64,000 nt of DNA, from NCBI GenBank assembly GCA_022616535.1, contig JAKEEM010000021.1, positions 1 through 64,000 of the forward strand. Direction: 5' to 3'. A program made the position numbers and the translations under genes. Shown one piece after another: positions 1 through 64,000 of the stretch (its first letter is position 1; each line of letters starts with the position of its first letter). Source of the DNA: Chlorobiota bacterium (lineage in GTDB: Bacteria; Bacteroidota; Ignavibacteria; Tepidaquicellales; OLB5). Below the pieces are notes generated by a model, which did not search any database, had not been told where the DNA came from, and worked only from the letters and a program-made list of their open reading frames with translations.

Positions 1-19
1 AGAAATTATCACAAAATAA

Positions 20-469
20 ATGACACAAATTGAAATATGGATGCAGCATGCTTTTAAGGAAGCCGAAAAAGCATACAGGAAAGAAGAAATTCCAATAGGC
101 GCTGTAATTGTTTTTGAAAACCGGATAATCGGCAAAGGCCATAACCAGGTCGAATCCTTAAAAGACCCGACTGCCCACGCTGAAATAATTGCAATTACTT
201 CAGCAGCAAACTACCTTTCTTCAAAGGCATTGCTTGGATGCAGCATGTATGTAACGCTTGAGCCGTGCTCAATGTGCGCCGGAGCAATTGTTCTTTCAAA
301 GCTTGAAAACCTTTTCTTCGGTTCATTTGATAGCAAATCCGGCGCCTGCGGAAGTGTACTGAATATTACCAACAACAGCTCGCTTAACCACAAGCTCAAT
401 GTATCAGGCGGCATACTCGATAACAAATGCAGCGAGCTTTTACGAAACTTCTTCGAGGTAAAAAGATAA
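20..469 (+). CDS. tadA: tRNA-specific adenosine deaminase
   Basis: HAE...PCSMCAGA zinc deaminase motifs; length 149 aa. Confidence 0.93.
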   Translation: MTQIEIWMQHAFKEAEKAYRKEEIPIGAVIVFENRIIGKGHNQVESLKDPTAHAEIIAITSAANYLSSKALLGCSMYVTLEPCSMCAGAIVLSKLENLFFGSFDSKSGACGSVLNITNNSSLNHKLNVSGGILDNKCSELLRNFFEVKR

Positions 470-591
470 TCACTGATTAATCTGATTAAAAGATTTCACC
501 AATGCTTTACCGAATATTTCAAAGAACATTATAAACATTAAATTATTTTTATCGTATCAGCGCAATCAACTAAATCATTTTAAATCAGCGA

Positions 592-1989
592 TTGCTTACA
601 ACTTCCGGAAATTTAAATAAGCAAATTATTCGCCTTGCGTGGCCTGTTTTTCTGCAGAACCTTGCCAGAAGTCTGGCAATTGCCATTTTAGATTCATACT
701 GGATTGGCAAAATCAGCAGCGAGCATCTTGCAGCAATTGCAGTCGGCACCTTTTTATCCTGGGGCGCGTATGCTCTGGGAGAGCTGGTTCCAATCGGCAC
801 AAACGCGCTTGTTTCACAGGCGGTCGGAGCAAAAGAAAGCGATTCAGCGAGACACATCGGAACGCTGAATCTCTTTAATTCGGTTATTTTAGGAATAATC
901 ATAGCAATTATTTTAATCCCGCTATTGCCGGTTCTTTACAGCTTTACAAATCTCGATATGGCTAAATCCGCTCTTGCAAACGATTACCTTTACCCGATAT
1001 TATTCCTGCTTCCATGCACAATTTTGTTTGAAACCGGAAGTGCGGTATTCCGCGGGCACGGAAACACTCAGACTCCATTCAGACTGCTTCTTCTTGTTTT
1101 TTCTCTTAAGGCACTGCTAAGCCCGCTGTTGATTTTCACTTTCAATCTTGGAATGAGCGGGGCTTCGATTTCCACAATGGTTTCATACGGAAGCGTCTTT
1201 ATCATTGAGCTTATACTTTTGAAAAAAGCGGGACATATAACATCGCTTAAGAAAAAGCTCAGCTCGATTATTAAAGATACAAAGTATAACCTTAAAGTCA
1301 CCAGGGAAACATTTAAAATCGGGCTGCCGCTTTCGCTTGAGGGGCTTGCATTTTCGTTCATTTACGTTTTCGTTAGCCGCTTTGTTGCAGATTTCGGCAC
1401 AACGGGGCTTGCCGCCTTGGGCATAGGGCACCGTTCGGAGGCAATTCCCTACCAGGTGGGAGAAGCATTTGCAATGACAGCCTCGATTATAGTCGGGCAG
1501 AACATCGGCGCGCGCAATGTTGAACGCGCTGAAAAAGGAGCGTGGCGCGTGCTGTTTCTTTCATGGATACCGATGGCTGTTTACGGATTTTTCCTTTTCC
1601 TTTTTCCCGCTGAAATTGCCGGGATATTCACAACTGACCGAGCCGTAATTGAAACAGCAAAGGTTTACAATTTGATTGCGGCGTTCAGTATTTTTTTTGC
1701 AATGAGCGAGCAGATTTTCACAGGTGCATTTGCCGGCGCGGGCAATTCGCTCCCCCCGCTTGTAATTTACCTCCCGCTGACTGCAATCAGAATTCCCCTT
1801 TGCGCGCTGCTTGCACCAATTTACGGAATGAACGGTGTGTGGATTGCAATATTTTCGACTTCCATAGCCAAAGGAATACTGATTGCCGTATGGTTTAAAA
1901 TAGGCAGGTGGAAAAAAAGGACATTCAAGCTTGCCAAGCAAACCGAAGCTTATATCGAATCACCCGTAGAGAAATTTGATATCAGGTAA
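592..1989 (+). CDS. MATE family efflux transporter
   Basis: 465 aa, about 12 hydrophobic segments, MATE-like N-terminus (RLAWPVFLQNL...). Confidence 0.9.
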   Translation: MLTTSGNLNKQIIRLAWPVFLQNLARSLAIAILDSYWIGKISSEHLAAIAVGTFLSWGAYALGELVPIGTNALVSQAVGAKESDSARHIGTLNLFNSVILGIIIAIILIPLLPVLYSFTNLDMAKSALANDYLYPILFLLPCTILFETGSAVFRGHGNTQTPFRLLLLVFSLKALLSPLLIFTFNLGMSGASISTMVSYGSVFIIELILLKKAGHITSLKKKLSSIIKDTKYNLKVTRETFKIGLPLSLEGLAFSFIYVFVSRFVADFGTTGLAALGIGHRSEAIPYQVGEAFAMTASIIVGQNIGARNVERAEKGAWRVLFLSWIPMAVYGFFLFLFPAEIAGIFTTDRAVIETAKVYNLIAAFSIFFAMSEQIFTGAFAGAGNSLPPLVIYLPLTAIRIPLCALLAPIYGMNGVWIAIFSTSIAKGILIAVWFKIGRWKKRTFKLAKQTEAYIESPVEKFDIR

Positions 1990-2194
1990 ATCAATTTGTC
2001 AGATTAATCAGATTTGTCAAATTTATCAGATTAACCGACTATACTTTGGCGAGGAAACCTGCCATAGGCGCCGTGCCCGAGGCAGGCGGGGGCAGACTCT
2101 CGCTCCTACAATTGTTATTCCAGACTGCGCGGGGACAAGTTTACTATTTTTTTTTTGCTTTTAATTACTCATTACTAATTATTCATTACTCATT

Positions 2195-2660
2195 AAAAAA
2201 TACCACCCAGGTGGATTTAATCCCGCACATAAACTATGTACGGGACAGGTTTTGAAAGTGGGTTTGTGACTCTGCCGCCTGCCTTGTGGGCTTACCTTGT
2301 GAGTTGGCGGTCAGTATTTGACTGCTTTGACTCAACAATATAAGCTTGAAAGCAAGCCGGTAGAAAACACATTACCGGTTCCTTCCAAAAAACCTTGTTA
2401 CGTATCCAAGGGTGAAACACCCCTCCGCAGTGGCCAGGGACAGTCTTATACCATAGAGTCGTCGCTCGGGGAGCCCATCTCTCTGCATAACCGGATAGCC
2501 CAATGAAATGCGGGTACTCCCTGAACCAAGCTCAGCCAGTTGACCCGGCGGGAAAAAAGGTTTTGGCTATTATCCTTAATTCCCCGGTGCCTGCAAAAGA
2601 CCCCCGTCAGGGTCTTCCCTCTCCCGTTTGCCCCTTTTAGGCGCGTTGAGAAACCAAACG
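2195..2660 (-). ncRNA. putative structured non-coding RNA (unidentified family)
   Basis: GC-rich region in an AT-rich intergenic gap, several short perfect hairpins (2597-2616, 2410-2422, 2357-2378, 2221-2245), minus-strand Bacteroidota-type promoter at its 5' side and a small hairpin plus T-run at its 3' side; no convincing ORF. Confidence 0.5.
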
Positions 2661-2663
2661 TGG

Positions 2664-2694
2664 CAAAATTACAACATCAAAAATCGAATGTCAA
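2664..2694 (-). promoter_or_regulatory. Bacteroidota-type promoter TTG-N20-TAATTTTG for the putative ncRNA
   Basis: Minus strand reads TTGACATTCGATTTTTGATGTTGTAATTTTG; matches TTG...TAnnTTTG. Confidence 0.55.
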
Positions 2695-2959
2695 GTGTAT
2701 TTACCTCATTAGGCACATATGAGGTGAAAGTTTGCAAGCAATTAAAAATTAGGAATTAAGAATTACGAATTGAAAAAAACAGTAGCTGTGAAAACAGAGC
2801 ACAAACAGAAAAAGCGAAGAAAATATTATAATTGCAGAAAAATTTTAAGGAAAAAGTGTTAAGAGTGCAAAATTGTTAATAACGTTCAATAAATACAGTT
2901 TTGCAATGGGGACTCTTCGGCTTCGCTTAGGGATGTTATTACATTTTAGAAACCCTTTA

Positions 2960-3005
2960 TTGCATTTTCGGGTTTTTATTATTAAATTGCCTAACAGTCG
3001 TTAGG
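2960..3005 (+). promoter_or_regulatory. promoter-like element overlapping a palindromic operator CCTAAC-AGTC-GTTAGG
   Basis: TTG (2960-2962)-N20-TAAATTG (2983-2989), then perfect 6-bp-arm inverted repeat at 2990-3005, 7 bp before the TetR start. Confidence 0.5.
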
Positions 3006-3012
3006 ATAAAAC

Positions 3013-3594
3013 TTGGAAAAATCACGCAAAGAGCAAATAATTCAATCAGCGGCAAAGCTGTTTAAGGAAAAAGGCTTTGAGGCGGCTTCTATGAGGGATA
3101 TTGCAAGAACGCTCGGCATTGAGGCGGCATCGCTCTACAGCCACATTAAATCCAAGGATGAGATACTTGAACTCATCTGCTTCCGAACCGCAGATGAGCT
3201 GATTAAGGCAATTGACGAGGTAAACGATTTGTATTTTAATGCCGAAGAAAAGCTCAGCATGGCGATAAAAAACCACGTGAAAATAATTACGGAAAATCTT
3301 GACTCCTCATCGGTTTTTTTGCGTGAGTGGCGGCACTTGACAAAGCCAAAACTTAAGGAATTTATTTCGCTTCGTGACAGGTATGAAAACGGATTTAAGC
3401 AGATTCTGGTGAACGGTGAGAATGAAAATGTATTCGATGCACCGGATAAAAAATTCGCAGTGCTCACGATTTTATCGGCATTGAACTGGCTGACTGAGTG
3501 GTACAATCCAAACGGCAAAATGACGCCGGACGAAATCGCAGAGCATTTAACAGAGTTTATTTTAACGGGACTTAGAGTTAAATCGGTAGTATAA
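3013..3594 (+). CDS. TetR/AcrR family transcriptional regulator, probable Paa regulator
   Basis: N-terminal TetR HTH (IIQSAAKLFKEKGFEAASMRDIARTLGIEAASLYSHIKSKDEI); TTG start; directly upstream of paaA. Confidence 0.9.
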   Translation: MEKSRKEQIIQSAAKLFKEKGFEAASMRDIARTLGIEAASLYSHIKSKDEILELICFRTADELIKAIDEVNDLYFNAEEKLSMAIKNHVKIITENLDSSSVFLREWRHLTKPKLKEFISLRDRYENGFKQILVNGENENVFDAPDKKFAVLTILSALNWLTEWYNPNGKMTPDEIAEHLTEFILTGLRVKSVV

Positions 3595-3636
3595 TAAATT
3601 AAATAGATTCCCGATTTCTCGGGAAAGACTGGAAAA

Positions 3637-4626
3637 ATGTACGGAACAACATTTATAGACAAAAACAAACCTGTAAAAAACATTCTTGAGGGCGAGGACC
3701 CTGTAAAGCTTGCCGAGTTTGAGGCGAGAATAACCCGGGGTGAAAAAATTGAACCGCGTGACTGGATGCCGAAGGAATACCGCAGGCAATTAATTAGAAT
3801 GATTGAGCAGCACGCACACTCTGAAATAATCGGAGCACTGCCGGAGGGAACGTGGATAACGCGCGCGCCCGGATTCAGACGCAAGCTTGCGCTTATGGCA
3901 AAGGTGCAGGATGAAGTCGGACACGGGCAGTTGTTATACAGTGCCGCTGAAACTCTCGGCAAAACGCGTGAGGCAATGATTAACGATTTGATTAACGGTA
4001 AATCCAAATACTCAAACGTGTTCAACTATCCCGCAATGACATGGGGTGATACGGCAATCATAGCGTGGCTTATTGATGCGGGGGCAATAATCAACCAGGT
4101 AACAAATTCAAAGGGCTCCTACGGGCCCTACTGCCGTGCGCTTGAGAGAATTTGCAGCGAGGAGTCATTTCATTTAAAATACGGGCATGATAATGTTGTT
4201 TACCTCGCGACAGGAACACCTAAACAAAGGGAGCTTGTTCAGGATGCACTCAACAGGTGGTGGACACCGATTATGCATTTCCACGGTCCGCCGGACAAAA
4301 TTTCCGCCCACACCCAAATACTGATGAAATGGAAGGTTAAAATGGCATCAAATGATGATATGCGCCAGCAGTTTTTAAACGAATATGTTCCGAAAATATG
4401 GGATTTGGGCTTAACAATTCCCGACCCGAATCTGAGGAAAAACGAAGAAACCGGTAAATGGGAATACACAGAGCCGGACTGGGACGAGTTTAAACGCGTA
4501 ATCAACGGCGACGGACCCTGCAACAAGGAACGCCTGCAGGTAAGGCGCTGGGCTGAGGAACGAGGCGCATGGGTAAGAAGGGCATTGAAAAAAGCTGAAG
4601 CAAAGTATACCGTACCGCTTGCGTAG
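3637..4626 (+). CDS. paaA: 1,2-phenylacetyl-CoA epoxidase subunit PaaA
   Basis: PaaA-like diiron protein (E...[29 protein letters not shown]). Confidence 0.92.
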
Positions 4627-4644
4627 CCATCGGTTGGCAAGTTA

Positions 4645-4664
4645 CAAGTTGCAGGTTACAAGTT
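4645..4664 (+). repeat. left arm of 20-bp perfect inverted repeat caagttgcaggttacaagtt
   Basis: Exact reverse complement of 5100-5119. Confidence 0.9.
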
Positions 4665-4708
4665 GGGGGTTTTTAATAAATTCACAAAAATAATTTAAGC
4701 GATAAATA

Positions 4709-5089
4709 ATGGCTAAAGTCAATAGATTTGAAGAATTGGAAGTATGGCAAAAAGCAATGAGCATTGCAGTAGAAATCTACAACTTAACCAAAGAAGAAAA
4801 ATTTTTACGAGAGTACAGCCTGAAGGACCAGATTATCAGAGCGGCAATTTCAATATCAAATAATATATCCGAAGGTTTTGAATATAACAACTCTAAAGAC
4901 TTTGTAAAATTCTTAAGATATTCAAAGGGTTCTACCGGCGAACTAAGAAACATGATAACATTCCTGTTAAAAATCGGATTTATAAAAGAAGAGTATCACC
5001 AAAGACTCACAAATGAGCTTGTTACTCTTTCCAAGCAGCTTTACGCTTTTATAAATTACCTGAAAAAGAATGAACAAAAGAAGAAATAA
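4709..5089 (+). CDS. four-helix-bundle protein (23S rRNA intervening-sequence protein-like)
   Basis: FEELEVWQKAMSIAVEIYNLT...LKDQIIRAAISISNNISEGFE signature. Confidence 0.9.
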   Translation: MAKVNRFEELEVWQKAMSIAVEIYNLTKEEKFLREYSLKDQIIRAAISISNNISEGFEYNNSKDFVKFLRYSKGSTGELRNMITFLLKIGFIKEEYHQRLTNELVTLSKQLYAFINYLKKNEQKKK

Positions 5090-5099
5090 CACAAATTAT

Positions 5100-5119
5100 A
5101 ACTTGTAACCTGCAACTTG
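5100..5119 (-). repeat. right arm of 20-bp perfect inverted repeat
   Basis: aacttgtaacctgcaacttg, exact reverse complement of 4645-4664. Confidence 0.9.
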
Positions 5120-5137
5120 AAACCTGAAACCATCAAT

Positions 5138-5557
5138 ATGCAATCTTATGACCCAAGAGTAAACAGAATGGAACTCCCCTCCAACGAAGACGGGAAGGAA
5201 GTTCTTCAATCCGAGGAAAACTGGGAAACATACGAAGTGTTTCACCAGAAAAAACGCGGGGATCAGCATATCCACGTTGGAATAGTTCACGCCGCAAATC
5301 CCGAAATGGCTTTAATTTTGGCAAAGGAATCCTTCGGCAGGAGAAGACAGACAGCAAATCTTTGGGTTGTCAAAAGCTCCCAGGTACACGCAACAGATTA
5401 CGAAAACCAGGATATGTTTGAAACGACACCCGAAAAAACTTACCGCGAGGCGAGCGATTATTATTGCATGGACAGAATCCGAAAATACCAGCAGGAGCAC
5501 GGAATTGCCGACAGAAAAGGCGAGAGAAGGAAAAAAACGGAAGCGAAGTCAAAATGA
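5138..5557 (+). CDS. paaB: 1,2-phenylacetyl-CoA epoxidase subunit PaaB
   Basis: WETYEVFHQKKRGDQHIHVGIVHAANPEMAL; start moved from 5117 to the internal Met because 5117 lies inside the repeat arm. Confidence 0.88.
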   Translation: MQSYDPRVNRMELPSNEDGKEVLQSEENWETYEVFHQKKRGDQHIHVGIVHAANPEMALILAKESFGRRRQTANLWVVKSSQVHATDYENQDMFETTPEKTYREASDYYCMDRIRKYQQEHGIADRKGERRKKTEAKSK

Positions 5558-6324
5558 AATACAACGAACAGCAATTAACAGCAGTAAAAGAACTTTTATA
5601 TAAAATAGCTGATGACCAGCTTATAATCGGACACCGAAACAGCGAATGGACTGGGCTTGGACCGATACTCGAAGAGGATATCGCTTTTTCATCGATAGCA
5701 CAGGATAAGCTGGGTCAGTCATTGCACATATATGAGCTTCTGCATTCGCTCGGCGAGAAAGACCCCGATACGATTGCCTTTACACGCGGTGCAAAGGATT
5801 TTAAATGCTGTCAATTTGTTGAACACCCGATTGGAGAGTATGATTTCAGTCTGATGCGGAATTTCTTGTTCAGCCATTCAGAGCTGATTAGGTTTGAAAT
5901 GCTTTCAAACAGCTCACTTGAAGAGCTCGCAAAGCTTGCAAGGAAATACAAAGGCGAGATAAAATACCACGTAATGCACTCTGACACATGGGTAAAGCAG
6001 CTTGGCAAAGCAAATGATGAAAGCCGTGCAAGAATGCAGTCCGCTTTAAATGAATCCTTTAACCTGGCGCTTGGAATATTCGAAGAAAGTGAATTTGCGG
6101 GAGATTTAAACGAAATGAAAGTTTTTGAAGGTGAGAAGGTGCTGCAAAATAATTGGCTCGAACAAATTACGCAGGTATTGGAAAGAGGATCGCTGGAGAT
6201 TCCCGCGCAAACAAAATGGGTACCCGCTTACCGCGGAAGGAAAGGTTACCATACGGAATATCTGCAGCCGCTGCTTGATGAAATGGGAGAAGTATTCACG
6301 GTAGACCCTAAGGCGGAATGGTAA
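5554..6324 (+). CDS. paaC: phenylacetate-CoA oxygenase subunit PaaC
   Basis: Ferritin-like PaaC protein; ATGA overlap with paaB supports start at 5554. Confidence 0.9.
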   Translation: MKYNEQQLTAVKELLYKIADDQLIIGHRNSEWTGLGPILEEDIAFSSIAQDKLGQSLHIYELLHSLGEKDPDTIAFTRGAKDFKCCQFVEHPIGEYDFSLMRNFLFSHSELIRFEMLSNSSLEELAKLARKYKGEIKYHVMHSDTWVKQLGKANDESRARMQSALNESFNLALGIFEESEFAGDLNEMKVFEGEKVLQNNWLEQITQVLERGSLEIPAQTKWVPAYRGRKGYHTEYLQPLLDEMGEVFTVDPKAEW

Positions 6325-6327
6325 AAG

Positions 6328-6358
6328 GATTGCAGGTTGCAAATACAGATTGCAGGTT
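6328..6358 (+). repeat. two direct copies of gattgcaggtt, related to the 4645/5100 repeat
   Basis: gattgcaggtt at 6328-6338 and 6348-6358. Confidence 0.7.
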
Positions 6359-6378
6359 TAAGGTTGAAAAAACTAAAA

Positions 6379-6879
6379 ATGGAAGTTAAATTTATATTTA
6401 CAAAAGAAGATATCTTAAAAGCTCTGGAGGAAGTTAAGGACCCCGAGATTCCGACTATTTCTATTGTTGATTTGGGCGTTGTAACAGACGTAAATATAGA
6501 TGAAAATAATTTTGTAAGTATAACTTTAACTCCCACATTTGCCGGCTGTCCCGCACTTAAGGTTATGGAAAATCTGGTTAAGGAACAAATCGAAAAGATG
6601 GATGTAAGCGGCATTGAGGTTAAGACAACGTTTGATGTGCAGTGGAATACGGATATGATAACCGAAAAAGGGCATGAGGCATTAAAGAAACACGGGCTTG
6701 CTCCGCCGGCAAAACATAACGGACTCGTTCAGATTAAAATACTCGAAAATGTTAGGTGCCCCAACTGTGGCAGCAAAAATACGGAGCTTAAAACACCCTT
6801 TGGCCCGACCCTGTGCCGCTCAATCCACTACTGCAATAACTGCCTTAATGCATTCGAGCAGTTCAAGCCGGTGGGTTAA
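6379..6879 (+). CDS. paaD: phenylacetate-CoA oxygenase subunit PaaD
   Basis: DUF59/MIP18-like domain plus C-terminal CPNCGSKNTEL...CNNC zinc-ribbon; start adjusted to MEVKFIFTKEDILKAL. Confidence 0.9.
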   Translation: MEVKFIFTKEDILKALEEVKDPEIPTISIVDLGVVTDVNIDENNFVSITLTPTFAGCPALKVMENLVKEQIEKMDVSGIEVKTTFDVQWNTDMITEKGHEALKKHGLAPPAKHNGLVQIKILENVRCPNCGSKNTELKTPFGPTLCRSIHYCNNCLNAFEQFKPVG

Positions 6880-6899
6880 GCACCCCCAAGTTTAAAACA

Positions 6900-8222
6900 C
6901 TATTTTGAAGGCGGAATTTTCGTTTTAATATATTCCCCCGGCACAACATAAAGCTTGCCGACTTCCCCTTCATATGCGGATGTAAGCATTCCCAGAAACC
7001 TGCCATTTTCCATAAAAACGGCTCCACCTTCAAGCGAAATCGGCTTAGCGGGTTTTATTTCAACCAGCTTGGTTTTTTTGGTCCATTTTTTTGTTCCCGA
7101 AATCATCCCGTCCATCGAATAAACGACTGAAGAAAGAGTGTTTGGATAGTAGAATAACTTAACCTTGTTTCCGTATTTTACGTTTGAGGACTGTTCATAA
7201 ATAATCGGCTTAAACTTCTCAGGTGCGCCGAACCTTAAAAACACCAAATCCTGCTTGGGGTCAAGGTCATTCTCGGTCATTTCGTCGATTCCCGCAAGCG
7301 AGTCAGTAGGCAGTATAACGCTGAAGAAACCTGCACCCTCGATTAGGTTCATTAAATTAAAATTTGTTACCAAAAGGCCGTCTTTAAGAACGATGCCGGT
7401 GCCAATTTTGACGGGCTCTTTGTTCCTGTTATAAACCTGCACTCTGATTAGAGGATTATCCTTCTGGCTGACCCTACCTATTGTCCTGTCAATCTTTTCT
7501 GCATATGTTAAATCAAGCTCAGGGTCCTTAACAAGCGCGGCGGTATCAACCTGCTGGTCGTAAATAGCCGTCTGCATCGTCATTTCCCACGTAAGCGAGC
7601 TTCCCGAGCTCGTTTTTGCATTCGATTCCTTTACTTCAAAAGGAAATTCAATAGTGTAGCTGATTGTTTTGTAGGAATACATCGATGAAAAAACCGTGTG
7701 CATAAGCTCATCATTAAAATACCGCTCAGCTTTTCTGGTTGTGAGCTTATAAGTTAAGTTGCCCTGGTCATCATAAATGAATTTCAGTATACAGAACTGA
7801 ACGGGAACCTGGTTTGACCACGTAAATGTAACTTCGTTGGTTATCTTAATAAGGACAGAGGGCTCATCGAAGAAATACTGGATAAAAATTTCCTTAGAGC
7901 CGTCTTCTTTATTGGTTACCTTGATTTCCTTCACCGATGTCCCCCCTACTCTCTGTATATCGGTTCTGATTCCGTTTTCAAGTAAACTGTTATCGTTCAG
8001 GGTATCGAGCTTTTTCCTCCATTTGCCTGTTTTATCCGTTTCCGCGAGCGTCTGCATTTTTTCAAAAAACTCCTTGTCTAAAGTAACGTAAATATTTTCA
8101 AGCCCGCTTCCGTTGGGATACATTTTAATTTCGCGCTTAACGTCAAAACAACCGGCAAGAAAAACCGATGTTCCTAATAAAACTGCAAAAACAAAATAAA
8201 CGGGTTTGTGGTTATTTCCCAT
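6900..8222 (-). CDS. lipoprotein with C-terminal trypsin-like (apparently inactive) domain
   Basis: LAGC lipobox; GTGIVLKDGLLVTNFN / DLVFLRF / SLEGGAVFMENGRFLGM resemble protease core strands. Confidence 0.6.
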   Translation of the reverse strand: MGNNHKPVYFVFAVLLGTSVFLAGCFDVKREIKMYPNGSGLENIYVTLDKEFFEKMQTLAETDKTGKWRKKLDTLNDNSLLENGIRTDIQRVGGTSVKEIKVTNKEDGSKEIFIQYFFDEPSVLIKITNEVTFTWSNQVPVQFCILKFIYDDQGNLTYKLTTRKAERYFNDELMHTVFSSMYSYKTISYTIEFPFEVKESNAKTSSGSSLTWEMTMQTAIYDQQVDTAALVKDPELDLTYAEKIDRTIGRVSQKDNPLIRVQVYNRNKEPVKIGTGIVLKDGLLVTNFNLMNLIEGAGFFSVILPTDSLAGIDEMTENDLDPKQDLVFLRFGAPEKFKPIIYEQSSNVKYGNKVKLFYYPNTLSSVVYSMDGMISGTKKWTKKTKLVEIKPAKPISLEGGAVFMENGRFLGMLTSAYEGEVGKLYVVPGEYIKTKIPPSK

Positions 8223-8242
8223 ATTTTTTTGTTTAGTTTAAG

Positions 8243-9163
8243 TTAAGTTAATGTTTTATTAACTCTTTTCTGCACGAAAAATAAAAAGAGCATTAACAAA
8301 TTTAAAGGCAAAATACAGAGCAAAAGGAAAATCTCGAGGTTGTTGAAAAAGGCACAAACAACGCATAAAGTAATGTGGGTTGTTGAACCCATGAAACTCC
8401 ATAATCTTAATAGCAAACGGTTTTTTTTGTAATATAGCTTTGCATCGGGTTTAGATTGGGTGTGATTTTCCTCGTGCTCTTTTTGAATCTTAAGCTGAAG
8501 GTAAGAGTACCGCAGGTAAATGTTAATCAAAAACTTTTCCATAAAACCGGCTGACGAGGGATTTTCGGTAAATTTTTTCCTTTCCTGTTCGTATTCATTA
8601 ATTTCATTAATTATATTCGACGCCCTGCCGTAAACTATTTCAAGGAATTTATTGCGGTAGAAATCAAAATAAAACGCCTGAACAGCAGATGAAACCGCTC
8701 CAACGATGCTCACAAACCATATATATGTGGCAGGCTTCCAGTCCAAAGGTGCATTCCCGATTAGAATAATCTCGTGGCTGTAAAACTGTCTGGAAAGTCC
8801 GATTGCAATACCTACAAAAATAAAAATACTTACAATATAATCAACAAAGCCGTCAACCACTCTGCCGACTTTAGTTCCGTTTTTCTTTAATCTGGCAATT
8901 TGCCCGTCAGCGCAGTCCAAAATATTGCTTATGATATAAAGGCAGGCTCCTATAACATAAAAACTGTATTCGCCAAAACCCAATAAAACTCCCGCAGCCG
9001 AACCGATTATAAGAGCTACAAGGGAAACCTGGTCGGGAGTAAGGTTGGTTGAATAAGTGGCTTTTACAAAAACAAATGCAAGGGGGCGGTAAATAATGAG
9101 GTCGAAGATTTCTTCCACTTCGACCGCTTTAAGAGACGATTTGTATTGACTAACTAAACTCAA
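8243..9163 (-). CDS. CDP-alcohol phosphatidyltransferase family protein
   Basis: DCADGQIARLKKNGTKVGRVVDGFVD matches the D..DG.AR...G..D signature. Confidence 0.88.
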   Translation of the reverse strand: MSLVSQYKSSLKAVEVEEIFDLIIYRPLAFVFVKATYSTNLTPDQVSLVALIIGSAAGVLLGFGEYSFYVIGACLYIISNILDCADGQIARLKKNGTKVGRVVDGFVDYIVSIFIFVGIAIGLSRQFYSHEIILIGNAPLDWKPATYIWFVSIVGAVSSAVQAFYFDFYRNKFLEIVYGRASNIINEINEYEQERKKFTENPSSAGFMEKFLINIYLRYSYLQLKIQKEHEENHTQSKPDAKLYYKKNRLLLRLWSFMGSTTHITLCVVCAFFNNLEIFLLLCILPLNLLMLFLFFVQKRVNKTLT

Positions 9164-9192
9164 CAGCCGGTGTTAGTTTCTTCGTAGTTTCT

Positions 9193-10293
9193 TCATTTCC
9201 AGTTTATTTCCTCACAGTATTTTTTAATTGTATCAACAAGAAGCTTGTTCTGCTTATGTGTTCCGAGCGAAATCCTTGCCTCGCTGCGAAATGCTTCTTC
9301 ATCGAGAAACTTTATCAGCAGGTTTCTTTCTGTCAGATACTGTTTTAGTCCGGGTCTTATTTCAAGGGGCAAATCCACAAGAATAAAATTCGCGTATGAT
9401 TTGAAAGGCACAAATCCCTTGATTCTGCCAAGCTCCCTGTACATCATTTTTTTATCCTTCTCATACTGCTTACCGGCTTTTAAATACCACTTAATGTTAT
9501 CAAGGGCAATTTCGCCGAGCTTCTCCGAAACCCTGTTATAGCCGAGGTATCTGGTTGTGAAGTTAATCAATACATCAAGATTTCTGCCGGCAAACGCAAA
9601 GCCTATTCTAAATCCCGCCAGGGCAAAGAACTTTGAAAATGTGCGGCAGATTACAAGATTAGGATACTGATCGATAAACGGCTTCACATAGCTGTTATCA
9701 GTTGAGCCGAACCCCCAGTATGCTTCGTCAATCATAGTGATTGTATCTTTTGCCGCGTCGAGAAATCTTTTTAAAGCATCGGGCTCAATTTTGTTGCCGG
9801 TGGGATTATTCGGCGATGCAATTACAACAACCTTGGGGTCCCGCTGCCTGTAAATATCTAACATTAAATCAACGTCATATAAATAATACGGAACACCGTC
9901 CGAAACACCTTTTTTCATAGGGTATTCGACGTTTTCCCCTCCTCTTTCGGAGGCGACTTTTTTGTAATACCACCATGCCTCGCGTGGAATTAAAACTTTG
10001 TCTCCGGGATTGACATAACAATGAATAATCTGCTTAAGCAAATCCTCGCTGCCGTAGCTAAGCAGAACGTGCTTCTCGTCAAAGCCGAAATCGTCCGCAA
10101 TTCTTTTAGATAAAGCCGATTTAATTCCTTTCTGGAAATCACGCGAATACCATGAAAGGTGGTCAAGGTCAACTTTTTTTAAAAACTTGTAAACTTGGGG
10201 ACACGGTCCCGTTTGTGATTCATTTCTATCAAGGAATAAAGGTTCCTTAGGAAATTTAGATTTTTTATTTTTCTTATTTTTCTTTTTACCCAT
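9193..10293 (-). CDS. PLP-dependent aminotransferase, histidinol-phosphate aminotransferase-like
   Basis: SPNNPTGN, IDEAYWGF, CRTFSKFFALAGFRIGFAF fold-type I motifs. Confidence 0.87.
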   Translation of the reverse strand: MGKKKNKKNKKSKFPKEPLFLDRNESQTGPCPQVYKFLKKVDLDHLSWYSRDFQKGIKSALSKRIADDFGFDEKHVLLSYGSEDLLKQIIHCYVNPGDKVLIPREAWWYYKKVASERGGENVEYPMKKGVSDGVPYYLYDVDLMLDIYRQRDPKVVVIASPNNPTGNKIEPDALKRFLDAAKDTITMIDEAYWGFGSTDNSYVKPFIDQYPNLVICRTFSKFFALAGFRIGFAFAGRNLDVLINFTTRYLGYNRVSEKLGEIALDNIKWYLKAGKQYEKDKKMMYRELGRIKGFVPFKSYANFILVDLPLEIRPGLKQYLTERNLLIKFLDEEAFRSEARISLGTHKQNKLLVDTIKKYCEEINWK

Positions 10294-10329
10294 TTATTAA
10301 ATTATTATACAATTTTAACCTCACCCTAT

Positions 10330-10352
10330 CCCCTCTCCTATCAGGAGAGGGG
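10330..10352. repeat. palindromic hairpin CCCCTCTCCT-atc-AGGAGAGGGG
   Basis: 10-bp perfect arms. Confidence 0.8.
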
Positions 10353-10381
10353 TGGCTACTTTTATTGGGCCCGGTTCACAC

Positions 10382-11587
10382 TCATTTATTTGTTAGTGCC
10401 TCAACGCCGGGAAGCTTTTTGCCTTCGAGGAATTCAAGCGAGGCGCCGCCTCCTGTTGAAATGTGGCTGACTTTATGCTCAAGCCCTGCTTTGGCAATTG
10501 CCGCAGCTGAATCACCCCCGCCAACGATTGTAACTGCACCGTCTTTTGTAGCATCGGCCAGTGCCATTGCAATTTCAACGGTCCCTTTTGCAAAGTTATC
10601 CATTTCAAAAACCCCCATTGGACCGTTCCAAACAATCGTCTTAGCTTTTACGATTTCATCCCTGAACTGCTTTATCGTTTCAGGCCCGATATCCATACCG
10701 ATTTTGTCATTAGGCATTTCATTTCCCCATACAACCTCAAACGGGGAATCGTTTTCAAACCTGGCGGAAGCAACTATATCAACAGGAAGCATCAGTTTGC
10801 TTCCTGCCTCGTGTAACAATTCTTTTGCTAATCCAATTCTGTCTTCTTCAAGCAAAGATTTGCCGATTTCATAACCCATTGCTTTATAAAACGTAAAAAC
10901 CATTCCCCCGCCGATAAGGATTTTATCCGCCTTGGTAAGGAGATTCTTTATCACATCAATTTTACCGGAAATCTTGCTGCCTCCGAGTATTGCTGTATAA
11001 GGATGAGCAGGAATCGATATTGCTTTGGAGAGATACTCAAGCTCTTTCTGCATTAAATAGCCTGCGGCGCATTTACTGATGAACCTTGTAACTCCTTCGG
11101 TCGAAGCGTGGGCTCTGTGCGCGGTGCCGAAAGCATCGTTTATATACACGTCGCCGTATGAGGCAAGCTGGTGCGCAAAATCTTCGTCGTTTTCTTCTTC
11201 TCCCTTATAGAAGCGGAGATTCTCAAGAAGAAGAACTTCGCCGTCCTTTAATTCATTAACGATTTTTTTTGTGTCATGCCCGATGCAGTCATCAGAAAAA
11301 TAAACGGGCTTTCTGAGCAAATCGGTTAAATGCATTGCAACTGGTCTGAGCGAGTATTTTAAGTTCTTTTCGCCTTTGGGCCTGCCCATATGGCTCATTA
11401 AAATTACCCTGCCGCCTTCGAATATGATTTTTTTAATTGTGGAGAGCGATTCGACGATTCGCTTGTCATCGGTAATTTTGCCCTCATCATTTTTTGACAT
11501 CGGCACATTGAAATCAACCCTAACCAAAACACGGTTAGACTTTAAATCGCCGTTTTTAGATAAATCATCTATTGTAAGCTTGTTCAT
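10382..11587 (-). CDS. pgk: phosphoglycerate kinase
   Basis: RVDFNVP, LMSHMGRPKG, GGSKISGKI, GGGDSAAA, STGGGASLE motifs. Confidence 0.97.
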   Translation of the reverse strand: MNKLTIDDLSKNGDLKSNRVLVRVDFNVPMSKNDEGKITDDKRIVESLSTIKKIIFEGGRVILMSHMGRPKGEKNLKYSLRPVAMHLTDLLRKPVYFSDDCIGHDTKKIVNELKDGEVLLLENLRFYKGEEENDEDFAHQLASYGDVYINDAFGTAHRAHASTEGVTRFISKCAAGYLMQKELEYLSKAISIPAHPYTAILGGSKISGKIDVIKNLLTKADKILIGGGMVFTFYKAMGYEIGKSLLEEDRIGLAKELLHEAGSKLMLPVDIVASARFENDSPFEVVWGNEMPNDKIGMDIGPETIKQFRDEIVKAKTIVWNGPMGVFEMDNFAKGTVEIAMALADATKDGAVTIVGGGDSAAAIAKAGLEHKVSHISTGGGASLEFLEGKKLPGVEALTNK

Positions 11588-11608
11588 TGCACTCTATATT
11601 AAAACAAA

Positions 11609-11630
11609 TCCCGCTTCTTTAAAAGCGGGA
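11609..11630 (-). terminator. hairpin between gap and pgk
   Basis: tcccgcttctttaaaagcggga followed on the minus strand by ATTTGTTTT. Confidence 0.6.
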
Positions 11631-11645
11631 GATTTTATTCTTTAA

Positions 11646-12707
<1,062 letters not shown>

Positions 12708-12972
12708 CTATTCTTATTGATTAAAATTCAATTACTTGAAGTTCAAAAATACCCAAAAGTGCGCATTTATTCAATGAAAATAAAGCATTTTTAAAGGAAA
12801 TGTATTTTCAGGCAAACCTGTTTTAAGAATTACGCGTGAACTGAATTATAATAATTAATATTTATTGTGAATTCATTGATTGGTTCAGAAAAATCTCAAA
12901 TCAAATTTAAATAACTAAATAAATCAAAAATTGCATAGATTTTTAAATCATACAAATTAGTGATACATCTTA

Positions 12973-13003
12973 TTGAATTTGGGTATAAGTCTAAGTATAT
13001 TTG
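12973..13003 (+). promoter_or_regulatory. Bacteroidota-type promoter TTG-N20-TATATTTG upstream of efp
   Basis: ttg 12973-12975, tatatttg 12996-13003. Confidence 0.55.
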
Positions 13004-13009
13004 TATGAG

Positions 13010-13052
13010 TTTTAACCAAAATCGAGCCAAAATGACCCGATTTTGGTTAAAA
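13010..13052. promoter_or_regulatory. 15-bp-arm inverted repeat in the efp 5' leader
   Basis: ttttaaccaaaatcg (13010-13024) / cgattttggttaaaa (13038-13052), perfect. Confidence 0.8.
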
Positions 13053-13129
13053 TCCACTCGATTTTAATCAGAATTAACCAAAAATCATTCAATTTTGAAA
13101 ATTTATTAAAAGGAGTTTTTTTCGCAAAA

Positions 13130-13693
13130 ATGGGCACTACGTCGGATTTAAGAAATGGGCTGGTTATTAAGTATAACGGTGAGCTTCATATTATAGTCAA
13201 GTGGGAGCACAGAACACCCGGCAATCTAAGGGCTTTTTACCAGGTAAAGATGAAAAACCTTAAAAACGGCAAAATGATTGAAAACCGCTTCCGCTCGGGC
13301 GAGGAAATTGACATCGTAAGGATGGAAACAAGAAATTTCCAGTACCTTTATCACGACGGCTCAGGTTATGTATTTATGGATAAAGAGAATTATGACCAGG
13401 TATCGATTCCAGGCGATATTGTAGGAGAGCAGGCGCAATACTTAAAAGAGGGTGTGAGTGTTCAAATTATGTTTGATGGCTTAAAGCCGATAACTGTTGA
13501 AATTCCCCCGCACGTTGAACTGAAGGTTACCGAAGCACCGCCCGGAGTAAAAGGCGATACGGCAACAGGCGGAACTAAGCCCGTAAAAGTTGAAACCGGA
13601 ACAACTATAAATGCACCGCTATTTATTGAGGAAGGGGATGTCATAAAAGTCGATACAAGAACGGGAATCTATCTGGAAAGAGTAAAAAAATAA
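13130..13693 (+). CDS. efp: elongation factor P
   Basis: TSDLRNGLVIKYNGELHIIVKWEHRTPGN; start moved from 13043 to the canonical N-terminus. Confidence 0.95.
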   Translation: MGTTSDLRNGLVIKYNGELHIIVKWEHRTPGNLRAFYQVKMKNLKNGKMIENRFRSGEEIDIVRMETRNFQYLYHDGSGYVFMDKENYDQVSIPGDIVGEQAQYLKEGVSVQIMFDGLKPITVEIPPHVELKVTEAPPGVKGDTATGGTKPVKVETGTTINAPLFIEEGDVIKVDTRTGIYLERVKK

Positions 13694-13744
13694 TTCAACC
13701 ATAATCGCAGAAATTTTCTGCTTTTAATTAAGAGGTGAGGAAAA

Positions 13745-14251
13745 ATGAAAACCGATTTAAACTACATTAAAAAGCTAATTAAGCTTTTGGAGTCAGGCAA
13801 TATTAATGAAATAGAAATAGAGGAAGAAGGAACCAGATTAAAAGTTGTAAAATCAAAACCGTCGGAAAATTCATCGCCTCAGATTATCAGCTACAGCCCG
13901 CAGCCGCAGGTAATACAATCACCAGTAAGTATACCCCCTCCGGAGCAGACTACCGCAGTCCATAAAGCTGAGCCAAAAGCTGAAACTCCCGTCTCGCCTG
14001 CCGGAAAAGAACTCATTGAAGTCCGCTCGCCCATTGTTGGAACGTTCTACAGGGCTCCTTCGCCCAATGCGGAGCCGTATGTTCAGGTCGGACAGCAGGT
14101 ATCCAAAGGAACAATTTTGTGCATTGTGGAGGCAATGAAGCTGATGAACGAAATCGAATGCGAATATGACGGGAAGATTGTAAAAATTATGGTTGAAAAT
14201 GCCCAGCCGGTTGAATATAATCAGGTCCTATTCTTAATTGAACCGTTATAA
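13745..14251 (+). CDS. accB: acetyl-CoA carboxylase biotin carboxyl carrier protein
   Basis: C-terminal biotinyl motif [11 protein letters not shown]. Confidence 0.96.
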
Positions 14252-14262
14252 ATAAGCAAAAC

Positions 14263-15600
14263 TTGTTCGATAAAATTCTAATAGCAAACAGGGGCGAAAT
14301 TGCCTTACGAATAATAAGAACCTGCCGAGAAATGGGCATTAAAACGGTTGCTGTATATTCTGAAGCAGACAGGGAATCACTGCATGTAAGGTTTGCCGAT
14401 GAAGCTGTCTGCATTGGACCCGCCCCTTCCAGAGAAAGTTATTTGAACATTCCCCGATTAATTGCAGCTGCAGAAATAACGAACGTCGATGCAATTCACC
14501 CCGGCTACGGTTTTCTTGCGGAAAATGCAGGATTTTCCGAAATATGCAATGACTCGGGAATCAAGTTTATCGGTCCCTCGCCCGAGATGATAAACTCGAT
14601 GGGTGATAAGGCATTTGCAAAGGATACTATGAAGAAAGCGGGCGTACCGGTGGTCCCAGGCAGTGACGGAGTAATTAAAACTGTCAGTGAGGCCATCGAT
14701 ATTGCAAGAGAGTTTGGCTATCCGGTGCTGATTAAAGCCGTTGCAGGAGGAGGAGGAAAGGGAATGAGAATTGTCCGCTCCGATGATGAAATGCAAAACA
14801 ACTTCGATATGGCGGCAAACGAGGCTCTCAACGCATTCGGCAACGGTGACGTTTATATTGAGAAGTTTGTCGAGGAACCGAGGCATATAGAAATACAGGT
14901 CCTGGGCGACCAGTACGGCAACGTAGTTCACCTCGGTGAACGCGACTGCACAATTCAAAGGCGGCACCAGAAACTTATTGAAGAAACCCCATCCCCTTTT
15001 ATAAACGATGAAGTCCGTGATGCAATGGGAGCAGCAGCTGTGACTGGCGCTAAATCCGTAAAATATGAAGGTGCCGGAACGGTTGAATTTATAGTGGATA
15101 AGAACAAAAACTTTTACTTTATGGAAATGAATACGCGAATTCAGGTCGAGCATCCTGTAACGGAACAGGTAACGGGAGTTGATTTGATACGTGAACAAAT
15201 TTGCATTGCCTCGGGACAAAAGCTGAAGGTAAGGAAAGTAAAAAGAGAAGGTCATTCAATTGAATGCAGAATAAATGCAGAAAACCCGGATAAAAACTTT
15301 GCCCCTTCACCCGGAAATATTACCTCTTTTCACATGCCCGGGGGATTGGGTATAAGAGTCGACACCCACGCCTACGCAAATTATGTCATCCCGCCCTATT
15401 ATGACTCAATGATTGCCAAGCTTATTGTAACCGCCGACGACCGCGAAGAAGCCATTAAGCGAATGTACCGGGCACTGGATGAATTTATCATTGAGGGCAT
15501 TCACACAACCATACCCTTTCACAAAAAGGTTATGCATCACGAAAAATTTGTAGAGGGCAATTACGATACGAGCTTTATAGAAAAATACGAACTTGCTTAA
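14263..15600 (+). CDS. accC: acetyl-CoA carboxylase biotin carboxylase subunit
   Basis: [51 protein letters not shown] start. Confidence 0.96.
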
Positions 15601-15611
15601 ATTTTAGTTCT

Positions 15612-15956
15612 TCAATCGGAAATTACAGTAATGTCCGCGTCACCCCATAGTTTTTCAAGAGAGTAAAAGTTTCTGGTTTCGCGCAGGAAGATATGAACGA
15701 CAACGTCGACAAAGTCAAGCAGGACCCATGATTTTTGCGCCATTCCTTCTTTGTGCCAGACTTTTTCGCCGATTTTTTTGGAGCCGTCCATTACTGCATC
15801 TGCCACCGCTTTAACCTGCGTATCGGAAAAAGCAGTGCAAATTACAAAGAAGTCCGTTACCGTAGTTAGCTTCCTTAAATCAAGGATTTTTATATCTTCT
15901 GCTTTTTTAGTCAGGGCTAAGCGTGCAAGTTTTAAGGCGAGTTTTTTGGAATCCAA
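15612..15956 (-). CDS. rsfS: ribosome silencing factor
   Basis: DILDLRKLTTVTDFFVICTAFSDTQVKAVADAV...WVLLDFVDVVVHIF. Confidence 0.93.
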   Translation of the reverse strand: MDSKKLALKLARLALTKKAEDIKILDLRKLTTVTDFFVICTAFSDTQVKAVADAVMDGSKKIGEKVWHKEGMAQKSWVLLDFVDVVVHIFLRETRNFYSLEKLWGDADITVISD

Positions 15957-15979
15957 ATTATATAAACTTTCTATATTTT

Positions 15980-16498
15980 TTACGGTTTAGTTTGAGATTT
16001 ATCCTGATGCCTGAAAGGATTTAACTCCTCATAATCCTTTCCGATTACAACGGTTGCATCAAGAAAGTAGTTCTTGTTGATTTGCTGAATTACGTATTTT
16101 TCCGAAACCCCGAGCGACTGTGCCACGCGCTTTGCATTCTTTTCATTGCCGGTTCGGTCGATGACCATTGTGGTTTTTATGTCCTGCGTTGAAAAGTTTC
16201 CCATTTCCACAACGTCAAATCCTTTTGAGCGTAGATATTCCGTAAATTTATCTGCAATCCCGGAAACACCGCAGCCGTTTTGAACATCAATCTGAAGCGT
16301 ACTGCCTGAGGGCTGCTTTGTAAGAAGAGTTGTTGAATCATTGACCTGCTCTGTTCTTATTTCCGTTTGGGGAGTCGTAAGCCGCTTGAAAAGATTATAA
16401 AACAGATATACGGTTGTAACTGCCGTAATTACAATCAACAGGTTAATCGAATAATGCTTGAGCTTGCTTACAAATTCGGATGAATTTGCTTCAGACAT
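15980..16498 (-). CDS. membrane-anchored protein with LytR C-terminal domain
   Basis: N-terminal TM; IDVQNGCGVSGIADKFTEYLRSKGFDVVEMGNF. Confidence 0.82.
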   Translation of the reverse strand: MSEANSSEFVSKLKHYSINLLIVITAVTTVYLFYNLFKRLTTPQTEIRTEQVNDSTTLLTKQPSGSTLQIDVQNGCGVSGIADKFTEYLRSKGFDVVEMGNFSTQDIKTTMVIDRTGNEKNAKRVAQSLGVSEKYVIQQINKNYFLDATVVIGKDYEELNPFRHQDKSQTKP

Positions 16499-16510
16499 TA
16501 ACTTTAGACA

Positions 16511-17023
16511 TTAATAAGTGTAATCCCGGTAGCGGTTGTTTAAGTAATAGTAATTATCGTACCAGTAAAGATTGTTTTTGTAATTTACGTAATCGATGCT
16601 TATAAACATGTTCTTAAACGGCCTGTAATCAAGTGAAACGCGGCTTAGGTTAATTCCGTTGAATGAATTCTGAAACTCCTTATTAAGCACCGGATTAGAA
16701 CCTATTGAAGCATAGGGCGAATACTGCATAGTAACATCGGCGCTGAGCTTCATATTCTCAAGGACTTTGTATGAAAGCGTAGCGGTGTATGAAGTTAAGC
16801 TTACGGAAGAATTGCCGAAACTCTGGTATGACACATTAATGGAATGACTAACAGAAAAGTTCTTCGGGTTAATAAATCCGAGTATCAGTCCCCCGCTCTT
16901 TAACTTGGTTTTTGTCTCACTTGGAATTTCTTTAAACTGCGAGTATGCAGCGTTTCCCGAAAAGATAAAAAAGTTAACGACAAAAACGGGCATTATAAGT
17001 ATTGTTAAAGACGTAAGTTTCAT
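16511..17023 (-). CDS. exported hypothetical protein (beta-rich)
   Basis: Signal peptide, alternating beta-strand pattern. Confidence 0.55.
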   Translation of the reverse strand: MKLTSLTILIMPVFVVNFFIFSGNAAYSQFKEIPSETKTKLKSGGLILGFINPKNFSVSHSINVSYQSFGNSSVSLTSYTATLSYKVLENMKLSADVTMQYSPYASIGSNPVLNKEFQNSFNGINLSRVSLDYRPFKNMFISIDYVNYKNNLYWYDNYYYLNNRYRDYTY

Positions 17024-17215
17024 TTCTTTTCTATTTTAATTAATGCAGAATAACCATTTATGGTTTTTAAATCAATGGATAAAATGTTAAAATTTGTAAC
17101 AATTTGGGGGATTTGAGCGTTCCATATGATAATTTTTTTACTAATGTAGAATTTGATTCATAGCGGCTAATTGAAATTTGTGCTCATCAGTTTTTCCCAT
17201 TTCCGCAAAATATAC

Positions 17216-17244
17216 TTGACAAATTTAAATAAAGTTATTATAAT
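17216..17244 (+). promoter_or_regulatory. consensus sigma70-type promoter TTGACA-N17-TATAAT
   Basis: Exact hexamers with 17-nt spacer. Confidence 0.8.
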
Positions 17245-17250
17245 CGCAAC

Positions 17251-17338
17251 AGCAGCAGGAGATACGTAGGTAAGGGTGCGTATCGTTCTTAGTAGGGATG
17301 CTCCCAGTATTTCGAAAGGACCTGCTGCTATTTTTTTT
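17251..17338 (+). ncRNA. putative small RNA of about 88 nt with intrinsic terminator
   Basis: AGCAGCAGG (17251-) closes with CCTGCTGCT (17321-17329), then ATTTTTTTT; inner stems GATACG/CGTATC and GGGA/TCCC; starts right after the consensus promoter. Confidence 0.65.
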
Positions 17339-17511
17339 ATCAAAAAACAATTCCAGCCTTAGAACTATATAACTTTCACTAAAACAACAATTTATTTATA
17401 ATTTGCAGCAATAATCCTTAAATTTACCGTAAGTTGCTACTGTTTTAAGGTGATACATTTTATCCCCATTAATAGTTATTTTTATAGCAAAATTAACTAA
17501 GGAGTACCGCT

Positions 17512-18807
17512 ATGAGAATAACTTTAGCAGTTCTATCAATATTCACCACTTTTACCTTTTTCGCACAGGACTGGGTTCCTGCAGGGTTTGTAACCGACCC
17601 GGGAGTAAGACCGAGCATAAGCGTATCTGGTCCTAACTCTGCCTGGATAGCTGACGGATACCCAAGCACACCGAAGATTTTCAGAACAATAAACCGGGGT
17701 GAAACCTGGTCTACTGTTTCTACTGCAGGTATAAACCGCGAAATATACTGCGTGTGGGCCATGAGCGACGACTATGTATTTGTCGGCGAAGGCGAAGTCA
17801 GCGGCAACGCGCAAATGCTTATAACAACCAATGCAGGTTTGAACTGGACCAATATTTTAAATTCATCAAATAACGGCGGGCATTTTACAGGTCTTGCATT
17901 TACAAAGGCAAACGGACATATATTCGGTCTTGCCCTGGCAGAAAGAATTTACCGCTCGTCAAACAGCGGGCTGAACTGGATTGTGCTCAACCCAGGTGTT
18001 AACGGAGTTTCAAACGCGCACAATTCTCTTTTTATCACAGATAACAATTTTTACGGCTTCGGACTTAATAACGGCGCAGCAAGAATAAGGGTAACCACGG
18101 ATAACTCCGTAAGCTGGGCAACATATGCGCTTCCGATAGTCGGAAACTATACTTCGGCAATAGCATATCATGTAAACAAGCTCTACGGACTGGGCGCAAC
18201 CTCAACATCACCTCCAGTTGTGGCAAGAACAACAGACGGAGGCGTGACGTGGAATACCGTTAATATAGGAAGCGGAGTAAGCGGAACGTGCTATTTATAC
18301 TGGGTGCCCTACACACCCGTAATTTACATCCTCGGCTCAAACGGAGGCATAAAGAGAAGCGTTGATAACGGAGTTAATTGGGTAACAACGCCGGTTCCTG
18401 CGGGTGTTACCAACATAACGCACTTTGATTTCTATGTTCAGGGAATGGTTGTTTACGGCTATGCAGTTTCTTCCAACGGTGATGTAATAAGGCTTGTGGA
18501 TACGCTTGAAGTTTTAACAGGTTTGAATAATAGCCAGATTCCAACAAGCTATTCGCTCAGCCAGAATTACCCGAACCCGTTTAACCCGACGACCCAGATT
18601 AGCTATTCGATTCCAAAGGAAGCTTACGTTAAGTTATCTGTTTACAATGCGCTCGGAAAGGAAATTGAAGTGATTGTTAACGAAAAGCAAAATGCCGGAA
18701 GCTATGATGTAATCTGGAACGGGGATAATTACTCAAGCGGAGTGTATTTTTACAGAATCCAAACCGAAGGTTTTACTCAGACAAAGAAAATGATTCTTTT
18801 AAAATAA
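17512..18807 (+). CDS. secreted BNR/YCF48-like repeat protein with T9SS type A sorting domain
   Basis: Signal peptide; repeated W..V/I.T.DGG-type strands; C-terminal NYPNPFNPTTQISYSIP...KMILLK. Confidence 0.87.
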   Translation: MRITLAVLSIFTTFTFFAQDWVPAGFVTDPGVRPSISVSGPNSAWIADGYPSTPKIFRTINRGETWSTVSTAGINREIYCVWAMSDDYVFVGEGEVSGNAQMLITTNAGLNWTNILNSSNNGGHFTGLAFTKANGHIFGLALAERIYRSSNSGLNWIVLNPGVNGVSNAHNSLFITDNNFYGFGLNNGAARIRVTTDNSVSWATYALPIVGNYTSAIAYHVNKLYGLGATSTSPPVVARTTDGGVTWNTVNIGSGVSGTCYLYWVPYTPVIYILGSNGGIKRSVDNGVNWVTTPVPAGVTNITHFDFYVQGMVVYGYAVSSNGDVIRLVDTLEVLTGLNNSQIPTSYSLSQNYPNPFNPTTQISYSIPKEAYVKLSVYNALGKEIEVIVNEKQNAGSYDVIWNGDNYSSGVYFYRIQTEGFTQTKKMILLK

Positions 18808-18836
18808 CCCAAGTAACTCTTAAAGAAACAAAAATT

Positions 18837-18861
18837 GCCCGTTCTCCATGCGGGCTTTTTT
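18837..18861 (+). terminator. intrinsic terminator after the T9SS protein
   Basis: GCCCG-N9-CGGGC-TTTTTT. Confidence 0.75.
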
Positions 18862-18872
18862 ATTTTTGATAA

Positions 18873-19337
18873 TCAGCTGTCGGCTGCAAAACCAAGGGTA
18901 TGCTGAATGTTTATAAGGTGCTCAAGTGCATCTTTAATTTCGTTATACTGGCGATTTACTAAATTCAGTATATCTGCAGACAGTTCTCTGCCCAAAGCTT
19001 TTTCGTAAGCGGTAATTGCGGCTTTTTCGCCTCTGACACATTCCTTTAGTATTGAGTATGAATCGCTCCCCGCTACGGCAAACTTAACGTCCATCCATCT
19101 TCTATGCAGAATTCCAAGAACACTTCCGGCAAATTCCATATCCCCGCCCAGCTTCCTGACTGTAATTTCAAGCTCGGCAAAAAAAATTGAGCGCTGGTGG
19201 GAGTATTTCAGCAATACCTTTTGTATTTCCTCGTCTCTAACGTCATCGGCTGCATCCTTGTATCCCTGCTCGCCGTCTTTGCACACTTCCATTAAGTTTT
19301 TTAGGATTGAAACTAGTTCCGTATTTTTTAAAGGCAT
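18873..19337 (-). CDS. PA2169/DUF2383 family four-helix-bundle (ferritin-like) protein
   Basis: LVSILKNLMEVCKDGEQGYKDAADDV...RGEKAAITAYEKAL. Confidence 0.82.
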   Translation of the reverse strand: MPLKNTELVSILKNLMEVCKDGEQGYKDAADDVRDEEIQKVLLKYSHQRSIFFAELEITVRKLGGDMEFAGSVLGILHRRWMDVKFAVAGSDSYSILKECVRGEKAAITAYEKALGRELSADILNLVNRQYNEIKDALEHLINIQHTLGFAADS

Positions 19338-19467
19338 TTTTACACCTCCTTTAAAGTTTGAGAGAAATTAACCGGACCCCTTACATAATACTAATAAACG
19401 TAATATAAATAAAAAAGAGGGTAACTTCAAATAAAGTTCCCCTCTCGCCGTAAAAATCCAACAAATT

Positions 19468-20628
19468 TTACTTACTTAAAACCTCTTCATAATATTTTTC
19501 ATACTGCGGGATAATTTTCTCAGATGAAAAAAGGTTTGTGGCCCGCTCAAGTGCATTTTCGGAGAAAATTCTGTAAATGTTTGGGTCTGTTAGGAGTTTT
19601 ACGGCATAATCAGCCATTTTGTTTACATCGCCGATTTCTGCAATATAACCGGTTTCGCCGTGCAGGTTAAGCTCAGGCAGCCCTCCTGCGTTTGAGGAAA
19701 TGACCGGCACGCCGCAAGCCATCGCCTCAAGGGCTGAAAGCCCGAAGCTTTCTGACTGGGATGGAAGAATGAATAAATCTGCAATTGAAAGAAGCTCGAT
19801 AAATGACTCCTGCTCGCCGTAAAATATTACATCGCTATCAACGCCAAGGTCTTTGGCAAGGTATTCGCAGTTGCTTCTGTCGGGGCCGTCGCCGATTAAT
19901 AACAACTTTGACGGAACTTTATCTCTTACAAGCTTGAATACTCTGATTACATCTTCCACTCTTTTAAGGGGGCGGAAGTTTGAGGTGTGAACGATAATTT
20001 TTTCGTTTTTTCTGCAGATGCGGTCTTTAAAGCACTGCGTTTCCTTGTTATCGAGTTTTTTATAAATATTTAAGTTAATAAAATTCGGAATTACCCTGAT
20101 ATCTTTTTGTATTTCGAATTGGGACTGTGTCTTAATTTTTAAAAACTCAGAAACAGCGGTCACCCCGTCTGATTTTTGAATCGAAAACTTTAAGGTCGGC
20201 AGAAAGCTTATTTCAAGTCCAGTTAATGTAATATCGGTTCCGTGAAGAGTTGTGATGATTTTAATGTTGTTTCCGTTTTTCTTTTTTTTAAGGACTTCAT
20301 CATTTATTATTTCCCTCGCAAGGTAGGCACTTGTGGCGTGGGGAATTGCATAGTGAGCGTGGACTAAATCAAGTCCGTTGAACTTTGCTACCTCGACAAT
20401 TCTGCTTGCCAACGCGATGCTGTAAAGGGGAAAATCGAAAAGCGGATATGAAGCCATTTCAACTTTGTGAAAGAAGAGATTATCGGAAAAGCCGACGTTT
20501 AACCTCATCGGCTTGCTGTATGAAATAAAATGAACAACGTGCCCGCGGTTAGCAAGCTCAAGCCCAAGCTCGGTAGCAACAACGCCGCTTCCTCCGTAAG
20601 TGGGGTAACACAAAATTCCAATTTTCAT
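19468..20628 (-). CDS. bshA: N-acetyl-alpha-D-glucosaminyl L-malate synthase BshA (bacillithiol pathway)
   Basis: GT4 glycosyltransferase; MKIGILCYPTYGGSGVVATELGLELANRGHVVHFISY is BshA-typical. Confidence 0.93.
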   Translation of the reverse strand: MKIGILCYPTYGGSGVVATELGLELANRGHVVHFISYSKPMRLNVGFSDNLFFHKVEMASYPLFDFPLYSIALASRIVEVAKFNGLDLVHAHYAIPHATSAYLAREIINDEVLKKKKNGNNIKIITTLHGTDITLTGLEISFLPTLKFSIQKSDGVTAVSEFLKIKTQSQFEIQKDIRVIPNFINLNIYKKLDNKETQCFKDRICRKNEKIIVHTSNFRPLKRVEDVIRVFKLVRDKVPSKLLLIGDGPDRSNCEYLAKDLGVDSDVIFYGEQESFIELLSIADLFILPSQSESFGLSALEAMACGVPVISSNAGGLPELNLHGETGYIAEIGDVNKMADYAVKLLTDPNIYRIFSENALERATNLFSSEKIIPQYEKYYEEVLSK

Positions 20629-20738
20629 ATATCGGGGAAATTATTGTAATTTGATTTTTGAATAATACTAAAATAAGAAAAGTTCGGCTCAGTTACTATC
20701 AATTGAATTACGGACTAAAAGGGACACATGCTGAACCT

Positions 20739-20781
20739 GCCTGCAGCAGGCAGGCAAGGGTTGCAACCCCTTGTTCAAAAA
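20739..20781. repeat. palindromic intergenic element (cctgcctgcagcaggcagg + caagggttgcaaccccttg)
   Basis: Two adjacent near-perfect palindromes; second resembles 25570-25588. Confidence 0.6.
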
Positions 20782-20789
20782 AACACCCA

Positions 20790-21587
20790 CTAGATAGCAA
20801 TTCTGTTTTTAAAAATTTCGTTGCTGTCTATCCCACTATGACACAAAGCAAAGTCAAACCTCACGGGGTCAAGAGGGTCAAACTTCTTCAGGGTTTCGGT
20901 CAGCTCAACAGCGAATTTTAAATCAATGCTTTTACGTTTAGCAAGCTTTAATTTTTTAGACATTCTTGCAACATGAACATCGACAGGCATTATAAGCTTT
21001 GCGGGAGTGACTTTGTTCCACAGCCCTAAATCAATCTCATCCTTCCTGACCATCCAGCGTAAAAACAGGTTCATCCGCTTGCAGGTGCTGCCATTAACGG
21101 GATTTGAAATAAGGTAATTATAAAATCCCGCATTTGCTTTGTTTACATTCCGGTTAATTTCATTTGCAAATCCAATGAGTGCAGGTATTATATTTTTGTC
21201 AGAAGAATTATAGTAAGAAAGAAAAAGATTTTCGAGCGATGAATATTTTATAAGAACCTTTCTTAAAGAATCAAAAAGCGCCGCTAAATCATTATAAGTA
21301 TTGAAGCGGTAGTATAAATCCATAAGGTATTTTATATCTTTTCGTTTCTGAAAATTAATTGTAAATTCGTAGGGCTTATTGTTTATTTTTACAAGCAGCT
21401 TACTTATAAAGCTGTTAATCTGGTCAACCGAGCCGTATGAAAAAGCCGCAGAAATTAATCCGAAGATTTCGGCATCATTTTTATCCTGAAACCCATGCAG
21501 TACCCATACAGGGTCCTTAGATGAATACTTGTGCTTGTAGCTTAAATAAAGTTCTTCGAGTAACTTTTTTAACTGATTATAATGCAT
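20790..21587 (-). CDS. TIGR02757/DUF2400 family protein
   Basis: FLRWMVRKDEIDLGLW...LIMPVDVHVARMSKKLKL...FDFALCHSGI. Confidence 0.88.
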   Translation of the reverse strand: MHYNQLKKLLEELYLSYKHKYSSKDPVWVLHGFQDKNDAEIFGLISAAFSYGSVDQINSFISKLLVKINNKPYEFTINFQKRKDIKYLMDLYYRFNTYNDLAALFDSLRKVLIKYSSLENLFLSYYNSSDKNIIPALIGFANEINRNVNKANAGFYNYLISNPVNGSTCKRMNLFLRWMVRKDEIDLGLWNKVTPAKLIMPVDVHVARMSKKLKLAKRKSIDLKFAVELTETLKKFDPLDPVRFDFALCHSGIDSNEIFKNRIAI

Positions 21588-21601
21588 AAATAAAAATTTA
21601 T

Positions 21602-22276
21602 ATGACTAAAATCTTTGTATTAGGCAAAAACTCTATCAATAACGAGCTTCAAAAACTGCTAAAAGATAAAGCGGAATTTGTAAATACACTTAACAATGAA
21701 GCAGATATAATAATTGATACCGAAAACTTTCCAAAGGAAAAAAAGATTGAAAATATTAAGTTCATTGATGAGCGTAATTCCCGCCCCGTGCCTGTTTTTA
21801 CGTCATCTCTTTGCGTTCCGGTTACTGAACTTTGCAAGCACAGCAAATCTCCGGGCAGACTAATCGGAATCGGGCTTTATGACTCATTCTCAAACGCTGC
21901 AATGATTGAAATAGCGCCCGCTAAAATAACAGATGAAGGGACACTTAAAAATGCAGAAAGTTTCCTAAATAATACCGGGTTGAATCATTCAATTGTTCCG
22001 CCTAGAGCAGGATTAGTATTCCCCCGAGTACTTTCTATGCTCATAAACGAGGCGGCACAGGTGTATTCGGAGCAGATTGCATCGAAAGAAGATATTGATA
22101 CTGCTATGAAGCTCGGAACAAACTATCCCTACGGTCCATTGGAATGGGCTGACCGGATTGGGATAGATTTAATTTATAATATACTCGCCGCTCTTGAAAA
22201 TGAAACAGGAGAAAGCAGGTACACCCCTCATCCGTCTATCAAAGAAATGGCAAAGTCTAAAAAGAAATTTTACTAG
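21602..22276 (+). CDS. 3-hydroxyacyl-CoA dehydrogenase family protein with degenerate catalytic features
   Basis: C-terminal PPRAGLVFPRVLSMLINEAA...DIDTAMKLGTNYPYGPLEWADRIG. Confidence 0.78.
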   Translation: MTKIFVLGKNSINNELQKLLKDKAEFVNTLNNEADIIIDTENFPKEKKIENIKFIDERNSRPVPVFTSSLCVPVTELCKHSKSPGRLIGIGLYDSFSNAAMIEIAPAKITDEGTLKNAESFLNNTGLNHSIVPPRAGLVFPRVLSMLINEAAQVYSEQIASKEDIDTAMKLGTNYPYGPLEWADRIGIDLIYNILAALENETGESRYTPHPSIKEMAKSKKKFY

Positions 22277-22304
22277 GAAAACAAGCCTGGGATAAAGTAT
22301 TGAT

Positions 22305-23267
22305 TTACTTCATTACACCTTCGATAATTGTGTTAGTATCCAAATCAATCGAGTCATAACTTACCCATTTAATATCTTTATATCTTCTGAACCACGTTAA
22401 CTGTCTTTTTGCAAAACGCCGTGTGTTTTGCTTAATAAGCTCAGCCATTCGCTCGTAACTTATTAAGCCGTCCAGATAATCAAACACCTCCTTTATGCCA
22501 ACTGTATTTAAGGAATTATATTTTGTATAATGGAATCCTTTTGTTTTCAATTTCTTAACCTCACCAATTAATCCTTTTTCAATCATTGAATCTACACGGT
22601 TGTTAATCCTTTTGTATAATTCACCCCTGTTCAAATCAATCCCTATTTGAACAGCTTCGAAGCCGATATCAACTTTCTTTCTTCTGTGAAATGAAACAGG
22701 TAACCCTGTTGCATAATAAACTTCCAGTGCCCTCATGACTCTGCGTTCGGTAATATGAGTCATATTATCCGCCGTTTGGGGATCTGCCTTCTTAAGTTCG
22801 GAAAAAAGTTTCGCCAGTCCTTTGTTTTCCAGTTCGTCATATAATTTTTTTCTGATTATTTTTTGCTTTTGTTTAAGTTCGTGTTCTGAGTAAGGTTCAT
22901 CGTAATCAAACAATCCGTAAATCAATGAGCTTATGTAAAGTCCGCTGCCGCCCACTATTATTGGAATTTTCCCATTCTCAAAAATCCTGGCAACGAGCGC
23001 TCTCCCTTTTTTACCGAATTCGCCTGCGTTAAATTCCTCGTCAAGCTCAAGAGAGGCAATAAAATGATGTTTAAATTTTTTTAATTGTTCTTTTGAGGGC
23101 TGTGCACTCGCAATTGGAATATATTTGTAGACTTGGCGTGAATCAGCGGAAATAATTTCAACATCTTTGCAGGATTTTAATTTAATCTCTTCAGCAGCTC
23201 TGATTGAAATTTCTGTTTTACCCGAGGCTGTGGGTCCGACTATGGTTAAAACTTTTGGCTTAGTCAT
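22305..23267 (-). CDS. miaA: tRNA dimethylallyltransferase
   Basis: VGPTASGKTEISI, ISADSRQVYK, NTRRFAKRQLTWFRR. Confidence 0.96.
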   Translation of the reverse strand: MTKPKVLTIVGPTASGKTEISIRAAEEIKLKSCKDVEIISADSRQVYKYIPIASAQPSKEQLKKFKHHFIASLELDEEFNAGEFGKKGRALVARIFENGKIPIIVGGSGLYISSLIYGLFDYDEPYSEHELKQKQKIIRKKLYDELENKGLAKLFSELKKADPQTADNMTHITERRVMRALEVYYATGLPVSFHRRKKVDIGFEAVQIGIDLNRGELYKRINNRVDSMIEKGLIGEVKKLKTKGFHYTKYNSLNTVGIKEVFDYLDGLISYERMAELIKQNTRRFAKRQLTWFRRYKDIKWVSYDSIDLDTNTIIEGVMK

Positions 23268-23286
23268 TGCAAATGCTCAATCCTGT

Positions 23287-23925
23287 TCAGGTATGCCAGC
23301 CTTCTTCTCCGATTAAGGGAACGAATTTAAAATACTCGTAAATTTTCTTATCAAGCCCTTCGTCGGTTTTTGCGACAACGAAAAGCCGCTGTGACTCCTG
23401 CGTGCCTACGGGAATTACAAGCCTCCCCCCGCTTTTCATCTGTTGGGTTAAATGATGCGGAATATCGGGAGCACCAGCAGTTACGATTATTTTGTCATAG
23501 GGAGCAAATTCTTCCCATCCTAAAGAGCCGTCGTCTAATTTCAGGTGAATATTATAAGCAAGCTCCGTTAACAGTTTTTTTGCATTTTCATAAAGCTTTT
23601 CAATTCTTTCGATGGTAAAAACTTCAGCTGCCAGCTCGCTTAGAATCGCCGCCTGATAGCCTGAGCCTGTTCCGATCTCGAGAACTTTATCTTCCTGCTT
23701 AACACCGAGTGCCTGAGTCATATATGCAACGGTAAACGGCTGTGATATGGTCTGCGCACATTCAATCGGCAGGGCACTGTCATCGTAGGCAAATTTTCTT
23801 AAAGCAGGGGCTACGAATTTCTCGCGGGGCACGTTATAAATTGCCTTTAAAAGCACTTCATCCTTTATTCCTTTTGACCATAAATGTTCAACAAGGTTCT
23901 TTTTTTCCTCTTCAAGCAGTATCAT
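23287..23925 (-). CDS. pcm: protein-L-isoaspartate O-methyltransferase
   Basis: QTISQPFTVAYMTQAL, VLEIGTGSGYQAAILSEL. Confidence 0.95.
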   Translation of the reverse strand: MILLEEEKKNLVEHLWSKGIKDEVLLKAIYNVPREKFVAPALRKFAYDDSALPIECAQTISQPFTVAYMTQALGVKQEDKVLEIGTGSGYQAAILSELAAEVFTIERIEKLYENAKKLLTELAYNIHLKLDDGSLGWEEFAPYDKIIVTAGAPDIPHHLTQQMKSGGRLVIPVGTQESQRLFVVAKTDEGLDKKIYEYFKFVPLIGEEGWHT

Positions 23926-24741
23926 TTACTCTTCTTCCATTTCCTCAAATATTTCCTTGACCTCTTCCTTAACATCTGTAGTCTCAAGCTCTTTCTCGAG
24001 CTCTTTTCTAAGCTCATTAAAATCTGTTATAAACTTCAGCTTTCCGTCTTCGGCAAGTGAAATTACACCTGTTTCTTCCGAAAGTATTATCACTACATCG
24101 TTAACATCCTCCGATGCGCCGAGTCCCGCTCTGTGCCTTGTTCCAAGTTTGCGGTTATCGATTCGCTCAGTGGATGATAGTGGCAAAATGCATCTTGCAG
24201 CTTCGATAATGTTATTGTTAATGATTACAGCGCCATCGTGAAGCGGTGATTTATAATTAAAAATCGATATTAAAAGCTCTTTGCTTACCTTTGCCTGAAG
24301 CGGTTCGCCTGTTTCGATAAATGAGGCAAGTCTGTCACCTTTTGAAACCACAATTAATGCACCCTGCTTCCTTTCCTTAAGCTCTTTAAGCGCATCAATT
24401 ATTTCATTAATTGTTTCGCTGACATTAAATTTGAGGAAGTAGCGGGCAATTCTTGTCCTCCCTATCACAAGAAGTAACCGCCTTATTTCAGGCTGGAATA
24501 AAATTATAAATGCAATCACCCAAATATCGGTCAGACGGCTGAAAATCCACCCCAGTGATTTCATATTAAAGGTCTGCGCAATTAGCGAAGCTATTATGAT
24601 AAGAGTAAGACCTATAAAAATCTGCGCTGCAATAGTTCCTCTCATAACAAGATAAAGCTTGTAAAAGATATAAGTGACAATAATTATATCAATTATATCG
24701 ATTAAATTTACTGTGATAAATCCGATTTTGAAGAGTTCCAT
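23926..24741 (-). CDS. cdaA: diadenylate cyclase CdaA
   Basis: Three TM helices; DAC motifs SPLHDGAVII and GTRHRAGLG. Confidence 0.95.
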   Translation of the reverse strand: MELFKIGFITVNLIDIIDIIIVTYIFYKLYLVMRGTIAAQIFIGLTLIIIASLIAQTFNMKSLGWIFSRLTDIWVIAFIILFQPEIRRLLLVIGRTRIARYFLKFNVSETINEIIDALKELKERKQGALIVVSKGDRLASFIETGEPLQAKVSKELLISIFNYKSPLHDGAVIINNNIIEAARCILPLSSTERIDNRKLGTRHRAGLGASEDVNDVVIILSEETGVISLAEDGKLKFITDFNELRKELEKELETTDVKEEVKEIFEEMEEE

Positions 24742-24798
24742 TGCATTGCAAATTTAATAATTTGAGATTATACTTAATAGTTAAAATCCTATAAATAA

Positions 24799-25392
24799 AT
24801 GAATAAAAAGATTGCTTCACGCAGCTCGCAATTGCTTAACCGCTGTCCCTGGTGCGGCAGTGACCCGCTTTATGTAAGATACCACGATAAAGAATGGGGC
24901 GTACCGGTTCACAATGATAAAAAGCTGTTTGAGTTTCTGGTTCTCGAGGGATTTCAGGCGGGGCTTAGCTGGAGAACAATTTTATACAAACGCGAAAATT
25001 TCTGCAATGCATTTGATAACTTTGATGCAGATAAAATTGCTAGATATAACAAACGGAAAATACAATCACTTCTAAATGATGCGGGTATTATCCGCAACAG
25101 ACTTAAGATTGAAGCAACGGTGACAAACGCCCGCGCATATTTAAATATTTTGGATAGATATAATTCATTTGACGAGTATTTATGGCAGTTTACAGACGGC
25201 AGAGTTATTAAAAACAAATGGAAGTCGCTTAAACAATTGCCCGCGACGACAAAGGAATCTGACTTAATGAGCAAAACACTGCTTAAGGACGGGTTTAAAT
25301 TCGTCGGTTCAACTATTTGCTATGCGCACATGCAGGCAACGGGAATGGTGAACGACCATCTTATCAGCTGTTACAGATATGGTGAGGTATGA
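24799..25392 (+). CDS. tag: DNA-3-methyladenine glycosylase I
   Basis: RCPWCGSDPLYVRYHDKEWGVP...FEFLVLEGFQAGLSWRTIL. Confidence 0.96.
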   Translation: MNKKIASRSSQLLNRCPWCGSDPLYVRYHDKEWGVPVHNDKKLFEFLVLEGFQAGLSWRTILYKRENFCNAFDNFDADKIARYNKRKIQSLLNDAGIIRNRLKIEATVTNARAYLNILDRYNSFDEYLWQFTDGRVIKNKWKSLKQLPATTKESDLMSKTLLKDGFKFVGSTICYAHMQATGMVNDHLISCYRYGEV

Positions 25393-25478
25393 AAATTGTT
25401 CACGTTTCACTAAACAACTGACCCATGTGTAGTTCTTTCATTGAATAAAGTAAACGATTAAGCTATATTTGCACCTCA

Positions 25479-25560
25479 GGAGAGCTCGCATAATGGTATT
25501 GCAGCGGTCTTGAAAACCGCCGGGCGCAAGCCTGTGGGGGTTCGAGTCCCTCGCTCTCCG
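25479..25560 (+). tRNA. tRNA-Ser (anticodon TGA)
   Basis: GGAGAGC/GCTCTCC acceptor, GCGGT-CTTGAAA-ACCGC anticodon arm, long variable arm, GGTTCGAGTCC T-arm, G discriminator. Confidence 0.93.
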
Positions 25561-25569
25561 CAAGTTTAT

Positions 25570-25588
25570 CAAGGGGTTTAACCCCTTG
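25570..25588. repeat. perfect palindrome CAAGGGGTT-T-AACCCCTTG between the tRNA genes
   Basis: 9-bp arms; near-copy at 20757-20775 region. Confidence 0.75.
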
Positions 25589-25603
25589 TTCTATTTAGCT
25601 TTT

Positions 25604-25690
25604 GGAGAGGTGCAGGAGCGGTTGAACTGGCCACCCTGGAAAGGTGGTATACCGGCAACGGTATCGTGGGTTCGAATCCCACCTTCTCCG
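25604..25690 (+). tRNA. tRNA-Ser (anticodon GGA)
   Basis: CCACC-CTGGAAA-GGTGG anticodon arm, long variable arm, GGTTCGAATCC, CTTCTCC acceptor. Confidence 0.93.
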
Positions 25691-25693
25691 CAA

Positions 25694-26221
25694 TTACTTC
25701 CGTGTAAGTATCGGCAAATATTCTATCCAAGGTCCCACTTCGTCTTTATACTGCATAGCCATCACTCTAGATATTTGCACAATATGGCTCAAATCGTGAA
25801 CTACCCAAGTCGCAATCAATTGCTCAAGAGTAACCTCACCAAACTCAGGGTGTATTCCTGTTAGATTAAGCTGATCGGAAGTAATATTTGCTGAATTTAG
25901 AGTCTCAATATTTTTTTTACGTAATTGTTTAAACTCATCTAAAAGTAATTTTATAGACTTCCCCTTGCTATTCTTAAATTGAGCAAAACGGTCAAACGGC
26001 TCAAAGGATTTATCTTCACGGCCGCTTAAAATTATTTGCATTCTAGTAATCCAATCGGTTTTTTCGCCGTGTATAAGATGTCCCATAATATCATAGGGAC
26101 TCCAAGAGTCAGCCCCCTCGTTTGATGTTATCCATTCATCGCTCAAATCATTTAATAATTCTTCAAGCACTCGTGGTGTTCGCTCCAGAATTTCGACTGA
26201 TTTTTCAATGCTAAATTTCAT
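25694..26221 (-). CDS. DinB family protein
   Basis: SPYDIMGHLIHGEKTDWITRMQ...TWVVHDLSHIVQISRVMA. Confidence 0.88.
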   Translation of the reverse strand: MKFSIEKSVEILERTPRVLEELLNDLSDEWITSNEGADSWSPYDIMGHLIHGEKTDWITRMQIILSGREDKSFEPFDRFAQFKNSKGKSIKLLLDEFKQLRKKNIETLNSANITSDQLNLTGIHPEFGEVTLEQLIATWVVHDLSHIVQISRVMAMQYKDEVGPWIEYLPILTRK

Positions 26222-26275
26222 TATGAGTCAAATTAATCGTTTATAATCATTATATACAGGATAAAGCAGATGGGT

Positions 26276-26304
26276 AAAAAAAATCCCCCGATACTTTCGG
26301 GGGA
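26276..26304 (-). terminator. intrinsic terminator of the SBBP/T9SS gene
   Basis: tcccccgatactttcggggga with minus-strand T8 run. Confidence 0.8.
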
Positions 26305-26330
26305 CTCAACGATTTTTTTTTTAAAATATG

Positions 26331-27986
26331 TTATTTCACCAAAATCATTTTTTTAACTTCTTTAAAGTCATTAGCAGTTAACTCATAAAAATACAATCCC
26401 GAGGCAAGCGTCATAGTTACGAAAACCGCTTCATATGTTCCGATTTTAAGATTTTCGTTTACTAAAACGGCAACTTCCCTGCCCAAAATATCGTAAATCT
26501 TCAGCTTTACGAATGATGCTTTTTGAATATCAAATTTAATTGTCGTAACCGGGTTAAAGGGATTGGGATAATTCTGGTAAAGCTTAAAGCTTTGCGGTAC
26601 CTCTGTAGAAATAACATTTATTCCAATCAGCTCCCCCCCAAGAAATTTAGCCAGAAACATTTGATAGCCGTTCGCATTGCTTTCGGTATAGCCCGCCACG
26701 TAAACGTTACCGCTTGTATCGGCTGTAATTGCCGTTCCCGCATCGCTTAAATTATCTTCGCCATTGTATCTATTAATCTGGTCCTGCACGCCATTATCGA
26801 CATTGTACCTGATAGTTACAATATCCATTTTACCCGGAATTGTATCACTTGAGCTTCCGCCGGTTATAAAGACGTAGTCGGGATTCTTATGCGTAAAGCA
26901 GATTGCAAATGCAGTATCCTGATAATTTGCAGAGCCGTCATAAGTCTTAGCCCATTGCTGAACACCTTCAAAGTTATATTTGACAGTGAGATAATCAGTA
27001 GTAACAGTGTCCTCAGTAACTGTATAGCCTGTTATATATGAATTACCATCGGTATCAACAACAATACCGAAAGCCCTGTCATTATGATTTCCGCCTCCGT
27101 TGTACCTTGCTACCCATGAAGTATCACCCGCTTTAAGGTATCTTATTGTCAGGCAGTCTTCCCTGCTGTTTGCTCCGGTACTGTAGCCGGTAACGAATAT
27201 ATTTTCATCGGTATCAACAACAATACCAAACGCCCTGTCCTCACCGCTTTCGAATCCGTTATATTTATCCTCCCACAAAAGAACGCCGGTTGAGTCATAC
27301 CTTGCAGTTGTAAAATCCACACCGGTAGTGTCATTGGTTGTGTAACCGCATATGTAAATGTTGTCTCCTAAGCTGTCAACTGCAATTCCAAACGCTTTAT
27401 CATCATCGTTAGCAGTGCCATTTATCAGCTGTCCCCATATATAAACACCATTTGAATTATATTTTATTGTATAAATATCCGTTCCGATTCGTGTAATGTA
27501 TCCCGTAACGTAAATGTTCCCGATTCTGTCGACCGCAATTCCGAATGCTTTGTCATCGCCGTTTCCCGGTTCATTATAGCGTGATACCCACAACTGATTC
27601 CCGTCACTAGCCCTGTATTTTATGGTAGTAAAATCCGCTTGACTGCCGACGCCCGTGCTGTATCCGGTTACTATAACATTCCCAACATTATCTACAGCAA
27701 TTCCGAAGGCTTTGTCTTCTCCGCTGCCGGGACCGTTGTATGTTTGCGCCCACATCTGCTGACCCCCGGGGTTATACTTGGCAGTATAATAATCAACATT
27801 CCCTGTTCCGCTTGTCTGAAACCCTGTAATGTAAATATTACCTGATTTATCGGTCGTAACAGCAGTAACCCTGTCCTCAAAAGGACCGCCTGATTCTTTA
27901 ATCCATTGCTGGCTGTATATACTTGAAATAAAAAAGATAGATGAAATGAAAACAAAAAACAAACTGCGTACTTGCATACGATGCAT
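26331..27986 (-). CDS. SBBP-type beta-propeller repeat protein with T9SS sorting domain
   Basis: Repeats 'DKAFGIAVD..GNIYVTGYS...D..TIKY'; C-terminal NYPNPFNPVTTIKFDI...KMILVK. Confidence 0.9.
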   Translation of the reverse strand: MHRMQVRSLFFVFISSIFFISSIYSQQWIKESGGPFEDRVTAVTTDKSGNIYITGFQTSGTGNVDYYTAKYNPGGQQMWAQTYNGPGSGEDKAFGIAVDNVGNVIVTGYSTGVGSQADFTTIKYRASDGNQLWVSRYNEPGNGDDKAFGIAVDRIGNIYVTGYITRIGTDIYTIKYNSNGVYIWGQLINGTANDDDKAFGIAVDSLGDNIYICGYTTNDTTGVDFTTARYDSTGVLLWEDKYNGFESGEDRAFGIVVDTDENIFVTGYSTGANSREDCLTIRYLKAGDTSWVARYNGGGNHNDRAFGIVVDTDGNSYITGYTVTEDTVTTDYLTVKYNFEGVQQWAKTYDGSANYQDTAFAICFTHKNPDYVFITGGSSSDTIPGKMDIVTIRYNVDNGVQDQINRYNGEDNLSDAGTAITADTSGNVYVAGYTESNANGYQMFLAKFLGGELIGINVISTEVPQSFKLYQNYPNPFNPVTTIKFDIQKASFVKLKIYDILGREVAVLVNENLKIGTYEAVFVTMTLASGLYFYELTANDFKEVKKMILVK

Positions 27987-28186
27987 AGAAATACCCCAAT
28001 TTTTAGATATTATTATAAATTAATAAAAAACAAAAATATATCAGATTACAAGTTAATTATTATGGTGTATTAAACCAATACACGTTATGGGGTATCCAAA
28101 TATGGATTTTTGATTAAATTTCGAATGTTTTATATTATATTTATTATATTTTAATTTAACAGAAACTTTACAATATTGGCAAAATT

Positions 28187-30007
28187 TTGAATATTTTGAA
28201 CGTCTCAGAAGGGTATATTGAAAGACTCAACAAGCTTCTTGATGATTCCAACCATATCAAGTTCAGCAATCCCCAAAAAGCTCTTGATAACGCAAATTTT
28301 GTGTATGTTCGGTCACTAAAGGCAAAGAACCAAAGACTTGAGGCAAAAAGCCTTTTTTTCATTGGGTTATGTAATGAGCTTCTTTCAAATTATCCAGAAG
28401 CGATGAAGAACCTGTCTGAGGCAATAAAGTTAGCAAGTGAAATCGGCGAGAAAAAAATTGTTGCGGACTCCTTGAACTGCGCGGGAATAATACATGATAA
28501 TCTTAACAACTACTCTAAGTCACTAAAAACATATCTTAGAGCTTTAAAAATTTACGAAGATTTGAATCTTAATAAGAATGCAGGAATAATTTTATCAAAC
28601 ATCGGACTAATTTACTCAAATATTAATGACTACAAAAACGCACTTAAATATTACTCGCAAGCACTTGATATAGCAGAAGAACTTGGAGATGAGGAATCGC
28701 TTTTAATTACAAATATAAATTTGGGACACACCCATAAGCTGCTTGGAAATTACCGGGATTCACAAAGATTTCTCAATGATGCAATCGAAATCGCAGTCCG
28801 GAAAAATGACTTGAGAAGAAAATCCATTGCGCTTGATTTAATAGCAGATGTAAATGCAGCATTAAACGATTTAACGGGTGCAAGAAACAGCTATAATGAA
28901 AGCTTGAAGATTAAAAGTGAGCTGAACGACTCAAAAGGCATTGCCGCAGCTTTGTATATTCTCGGCGAATTAGACATCAGGGAAAACAGGCTTGACGATG
29001 CAAAAGAAAAGCTAAATAAGTCATTACTTATTTTTGAAGAGCTGAAGCATAAGAAGCCTATTTACCAGCTGCACCGCCTGCTTTCAAAAATCTACGAGAA
29101 GGAAAAAAGTACAGAAAAAGCTCTTGAACATTATAAGCTATCACACGAAAAAGAGCTTGAATTTATTACAGAGGAGTCCGAAGCCCTTGCCAAAAACATA
29201 GAGGCGCAGCTTGAAATCGAGCAGGTACAGCAGGAAGCCGAGATTCAGCGACTAAGGAACATTGAGCTAGCAAAAGCTCTGGATGAAGTAAAAAAACTTA
29301 ACATCAGCTTAAAGGAGCTTAATGATGAAAAAAACGAATTTATGGCAATTGCAGTGCATGACTTAAAAAACCCGCTTCAAAGCATTTTATCGTCAGTAAG
29401 GATTTTAAAAAAAACCGGTGAATTGCATGAGGAAGGAAAAGAAGAGCTTGTAACAAATATCCTAAGCCAAACCTCACGAATGTTCGGGCTTATTAAAAAA
29501 CTTCTTGACCATAATGCAATTGAGGAACGGAAAATTAAAATAAAAAAAACCTCTTTTGATGCCGGGGATTTAACCGGCGAGCTTGTTAATAACTTTAAAT
29601 CAGAAGCAGACAAAAAAGAGCTGGAGCTCGTTTACGAGGAGAACCCCTTAAACAGGGAACTTTATACTGACAGGGAAATACTTTATGAAATACTTGAAAA
29701 TCTGCTTTCAAACGCCGTGAAATTTTCACCCAAAGGCAAAAAAATTTTTTTTAAAACATCCAGTTTAAATGATATAGTAAATTTTGAAATTTCAGATGAA
29801 GGTCCCGGATTTACGGAAAAAGACAGGGAAAAAATATTTACAAAGTTTGCGAGGTTAAGCGCAAAGCCTACGGGAGAAGAACACTCGACCGGACTAGGGC
29901 TTTCAATCGTAAAGAGATTATCTGAGCTGATAGGAGCTGAAGTCGATATGCAAAGCGAAGAAGGGAAAGGCGCAAAATTCACCGTATCTGTATCTTCCAA
30001 TCATTAA
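28187..30007 (+). CDS. TPR-repeat sensor histidine kinase
   Basis: N-terminal TPRs; H-box AVHDLKNPLQSIL, N-box ENLLSNAVKFSP, DEGPGFT, GLGLSIVKRL. Confidence 0.92.
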   Translation: MNILNVSEGYIERLNKLLDDSNHIKFSNPQKALDNANFVYVRSLKAKNQRLEAKSLFFIGLCNELLSNYPEAMKNLSEAIKLASEIGEKKIVADSLNCAGIIHDNLNNYSKSLKTYLRALKIYEDLNLNKNAGIILSNIGLIYSNINDYKNALKYYSQALDIAEELGDEESLLITNINLGHTHKLLGNYRDSQRFLNDAIEIAVRKNDLRRKSIALDLIADVNAALNDLTGARNSYNESLKIKSELNDSKGIAAALYILGELDIRENRLDDAKEKLNKSLLIFEELKHKKPIYQLHRLLSKIYEKEKSTEKALEHYKLSHEKELEFITEESEALAKNIEAQLEIEQVQQEAEIQRLRNIELAKALDEVKKLNISLKELNDEKNEFMAIAVHDLKNPLQSILSSVRILKKTGELHEEGKEELVTNILSQTSRMFGLIKKLLDHNAIEERKIKIKKTSFDAGDLTGELVNNFKSEADKKELELVYEENPLNRELYTDREILYEILENLLSNAVKFSPKGKKIFFKTSSLNDIVNFEISDEGPGFTEKDREKIFTKFARLSAKPTGEEHSTGLGLSIVKRLSELIGAEVDMQSEEGKGAKFTVSVSSNH

Positions 30008-30011
30008 CATT

Positions 30012-31472
30012 TTATTTATAAAACTCTTTCATTTTTTCAAGGAGCCAGCCTTTGCTTAATGCCCTCCTTGAATTGAGCACCTTCAGCTCTATTTCATCAA
30101 CAGAAACAGGAACTGTATCAGACTTTTTATTTAAAAGAAGCCTGTAAACACTAACAAATTCGATATATCTTTTTTTAAAAAGCCCGGAAAGATTTTTATT
30201 CTTTACAACAAATTTCTGGAAGCTGTCCATCAGCGAATAGGCCGCTTCGTACATTTTAAGCTCATAGTAAATTTCAAGCATCATTATTTTCACGTCCGCC
30301 TTTTGCACAAACAGGTTAAAATTAACTCTTGAAATATATTCAAGTGATTTTTCAAAATTCTTTTTTACAAAATTAACGTAAGCAAGCGACTGATTCAGCA
30401 TATTTGTTCTGAATTCAGGTGCAAGTTCGTTAATATATTCGGAAATAAATTTCTCAGCCCAGTTTATTTTGCCGACAGTCATTGCCGTAAAAAAAATATT
30501 GCGGAACATTTCCAGTCTCATATACGAATCACCCGAAGTCTTATAAATTTTATTTTTAATCAGTTCCACGTAAATTCCAAAAAGATCATTATAATAGTCT
30601 TTGTTCCCCCTTTCGATTTTCTGGATAATTATGCTTTCCAGCTTCAAATAGAGGTCGTATTTTTCATCAAAGGAAAACTCATTAACATTTTCAGTAAAAA
30701 TTTTTTTGAAGCCGTCGTAATAATCATCGTTTTCGATATTCAAATCAGCCATCAGCATATTATAATAGATCCCGAGGGTATTTTTATATTTAAAGCTGCT
30801 TTTATCAAGAAAGCTCATAAAGCTCTGCATATCAAAACTGCTCATGAATTTATCGACAACGTTTGTATCTGACTGCAGGTTGTAAAGGTCTTTATGGACA
30901 TGCAAATCGTGCGCTATATTAATAAGGCTGATGAGGAAAAACGAAACAAGGTATTCACCGTTTTTCCGCAAGCTTTCGCCGTTTAGCTTCTGCCTGTCAA
31001 GCTTAATATTGTGCTCGGTTTTTTGGCGTTCTATAAACATCCGGTCAAGAAAATACAGCTCGCTTGAAATATTGCTGCTTCTTAGCTTAAGCTCCGTACG
31101 CTTTAATGCAGAATCGAATAGCGAATTCAGATTTCTTTCGCTGAACTGCTTAAGAAGCAGGACTTTTTCCTCCATCGGTTCTGAAATAAATCTTGAATAC
31201 GCCAAAAACTCTTCTCCGAGACGCATCGAATCCGAAATCAGAATCCTCATTACAACATCATTATAGTTTTTTCCAGGATACAGTTTTTTGAACAAATTTT
31301 CTTTAAGTAACTGAGGTGAAATGTACTGGGGGGCGTATTTTCTGACAATCTCGAACAGTTTTATTACTTTTTTGTTTGAATTAAAAAACGGCGAGCGGAT
31401 AAAATCCCTGAACTCTTTTAATTCAGCAGGGGAAAACGTTTTAATAATTTCTATAAACTTGCTTTTTACCAA
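30012..31472 (-). CDS. hypothetical protein
   Basis: Single 486-aa helical ORF; no recognised family. Confidence 0.7.
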   Translation of the reverse strand: MVKSKFIEIIKTFSPAELKEFRDFIRSPFFNSNKKVIKLFEIVRKYAPQYISPQLLKENLFKKLYPGKNYNDVVMRILISDSMRLGEEFLAYSRFISEPMEEKVLLLKQFSERNLNSLFDSALKRTELKLRSSNISSELYFLDRMFIERQKTEHNIKLDRQKLNGESLRKNGEYLVSFFLISLINIAHDLHVHKDLYNLQSDTNVVDKFMSSFDMQSFMSFLDKSSFKYKNTLGIYYNMLMADLNIENDDYYDGFKKIFTENVNEFSFDEKYDLYLKLESIIIQKIERGNKDYYNDLFGIYVELIKNKIYKTSGDSYMRLEMFRNIFFTAMTVGKINWAEKFISEYINELAPEFRTNMLNQSLAYVNFVKKNFEKSLEYISRVNFNLFVQKADVKIMMLEIYYELKMYEAAYSLMDSFQKFVVKNKNLSGLFKKRYIEFVSVYRLLLNKKSDTVPVSVDEIELKVLNSRRALSKGWLLEKMKEFYK

Positions 31473-31698
31473 TTACTTATCAAATTATGTGATTTTTTAC
31501 AATTTAAAAAACCAAAAAAACCTAAAGCCAAATCATTCCGGAAAAGCAGTTCAAATAATACTCCGTTAATATTACTATAACAATTGAGCCCGTATTTTTA
31601 TTCAAAAATCCTAATTAATCCCAACTTTTAGCATAAATTCGGTCACTTCCCCAAAAATATCTGACTCATTTCAGTATAACAATTTAAAAAAAGTTTCT

Positions 31699-31729
31699 TT
31701 GCGGTAAGGATAATTGACTGATATTTTTG
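31699..31729 (+). promoter_or_regulatory. Bacteroidota-type promoter TTG-N20-TATTTTTG
   Basis: ttg 31699-31701, tatttttg 31722-31729; same geometry as at 2664 and 12973. Confidence 0.5.
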
Positions 31730-31783
31730 CTAGCAAGTATTGATACACAAGTCTATGCGTTTATTAATTCAGAGGGCAGATTA

Positions 31784-32011
31784 ATGAATAATTCCAGGAA
31801 AGTTATTGACTGCAGGGATTTTCCCAACGAAATCGGGTGCACTTTGCTCATTTCAGGAAGTTCCAAAGAGGTATTTAACATTGCCTTAAGACATGCAGTT
31901 GAAGAACACGGGCATAAAGATACAGCTGAAATCAGGAAGCTGATTAAAATTATGATGAAAGACGAAGCCAAATCAAAAAGTAAACTGAAAAAAGTTACAA
32001 AAAAAATTTAG
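31784..32011 (+). CDS. DUF1059 family small protein
   Basis: VIDCRDFPNEIGCTLLISGSSKEVFNIALRHAVEEHGHKD; start adjusted to Met at 31784. Confidence 0.75.
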   Translation: MNNSRKVIDCRDFPNEIGCTLLISGSSKEVFNIALRHAVEEHGHKDTAEIRKLIKIMMKDEAKSKSKLKKVTKKI

Positions 32012-32047
32012 CTTCAATAATTTTAAAAAATCCAAAGGGAGGAGAAA

Positions 32048-32437
32048 ATGCAAAAAAATTTAAAGCTGATTCTATCAGTATTCATTTTATGTTCAGCGTT
32101 AAGCTCAGCGGGACTATTTGCTCAGGATTGGGTTAAAGTCAATCCCGAGATGAACAACATTATTGCAGATACGACACTGCTGCGGGCAACCATAGCGACA
32201 ATTGAGCCAGGAGCTAAAAGCGAAATACACACTCACCCGGCTTCTTTCTTTTATGCACTCACAGATTGTAAATTAAAAGTTTACTATACAGATGGACAAA
32301 CAGAAACTTTTGATTTAAAAGCGGGCGATGCCGGCTATGGCAGCCCAGAGAAGCCGCATCAGACTGAAAACACCGGCACTAAGACGGCAAAATTTCTTCT
32401 TGTAGAACTAAAAGAACATCCTTATATTGACCGGTAA
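32048..32437 (+). CDS. secreted cupin-domain protein
   Basis: Signal peptide; EPGAKSEIHTHPASFFYALTD...PHQTENTG. Confidence 0.85.
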   Translation: MQKNLKLILSVFILCSALSSAGLFAQDWVKVNPEMNNIIADTTLLRATIATIEPGAKSEIHTHPASFFYALTDCKLKVYYTDGQTETFDLKAGDAGYGSPEKPHQTENTGTKTAKFLLVELKEHPYIDR

Positions 32438-32466
32438 AAAAGGGATAAAAAATCAAAGGAGGGGAA

Positions 32467-32915
32467 ATGAACCGCTATTTAGTTGAAACTTCACACAGCA
32501 GAGAAGACTGCCTGCATGTACTGGACCAGTTCGTAGTTCACGGACATATAACACACTTTGAATGGGGCTGTGAAAGCGGAGTCTGCACCGGATGGGCAAT
32601 TATAGAAGCCGAAAGCGAGGAATCTGCACAGCCGCCACTCTTTCAGGAAGGAGTTATTGAAGCATTGGTAAAAGAGGCAGGTTTAGCTCTGGAAAGTGCT
32701 GAAGAGATGGATTGTATCTGGAGGATTACGGATAAAGAAAGCGTATTGCGAGGAGTGCTCTCTGCTGGTTTGACAACACTTGTATAAGACATTCGGGAGA
32801 AGAAAAAGTTCGAGCTGCTATAGATGAAGCTATTTCCCCTTACAAACAACCCGACGGAAGCTATAAATTTAAAAATAAATTTCGATATGTAATATCCAGA
32901 GCAAATCACAAGTAG
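32467..32915 (+). pseudogene. chimeric decayed gene: small N-terminal domain fused to C-terminal part of a SAM-methyltransferase, then frameshift
   Basis: ORF to 32787 ends ...GVLSAGLTTLV*; an alternative frame continues CIRHSGEEKVRAAIDEAISPYKQPDGSYKFKNKFRYVISRANHK* to 32915. Confidence 0.65.
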
Positions 32916-32970
32916 TAATCAGAGACTATAGATTTTTTTCATTATTTAAAAAATTTAAAAATAAACTATC

Positions 32971-33227
32971 ATGTCAAAATTCCATAAGTACTTAATAGAA
33001 AGAGAAGTTCCCGGAGCAGGGAATCTTTTGCCAGCAGAGCTGAAAGCACTTTCGCAAAGGTCATGCAGTGTTTTAAACGGACTCGGGATTGATATACAAT
33101 GGAAGGAAAGCTATGTAACCGATAACAAATATACTGTGTTTATTTATCGCGTGACGAAGATTTAATCCGCAAGCATGCCAAGGTGGGAGAATTCCCCGCT
33201 GACAGAATCTCAGAAGTAAAAACATGA
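32971..33227 (+). pseudogene. DUF4242-like protein gene, frameshifted
   Basis: Frame 1 YLIEREVPGAGNL...YTVFIYR then frame 2 RDEDLIRKHAKVGEFPADRISEVKT*. Confidence 0.75.
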
Positions 33228-33267
33228 TTGATTTAACTACCGCCGCTGATTGATTTTCAGCCTGGTT

Positions 33268-33306
33268 ATTTATAATTGATATTTATAATTGATATTTATA
33301 ATTGAT
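33268..33306 (+). repeat. tandem repeat, 3 exact copies of 13-bp atttataattgat
   Basis: 33268-33280, 33281-33293, 33294-33306 identical. Confidence 0.9.
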
Positions 33307-33568
33307 TAAGACAAACCAAACCTGGGATTATTTCAAAGGGAGCTGCTCAAATTCAGGAGCTGCTTCCCGATGCTGGTTTTTAAAAACCGCTGAAAATAGA
33401 ATGACAGCCGAATGCCGATAATTCATTTGTTATTATTATATTTGGGGCAAACCCGAGGATTGCGAAGTAAGGCACACAGCTGTAAAATTCTCTCATTTAC
33501 ACTGAGGAAATTCAGGAATTCCACGAAGAGTTAAGTTAAACATTAATATTTAAAGGAGGATTAGCATA

Positions 33569-34963
33569 ATGAATACAAGTCAGTCTCAGAAAATCGACCA
33601 GGCAAAAATAGATGATTTTAAATCCAGTCTGCGAGGGCAGCTGATACAGCCAGGCGACGAAAAATACAATGATGCCCGCAAAGTATATAATGGCATGATA
33701 GACAAGCATCCGTTAATGATAGCATATTGTTCTGACGTAGGTGATGTTATCACTTCTGTAAATTTTGGGCGCAATAATAAGATATTAATTGCTGTTCGTG
33801 GCGGCGGTCATAATGGCGGCGGTCTTGGTATCTGTGACGACGGGCTTGTTATTGACCTGTCATTAATAAAATATACAAGAATTGATTTAAAAGAAAAAAC
33901 TGTAAGAGTGGGTGGAGGTTCTACATGGGGTGATGTTGACCATGCTACTCACGCATTTGGTTTAGCCGTACCTTGCGGAATTATTTCTACAACCGGCGTT
34001 GGTGGTTTAACATTAGGAGGTGGTATAGGATATTTAACCCGACAATGGGGCCTGGCAATCGATAATCTTCTTGAAGCCGATATTGTCCTCGCTGATGGCT
34101 CTTCAGTTACCGCGAATGCAAAAGAAAATTCAGACCTTTACTGGGCTATTCGCGGAGGCGGGGGTAACTTTGGCATAGTGACGTCCTTTGTTTTCAGGCT
34201 TCATCCGGTAAAAAATATAACAGGTGGACCAACTTTTTGGCCGCTCGACAAATCAAAAGAGGTTATGCGCTTCTACAGGGACTTTATAACTTCGGCGCCT
34301 ACTGAATTAAATGGTTTCTTTGCTTTTTTAAAAGTTCCACCTGTGCCGATATTTCCCGAAGAATTGCACCTGAAACCCGTATGCGCAATAGTTTGGAGTT
34401 ACTGCGGCTCACCTGAAAAAGCAGGTGAAGTATTCGCTCCCGTAAAAAACTTTAACCAGCCTCTCCTCTACGGCATTCAGCAAATGCCGCATACTGCATT
34501 GCAGAGTGCTTTTGATGCACTTTTACCCGCCGGTTTGCAATGGTATTGGCGCGCTGATTTTGTTAACGAGTTAAGCGATGAAGCTATTGACCAGCATATA
34601 AAGTTTGCTGAACCACCTACAGATCTTTCAACAATGCACCTGTACCCAATTGACGGAGCAGCAAGTAAAGTTAGCAATAGCGATACACCCTGGGCATACC
34701 GCAAATCTAAGTGGGCACAGGTAATTGTCGGAATCGATCCTGACCCGGCAAATGCAGAAAAGATTACTAAATGGACAAAAGATTATTTTGATGCGCTGCA
34801 CCCATATTCAGCGGGCGGAGCATACGTTAACTTCCTGATGGAAGAAGGCGATGACAGAGTAAAAACTTCTTATGGAGAAAATTATAAACGGCTTTCTCAA
34901 ATAAAAAAGAAATACGATCCTGATAACTTATTCATAGTGAATCAAAACATCAAACCTGCATGA
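33569..34963 (+). CDS. FAD-binding (BBE-type) oxidoreductase
   Basis: RGGGHNGGG, GGLTLGGGIGYLTRQWGLAIDNL, C-terminal BBE YDPDNLFIVNQNI. Confidence 0.92.
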   Translation: MNTSQSQKIDQAKIDDFKSSLRGQLIQPGDEKYNDARKVYNGMIDKHPLMIAYCSDVGDVITSVNFGRNNKILIAVRGGGHNGGGLGICDDGLVIDLSLIKYTRIDLKEKTVRVGGGSTWGDVDHATHAFGLAVPCGIISTTGVGGLTLGGGIGYLTRQWGLAIDNLLEADIVLADGSSVTANAKENSDLYWAIRGGGGNFGIVTSFVFRLHPVKNITGGPTFWPLDKSKEVMRFYRDFITSAPTELNGFFAFLKVPPVPIFPEELHLKPVCAIVWSYCGSPEKAGEVFAPVKNFNQPLLYGIQQMPHTALQSAFDALLPAGLQWYWRADFVNELSDEAIDQHIKFAEPPTDLSTMHLYPIDGAASKVSNSDTPWAYRKSKWAQVIVGIDPDPANAEKITKWTKDYFDALHPYSAGGAYVNFLMEEGDDRVKTSYGENYKRLSQIKKKYDPDNLFIVNQNIKPA

Positions 34964-35091
34964 TAGTTTATATATCTTTTCAAAACGGAAAATATATAGA
35001 GTGGTGCTGAGTGCAGGTTAACTGTATTGGAGATGAAAATCCAAATAAGAGTTAAATTCATGAATGCTCCTCTCACTGCTGTAATAAATAA

Positions 35092-35126
35092 AAGGGGCTA
35101 AGGCAACTGCCTTACCCCCTTATTTT
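35092..35126. terminator. bidirectional-looking hairpin terminator
   Basis: aaggggctaaggca-ac-tgccttacccccttatttt. Confidence 0.6.
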
Positions 35127-35147
35127 ACTTCCCCACATCTGAAATAA

Positions 35148-35621
35148 TTAATTTAATCTCTTTGCTAAATCAGTCCAGCTTAAGATATTTCTGAAGTTGC
35201 CTTCAAAATTCGGGTAAACTAAAACTATGTGGTTTGTGCAGCTTCTTGATGTGTCACAGCCGTAAGTTCCTAGAACAATCGGAATCTCATTGGAAATCTT
35301 CGGATAGCTTGACCATGTTGCAGCAATGTAATATCTTCCGGCAGGAATTCCAACCATATCATAAGAAGTTTCGTAAACAATCAGGTCCTGCCTTTTGGTA
35401 AGCTTCAAAGAATCGGTTCTGACCGGAACCCTGTTGAAGGGACTGGCGCTGTCTGCATTATAAATCGATACTGAATAATATCCGCCGACCAAATAAAGGT
35501 TTGTATCTACATGAGTAATCATTCCGGATAATTTATCGCCGGAACGGTTTAAATCCTGCGGAGTCTCGCATCCGAAAATCAGAATTAACGCAAGGATGAG
35601 CAAAAAACTTAAAAACTTCAT
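35148..35621 (-). CDS. hypothetical lipoprotein
   Basis: Signal peptide with lipobox LIFGC. Confidence 0.7.
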   Translation of the reverse strand: MKFLSFLLILALILIFGCETPQDLNRSGDKLSGMITHVDTNLYLVGGYYSVSIYNADSASPFNRVPVRTDSLKLTKRQDLIVYETSYDMVGIPAGRYYIAATWSSYPKISNEIPIVLGTYGCDTSRSCTNHIVLVYPNFEGNFRNILSWTDLAKRLN

Positions 35622-35717
35622 AAAACCCCCTCGTATTTTTCGTTACCCAAAATTCACTAATTTTTGCATATAAGTCCATAACCTTAATAGTGATTTTCAG
35701 CTACTCATTGAAATATA

Positions 35718-36038
35718 CTACATTATGCCACGATTCTGTATATCTTCCATTTTTGAGTTCCGGGAACAATGAACGGGGGCAATTTCTTCAGAAAACCGCT
35801 TAAATTCCTGTTTACCCATATCTTGAAGTGCTTTTTCGAAATCATCCAGCTTTTCAAAAACGTATTCGTCAACAATATGAGCGGCAGAGTCCCCAATATA
35901 TCCAACGTAGACCCTATTGTTGGTTGAGAGCATAAAATTTGAGTTTCTCATTTTCTCCGCTCCCCACTGCTTGATTATATCAAGCGCCTGCTTTTGCCTG
36001 CCGAAAACAATATCAAGCGACCACTGACAAAGAAACAT
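35718..36038 (-). pseudogene. small dimeric alpha/beta-barrel-like protein, C-terminus frameshifted at a C5 run
   Basis: Removing one C from GCCCCCG gives ...EEIAPFIVPGTQKWKIYRIVA* instead of EEIAPVHCSRNSK... Confidence 0.65.
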
Positions 36039-36072
36039 TTATTTCTCTCCTTTAATTTTATTTAGATATTAT

Positions 36073-37062
36073 TTAGATTATTTTTAAAACTGCAGCGCCT
36101 TTGACTTTTCCGTTTCTTAAATCATTAAGGGCTTTGTTAGCATCTTCAAGCGAGTATAATTGAATTTCTGTTTTAACAGGAACCCTTGGGGAAACTTCGA
36201 GCAGTTCCTCTCCGTCCTGGCGTGTTAAGTTGGCAACGGATTTAATTCGCCTTTCCTCCCAAAGTAATTTGTATGAAAATTCGGGAATATTGCTCATATG
36301 AATTCCTCCGCATACAACAACCCCTCCTTTTTCGGTTGACTTTAAAGCAATCGGAATTAATGAGCCGACAGGAGCGAAAATGATTGACGCATCAAGCTTC
36401 ACTGAAGGAAATTCTTCGGAGCTGCCCGTCCATACGGCACCGAGCTTCTTTGCAAAGTTCTGTGATTCAGTATCACCTTTACGAGTAAATGCGTACACTT
36501 CAATTCCGTTATGAACTGCAATTTGCGAAATTATATGCGCGGCAGCACCAAAGCCGTAGATTCCAAGTCTTTTGATATTACTCCCGCACATTTTGTACGA
36601 GCGGTAACCGATTAATCCGGCACATAGCAAAGGCGATGCTTCATATTCATTATAGCTACGTGGGATTTTAAAACAGTACCTTTGGCAAGCCACTGTGTAT
36701 TCAGCATAACCGCCGTCAAGAGTATAGCCGGTAAACTTTGCGTTATCGCAAAGGTTCTCCCTGCCTGATTTACAGTACTTACACTCGCCACACGTCCACC
36801 CGAGCCAGGGAACGCCAACTCTATCACCAATTTTAAAATTCTTAACATTTGCGCCAAGTTCAGAGACTTCACCGACAATTTCGTGTCCCATTACGAGCGG
36901 TAGCTTTGGTTCGCTAAGTTCGCCGTCATATATATGCAAATCTGTCCTGCAAACCCCGCAGGCATGGATTTTGATTAGGATTTGCTCAACGCTTGGCTTT
37001 GGCACAGCAATGTCCCTTAATTCAAGCGGCTTGCCGGGAGTAGTTAATATCATTGCTTTCAT
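36073..37062 (-). CDS. zinc-dependent alcohol dehydrogenase family protein
   Basis: HACGVCRTDLHIYDGEL, GHEIVGEV, CGECKYCKSGRENLCDNAKFTGY. Confidence 0.93.
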   Translation of the reverse strand: MKAMILTTPGKPLELRDIAVPKPSVEQILIKIHACGVCRTDLHIYDGELSEPKLPLVMGHEIVGEVSELGANVKNFKIGDRVGVPWLGWTCGECKYCKSGRENLCDNAKFTGYTLDGGYAEYTVACQRYCFKIPRSYNEYEASPLLCAGLIGYRSYKMCGSNIKRLGIYGFGAAAHIISQIAVHNGIEVYAFTRKGDTESQNFAKKLGAVWTGSSEEFPSVKLDASIIFAPVGSLIPIALKSTEKGGVVVCGGIHMSNIPEFSYKLLWEERRIKSVANLTRQDGEELLEVSPRVPVKTEIQLYSLEDANKALNDLRNGKVKGAAVLKII

Positions 37063-37146
37063 GATATCTCAGAAATCATACAAATTCAATTGAATGAATA
37101 AATATTAATAGCTATAATTGAATCAAATATAATTAACATTAAATTT

Positions 37147-37362
37147 ATGAAAACTACAATTAAAATAGAGAGCGAAAAGCCGTTTGTAGTGCTTCCGCTG
37201 GAAGACTATGAGGAACTGATAGAAACGCTGGAAATTTTAAATGACAATCCTAATATTGCAGAAGAGTTAAGAAAAGAAAAAGAAGAGTTTCTCAAAGGTA
37301 ATTATACTTTTTATAATTCTGAAAAAACCAAGCCTCACAAAAATGGTGCGCGGACGAAATAA
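37147..37362 (+). CDS. small Phd/YefM-like antitoxin-type protein
   Basis: FVVLPLEDYEELIETLEIL pattern; 71 aa; no toxin partner adjacent. Confidence 0.5.
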   Translation: MKTTIKIESEKPFVVLPLEDYEELIETLEILNDNPNIAEELRKEKEEFLKGNYTFYNSEKTKPHKNGARTK

Positions 37363-37399
37363 TTCACAAACAGTTCATTATCCTTGTATTGAATATAGA

Positions 37400-37559
37400 A
37401 AACAGAGGTTTTCAACTGCTAAGACAACATAAGCACTGTTTAAAAGTATCTGCATGTGCTTTTGGGGAGTCGGCGGTTAGCCCATCCGTAGAAAAATCCA
37501 CCATTAAGCATTTCTGGTGTTACATTTTGAAGCAAATTTTGATAACTTATTTTATTCAT
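37400..37559 (-). pseudogene. N-terminal remnant of a GNAT acetyltransferase
   Basis: MNKISYQNLLQNVTPEMLNGGFFYGWAN then, with one extra C, PPTPQKHMQILLNSAYVVLAVEN. Confidence 0.6.
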
Positions 37560-37686
37560 TCAGTAATTTTATAAATTCATTATTGTCGCTTGTCGGAAGC
37601 TTGCAGGGCGAAATTTTCGCAAACAAATGTTTTGTACACCTTTCACTGGTGATATGCTTAATATCCGATTGAAATGTACTCGATTC

Positions 37687-38133
37687 TCATTTATTAGTTT
37701 TTTGTGAACGGACATAAAATTTATTTTCACCTTTGAGTCCGGCAGTAATTTCGTTCATTAAATTTTCTTTATCATTTTTAATTTTTTCCACGAATTGCTT
37801 CGGGGCACCGGTTTTTAAGTCGTATTTTGCGCTCCATTTTACAATTTCAAGTAAAACAGGTACTAAATCAATCCCCTTATGAGTAAGTGAATATATTATT
37901 CTGGATTTTTTCTGCTTATCGGTTTCGCTTTTTATCAATCCTGCGCACTGGAGCGTTTCAAGCCTGTCTGCTAGTATATTTGTTGCAATTTTTTCATCAG
38001 AATTAAGAAATTCGCCATAAGTTCTTTTGCCCTCAAACATCAAATCTCTGATTATAAGCAGTGTCCACTTATCCCCAAAAATATCTAAAGCATAGCTGAT
38101 TGGGCAATCAGAACGTCTTTTTATCTTCTTCAT
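37687..38133 (-). CDS. HxlR family transcriptional regulator
   Basis: CPISYALDIFGDKWTLLIIRDLMFEGKRTYGEFL. Confidence 0.93.
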   Translation of the reverse strand: MKKIKRRSDCPISYALDIFGDKWTLLIIRDLMFEGKRTYGEFLNSDEKIATNILADRLETLQCAGLIKSETDKQKKSRIIYSLTHKGIDLVPVLLEIVKWSAKYDLKTGAPKQFVEKIKNDKENLMNEITAGLKGENKFYVRSQKTNK

Positions 38134-38166
38134 TTTATCTTCTTTATAGGCAAATTTATATAATTA

Positions 38167-38183
38167 ACTTGCAAATTACAAGT
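38167..38183. promoter_or_regulatory. inverted repeat ACTTG-N7-CAAGT between divergent genes, putative HxlR operator
   Basis: Perfect 5-bp arms, further half site tgcaagta nearby. Confidence 0.4.
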
Positions 38184-38246
38184 AAATGATTTATATTGCT
38201 TTCAAAATGCAAGTAATATTCTATAAACAAAATTTAAAATAAAAAT

Positions 38247-38654
38247 ATGAAACCATCTGTAAAATTCGCACTTTCTGTTCTGGCATACTTAATTCCAACA
38301 ATGATATTGGGAATGGTTTGGCATTTTATTTTCTTTAAGGAATTGTACGAGAGCTTTGGCATATATAACCGAATGGATCCTATAGTTCCCCTTGGCATGA
38401 CATCGATGCTTATTCAGGGAATCATTATTTCTTACCTGTATCCTTTTTACTCCCGTGAAAATAATACTGTAATGCAGGGTATAAAGTTCGGCCTTATTGT
38501 TGGACTGTTTCTCTACAGCGTCTCAACAATTGCAAACGCAGCTAAAATCAACGTTGCACCGATGCCGACTTGGTTTTTGATACAGCTTTTGTTTCACCTA
38601 ATACAATTTGTTGTAGCAGGCGCTTTGATAGGCTGGATACATGCAAAGAAATAA
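38247..38654 (+). CDS. small membrane protein (4 TM)
   Basis: Hydrophobicity pattern; divergent from hxlR-type gene. Confidence 0.7.
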   Translation: MKPSVKFALSVLAYLIPTMILGMVWHFIFFKELYESFGIYNRMDPIVPLGMTSMLIQGIIISYLYPFYSRENNTVMQGIKFGLIVGLFLYSVSTIANAAKINVAPMPTWFLIQLLFHLIQFVVAGALIGWIHAKK

Positions 38655-38677
38655 ATAAGGAAGTTAAGAAGCAATTA

Positions 38678-39223
38678 TTACTTATTAAAATCCACCGGAG
38701 TTTTTGTTTTATTCACCCAATCGCTTCGCAGTATGCAATACCCTGCGCAGTCGTAATGATTCCCGTTTTCATCGGGCCACGCCCGGCGGTAATGTGCTTC
38801 TTTCACAAAACCGCAATGTTCCAGAACTCTCCGCATTGTAATGTTATCAGCTCTTGTGTTTGCTTCAAATCGGTTCTTACTGGGATAGTTTGTAAACACA
38901 TATTCAGTAATCCATTTAACCGCCTGCTTGCCGATACCTTTTCCTCTCATTTGATTTGTTATTCTGACATCAAATAGAGGTGTTTCAGTGCTCCCCAGCT
39001 CATCACCTAAATCGAACAACCTTATAATGCCGATTTTACTACCATCAGCACAAATCCAGAAAGTCTTTATATCGGAACTTGAATAGTGTCCTTTTTTAAT
39101 TTGCTCGTCAATCTTTTCAGCAAGAATTTGGGGCGTGCTGTGAAATTCCCAGCGTTCTGATGTTAAAAATCTAACCAGCTTGTCTTTATCTTCAGGTTTA
39201 AATTCAGTAAAGCTAATCTGCAT
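38678..39223 (-). CDS. GNAT family N-acetyltransferase
   Basis: DVRITNQMRGKGIGKQAVKWITEYVF...NTRADNITMRRVLEHCGF. Confidence 0.88.
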   Translation of the reverse strand: MQISFTEFKPEDKDKLVRFLTSERWEFHSTPQILAEKIDEQIKKGHYSSSDIKTFWICADGSKIGIIRLFDLGDELGSTETPLFDVRITNQMRGKGIGKQAVKWITEYVFTNYPSKNRFEANTRADNITMRRVLEHCGFVKEAHYRRAWPDENGNHYDCAGYCILRSDWVNKTKTPVDFNK

Positions 39224-40262
39224 CTGATTTTTGTTTGACCAAGCCCTTTTTAATTCTTTTAATAAGTCCCGGTCCTTCGTAAATAAGCCCGGTGTAAATC
39301 TGCACCAGCGATGCGCCCAAATCGAGCTTCTCCTTTACATCGCCGGCAGATGAAACCCCGCCGCAGGCAATTATGACAAGCTTATCACCTGCCTTCTGCT
39401 TGATATACTTAATTACAGAGTTAGCAATGGGTTCGAGCGGTTTTCCGCTAAGTCCCCCCTCTTCATATTTCCCTTCAGGCAGGGTTACTCGCGATATCGT
39501 TGTGTTTGTCGCTATAATTCCCGTAATATTATTATCGATTGAAACCCCCAGAACATCGTCAAGCTCAGCTTCCGTTAAATCGGGTGCAATTTTTAAATAT
39601 ATATCTTTCGCAGAAGATGAATATTTTTCATCAAGCTCCTTATTCAGCGCCTGCAATGATTTTAAAATCTCGTTAAGGTATTTCCTTTGCTGGAGCTGCC
39701 TTAGTCCTTCGGTATTTGGTGAACTCACATTAATTGTAAAATAATCCGCATGTTCAAAGCATTTTTCAAATGAAAATTTGTAATCCTGGTATGCATTATC
39801 AAGCTCTGTGCGTTTATTTTTGCCGATGTTGACGCCAACAATAAAATCTTCAGGAAGCTCGTCTTTTAATCTTGCGAGATTTTCCTCAAACTCATCTGCT
39901 CCGCAGTTGTTAAATCCAAGCCGGTTAATAATTCCACCAAATTCAGGCAGGCGGAACATTCTGGGCTTTTCGTTACCTTCCTGAGGCAATGGAGTAACAG
40001 TCCCAACTTCTGCAAAGCCGAAGCCAAGAGCGTTCCAGCTTTTCAGGGCAGTGCAGTTTTTATCCATTCCGGCGGCTAGTCCTATGCGATTTTTAAAAGT
40101 GAGCCTGCCGGCTTTTACTTTAAGCTTTTCACTTCCAAATTTAAAGAGCGTATTAAGTATACCCGGAAGTAGATTATTTGTAAGGAGATTTATTGTGAAA
40201 TTATGGATTTTTTCTGCGTCAAACTGGAAAAGTACCGGACGAATGATTTTTTCGTAAAGCAT
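39213..40262 (-). CDS. pyrD: quinone-dependent dihydroorotate dehydrogenase
   Basis: NRIGLAAGMDKN, FTINVSSPNTEGLRQLQ, GGVSSAGDVKEKLDLGASLVQIYTGLIYEGP. Confidence 0.95.
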   Translation of the reverse strand: MLYEKIIRPVLFQFDAEKIHNFTINLLTNNLLPGILNTLFKFGSEKLKVKAGRLTFKNRIGLAAGMDKNCTALKSWNALGFGFAEVGTVTPLPQEGNEKPRMFRLPEFGGIINRLGFNNCGADEFEENLARLKDELPEDFIVGVNIGKNKRTELDNAYQDYKFSFEKCFEHADYFTINVSSPNTEGLRQLQQRKYLNEILKSLQALNKELDEKYSSSAKDIYLKIAPDLTEAELDDVLGVSIDNNITGIIATNTTISRVTLPEGKYEEGGLSGKPLEPIANSVIKYIKQKAGDKLVIIACGGVSSAGDVKEKLDLGASLVQIYTGLIYEGPGLIKRIKKGLVKQKSDAD

Positions 40263-40363
40263 TGATACAAAGATAATTTAAAAAATTATAAGTGGATAGT
40301 TAGGAATAAGATCCCGCATAATATGAATTGAATGCACAAACTTTTTAAGATAACTTTGAAGAA

Positions 40364-41536
40364 GTGAAAGACATTTATCTTGATAACGCTGCAACCACCC
40401 AGCTTGACGAGCGAGTACTTGCAGAAATGATGCTCCACTTCAAAGAGTATTACGGCAACCCATCCTCAGTTCATAAGGCAGGGAGGGATGCAAAAGTTCT
40501 TTTAGAGGAAGCGAGGGATATAATTGCCGCATTTATAGGTGCAAGACCTTCTGAACTGTATTTTACTTCGGGTGGAACAGAAGCAAATAATTTTGCAATT
40601 AAGGGAATGGCATTTCACCAGCTTGAATTTACACCTGACGGAGAAGAGAAAAGAAAATATCACATTGTTTCAACCGAAATAGAACATTCCGCCGTAATCG
40701 ACACCCTTGAATATCTGAAAAACAGGTTTGGATTTGAAATTACATATTTGAACACAAATAAGTTTGGCGAGATTGATTTGGATATGCTTAATGATTCGGT
40801 TACGGAGGATACTTTCCTTATTTGTGCGATGCACTCAAATAATGAACTTGGGGTGATTAACAATATAGCGCAGATATCACAAATTGCAAAACAAAAGGAT
40901 GTTCTTCTTCATACCGACTCCGTACAAAGCATTGGGAAAGTTCATTTTAACGTAAATGAATTATTCTGTGACACTGCAACACTTTCAGCTCACAAGATTT
41001 ACGGCCCCAAAGGAATCGGGGCATTATACATAAGAAAATACACACCCCTAGATAAATTTATTCACGGAGGAAAGCAGGAGCGCGATAGGCGCGGAGGAAC
41101 GGAAAATATAGCCGCTATAGCAGGATTTAAAAAAGCCGTCGAACTTTTGAAAAAAGAAATGAATTCCGATATAGATAAGTATAAGCTTTTAAAAAGAAAA
41201 TTGATTTACCTGCTCAAAGAGAACTTCGGGGAGAAAGTAATCATAAATTCGCTTGAGAAGGAAAACTCATTGCATAATATAGTGAACATTTCTTTTGACC
41301 GCAGCAAAGTAAAAATTGACCCTGACACACTGTTAATCAAGCTTGATTTAAAGGGAATAGCAATATCGTCAGGCTCAGCCTGCACATCGGGTTCCATTCA
41401 GCCCTCGCATGTTTTAAAGTCAATCGGCTATGATGACGCTACCGCTAAGTCCTCGCTTAGAATTTCATTTGGCAGGTTAAACAGTGAAAGCGATTTAGAT
41501 TATTTAATTGATGCAATGAAATCAATTATACAATAA
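40364..41536 (+). CDS. cysteine desulfurase (NifS/IscS family)
   Basis: YLDNAATTQLD, TSGGTEANN, LSAHKIYGPKGIGALY, SSGSACTSG. Confidence 0.94.
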   Translation: MKDIYLDNAATTQLDERVLAEMMLHFKEYYGNPSSVHKAGRDAKVLLEEARDIIAAFIGARPSELYFTSGGTEANNFAIKGMAFHQLEFTPDGEEKRKYHIVSTEIEHSAVIDTLEYLKNRFGFEITYLNTNKFGEIDLDMLNDSVTEDTFLICAMHSNNELGVINNIAQISQIAKQKDVLLHTDSVQSIGKVHFNVNELFCDTATLSAHKIYGPKGIGALYIRKYTPLDKFIHGGKQERDRRGGTENIAAIAGFKKAVELLKKEMNSDIDKYKLLKRKLIYLLKENFGEKVIINSLEKENSLHNIVNISFDRSKVKIDPDTLLIKLDLKGIAISSGSACTSGSIQPSHVLKSIGYDDATAKSSLRISFGRLNSESDLDYLIDAMKSIIQ

Positions 41537-41576
41537 AACTCAAATGGTGTCAGCATTACGCTGACACCAAAAAATT

Positions 41577-41966
41577 TTACTCTAATGAGAGGGCATTATC
41601 AAACGCCTGACGAAGTTCGTCGTTGGATTTGCTGACACTGACGGTCTCAATAATTTTAAGACTCCTGGAATCAATTAACGTTACAACTCCGGTTTTTGCC
41701 ACATCTTTAACCACTTCTGAAACTCCAAATTTCTGCAGCTCTTTTTGGGATTCTTTTGCCGTATTATCATTCGACAAGTTATTCATCACAAATACTATTT
41801 CCTTATCTTTATACTCAGGCATAAGCATCATTAATCTTTCTCCATGCGCTTTGCATACGGCACACCAGCTTGCTTCGTTAACTACTGCTATCACTTTTGC
41901 ATGCTGGGAATACACTACAGCACCGGTAAAAAAGAGGGCGATTATTAAAAATTTTAATGTTTTCAT
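41577..41966 (-). CDS. secreted thioredoxin-like protein
   Basis: Signal peptide; VVNEASWCAVCKAHGERL. Confidence 0.78.
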   Translation of the reverse strand: MKTLKFLIIALFFTGAVVYSQHAKVIAVVNEASWCAVCKAHGERLMMLMPEYKDKEIVFVMNNLSNDNTAKESQKELQKFGVSEVVKDVAKTGVVTLIDSRSLKIIETVSVSKSNDELRQAFDNALSLE

Positions 41967-42139
41967 ACTAAATTATGATTTAAGTTTAGGAGCTTTAGTA
42001 ACGGTAAAGCTCTGAAATTGAAAATCAGCCGTACCTGCTTTAATAGGTTTTTTAACCTACTTATACCTTAATACCGATGACAGGCAAATTATCACCCCTG
42101 ATTATTTGAGAAAAAATCTTAAGGTTAGATTTTGAGGAA

Positions 42140-42733
42140 TTAATTGCTAAAATTTGCGGCTTTTCGTACCTGCTCCAGGCATTTATACTTTTGGTTTGCT
42201 GTTACATGCATGTTTTTATAACCGAAAAAAATCATTATCTTTTCCAATGATGAATTCTCAAAAAACATCTTCCTTATCAAATTACGGCAATGTTCAGAAA
42301 TCATTAAAAGCCATTTCTTTATAATATACTTATCCGACTGTTCCTCTGAATTTACTTCATTTTCAGCCAATGATTCATCAAGGTTTCCGCTCAAAACAAG
42401 GTAAGATTTCGAATCCCGAAGGTTTTTTAGCCATATATTTTTTGAAATTGAGTATATATAAGTTTTTAAAGAAGATGTAAGCACAAAATCATCCGAATTA
42501 ATCTTATGCAATAACACAATTAATGTTTCCTGAAATACATCTTTTGCATCATCTGAATTGCCGTTATTATTCAATATCATCTTTTCAACCGGAGGGTAAT
42601 GTAAATCGTAAATAAGTGATAAGGTTTTGTTATCACCTGCCTTAATTTTCTCAATGATATTGTTATTCCCGAACGCCATAAATGTAAAATTTCTACACCC
42701 AATGTAATGTTTATTAAAACAATAAAGTTTCAA
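42140..42733 (-). CDS. ECF-type RNA polymerase sigma factor
   Basis: DAKDVFQETLIVLLHKI...SLKTYIYSISKNIWLKNLRD. Confidence 0.82.
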   Translation of the reverse strand: MKLYCFNKHYIGCRNFTFMAFGNNNIIEKIKAGDNKTLSLIYDLHYPPVEKMILNNNGNSDDAKDVFQETLIVLLHKINSDDFVLTSSLKTYIYSISKNIWLKNLRDSKSYLVLSGNLDESLAENEVNSEEQSDKYIIKKWLLMISEHCRNLIRKMFFENSSLEKIMIFFGYKNMHVTANQKYKCLEQVRKAANFSN

Positions 42734-42786
42734 TAAATGCCGAGCATAATATTAATCTGACTTAATTATAATAATTAAGAGTATAA

Positions 42787-43554
42787 CTAATTTGAAGATT
42801 TCAATTTCAAGCTTTCTTCCGCTTCTTGTTCACTTATTTTTTTCCTGAAAAAAAATTTGCGGGTCTGGCTTTTTATGCTTCTGAATATTCCGGTGCTTAT
42901 ATAAAACAGGCAGAAGGCAAATAATCCCTCACCCCTGGTTACAATAATCAAAGCTATAATCAGCAAAACAAGTATGAACTTGACGGGATGTTCTTTAATA
43001 TCACGTTTGGAAAATTTAGGAGCCGTATCATACTTAAATTTGCTCACCATTAAAAGAGGCATAACAATTGCGATTGAGTAAGCAAATATTTCGCTTGTAT
43101 AGGGTGAAAAGTTCTTATTGAAGTAATATAGGAAAAAAGCGGAAATTGTTACTGCTGGTATCGGTACGGGAACGCCTGAGAAATAATTTTTATCATAGCC
43201 AACAAGCTGCGAGTTGAACCTTGCAAGCCTTAATGCGCCGAAAATCATTATCAGTGATGCCAGTGTAATGCCGAAACCGTCATGAGCGAAAAAATACGCC
43301 TTGTACAGTATGAACGATGGCGCTGCACCGAAGGAAACCACATCGGCAAGCGAGTCAAGCTCAACTCCAAAGCGGGAAGAGGTACCGGTAAATCTTGCAG
43401 CAACTCCGTCGAAAGCATCAAGCATTGCGGCATATATAATAAATAGACAAGCCTGTGAAATATTACCCGCCTCTGCATTAATAATCGACAAAAAACCGCA
43501 GAACAGGTTTAAAACCGTAAACAAGCTTGGTATGAATCTCATACGGTTTTTCAC
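42787..43554 (-). CDS. pssA: CDP-diacylglycerol-serine O-phosphatidyltransferase
   Basis: NRMRFIPSLFTVLNLFCGFLSI, DAFDGVAARFTGTSSRFGVELDSLADVVSFG. Confidence 0.93.
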   Translation of the reverse strand: MKNRMRFIPSLFTVLNLFCGFLSIINAEAGNISQACLFIIYAAMLDAFDGVAARFTGTSSRFGVELDSLADVVSFGAAPSFILYKAYFFAHDGFGITLASLIMIFGALRLARFNSQLVGYDKNYFSGVPVPIPAVTISAFFLYYFNKNFSPYTSEIFAYSIAIVMPLLMVSKFKYDTAPKFSKRDIKEHPVKFILVLLIIALIIVTRGEGLFAFCLFYISTGIFRSIKSQTRKFFFRKKISEQEAEESLKLKSSN

Positions 43555-44214
43555 TTAAGAAAGCACCTCCGCTAAGATTGTTTCGCCGCCTATGACTTTT
43601 TGATTTACCGAAACCCTGATATTTGAATTGGAGGGAAAAATTACATCTACTCTTGAACCGAATTTTATCATTCCGAATTTTTCCCCGATTCTAACATTAT
43701 CACCTGTTCTTAGCGCGCATACGATTCTTCTTGCAACAAATCCCGCAACCTGTTTAAACAGAACTTTAAATTTATTTCCCTCGATTCCGATTACAGTTCT
43801 TTCATTGGTTTCGGAAGATTTATGGTTGAAAGCTGCAATATAATCACCTTTTATGTATTGATAAAAGGCAACTTTACCTGAAACAGGTATCCTGTTTACG
43901 TGAACGTTAAGGGGTGAGAGAAAAATTCCAATTAATTTCGAGTTTGATTTAAGAAACTCATTTTCTTGAATTTCTTCAATTATTATAACTTTTCCGTCAG
44001 CAGGAGAAATAATTTCGTTTTCCTTAATGTTTTCGGGAAGATGCCTTTTCGGGTCGCGAAAAAAAAATAAGGTAAAAGAAATAAGTAAAACGGAAAGAAC
44101 AAGCAAAATTAGTTTTAAAACCTCATTCGGAATTATGAGAGCAATTATATCAATCAGAAGAGTAATTACAAGAGCTTTAATAACAACATCTCTGCCGTAA
44201 ACAGTAAGCCTCAA
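43555..44214 (-). CDS. psd: phosphatidylserine decarboxylase family protein
   Basis: FFRDPKR, SPADGKV, LNVHVNRIPVSG, KFGSRVD. Confidence 0.92.
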   Translation of the reverse strand: MRLTVYGRDVVIKALVITLLIDIIALIIPNEVLKLILLVLSVLLISFTLFFFRDPKRHLPENIKENEIISPADGKVIIIEEIQENEFLKSNSKLIGIFLSPLNVHVNRIPVSGKVAFYQYIKGDYIAAFNHKSSETNERTVIGIEGNKFKVLFKQVAGFVARRIVCALRTGDNVRIGEKFGMIKFGSRVDVIFPSNSNIRVSVNQKVIGGETILAEVLS

Positions 44215-44217
44215 TTT

Positions 44218-44943
44218 TCAATTTCCCGTGATACGTTTTCTCACCTCTGCATACGCTTCGTTAACATTGCCAAGTTCAAAACGGAAGCGGTCTTTATCAA
44301 GCTTTTCGTTTGTTTCGGCGTCCCACAGCCGGCAGGTATCCGGGGTGATTTCATCACCCAGAATTATTTTGCCGTTTTTATCTTTGCCGAACTCAAGCTT
44401 AAAATCCACAAGCTTTAAACCGCGTTTTAAAAAGAAGGGCTTTAAAATTTTATTTATTTTTCTCGCTGCTTTCTTCAGGGTCTCGATTTCTTTCTCAGAA
44501 GCAAGCTTCATAGCCAGAGCATGAGAATCATTAATAAGGGGATCACCAAGTGAATCGTCTTTATAGTAGAATTCAACAATTGGTTTGGATAACTCCTGTC
44601 CCTCTTTCAAGTTGGTTTTTTTTAACAGACTGCCCGCAGCTATGTTTCTTGTAACAACTTCAATAGGAATAATTTTAAGACGCTTGATCACCATTTCAGT
44701 AGGGGAAATCTGCTTGACCAAATGAGTTTTAACACCCTTTTTGTTTAAATATGTAAATATGTAATTGGTAAGCTCGCAATTGATGATTCCTTTATTTAAA
44801 ATTGTCCCCTTTTTTTGTGCATTAAATGCGGTTGCATCATCTTTAAATTCCTGTAAAAGCAGGTTCTTATATTCCCTGATTGTATAAAGCTTCTTTGCTT
44901 TACCCTCGTAAATTTGTTCGGTTTTTTCGTATTTTCCAGCCAT
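44218..44943 (-). CDS. purC: phosphoribosylaminoimidazole-succinocarboxamide synthase
   Basis: EQIYEGKAKKLYTI, FKDDATAFNAQKKG, EVVTRNIAAGS, LGDEITPDTCRLWD. Confidence 0.96.
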   Translation of the reverse strand: MAGKYEKTEQIYEGKAKKLYTIREYKNLLLQEFKDDATAFNAQKKGTILNKGIINCELTNYIFTYLNKKGVKTHLVKQISPTEMVIKRLKIIPIEVVTRNIAAGSLLKKTNLKEGQELSKPIVEFYYKDDSLGDPLINDSHALAMKLASEKEIETLKKAARKINKILKPFFLKRGLKLVDFKLEFGKDKNGKIILGDEITPDTCRLWDAETNEKLDKDRFRFELGNVNEAYAEVRKRITGN

Positions 44944-45099
44944 TTTTTATGGGAATTGTTAACCTAAAATTACTCAATAAGCATACAAATTACAATCCAA
45001 ACCGCCTTGGATTTATAAATATGAAATTCTCAACAATTATTTTACCTATTCTATTTACATAAAATTAAATATTATTGTCTCAAGAATTTTGGCATAAAA

Positions 45100-45678
45100 A
45101 TGAGAAACGGATATTCGGAAATATTCAGAAACCTTCCAATACTTGAAACTGAGCGCTTAAAACTGAGAAAACTTTCTTTGCGTGATGCCGGAGACGTTTT
45201 TGAATACGCATCGCTTCCTGAGGTTGCCGAACACGTAACCTGGGAGCACCACAGGAATATTTCGGATTCCATTCATTATCTAAGAGTAACTTTACAGCAA
45301 TATGAGGACGGGGTGCCGAGCTCATGGGGAATTGTTCATAAGGGATTTGGTAAATTAATCGGGACAATTGGTTACCACGCCTTATCGCCTCAAAACAGAT
45401 ATGGCGAGGTGGGGTACGCATTATCAAAAGATTTCTGGAAGCAGGGGTTTATGACCGAAGCATTTAGGGAAGTTATCAAATTCGGATTTGACCACATGAA
45501 GCTTAACAGAGTTGAAGCAACATGCAAGCTTTCTAATACAGCCTCGGAAAAAGTAATGCAAAAATGCGGGCTTAAATACGAGGGAATTTTAAAGCAGCGA
45601 CTTTTCGCTAAGGGAGAATATCATGACCTGAAACTTTACGCAATTTTGAAGTCAGATTGGGAAAATCATTCTGGATGA
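45100..45678 (+). CDS. GNAT (RimJ/RimL-like) N-acetyltransferase
   Basis: LETERLKLRKLSLRDAGDVFEYAS...VGYALSKDFWKQGFMTEA. Confidence 0.92.
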   Translation: MRNGYSEIFRNLPILETERLKLRKLSLRDAGDVFEYASLPEVAEHVTWEHHRNISDSIHYLRVTLQQYEDGVPSSWGIVHKGFGKLIGTIGYHALSPQNRYGEVGYALSKDFWKQGFMTEAFREVIKFGFDHMKLNRVEATCKLSNTASEKVMQKCGLKYEGILKQRLFAKGEYHDLKLYAILKSDWENHSG

Positions 45679-45781
45679 GAAATCTTAATTTTTATATCAC
45701 GAATGATTTTCTTTCTTCTATTGAAACCAAGCTCATTTTAAGATAGTTACTTTTAATAAATCCCGGAATCTCAAAAATAGA

Positions 45782-46468
45782 ATGAAGATGAAGAAACCAA
45801 TAATATTTTTTTTAATTTTAATAAATAGTTCATTAATAAACTCTCAAAATGACGGTATTAATAAATTTTCGTCTCCATTCAAGATTGTCCGCTTAAAATA
45901 CTCAGGAGGAGGCGACTGGTATAACGACCCTTCGGCAGAGGTTAATATGATGGATTACCTGAAAAAAAATACTGTCATTGATGTGGATGAACCCAAGTTT
46001 TATTCGGTTGATATTTCTACAGATGATATATTCAACTATCCGTTCATATTAATAACCGGTCACGGAAATATCGAGTTCACAGAGAGCGAAGCGAAGCGCT
46101 TAAGAACATATTTAGAGCGGGGCGGATTTTTATACGCAGATGATGATTACGGAATGGATAAGGCATTCCGCAGGGAGATGAAAAAAGTGCTGCCGGAGCT
46201 TGAGATGCAGGAGCTGCAGTTCACGCATAAGATATATAACTCGCATTTCAATTTCCCGAACGGACTGCCGAAGATTCACGAGCACGATGCAAAACCGCCT
46301 CAGGGATTTGGCTATTTCTTAAACAGCAGGCTTTGCGTATATTATACTTATGAAACAAATATTTCCGACGGGTGGGCTGACCCTCGTGAACACGACGACC
46401 CTCAGGAAAAACGCGAAGAAGCCTTCAAAATGGGAACAAATATCATAGTTTACGCTTTAACTAATTAA
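45782..46468 (+). CDS. DUF4159 domain-containing protein
   Basis: GGDWYNDPSAEVNMMDYLKKNT...YPFILITGHGNIEFTESEAKRLRTYLERGGFLYADDDYGMD. Confidence 0.87.
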   Translation: MKMKKPIIFFLILINSSLINSQNDGINKFSSPFKIVRLKYSGGGDWYNDPSAEVNMMDYLKKNTVIDVDEPKFYSVDISTDDIFNYPFILITGHGNIEFTESEAKRLRTYLERGGFLYADDDYGMDKAFRREMKKVLPELEMQELQFTHKIYNSHFNFPNGLPKIHEHDAKPPQGFGYFLNSRLCVYYTYETNISDGWADPREHDDPQEKREEAFKMGTNIIVYALTN

Positions 46469-46493
46469 GAAGCCCTCCCAATATTGCTGAAAA

Positions 46494-49400
46494 ATGAGTA
46501 ATTTAGCACTCACATATCAGGGGTTTATAAGAAGAATATCCGAAACCGAAAAGAAAGATATTCTCTTTAAACTTTCACGATTTACCCTTGTTATATTAAG
46601 CACATTCATAATATCAGCATTGGTTTTAATTTCATTTGAAGCGATATTTGAATTCAATTCATCTGTTCGTAAAGTATTTTACTTTGGTTATATTTCATCT
46701 TTTTCGGCAGCAGTATTAACGTTAATAATTAATCTTTATTCCAATTACAAAAATCTTAACAAGCAATCAAAGATTAACAAATACGCGAAGCGAATCGGAA
46801 GCTTCTTTCCGGAAATAAAAGATAATCTTCTTAACACGATTCAGATTTACAGTTACGTAAAAGCTAAAAAGAGCATATTTTCTAATGACCTTGCAGCTGA
46901 AACAATCGCCCAATTCAATGAAAAATCTAAAACGGTTGATTTTGAAAATATAATCTCATTCAAAAAGCTTAACCGAGGTGTTTTGATCATAATTATTGAA
47001 CTGTTTGTTTTCTCAGCTTTATTTCTCGGCTTCCCCAATATTTTTCAGGCTGCTGTTAACAGGATTATAAATTACAATTTTATGTTTGTTGAAAACACTC
47101 TGGGAATAGCTTATGAGATTTCCCCCGGTAATATTGAAATAACAAAAGGCGAAAGCGTCGATATCACTGCGAAAATAATGTTCAACGACCCGAATTACAG
47201 AACTGATGAAATTACGTTCAATACAAAAACGGTTACTAATGACGGGATTGAGATTTCTTCCAACTCCGAAAAAATCAGCACCGAGAGAGTAAATGAGTTT
47301 AAAACAACTCTTGCTGATGTTAGCTCAAACACTATATACTGGTTTGAATATAAAGGAATTAAAAGCAGCTCTTACAATATTACAATCACAAACAGGCCAA
47401 TAATCAAATCGGTAAAAATTACAGTCTATCCTCCTGCTTATACAAAACTGCCCTCAAGAATAATTGACGGTAATGAAATTTCAACAATTACCGGAAGCAC
47501 AATTTACATTGAACTTGAAGCATCGGATGATTTATCCAAATCGTTCATTCAGTTCTCGGGCTCATCCACTTCCGTTGTAATGGAAGTAAACGGTAAAAAT
47601 GCGCTGGCTTCGTTTACATCGTCATCAAACGGTGTATTCAGACTCAACGTAATTAAAGAATTAAACGGTAAAGAGCTTTCCAACATTAATCCGAAAGAAT
47701 TCCAGTTAAGGGTTTATCCTGACGAATACCCGGAAATTAAAATACTCGAGCCCGAGAGCTCAGAGTCGCTGGTTCAGGGAGAAAAAGAAATTTTAGTCCG
47801 GTCAAGGGTTACCGATGACTTTGGATTCAGTAAAATACGGCTAGGATATAAAATTTCTAAATCGAAATACGGACCTGTTGATAAAGACTACAGCTTTGCT
47901 GATATTTCTATAAAAAATACAGATGCAACCGGAGTTGAAGTCCCTTATATGTGGAATTTATCAAGCCTGAATTTAGGCACTGAGGATGAGGTTGAATATT
48001 TTGTTGAAGTCTATGATAACGATATTATAAGCGGTCCCAAAATGACACGCTCGGAAGTTCGCAAACTTATCTATCCTTCTTTAGAAACCCTGCTGAATAA
48101 AACAAAAAAGACAAAGGACGAAATTGAAAATGAACTTCAGTCAGCATACCAGGATGCATTAGAGCTGCAGAAAGAGCTTGACGAAATAAAAGACAAGCTT
48201 GATAAAAATCCCGAAGAACTTGGTTTAAATGACCCGCTGAAAAACCAGCTGCTTCAGCAAAAACTTGAAAATATTCAGAATAACCTCGCAAATACACAGC
48301 AAAAGCTTGACGATTTGATGAAAGAGCTTCAGCAGCACAGCCAGATTTCAAAAGAGACTCTTGAAAAGTACATGGAGCTGCAAAAACTGTTTCAAAAAAT
48401 CGATTCTAAAGAGCTTCGTGACGCTTTAAAAAAGCTCCAGGAAGCAATGAAGAATTTCAATAAAGACCAGCTCAAAGAAGCCATGCGTAATTTTAAGTTC
48501 GATGAGGAGAATTTCAGGAAATCGCTTGAAAAAACCATGGAGCTTTTGAACAAAATCTTAGCGGAGCAGAAATTCGGAGAACTTACGCAGAAGCTTGATG
48601 AAATTACTAAGCAGCAGGATAAAATGAAGGATGAGACCAAAAATACCCCCCAAAATGATAACAATAAGCTAAATGAACTGTCAAAATCACAGGAGCAGCT
48701 TAAGAAAGAATATGAAGACTTTCACAAACAGCTGAAAGAGCTTCAGGATAGCATGAAAAAGCTCGGCAGCCAGCAGATTTCAAAAGAAATGCAGAAGATG
48801 CTAGAGGAAATGATGAAAAAACAGCTTGAAAAGAAAATGCAGGAAGCGTCGCAGAATCTTCAAAACGGAAACAAGAATCAGTCCCAGCAGCAACAAAATG
48901 AAATTTCACAGGATTTAAACCAGCTTAACAAGAATATGCAGGATATGCTTGCACAAATGCTTGAAGAAGAAAATCAGAAGCTAATGGCAAAGATGTTGGA
49001 ATTTTTGAACAAACTTCAGGAAATGTCAAAAAAGCAGAGTGAGCTAAAAGAACAATCGAAAGATCTTGATAAAGACAGCGATTCAAAAGAGTTTAAGGAA
49101 AACCAGAGCCAGCAGGAGAAGCTGCAGAACCAGCTTTCTAACCTGATTGAGGAAATGATGAGCATGGCACAGCAAATGGGAATGAATCCTATGATGAGTA
49201 AGAATCTTGGTGATGCTTATAACGAAATGGATAAGGCAGTAGACCAGCTTGGCTTGAAAGAGGGACCAAATGCAAATATATCACAAGGCAAAGCTAAGGA
49301 ACATCTTGATAAGGCAATCGAAAGAATGCAGCAAATGTGCCAAAGCGGGATGCAGGGAAAGGGCAATAAACCTTCGATGAGCTTAAGCCAGCTATTGCAG

Positions 49401-49946
49401 CAGCTGCAGCAGATGATTCAGCGCCAGCAGGGGCTTAATATGCAGATGCAGGGAATGGAGCAAAGCATGAACCAGGGACCGCTGACACAGGAGCAAATGG
49501 CACAAATGCAGAAACTTGCACTTGAGCAGCAAACTCTGAAAGATAATCTAAAACAATTAAACGAGGACTTTAAAAAACAACAGGAAACCGAAGGGAAAAA
49601 GCTACTCGGAAATCTTGATGAAGTGCAAAAGGATATGATGGAGGTCATAAAAGATTTGCAGGAGAATAATATAACGCCAGAAACAAAAAAAAGGCAGGAA
49701 AGAATTCTTTCAAGGATGCTGGACTTTCAGCTGTCACAAAGAGAGAAGGATTTTGAGCAAAGGCGCGAGTCGCGTCCCGGGAAAAATTTTGAGAGAAGCT
49801 CGCCACCGGAAATAGTTATCTCTAAGCCGAACATAATCGACGGCATTAATCAGGATGCGCTTGAGATTCAGAAAGAAAGTTTCACGGAAGATTATGAAAT
49901 CCTTATTCAGAAGTACATGCAAAAGATTAAATCAAAGAGCCAATAG
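46494..49946 (+). CDS. large DUF4175-like membrane protein with long Q/K/M-rich coiled-coil C-terminus
   Basis: Two N-terminal TMs, beta-rich middle, about 550-residue coiled-coil rich in Gln/Met; follows DUF4159 gene. Confidence 0.75.
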   Translation: MSNLALTYQGFIRRISETEKKDILFKLSRFTLVILSTFIISALVLISFEAIFEFNSSVRKVFYFGYISSFSAAVLTLIINLYSNYKNLNKQSKINKYAKRIGSFFPEIKDNLLNTIQIYSYVKAKKSIFSNDLAAETIAQFNEKSKTVDFENIISFKKLNRGVLIIIIELFVFSALFLGFPNIFQAAVNRIINYNFMFVENTLGIAYEISPGNIEITKGESVDITAKIMFNDPNYRTDEITFNTKTVTNDGIEISSNSEKISTERVNEFKTTLADVSSNTIYWFEYKGIKSSSYNITITNRPIIKSVKITVYPPAYTKLPSRIIDGNEISTITGSTIYIELEASDDLSKSFIQFSGSSTSVVMEVNGKNALASFTSSSNGVFRLNVIKELNGKELSNINPKEFQLRVYPDEYPEIKILEPESSESLVQGEKEILVRSRVTDDFGFSKIRLGYKISKSKYGPVDKDYSFADISIKNTDATGVEVPYMWNLSSLNLGTEDEVEYFVEVYDNDIISGPKMTRSEVRKLIYPSLETLLNKTKKTKDEIENELQSAYQDALELQKELDEIKDKLDKNPEELGLNDPLKNQLLQQKLENIQNNLANTQQKLDDLMKELQQHSQISKETLEKYMELQKLFQKIDSKELRDALKKLQEAMKNFNKDQLKEAMRNFKFDEENFRKSLEKTMELLNKILAEQKFGELTQKLDEITKQQDKMKDETKNTPQNDNNKLNELSKSQEQLKKEYEDFHKQLKELQDSMKKLGSQQISKEMQKMLEEMMKKQLEKKMQEASQNLQNGNKNQSQQQQNEISQDLNQLNKNMQDMLAQMLEEENQKLMAKMLEFLNKLQEMSKKQSELKEQSKDLDKDSDSKEFKENQSQQEKLQNQLSNLIEEMMSMAQQMGMNPMMSKNLGDAYNEMDKAVDQLGLKEGPNANISQGKAKEHLDKAIERMQQMCQSGMQGKGNKPSMSLSQLLQQLQQMIQRQQGLNMQMQGMEQSMNQGPLTQEQMAQMQKLALEQQTLKDNLKQLNEDFKKQQETEGKKLLGNLDEVQKDMMEVIKDLQENNITPETKKRQERILSRMLDFQLSQREKDFEQRRESRPGKNFERSSPPEIVISKPNIIDGINQDALEIQKESFTEDYEILIQKYMQKIKSKSQ

Positions 49947-49980
49947 GCCGGATCGGTAATATCGGATATTAAACTTAACC

Positions 49981-50325
49981 TTAAACAGTCTGTTTGGCTT
50001 CTTCCCTCCGCTTCTTTCGAAGGATAAAGTTTAAGACGTATAAATCAAAACAAATAAATGTAATAACTCCCATTGCAATTACCAGCGCATTGCCTCTTCT
50101 TATACCAACAATCAAAAAAGTAACTGAAGTTATAAGGGTTAATGCAACTGCAATATGCGCAGCAACGTGTTTTTCGTTTTTAGTGGGTATTGCAAGCACT
50201 AAGAGTATTAAGCCAATTCCGGGAGCAATCAGAGCGGTAGGACTTGATGAGATTATGTAGCCGTAAACACCGAGGACAATCAATATGATGGCATTTACCA
50301 TCATAATCAAATGATTTTTGAGCAT
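49981..50325 (-). CDS. small membrane protein (4 TM)
   Basis: Hydrophobicity pattern. Confidence 0.7.
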   Translation of the reverse strand: MLKNHLIMMVNAIILIVLGVYGYIISSSPTALIAPGIGLILLVLAIPTKNEKHVAAHIAVALTLITSVTFLIVGIRRGNALVIAMGVITFICFDLYVLNFILRKKRREEAKQTV

Positions 50326-50537
50326 GTTTTTATTGTTTAGATTTACTTATTTAGGTTAATGACTCTACATTGACAGCACTTGTGGGTCACCACCCACTCG
50401 GTTTTACAAATTTAAACCCAATTTAATACTTATGAAATCCACAACAAAATATGAGCCAAAGGATTTCCGAGTTAATTGAATGCGATGCTAAAAATTGCTA
50501 TTTTTGAGCTTTATTGCAATATTTTTAAGACCTAACT

Positions 50538-52529
50538 TTGACAAAACTTAAGAAAAAACGGGAGAAAAAGCAAAAAAACGTTTTACGGGACATTGATGTA
50601 AGTTATTCAATAAATTTGCCATCTTATGCTAAAAACATCATACTCTGTCTACTTATAATTTTATCTGTAGCCCTTCCATATTATTATTTAAACTATGCCT
50701 TTTCAGCAAATAAATATTACAGTTTCCCGCTCGATGACCCGTGGATTCACATGCAGTTCGCAAAAAACTTCGCTGAGTTCGGAAGCTACTCGTACTATAA
50801 AAATGAGCTTGTTACCGCCGGTTCAACTTCGCCAGTATATACTTTTATTCTAACTTCGGGATTTTTAATTACGAAAAGCGAAATGCCGCTCAGCTACATT
50901 ATGGGCATTCTATTTTTTTTATTATCAGCGGTTTATTTTTATAAGCTCTCAAATGATACATTCATCAAAGAAAACTGGCTGGCAATTGCGGCATCTCTTA
51001 TTTTTGTGCTGGATAAATGGCTGAATTTCATTTCTGTAACAGGAATGGAAACAACATTGCACATATTCCTTATTATAGCATGCTTTTTTTATTATCATCG
51101 CAAGAATGCTGCAGCGTTTGCTTTGACACTCGGACTTACAATTTGGACAAGACCCGATGCAATTGCACTTTTTTTTGCAATCCTATTAGATTACTTTTTA
51201 CTTTTTTATTTAAAGAAAAACGCTCCCAAAGAAAATGTAGAAACAATATTGTTTTCAAAACAGGATTTAATGAAAATAGGAATCATCACAGGAACTATAT
51301 TATCTGCTTATTTTGCAATGAATCTTATTATATCGGGCACGATTCTACCCAATACTTACGGAGCGAAGGTTTCGTATTACTCGGCTGAATTTAGGAGCCG
51401 CGCTGATTTTCTGAAGATTGAAGTCTGGGACTATTTTACCGAATCTGCATATATGCTTTTAATCTTTCCCTTTGCGTTAGCAGTTATAAAAACCTTAACG
51501 GATATTTTCCATTTAAAATACAACCGTAATTTTCTGGCAGTAATATTTATTTTTACATTAATTTTTATTTACTGGTATAAGCTCCCCTACGCCCATCGTT
51601 TCGGAAGATACCTAATGCCGGTAATACCCTTTTACATTTTGCTTTTCACATACGGGTCTCGTGAATTTTTCAAATGGTTTTCGAAATATTTAGCCGATAA
51701 GAATTTAATTAACGGATTAAACGTAATGTTCCTTGCCGCTGTAACTATTTATTTCGGCTCATCATACTACAAAAACAAGGAGCTGTATCAGGAGCAATGC
51801 AGGCATATTTACATAAGACAAGTGCTTACTGCACAATGGCTGAAAAACAATACCCCTGAAAATTCAGTTATTGCAACCCATGACGTAGGAGCTATTGCAT
51901 TTTATTCTGAGAGAAAAATAGTTGATATCGTCGGCTTAATTAACCCCCAGTTTATTCCAAAGCTCAACACCAAAGAATTTGCCTCCTTTGTCAAAGAAGA
52001 GCTTAAGAAGCAAAATGTTACGCACGTTGCATTTCTTAAGGAATGGTTTCAGGTGGTTAACCAGCCGGTTTTATTTAAAGCAGGGGAAAACGGATTTGAA
52101 ATCATGGAGGTTTATGAATATTTTCCGGGTAAAACTCACATCTTAAGTGTTGAAGTAAACAATACTTTAATGTATGCAGGGGAGCTTTTGGCAAAGAAAC
52201 AGTTCCAGCAGGCACTGAACGTTTTAAACGGTGCGGCGAGAGCAGATACAAATTCATCATTAACGTATTACATGCTGGCGTATGCCTACGGAATTCTTGG
52301 TGACCCGGTGAACACAGAGAAATACCTTAAAAGAGCAATTGGAGTATACCCGGGGTATAAGGAAGCAGCTGCAATATTAAGCAACCTATATAAATCTCAG
52401 AATAAAATCCCTGATGCAAAGAACGTTCTTAGCAATTACCTTCAGTTAAATCCCTCGGACACATCTGTTTCAAAAATGCTTACGGAGCTTTCTAACAGCG
52501 ATTCAGATACATCAAAAGTAAATAAATGA
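50538..52529 (+). CDS. membrane glycosyltransferase-like protein with C-terminal TPRs
   Basis: Multi-TM, DDPWIHMQFAKNFAEFGSYSYYKNE, C-terminal TPR; TTG start. Confidence 0.72.
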   Translation: MTKLKKKREKKQKNVLRDIDVSYSINLPSYAKNIILCLLIILSVALPYYYLNYAFSANKYYSFPLDDPWIHMQFAKNFAEFGSYSYYKNELVTAGSTSPVYTFILTSGFLITKSEMPLSYIMGILFFLLSAVYFYKLSNDTFIKENWLAIAASLIFVLDKWLNFISVTGMETTLHIFLIIACFFYYHRKNAAAFALTLGLTIWTRPDAIALFFAILLDYFLLFYLKKNAPKENVETILFSKQDLMKIGIITGTILSAYFAMNLIISGTILPNTYGAKVSYYSAEFRSRADFLKIEVWDYFTESAYMLLIFPFALAVIKTLTDIFHLKYNRNFLAVIFIFTLIFIYWYKLPYAHRFGRYLMPVIPFYILLFTYGSREFFKWFSKYLADKNLINGLNVMFLAAVTIYFGSSYYKNKELYQEQCRHIYIRQVLTAQWLKNNTPENSVIATHDVGAIAFYSERKIVDIVGLINPQFIPKLNTKEFASFVKEELKKQNVTHVAFLKEWFQVVNQPVLFKAGENGFEIMEVYEYFPGKTHILSVEVNNTLMYAGELLAKKQFQQALNVLNGAARADTNSSLTYYMLAYAYGILGDPVNTEKYLKRAIGVYPGYKEAAAILSNLYKSQNKIPDAKNVLSNYLQLNPSDTSVSKMLTELSNSDSDTSKVNK

Positions 52530-53554
52530 CAGAAAGATATTTTTATCCGCCGGCTTTTGTAATAACCTTTGCAGTATTTTTTCTGCTGCAGGTTGGCTTG
52601 TTAAATAGAAATTATAGAAACATCGGTGATGATGCGGTTATTAAAATCATAAAGGGTGATAATTTAAGGTCAGTGGCAACCAAGCTTGAAGAAAGCGAGG
52701 TAATATTTAATAAATACATACTTATTGCTTTGGGAAGGGTATTTGGATATCAGGTCAATCTTATTCCGGGAGAATACAAACTGGAAAACGGACTGACTTA
52801 CCTGGTTATTTTAAAAACACTGACCGACCCGAGTGTTATGAGGAGTGTTACCATCACAATCCCGGAGGGGTTAAACATAAAGCAAATAGCGAGACTGCTC
52901 CATAGGCAAATCGGAGTCGATTCAGCCAGATTTGTGGAAGAAGGTAAAAATGACAGCTTGATAAAAATGCTTGATATAGAAGCCGATAATCTTGAAGGTT
53001 TCCTGTTTCCCGATACTTACAGGATTTCGATTGGCGGGAATATTAACATTGAAAGAGAAATTGTATCGATATTGGCAAATGAATTCAGAAAGAAAATCAA
53101 TATGGAAATAAAAGAGGAAATGGAGAAACAAAATTTATCACTTAATGAACTTATAACAATTGCCTCAATAATCGAGGGAGAAACAAGATATGATGAAGAA
53201 AAGAAAACCATAGCCGGCGTCTATTACAACCGGCTGAAACGCGGTATTAAGCTTGAAGCAGACCCCACAGTTCAATATTCTCTTCCTGACGGTCCCAAGA
53301 AAAGGCTGAAGTTCAGCGATTTAAAATATCCCTCGCCCTATAACACATATTTAAATAAAGGACTGCCTCCGGGGCCGATTAATAATCCCGGCTTAAGCTC
53401 AATTCTGGCTGCATTAGACCCAGAAGAACACAATTATTTATATTTTGTTGCAAAAGGCGACGGCTCACACAGATTTGCTGAAACATATGATGAGCACAAG
53501 AAGAACATAGAATTGTATAAACAATTCATACAAAATCAGGAAATTGAGAAGTGA
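52526..53554 (+). CDS. mltG: endolytic transglycosylase MltG
   Basis: LEGFLFPDTYRI, ASIIEGETRYDEEKKTIAGVYYNRLKRGIKLEADPTVQY, YNTYLNKGLPPGPINNPG. Confidence 0.95.
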   Translation: MTERYFYPPAFVITFAVFFLLQVGLLNRNYRNIGDDAVIKIIKGDNLRSVATKLEESEVIFNKYILIALGRVFGYQVNLIPGEYKLENGLTYLVILKTLTDPSVMRSVTITIPEGLNIKQIARLLHRQIGVDSARFVEEGKNDSLIKMLDIEADNLEGFLFPDTYRISIGGNINIEREIVSILANEFRKKINMEIKEEMEKQNLSLNELITIASIIEGETRYDEEKKTIAGVYYNRLKRGIKLEADPTVQYSLPDGPKKRLKFSDLKYPSPYNTYLNKGLPPGPINNPGLSSILAALDPEEHNYLYFVAKGDGSHRFAETYDEHKKNIELYKQFIQNQEIEK

Positions 53555-55173
53555 TTGACATTCGAAAAGTAAGAACACTTGGAAGCTTGCTATTAAAGCT
53601 TGAAACACGAAGCAAAAGCGGCACGAACAGGAAGCTTTTGCTGCTTAATATTTCTTATTTAATCCCCGGAATTCTTCTGCCGTGGATTTTAACAAAACAA
53701 AATACCGACCCTTCGGGTTTTGAATTTATATTTGTATCTTACTTTTTTTTCACTTTAATAATATTGTTTACAATTATCACAGAGCTCGATAATCTCATAA
53801 TTTCGGGCTCGGAAAGTGAAATTTTTTCCTCCATGCCAATAGATGACCCTTTACTTGTGAACGCTAAAATGTATATGTTTTTGAGGTATTCATTTTTTCT
53901 AACTTCGCCTCTGTTAGTCCCCGGGTCTGTTTATTTTTATTTTATGATGAAATCGTTACCGCGTGCCTTCTTGTATTTTGCATCGGGATTTTTACTAATC
54001 TTTTTTTTAATTAATATTCTTATTCTGTTATACAGTGCAGCACTTAGAATTTTCAAATCAAAGCGTCTCAGTTCATATGCACTGGCTTTTCAGCTGTTTA
54101 TGATTTTGTCATTAATATTTGGTTATCAGTTTATAGCATTAGTTATGACAGGCAGCCAATCAACCGGTATCACAGAATATTTGAGCCTGCTTAAGAAGAC
54201 GGGCTTCATTGATTACTTTCCCCAGGCTTGGTATGCATTGCTTCCGTCAAGAAATAATTACGTTCCCGGATTTGAGTTAATGTTTAAGGTTTTTCTTCCG
54301 ATTTTAATATGTTACCTGAGCTATTTCAGTCTAAAGATGTACCTGGCAGAAAATTACAGGTTTATAAGAGAAAAATTCCAGGACTCAAGAACATTTGGAG
54401 TGCTTTCTGGTGGCAGGCAGCGCTCCTTAATTTTTCAAATCGTAAGTGATTTTATACAAAATGTTTACTTAAAGAACAATATAGAGCGTTCATCTTACGG
54501 ACTGGTGAGTTCTTTATACAAAAAGGAAAAATCTGTAAGGCTGGCAATTTTACCTATGATTCTAATCCCCATTGCACTTGCATTTTTCGCGCTAGTTACT
54601 AATCAACTGCCTGTACCGTTGCAGTCCCAGTTCGGAGTTACGGAAAAGCCCGTTTTCCACATCTCGATTTTAATTGCGGTTCTGATTTCAATTAACACTG
54701 CAATGATGTCGATAAAGGTAACTAACTATAAGGGCGTCTGTTGGATTTATGATTCATACCCCGTTGAACCATTTAAACATTTTAAAAACGGATTCAGAAA
54801 ATTTTTTGTAACTAACATGCTCGTCCCCATATGTATTTTATTAGAAATTATTTTCATATTAAAAATTCCGCTGCCTATTGCAACAATACACACACTATTT
54901 ATTTTTATTTCGGCTAATTTATACGTTTCCATATACAGTCTGCTTAGCAAAGGACTGCCTTTTACAAAAGAAAACACCATGCTCAACTCTTTGCAGAGAA
55001 TGACCGGGATAATTTATCCGATACTATACGGAATAGCAATTGTTTTTATTCAGATGTATGCATATAAAAACATTGTAAATGCAATTATCGTAATTCTGGC
55101 ATTCATCAAAATAACCCTCTGGCTGAATTATTTTGGATTTGTGAGGGATGGTGTTCGAAAAGTAAGCCAATAA
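53551..55173 (+). CDS. multi-pass membrane protein (ABC-2 permease-like), translationally coupled to mltG
   Basis: About 12 hydrophobic segments; GTGA overlap with mltG. Confidence 0.65.
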   Translation: MIDIRKVRTLGSLLLKLETRSKSGTNRKLLLLNISYLIPGILLPWILTKQNTDPSGFEFIFVSYFFFTLIILFTIITELDNLIISGSESEIFSSMPIDDPLLVNAKMYMFLRYSFFLTSPLLVPGSVYFYFMMKSLPRAFLYFASGFLLIFFLINILILLYSAALRIFKSKRLSSYALAFQLFMILSLIFGYQFIALVMTGSQSTGITEYLSLLKKTGFIDYFPQAWYALLPSRNNYVPGFELMFKVFLPILICYLSYFSLKMYLAENYRFIREKFQDSRTFGVLSGGRQRSLIFQIVSDFIQNVYLKNNIERSSYGLVSSLYKKEKSVRLAILPMILIPIALAFFALVTNQLPVPLQSQFGVTEKPVFHISILIAVLISINTAMMSIKVTNYKGVCWIYDSYPVEPFKHFKNGFRKFFVTNMLVPICILLEIIFILKIPLPIATIHTLFIFISANLYVSIYSLLSKGLPFTKENTMLNSLQRMTGIIYPILYGIAIVFIQMYAYKNIVNAIIVILAFIKITLWLNYFGFVRDGVRKVSQ

Positions 55174-55221
55174 AATTTACATTTAATCTTAATTACACGG
55201 ATTTTAATTTGTATTTCGAAT

Positions 55222-57681
55222 ATGACAAACTCCTCCGCGCAAGTTACTGTAAATAGAAATACTTATCTAGGTATCTTCTTTACAGCCTTATCGACTTTAA
55301 TGTATGAAATACTTCTAACCAGAATCTTCAGTGTCACAATGGGTTATCACTTTGCATTTATGGCTGTATCGCTTGCTATGTTTGGGATGACAGTTGGGGC
55401 AATTATAGTTTACGCCGCCCCAAATAAATTTCCTCAGGAAAAAATATATGAATCACTTGCTAAAAATGCCTTTTATTTCAGTTTCACAACTATTGCGAGC
55501 TTTCTTATTCATTTATTTATTCCTTTCATTCACAGAACGTCCGTGATTGGATTTCTGGTAACATCATTTACATACGCAGAAATTTCCGTTCCTTTTATAT
55601 TTAGCGGAGTATGCATTAGTCTTTTGCTAACCAGGTTTCCATTATCTGTGAACAGGCTTTACGCATCAGACTTAGTCGGTGCATCACTTGGATGTATTTT
55701 GGTTATAATTGCTTTAAATTACTGCGGCGGACCAACAGGGGTCTTTGTAACAGCAGTATTTTCCGCTCTTGGAGGAATTTTCTTTTTAAGAAACACTGAG
55801 AAGAAGCCGAGGTTAGTCAAATTAATAATCTACTATACAATTTTATTAGCGCTCTTTTCCGCTATTCTCACTTTTATGGTAAACAATAACTCACCACTTC
55901 TCAGGTTATACTGGGTAAGGGGCGAGTGGGACGAAAAACCGCTTTATGAAAAATGGAACTCATTTTCGCGCGTAAGCATTGAAGGCGACTCAACAAAATA
56001 CGAAATCCCCTTTGGCTGGGGGTTAAGCAACAGGTATGACCGCTCTAGGAAAATACGCCAGCTTATGCTAAATATCGATGCTCATTCAACAACGGTCCTT
56101 TCCCATTTTAATGGGGATACATCTGAGCTTATTCACTTAAAATACGATGTTGCAAATTTAGCTCATTATCTAAGGCGAAATTCCGATGTTCTTGTGATTG
56201 GAAGCGGCGCGGGCAGGGATATTTTATCCTCCTTAGCATTCGGGCAAAAATCTGTCCTTGGAATCGAAATTAATAAAGATATGATTTCGGCTATCAATAA
56301 TGAATTCGGAAATTTTACAGGACATCTTGACCAGTATCCGAACGTAGAATTTGTGGGAGATGAGGCAAGAAGCTATATTCAAAGACTTGACAGAACCTTC
56401 GATATTATACAGGTTTCTGTAATCGATAACTGGTCCGCTTCTTCGTCCGGAGCATTCGTTTTGACTGAAAACGCGCTGTACACCATAGAAACATGGCGTT
56501 TACTTCTCAGCCGTTTAAAACCGGACGGAATATTGACCGTAACAAGATTCTACCGCTCAAAGCCGATTGAGCATTACCGCCTCGTTAACATTTGCTCGGA
56601 TGCATTAAACAATGCCGGAATTACAGACGTTAGAAAACATTTAATGCTGATAAAATGCGAACAGTTGGAGCGCAAACAGGATAGGAGCGGTACAGGAACG
56701 ATTCTGCTGAGTAAAGCGCCTTTCAATGAAAAAGATATAAAAATTGTTGACAGTTTATGCACAATATTCGACTTTGAGGAAGTGCTTTCGCCTCATTCAT
56801 GTTCAGACAGCATCTTTGTAATTTTGACATCAAAAGCATACATTCGAAATGAGTTCAACAGAGATTTCCCGGTAAATATAAAAACACCCACTGACAATAA
56901 GCCGTTTTTCTTCCATTATATGAAGTTTCAGGATTTGGTTAATACACAGTTGTGGAAAAGCTGGGATATGGGATTTAATGCAAAGGCAATATTTATTCTT
57001 TCTGTTTTGGCAGTCACGATGATCGCACTGTCTTCTCTATGCATAATAGTTCCTCTTAAAATTACTTCCAAAAGGGCTAATGCATCTTTAAATGGGTCAT
57101 TCTATTATTTTCTTTTTTTTGCCTCAATAGGACTAGGCTTTATGTTCGTTGAAATATCCCAAATTCAGCGTTTGAATATATTTCTGGGTCACCCGACATA
57201 CAGCCTCGCAGTGGCACTGTTTACTTTGTTAGTTTCAAGCGGAACGGGCAGTCATTTTAGCGGCACTAATAAAAATCAAATTAAAGGTTCATACATAAGG
57301 TTTTCGGCATTAGTTATTATTATAATATTATTCGGACTCCTTACCCCACTTGTTATAATTTCTTTCAGAGAGTATTCAACTTTCATTAGGATAGTGGTTT
57401 CGGTTTTGATTCTATTCCCGATCGGATTTTTTATGGGAATGGCATTCCCAATTGGAATGAAGCATGCTTCTACAGACTTAAGCCCGATTACACCGTGGCT
57501 TTGGGGAATGAACGGGGTTATGTCGGTTTTAGCCACAGTTTTATCAATTATAATTGCTATGAACTACGGTATATCAACATCTTACTGGACGGGAGCCGGC
57601 TGTTATTTAATTGCGGTAGGCTCGTTTATAGTAATTGCTAAAAAAAGGGGGGAGGATTCCAAAAATAAAAAGCCCCGTTAA
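55222..57681 (+). CDS. membrane-embedded spermidine synthase-like protein
   Basis: TM domains flank a methyltransferase-like core VLVIGSGAGRDILSSLAFGQKSVLGIEIN. Confidence 0.82.
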   Translation: MTNSSAQVTVNRNTYLGIFFTALSTLMYEILLTRIFSVTMGYHFAFMAVSLAMFGMTVGAIIVYAAPNKFPQEKIYESLAKNAFYFSFTTIASFLIHLFIPFIHRTSVIGFLVTSFTYAEISVPFIFSGVCISLLLTRFPLSVNRLYASDLVGASLGCILVIIALNYCGGPTGVFVTAVFSALGGIFFLRNTEKKPRLVKLIIYYTILLALFSAILTFMVNNNSPLLRLYWVRGEWDEKPLYEKWNSFSRVSIEGDSTKYEIPFGWGLSNRYDRSRKIRQLMLNIDAHSTTVLSHFNGDTSELIHLKYDVANLAHYLRRNSDVLVIGSGAGRDILSSLAFGQKSVLGIEINKDMISAINNEFGNFTGHLDQYPNVEFVGDEARSYIQRLDRTFDIIQVSVIDNWSASSSGAFVLTENALYTIETWRLLLSRLKPDGILTVTRFYRSKPIEHYRLVNICSDALNNAGITDVRKHLMLIKCEQLERKQDRSGTGTILLSKAPFNEKDIKIVDSLCTIFDFEEVLSPHSCSDSIFVILTSKAYIRNEFNRDFPVNIKTPTDNKPFFFHYMKFQDLVNTQLWKSWDMGFNAKAIFILSVLAVTMIALSSLCIIVPLKITSKRANASLNGSFYYFLFFASIGLGFMFVEISQIQRLNIFLGHPTYSLAVALFTLLVSSGTGSHFSGTNKNQIKGSYIRFSALVIIIILFGLLTPLVIISFREYSTFIRIVVSVLILFPIGFFMGMAFPIGMKHASTDLSPITPWLWGMNGVMSVLATVLSIIIAMNYGISTSYWTGAGCYLIAVGSFIVIAKKRGEDSKNKKPR

Positions 57682-57698
57682 AAAACGGGCAGACTTTT
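57671..57698 (+). terminator. intrinsic terminator overlapping the stop codon of the preceding CDS
   Basis: GCCCCGTT-aaaa-AACGGGC-agac-TTTTTT. Confidence 0.65.
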
Positions 57699-57715
57699 TT
57701 GAAGCTGAAAGCAAA

Positions 57716-58636
57716 TTACTTTTTGAGTGGTTCAGGCACAAAATCCGTTTTCTTTTTCATAATCTGCGAAGCCATTCCTGTAAAGAACTTGAACAGCTGC
57801 GGGTTTCCAACAACCTGAAACATAAATGCCTCCGGCTCTGAATTTGGAATTTTGTACAGATTCATAACGGTTTGCTGGGCTGATGTGAAAGTTAAAGTGT
57901 ATGTTGGTGTTGGAAACTCTGTTACTGTCGAATCGATAAAATCCTCAGCATTCAAATTTTCGAATAAATTTAAAAATCCAGTCATTGCCGCCGAAGTAAC
58001 CGAATCACCGTCTATTCTCCACACATTTAGTGAATCTCTTAAAGCTGTAAAGTTAACCTGGTTCGAATCGGTGGATTTAAATTCGATTTTATTCAATCCA
58101 ATTGATGGTATTGAAATGATTTTCTTTAGCCTGATATCTTTTGAAGATTTAGTAAAATTGCCCGAAACGATATCGGATGCAAGCAGAATTATATTTTCAT
58201 CAGGTTTTTTTAAATAGCTGTTTGAAAAACCCTGAGACTTACCTAAAATAAAAGTTCCTAAAAGCTTCCCCTCCTGATAAACTGTGATTTTAGCGTTATT
58301 TACAGTATCAAGGTAATTTATAAACTTGTCCGGGTTTTCGGAAGCGACGCTTTCAATTCTGAAATTTTTTAAATCCTTTATCATCGGGTAAACGGAAACC
58401 GTATCTGCCGGATAAGTGACCGGCGAAGTGAGCTTCCAGTCATTGCCTGATTTTTCCAAAATCACGGTTTCGCTATTCTTCACTATTTCGATTTTATCAA
58501 TCTTGCTTGAATCTGCAACAAAAAGCTTAGCATCAATTTTGTCTGTTGATACTCTTTCTCCGCTCCTGAAAAAAAGAAAATAAACGGCTACTAAAACTAC
58601 AAATACTATTAATAAAGTTCTGATTGATTTGTTCAT
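57716..58636 (-). CDS. DUF4340 domain-containing protein
   Basis: DSSKIDKIEIVKNSETVILEKSGNDWKLTSPVTYPADTVSV. Confidence 0.87.
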   Translation of the reverse strand: MNKSIRTLLIVFVVLVAVYFLFFRSGERVSTDKIDAKLFVADSSKIDKIEIVKNSETVILEKSGNDWKLTSPVTYPADTVSVYPMIKDLKNFRIESVASENPDKFINYLDTVNNAKITVYQEGKLLGTFILGKSQGFSNSYLKKPDENIILLASDIVSGNFTKSSKDIRLKKIISIPSIGLNKIEFKSTDSNQVNFTALRDSLNVWRIDGDSVTSAAMTGFLNLFENLNAEDFIDSTVTEFPTPTYTLTFTSAQQTVMNLYKIPNSEPEAFMFQVVGNPQLFKFFTGMASQIMKKKTDFVPEPLKK

Positions 58637-58697
58637 AAACTGCTTTATTTTAAAAAATAGTTACTAAATATCAATAACTTTCACTAAGATTTTAAAC

Positions 58698-60425
58698 TTA
58701 TCCCTTTGCTGCTTTCTTTTTCCGCCACCTGAAAAGTCCATATGCAAGAACTATAAGCGGTGGACCGGCAAGCATGGTATATTTAACGATTGTTCTTGTG
58801 CTGTCTTCAATTGAATCAATGGGCTTAGGGTTAGCATCTTTAGTTCTAATTGCAGATAAACCAGCATCATCGGTCATATAGTCAATCAAGCTTGCGAAGA
58901 AAAGCAGATTCTCATCGGGTCCCCTGAATTCATCCAACGGAAAATCAGCATTTCCAACTAAAATTACCTTTGTCTCAGGGCTTTCTTCCTTCACTGATGC
59001 CGGAGGTGCGGTTGACCCTTGAGCCGTATCGACGGGAATCTGTTTGCCTTTATAAAAGCTCTGAAATTTACCGTCGAACACCGCCCCGACAGTTAAATCT
59101 TTAAACTTAAACATGCTGTCCGGCAGCATTCTCCCTGATGCCTGAATTACGGTAAACTCAGGAAACGTTCCTGTTTTCGGAGAAGTTGTTAGAAGCGGAA
59201 TGACTTTAAGACCCTTATTTCCTGCTACTGTTAAATCGATATCGTTTGAAAAGCCTAAAAAAACCTGACCGATTCCGGCAAAGGAAGGAATATCTCTGTT
59301 AATATTGACAATCTTCGGGTAATACGGAAATGGAACCTGGGTATACATTTGTATCGGGCCCTGCTGAATAGGAATGCTGACAAAAGCGCATTCTTTATCA
59401 ATTAAAATATTATTATTTATTTTGATTCCATAGCTATCGAGCATATCCTCAAGCCCTGTAGGAGCAGACTGTGCAAACTGAAACTGCTGCTGCGAGGATA
59501 CACTGACTTTGCCAAGAAGAAATATAACCCTGCCCCCGCTCATCAAATACTGGTCAATAGCAAATTTCAGGTTTTCCGGCATCATTGGCGGAGCCTGCTG
59601 ACGCATACCCATCATCTGGTTTTGAGACTGTTTCGGAGAAAAAACAATTAAAGTCTTAATATCCGGGGGTATTGGATTATTCTTTGAAGCATCGACATTT
59701 GTAACGTTGTAGAATTTGCTCAAATACTGATTTACTTTTCCGATTTTATCGATTCCCGGCAAGTCCTCTCCCGAAAGCACACCGACTTTCTTGAGCTCTT
59801 TCTGAGTAAGTCTGTTAACAACACCTGTAATTTCATATTCGAGGTTTTGAGTGTTTCCTATAAACGGGATTGTTTCCTGTTTTCCCTCAAATAAAAATAC
59901 CATACCCATATAAGCTTTCATCGCTTCAGCCCTGTCGTCTCTGTATGTTTGAACCTGAACGGGCTGAATTCCGTACTTTTGCGCTTCATTTTCTAGTTCT
60001 GTTTCGTCGCTCGGGCTGATTATTTCATATGTTATTTTTCCATTGGACGCATTTCTGTAATCGTCAAGCAGTTCCTGCAAATACCTTCTGTTGTTGTTGT
60101 ATGGAGCGGGAAGATTATCCGTAAAGTAAGCTTTTACAACAAGCTTATCATCCAGGTTTCCAACAATGTTTTTGCTTGCATCAGAAAGTGTATAAATCTT
60201 ATTAGGGGTCAAATCCCACCTGAAGAATATCCTCAGGGCAATGATATTAACAACAACCAAAATACCTGCAATAAGCAGAACTCTGATAATTGCCTGCTGC
60301 CTGCGGGATTCGATTTTCTTTTTTCTTTTGGTTAACCGCTCGTCTTCCAGAACTTCCTGCTCGTCAGACGATTCGTCCGCAGACTCTTCCTGCGATTCAT
60401 CCTGATTTTCTAATTCTTCTGCCAT
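58698..60425 (-). CDS. GldG-family ABC auxiliary protein
   Basis: RWDLTPNKIYTLSDASKNIVGNLDDKLVVKAYFTDNLPAPYN; N- and C-terminal TMs. Confidence 0.9.
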   Translation of the reverse strand: MAEELENQDESQEESADESSDEQEVLEDERLTKRKKKIESRRQQAIIRVLLIAGILVVVNIIALRIFFRWDLTPNKIYTLSDASKNIVGNLDDKLVVKAYFTDNLPAPYNNNRRYLQELLDDYRNASNGKITYEIISPSDETELENEAQKYGIQPVQVQTYRDDRAEAMKAYMGMVFLFEGKQETIPFIGNTQNLEYEITGVVNRLTQKELKKVGVLSGEDLPGIDKIGKVNQYLSKFYNVTNVDASKNNPIPPDIKTLIVFSPKQSQNQMMGMRQQAPPMMPENLKFAIDQYLMSGGRVIFLLGKVSVSSQQQFQFAQSAPTGLEDMLDSYGIKINNNILIDKECAFVSIPIQQGPIQMYTQVPFPYYPKIVNINRDIPSFAGIGQVFLGFSNDIDLTVAGNKGLKVIPLLTTSPKTGTFPEFTVIQASGRMLPDSMFKFKDLTVGAVFDGKFQSFYKGKQIPVDTAQGSTAPPASVKEESPETKVILVGNADFPLDEFRGPDENLLFFASLIDYMTDDAGLSAIRTKDANPKPIDSIEDSTRTIVKYTMLAGPPLIVLAYGLFRWRKKKAAKG

Positions 60426-60465
60426 ATATAACTGTAAAAATTAAATTTTAATTATTAAATAACGT

Positions 60466-61188
60466 TTACCACTTTCGGCTTTCAAGTGATACCTTGGTTA
60501 AAAAAATTGTAAAGAAAATCATAGAGAAATAGTATATCAAAACTCTTGAATCGATAACTCCTCTCGATATATTGCTTAAGTGATAATCGGTTGTTATATA
60601 CTCAAAAAATGAAACAATCGAAGGAGGAAATATCATTAACAGTTTTCCTAATAGGAAAAAGAACAAGCAAATCAGGACACTTACTATGAAAGCAATAATC
60701 TGGTTTTCGGTCAATGACGAAACAAAAACACCAATTCCTATAAAAAAACCGCTCATCAGAATAAAACCCAAAAGGCTTGTAACAAAAGGCCAGAACGCTA
60801 TTGGACCTATAAATAAAATAATAACAAAATATAATATTGTAGGTGTTAGTGTAATGCAGATAAGTGTTAATGCGGAAAGATACTTGCCAAGTATAAGTTC
60901 AAGGTCATCAACAGGTTTTGTGAGCAGAAGCTCAAGAGTACCCTGTTTTTTTTCCTCGGAAAAGCTGCGCATAGTTATCGCGGGAATAAAAACAACAAAA
61001 AGCATCATCTGAATAAAAAAACTGCCGAAGAAGTCGCGCAGTGATGCAATGTTAATCTGGAAGAAGCTCATCGTAAACAAAAAGCCCGATATAATCATAA
61101 ATACAATCATAACAATATAAGCAATTGGCGAATTGAAATAGGATTTCAGCTCCTTTAAATAAATCGTTTTAATGTTTTGTGTATTCAT
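60466..61188 (-). CDS. ABC-2 transporter permease (GldF-like)
   Basis: YLKELKSYFNSPIAYIVMIVFMIISGFLF; FSEEKKQGTLELLLTKPV. Confidence 0.92.
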   Translation of the reverse strand: MNTQNIKTIYLKELKSYFNSPIAYIVMIVFMIISGFLFTMSFFQINIASLRDFFGSFFIQMMLFVVFIPAITMRSFSEEKKQGTLELLLTKPVDDLELILGKYLSALTLICITLTPTILYFVIILFIGPIAFWPFVTSLLGFILMSGFFIGIGVFVSSLTENQIIAFIVSVLICLFFFLLGKLLMIFPPSIVSFFEYITTDYHLSNISRGVIDSRVLIYYFSMIFFTIFLTKVSLESRKW

Positions 61189-61192
61189 GGCT

Positions 61193-62128
61193 CTATCTTG
61201 TTAACTCCCTAAAAATATCTTCAAGAGACGACTGTTTAGTTTGCATCGAAAGAAGGGTTGTTTTTTGCTGCATTACTCTGGTTGAAATAACTTCGCGCAA
61301 GTCAGCCCCTTTGTCACCGTAAATATTAAAAATAAAGGAATCACCTGTATCCTTAACAAATTCCACTTTGTTAACGTTTCTTATTTCCTTCAGGGAACCC
61401 GAAAGTGAATTTTTATCGCAGTTATTTTTAACTTCAAGCGTAACAATACTCTCGCCTTTTGATTTTGCCTGAAGCTCCTCCGGTGTTCCGTCAGCAACAA
61501 TTTTTCCTTTATTAATAATGATTACCCTGTTGCATGTTGCCTGAACCTCAGGGAGAATGTGTGTGGAAAGAACCACGGTTTTTTCCCTGCCAAGCTTTTT
61601 AATTAAATTTCTTATCTCGATAATCTGGTTCGGGTCAAGACCGGATGTAGGTTCGTCAAGAATTAAAACTTCGGGATTGTTAATCATTGCTTGTGCAAGT
61701 CCCACGCGCTGCTTGAATCCTTTTGAAAGCGTCCCGATATCCTGCCCCTTAACGCTTTCCAGTCCGCACACTCTAATCATCTCGTCTCTTCTTTTTTTGA
61801 TATTTTCTTTAGGGACCCCATCCAGTGCTGCAACATAATCCAGGTACTCGGCAGGACTCATATCAAAATACAACGGGTTAATCTCAGGCAGATACCCTAT
61901 TTTTCTTCTGACCTCAAGCGATTTTTCCTCAACATCCATTCCCTCAACCTGAACCGTACCTGAAGTAGGAGGAAGGTATGTTGTGATTATTTTCATCGTG
62001 GTTGTCTTTCCGGCTCCGTTTGGACCCAAAAAACCGAGGATTTCCCCTTTTTTCGTTTCAAAAGAAATATCATCTACAGCCAAAAAATTGCCGTAGTATT
62101 TCGTTAAATTACTTACTTTTATTGACAT
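61193..62128 (-). CDS. ABC transporter ATP-binding protein (GldA-like)
   Basis: GPNGAGKTTTMKI, LSKGFKQRVGLAQAM, LILDEPTSGLDPNQ. Confidence 0.95.
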   Translation of the reverse strand: MSIKVSNLTKYYGNFLAVDDISFETKKGEILGFLGPNGAGKTTTMKIITTYLPPTSGTVQVEGMDVEEKSLEVRRKIGYLPEINPLYFDMSPAEYLDYVAALDGVPKENIKKRRDEMIRVCGLESVKGQDIGTLSKGFKQRVGLAQAMINNPEVLILDEPTSGLDPNQIIEIRNLIKKLGREKTVVLSTHILPEVQATCNRVIIINKGKIVADGTPEELQAKSKGESIVTLEVKNNCDKNSLSGSLKEIRNVNKVEFVKDTGDSFIFNIYGDKGADLREVISTRVMQQKTTLLSMQTKQSSLEDIFRELTR

Positions 62129-62382
62129 AATTTAAAATTTGGGTAAACGCAATTATAAAAATTTAATTACTTTTAAAAAAGGGATAAGTTTGGTAGAATT
62201 TGAATATTCCTCCTTTAAAAATAATCCAATTCTTCGTTTTCGTTAAGAAATTAAGATTTGGCAAGAGATTTTTTCCATGATATTCAATGTTCAAGCAATT
62301 TACATAAAGCTATAAACTATCCATTTGCATTGTATAAACAATTAAAAAACATTAGGTTTACTTTCAAAGTTTATACACCTGT

Positions 62383-64000
62383 ATGAAAAAACTGTTATTA
62401 TTTGCATTATTTTTTATTTTTACAATAAATTTTTCGTTGTATGCTAAACGGGGCTCCGGCAGTTTTCAAAGGGTCGATTTCTGGCTCACAATGCCTGACG
62501 GTATAAAACTTGACTGCACAAAGCTTATCCCTAACGGCTCGCCACCCAGCGGCGGTTGGAAATGTGCAATAGTGGCTCACGGTTTCGGGCTTTCCAAATT
62601 TTCAGAAATGCCCGAAGCGGAAGACCTTGCCTTGGAAGGGTATTACACTCTTGTTTACAGCATGAGGGACAGGGTTTCTCCGAAGGGCAGTCTAACTTTA
62701 TCAGCATTATTGAAGCAAACGATTTAAAACAGGTTGTTCAGTACGTAAAAAACGATAATAACACAAATGATAACCGTATAGCAATTCACGGAGGTTCACA
62801 AGGCGGAATATTGCCTTTTATGGCTGTGGCCACCGGAATGCAGGTGAGGACACTTATAACCGACCTTGCATCGCCTGAAGCGGGCTCAAACTGGATTGAA
62901 AACGGTAACATTAAAATGACTTTGCTGTGGTCTTTGAGCTATCCCCAGAATATCGTCAGATATAATTCTCTTGTATCAAGATTCAGAACATGGGTGCTTT
63001 CAAGTGCCAGGGATAAGTGGGACAGCTTAATATACTTTCTTCCTCAAAACAGGGAGTTCTTATCACAGGTCGGAAACTGCCAGATACCGATATTAATCCA
63101 AAACACATGGCAGGACAGGTTTTTCAACACACTTGGAATGATTCGCTCTGCATATATTTTGCCATACAATAATTATAGAATGTATTTCGGACCAATGGAC
63201 GGGCACGGCTCTGATTACAATATCAATGAGGAAATCTTTAAGGAGCAGATTTACGGCGACTGGCTGGATTATCACCAGCTCAATATCCAAAACAACGTAA
63301 TGAACGTGAATGAGAAATTCACATATTGCCTCAGCAGCTTTCCAACTCAGGGAGACAGCAGTTACTGGTCATGGCAGAGGTTTTACTCGCCTACCTGGCC
63401 TCCTAACGGAGTCCAGAACATTAAACTATACTTTCATCCTGGCGGACTTTTGCATATGTTAAGTTATTCCGGTTCAACTTCCTATTTTACGTTTTTAAAT
63501 GATGTCCTCAATCCTAATGTTTCTATGGAAACGCTTGCAAATTATGAGTTTAATATAGATTCATTGAGAAACAGGAATTTATTTGATAAACGTGAAGTAA
63601 TTTTTGAAACCCCCGCACTTCTCCAAAACGCAAGACTTATGGGAACTCCTTACGTATATCTTTATTACTATTCCGATGCTGACTTATGCCAGATTAATAT
63701 GCAATTGTTTGAGGTTGAGCCGAACGGAAACGAAAAGCTTGTAACCAGAATCAACTGGACGGATAGATATAATATACCAAACGTAGTAAGACAAAAATAT
63801 GTAAACGGACAGGCAATCGGGCATTTGTTCAAAGCGGGAAACAGACTCAGAATAAAGATTACAAATATAGACAGCCAGCCGCCATATAAAGATTTTTTCC
63901 TGAGAACTAATCCATTCGTTCTTCCAGTGCTTAAAAGAGCGAATAACCGAATATACGTATCCGGAAGTTCAAAATCATACATTGAGCTACCCATGCTGAA
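62383..64000 (+). pseudogene. secreted CocE/NonD (X-Pro dipeptidyl-peptidase-like) hydrolase, frameshifted near 62667 and running off the window
   Basis: Signal peptide and N-terminus in the first frame to ...LVYSMR; another frame then reads GQGFSEGQSNFISIIEANDLKQVVQYV...RIAIHGGSQGG...GPMDGHGSD... to the window edge. Confidence 0.8.

Follow-up and report, generated by a model that had tools for sequence, protein, structure and literature searches.

The gap between a MATE gene and a tetR gene in the 64,000-nt stretch of DNA analysed here (the window) holds what appears, on well-supported grounds, to be a real RNA gene of a new family. We favor, with a probability of roughly 0.6, the interpretation that this gene belongs to a dispersed cassette specific to the lineage, which spreads non-autonomously and yields a structured RNA that acts in trans and is under selection. 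The preliminary description of the locus had suggested a structured RNA with its own promoter that it could not identify, possibly representing a new ncRNA class, and this suggestion was supported by negative Rfam searches and by compensatory pairing in homologous copies. Sequence comparison establishes the multicopy state, the common promoter and terminator, the covarying structure, the strand, and the insertion at a site that relatives leave empty; the transcription of a ~460-nt minus-strand RNA may be inferred from the promoter and terminator.

Position, signals and coding content of the locus

The gap between MATE and tetR extends from 1990 to 3012 (1,023 bp) and has a GC-rich block inside it, as outlined by the following features.

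592 to 1989, plus strand: MATE gene
3013 to 3594, plus strand: tetR, with TetR identity confirmed by Pfam
2195 to 2661, minus strand: structured ncRNA, ~467 nt, with a predicted start at ~2661 (C/A after TAATTTTGC)
2664 to 2694, minus strand: promoter of the Bacteroidota type, TTGAC...TAATTTTG, found in every copy reaching that far
2700 to 2728, minus strand: operator-like upstream palindrome of the TTCACCTCAT-N9-ATGAGGTAAA type
2195 to 2215, minus strand: intrinsic terminator TCCACCTGGGTGGTATTTTTT, retained in nearly all copies

The coordinates originally given for a ~460-nt locus between these two genes were correct, as was the statement that base composition turns GC-rich there: the GC fraction is 0.506 in 2195-2664 versus 0.388 for the window and 0.30 just upstream of the promoter, and is 0.405 between the GC-rich block and the MATE gene, on the downstream side. 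The signals proposed for the two ends of the RNA were likewise found, namely a minus-strand promoter, TTG(2694)-N20-TAATTTTG(2664), and a far-end hairpin followed by a tail, CCACC-TG-GGTGG-TATTTTTT (2214-2195). All copies long enough to include the promoter, palindrome and terminator also have them, and in the window copy ~6 bases separate the palindrome from the -33 element on its downstream side. The short open frames overlapping the locus had been called unconvincing, a judgment borne out by a comparison between copies, in which the longest open frames change both place and sequence and no ORF is conserved across the RNA copies. Elsewhere in the window, two tandem tRNA-Ser genes, with anticodons TGA and GGA, are located at 25479-25691.

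Dispersed copies in the genome

The genome that contains the window comprises 2.89 Mb in 77 contigs, in an assembly that is ~98% complete. A blastn search of this genome returned the window locus along with many diverged matches, with identities from 66% upwards. Most matches are at contig ends, and many contigs break inside copies, in keeping with the tendency of repeats to break an assembly. Counting 5′ ends that carry both palindrome and promoter gave 16 copies (C13, 17, 20, 21, 24, 29, 30, 33, 41, 47, 55, 62, 66, 67, 70 and 72), and counting from the terminator (3′) side gave ~15, two of which are truncated (C51 and C24e); because the halves could not all be joined, the copy number is approximate. 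Homology between copies begins at the palindrome that precedes the promoter and continues to the end of the terminator. The subfamilies are ~30-50% different, yet nearly all copies appear intact, the two truncated ones aside. Genes beside the copies are unrelated from site to site, the downstream gene being convergent in most cases and the upstream gene lying in either orientation. Multiple dispersed copies lacking an ORF, as found here, are one mark of a non-autonomous mobile element.

Beyond the RNA itself, the copies share flanking material, which in the window is arranged as follows (no strand assigned).

2735 to 2778: low-complexity TTAATTNNTAATT tract upstream of the RNA; other copies carry a TAACTCAATGAACTT tract of about equal length instead
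2779 to 2886: T-rich upstream block, common to all copies in nearly fixed register
1990 to 2194: downstream part of the insertion, consisting of an AT tract (2150-2194) and a small-repeat mosaic, with pieces shared with other copies

In all copies a T-rich block of ~110-190 bp is located upstream of the palindrome and adjoins a TTAATT-like or TAACTCAATGAACTT-like tract; within the 64-kb window, tracts of the TTAATT and TAATGAGTAAT patterns are confined to the RNA locus. The 200-250 bp that follow the terminator are a mosaic of small repeats common to the copies in a piecewise manner. Because the flanks are low-complexity tracts, neither exact cassette ends nor a target-site duplication could be defined. 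Small palindromic repeats (e.g. CCCGAATTTATTTCGGG and CTGCCTGC...GCAGGCAG) have also been inserted within the C21, C58, C70, C48 and C28 copies, chiefly in peripheral loops.

A covarying fold read from the minus strand

The minus strand of the locus is predicted to fold more stably than its dinucleotide shuffles (z = -3.3, with 0/100 shuffles equally stable), and the plus strand gave z = -2.6. Folding stability by itself is weak support for a structured RNA, and it is the other copies that provide the proof, through comparison of the following elements.

2597 to 2616, minus strand: 5′-domain hairpin AAGACCC/GGGTCTT; AAGACTC/GAGTCTT in C70, GTCCGA/TCGGAC in the main type
2441 to 2542, minus strand: most conserved core, matched by covariance model R1 at 104 bits
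within 2441 to 2542, minus strand: core motifs GCGACGACTC (invariant) and GTATAAGACTG (near-invariant)
2525-2517/2473-2465 and 2511-2508/2488-2485, minus strand: nested core helices with compensatory changes
2314 to 2451, minus strand: long-range helix GUAU-AA-GACUG (2451-2441)/CAGUC-AA-AUAC (2324-2314)
2393 to 2411, minus strand: helix CCTTG/CAAGG; TCACG/CGTGA in most copies, CCTCTG/CAGGGG in C72
2357 to 2378, minus strand: helix CCGGTA/TACCGG; CCGTTGT/ACAACGG in other copies
2275 to 2310, minus strand: 3′-domain helix CCGCC/GGCGG around a AAGGTAAGCCCACAAGGC stretch; CTGCC/GGCAG elsewhere
2221 to 2245, minus strand: exchangeable CCCG hairpin before the terminator; other sequence in other copies, absent in C9s

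The core was aligned in eight copies by sequence only (alignment A1). RNAalifold recovered the nested helices from this alignment, with 8/16 core pairs changed on both sides, as in TTCAGGGAG/CTTCCTGAG versus TCTTAAGAG/CTCTTAAGG and GCAT/ATGC versus CACG/CGTG. There were 18 double-change cells versus 6.2 +/- 1.9 after shuffling, a level reached in 0/500 shuffles, and the covariation score was 0.498 versus 0.265; the structure came from the same sequences, so that these shuffle counts do not represent probabilities. Pairing was found in 96.8% of cells, falling to 37-50% once one arm was slid by 1-3 columns. For five helices, the arms of a single copy pair at ~100%, versus 0-64% when arms are exchanged between copies, with few independent events behind the covariation because the copies represent just four or five sequence types. 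The 3′-domain helix shows a C-G, U-G, U-A series across copies; it was assessed from explicit arms, as some rows of the MAFFT alignment of the 3′ domain (A2) have the first arm in the wrong place. In the diverged copy C72 the long-range helix is GUACAAGAUUG/CAAUCGAGUAC. Little weight is given to GACTG/CAGTC, GUAY and TTGGAAG/CTTTCAA, which are nearly or fully constant from copy to copy. Composites made by joining 5′ and 3′ half-copies served for folding and segment comparison only.

The call for covariation in homologues was thereby answered, as compensatory pairing is present in other copies, both in the core and in further helices. All four hairpins originally listed are present in the sequence, but one of them, GGGTG-aaa-CACCC (2410-2422), is private to the window copy; the related copies lack it, and the helix conserved at that site is CCTTG/CAAGG (2411-2393). 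Covarying helices together with the lack of a conserved ORF would place the product, as judged from comparison of the copies, in the general kind of large structured bacterial ncRNAs.

The core also has U-G pairs at fixed columns, which would be C-A on the opposite strand, and this identifies the minus strand as the one that encodes the RNA. This property, along with the retention of promoter, terminator and helices whose arms are >110 nt apart, disfavors a purely DNA-level reading, according to which the locus is a REP- or MITE-like repeat with hairpins that serve a DNA transposase (e.g. Y1/RAYT acting on single strands) and an incidental transcript. There are five Y1_Tnp genes in the genome and small palindromes inserted inside and beside the copies, as such a repeat might predict, and REPINs show that non-autonomous repeat populations can persist in bacteria (PMC8049555). 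An association with IS200/RAYT was considered and rejected, since the surroundings of the five Y1 genes have no similarity to palindrome or cassette beyond marginal short matches. We consider the DNA-repeat explanation quite improbable.

Insertion of the cassette in this lineage

The gene order tadA-MATE-tetR, with paaA where the locus reaches that far, is kept in at least eight genomes of the same family, the fetched stretch of one relative ending short of tadA. The MATE proteins of these same-family relatives are 77-81% identical. In six relatives the MATE-tetR gap is ~130-270 bp, AT-rich and devoid of the RNA, so that occupied and empty forms of the site are both represented, at one of the ~16 loci. 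The conserved gene order and the RNA-free gap in relatives, versus 1,023 bp in the window, suggest that the cassette inserted in this lineage, loss in all relatives being the less likely alternative, and the empty site implies that it arrived once this lineage had separated from the sister genus. At the site of the RNA cassette, L141 and L143 have an unrelated pair of small genes that looks like a toxin-antitoxin module, and L137 has other sequence after MATE.

The RNA might instead serve the host, as a regulatory or structural RNA amplified for dosage in the manner of rRNA and some sRNAs, its copies having arisen by duplication and gene conversion under one regulator, with no selfish element involved. 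The intactness of nearly all copies despite ~30-50% difference between subfamilies would fit this explanation, as would the palindrome at every copy's promoter, which suggests co-regulation. However, the copies are situated at unrelated loci amid small-repeat mosaics, and the RNA is absent from every relative searched, members of the same family included, which would be odd for an important host RNA. We therefore regard amplification of a host RNA as possible but rather unlikely, and prefer the non-autonomous cassette.

Searches for known RNAs and for relatives elsewhere

Rfam 15 (4227 families) gave nothing relevant at the locus, either at the gathering threshold or at E <= 10, the one chance match lying outside the RNA. 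For four other copies, E <= 1 also yielded nothing relevant, the two sub-threshold matches again being chance matches outside the RNA. The initial failure to match tmRNA, RNase P, 6S or SRP RNA by eye agrees with these results and with ARAGORN, which found no tmRNA in the window and just the two tRNA-Ser genes. That the locus encodes a diverged form of a known RNA (RNase P, tmRNA, 6S, SRP RNA, a riboswitch, or a group I or II intron) is extremely unlikely: its size and complexity are in a fitting range, but, beyond these searches, its occurrence in ~16 scattered copies and its insertion at a locus whose syntenic counterpart in relatives lacks the RNA are a strong argument against a diverged housekeeping RNA. 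Two specific ideas were also discarded, namely a CsrA sponge, since the GGA count is about as expected, and a group I intron, for which S/R-like letters spotted by eye had neither pairing nor Rfam support.

With blastn, no RNA copy was found among 39 relatives outside the genome of origin. Covariance model R1, applied to 296 genomes of the class and 396 of the phylum under stricter filters that may lose weak relatives, likewise gave matches confined to that genome. The two exact-pattern matches in GTDB (L044 and L045) were attributed to chance, since they have no significant alignment to any copy and their context reads like coding DNA. A pattern scan of IMG/VR and searches of phage and plasmid collections were empty, and literature searches on Ignavibacteria ncRNAs turned up nothing relevant.

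A model for the cassette and its relation to known systems

We propose a non-coding cassette of ~0.7-0.9 kb, whose cargo would be a stand-alone RNA gene. RNA polymerase would start at the Bacteroidota-type promoter and stop at the intrinsic terminator, and a factor bound to the conserved palindrome probably controls the promoter. The ~460-nt RNA is predicted to form a near-invariant core surrounded by several covarying helices. It may act in trans, and a ribonucleoprotein or RNA-only particle is its most likely working form. Cassettes, which encode no gene for their own mobility, would spread non-autonomously to intergenic sites, and most would remain intact because the RNA is selected. The RVT_1 reverse transcriptase domain (PF00078) was not found in the assembly, which disfavors spread driven by a reverse transcriptase.

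HEARO is a structured RNA class with mobile behavior that is tied to IscB/TnpB-like genes. Unlike HEARO, the window cassette has no ORF inside or consistently beside it, and no Rfam match. Eukaryotic SINEs are dispersed non-coding elements in which a small RNA gene carries its own promoter, and the likeness of the cassette to them is one of analogy only, as it has bacterial polymerase signals and its genome has no detected RVT_1. A bacterial counterpart of SINEs, i.e. a selfish dispersed element whose sole product is a structured RNA needed for its own propagation, with a dedicated operator switching all copies together, would be the most novel interpretation, and is an unlikely one. The large ornate RNAs OLE, GOLLD and ROOL, whose functions are poorly understood, resemble the window RNA in being long, stand-alone, highly structured and defined by comparative covariation (PMC12286853). 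The window RNA differs from them in its ~16 dispersed chromosomal copies and in having no Rfam match to any of them. Furthermore, phages and prophages close to tRNA islands are the setting of GOLLD and ROOL, but no match to the window RNA came from the phage, viral and plasmid collections that were searched. Like REP, REPIN and MITE-like elements, the cassette forms a population of non-coding units that are scattered between genes and depend on trans-acting factors (PMC8049555). REPINs are short hairpins, but the cassette is a complete RNA gene with an operator-like palindrome, a promoter, a ~460-nt covarying fold and a terminator, and the arrangement that marks REP/REPIN of RAYT, the same palindromes flanking a RAYT gene, is not seen for it.

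The ~16 paralogues constitute an internal comparative data set within one genome. They raise the question of whether bacteria host RNA-gene repeats that persist through their RNA product, and they warn that lineage-specific, assembly-breaking repeats can hide RNA genes.

Other occurrences of the palindrome

The palindrome is present at the 16 copies and at a few other promoters, which suggests that it may be a regulator site; in the genomes of the family, the operator motif occurred at no more than chance level. On contig C64, palindrome and promoter also precede two paralogous HTH-like proteins (L096:1599-2135, plus strand; L096:7973-8764, minus strand), which begin MYFNEELNKD..., have no Pfam match, and have N-terminal relatives that are multicopy in the sister genus. 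In C17, C20 and C72 a second palindrome is located exactly 229 bp upstream of the first, and in C70, where a repeat has been inserted, the two are 323 bp apart. A second dispersed element family, in C11, C18 and C52 (L097, L095 and L098), has the same palindrome and a common block, CAACTTTACATAAT...GGATTT, its C52 member being situated upstream of apparent nuo genes.
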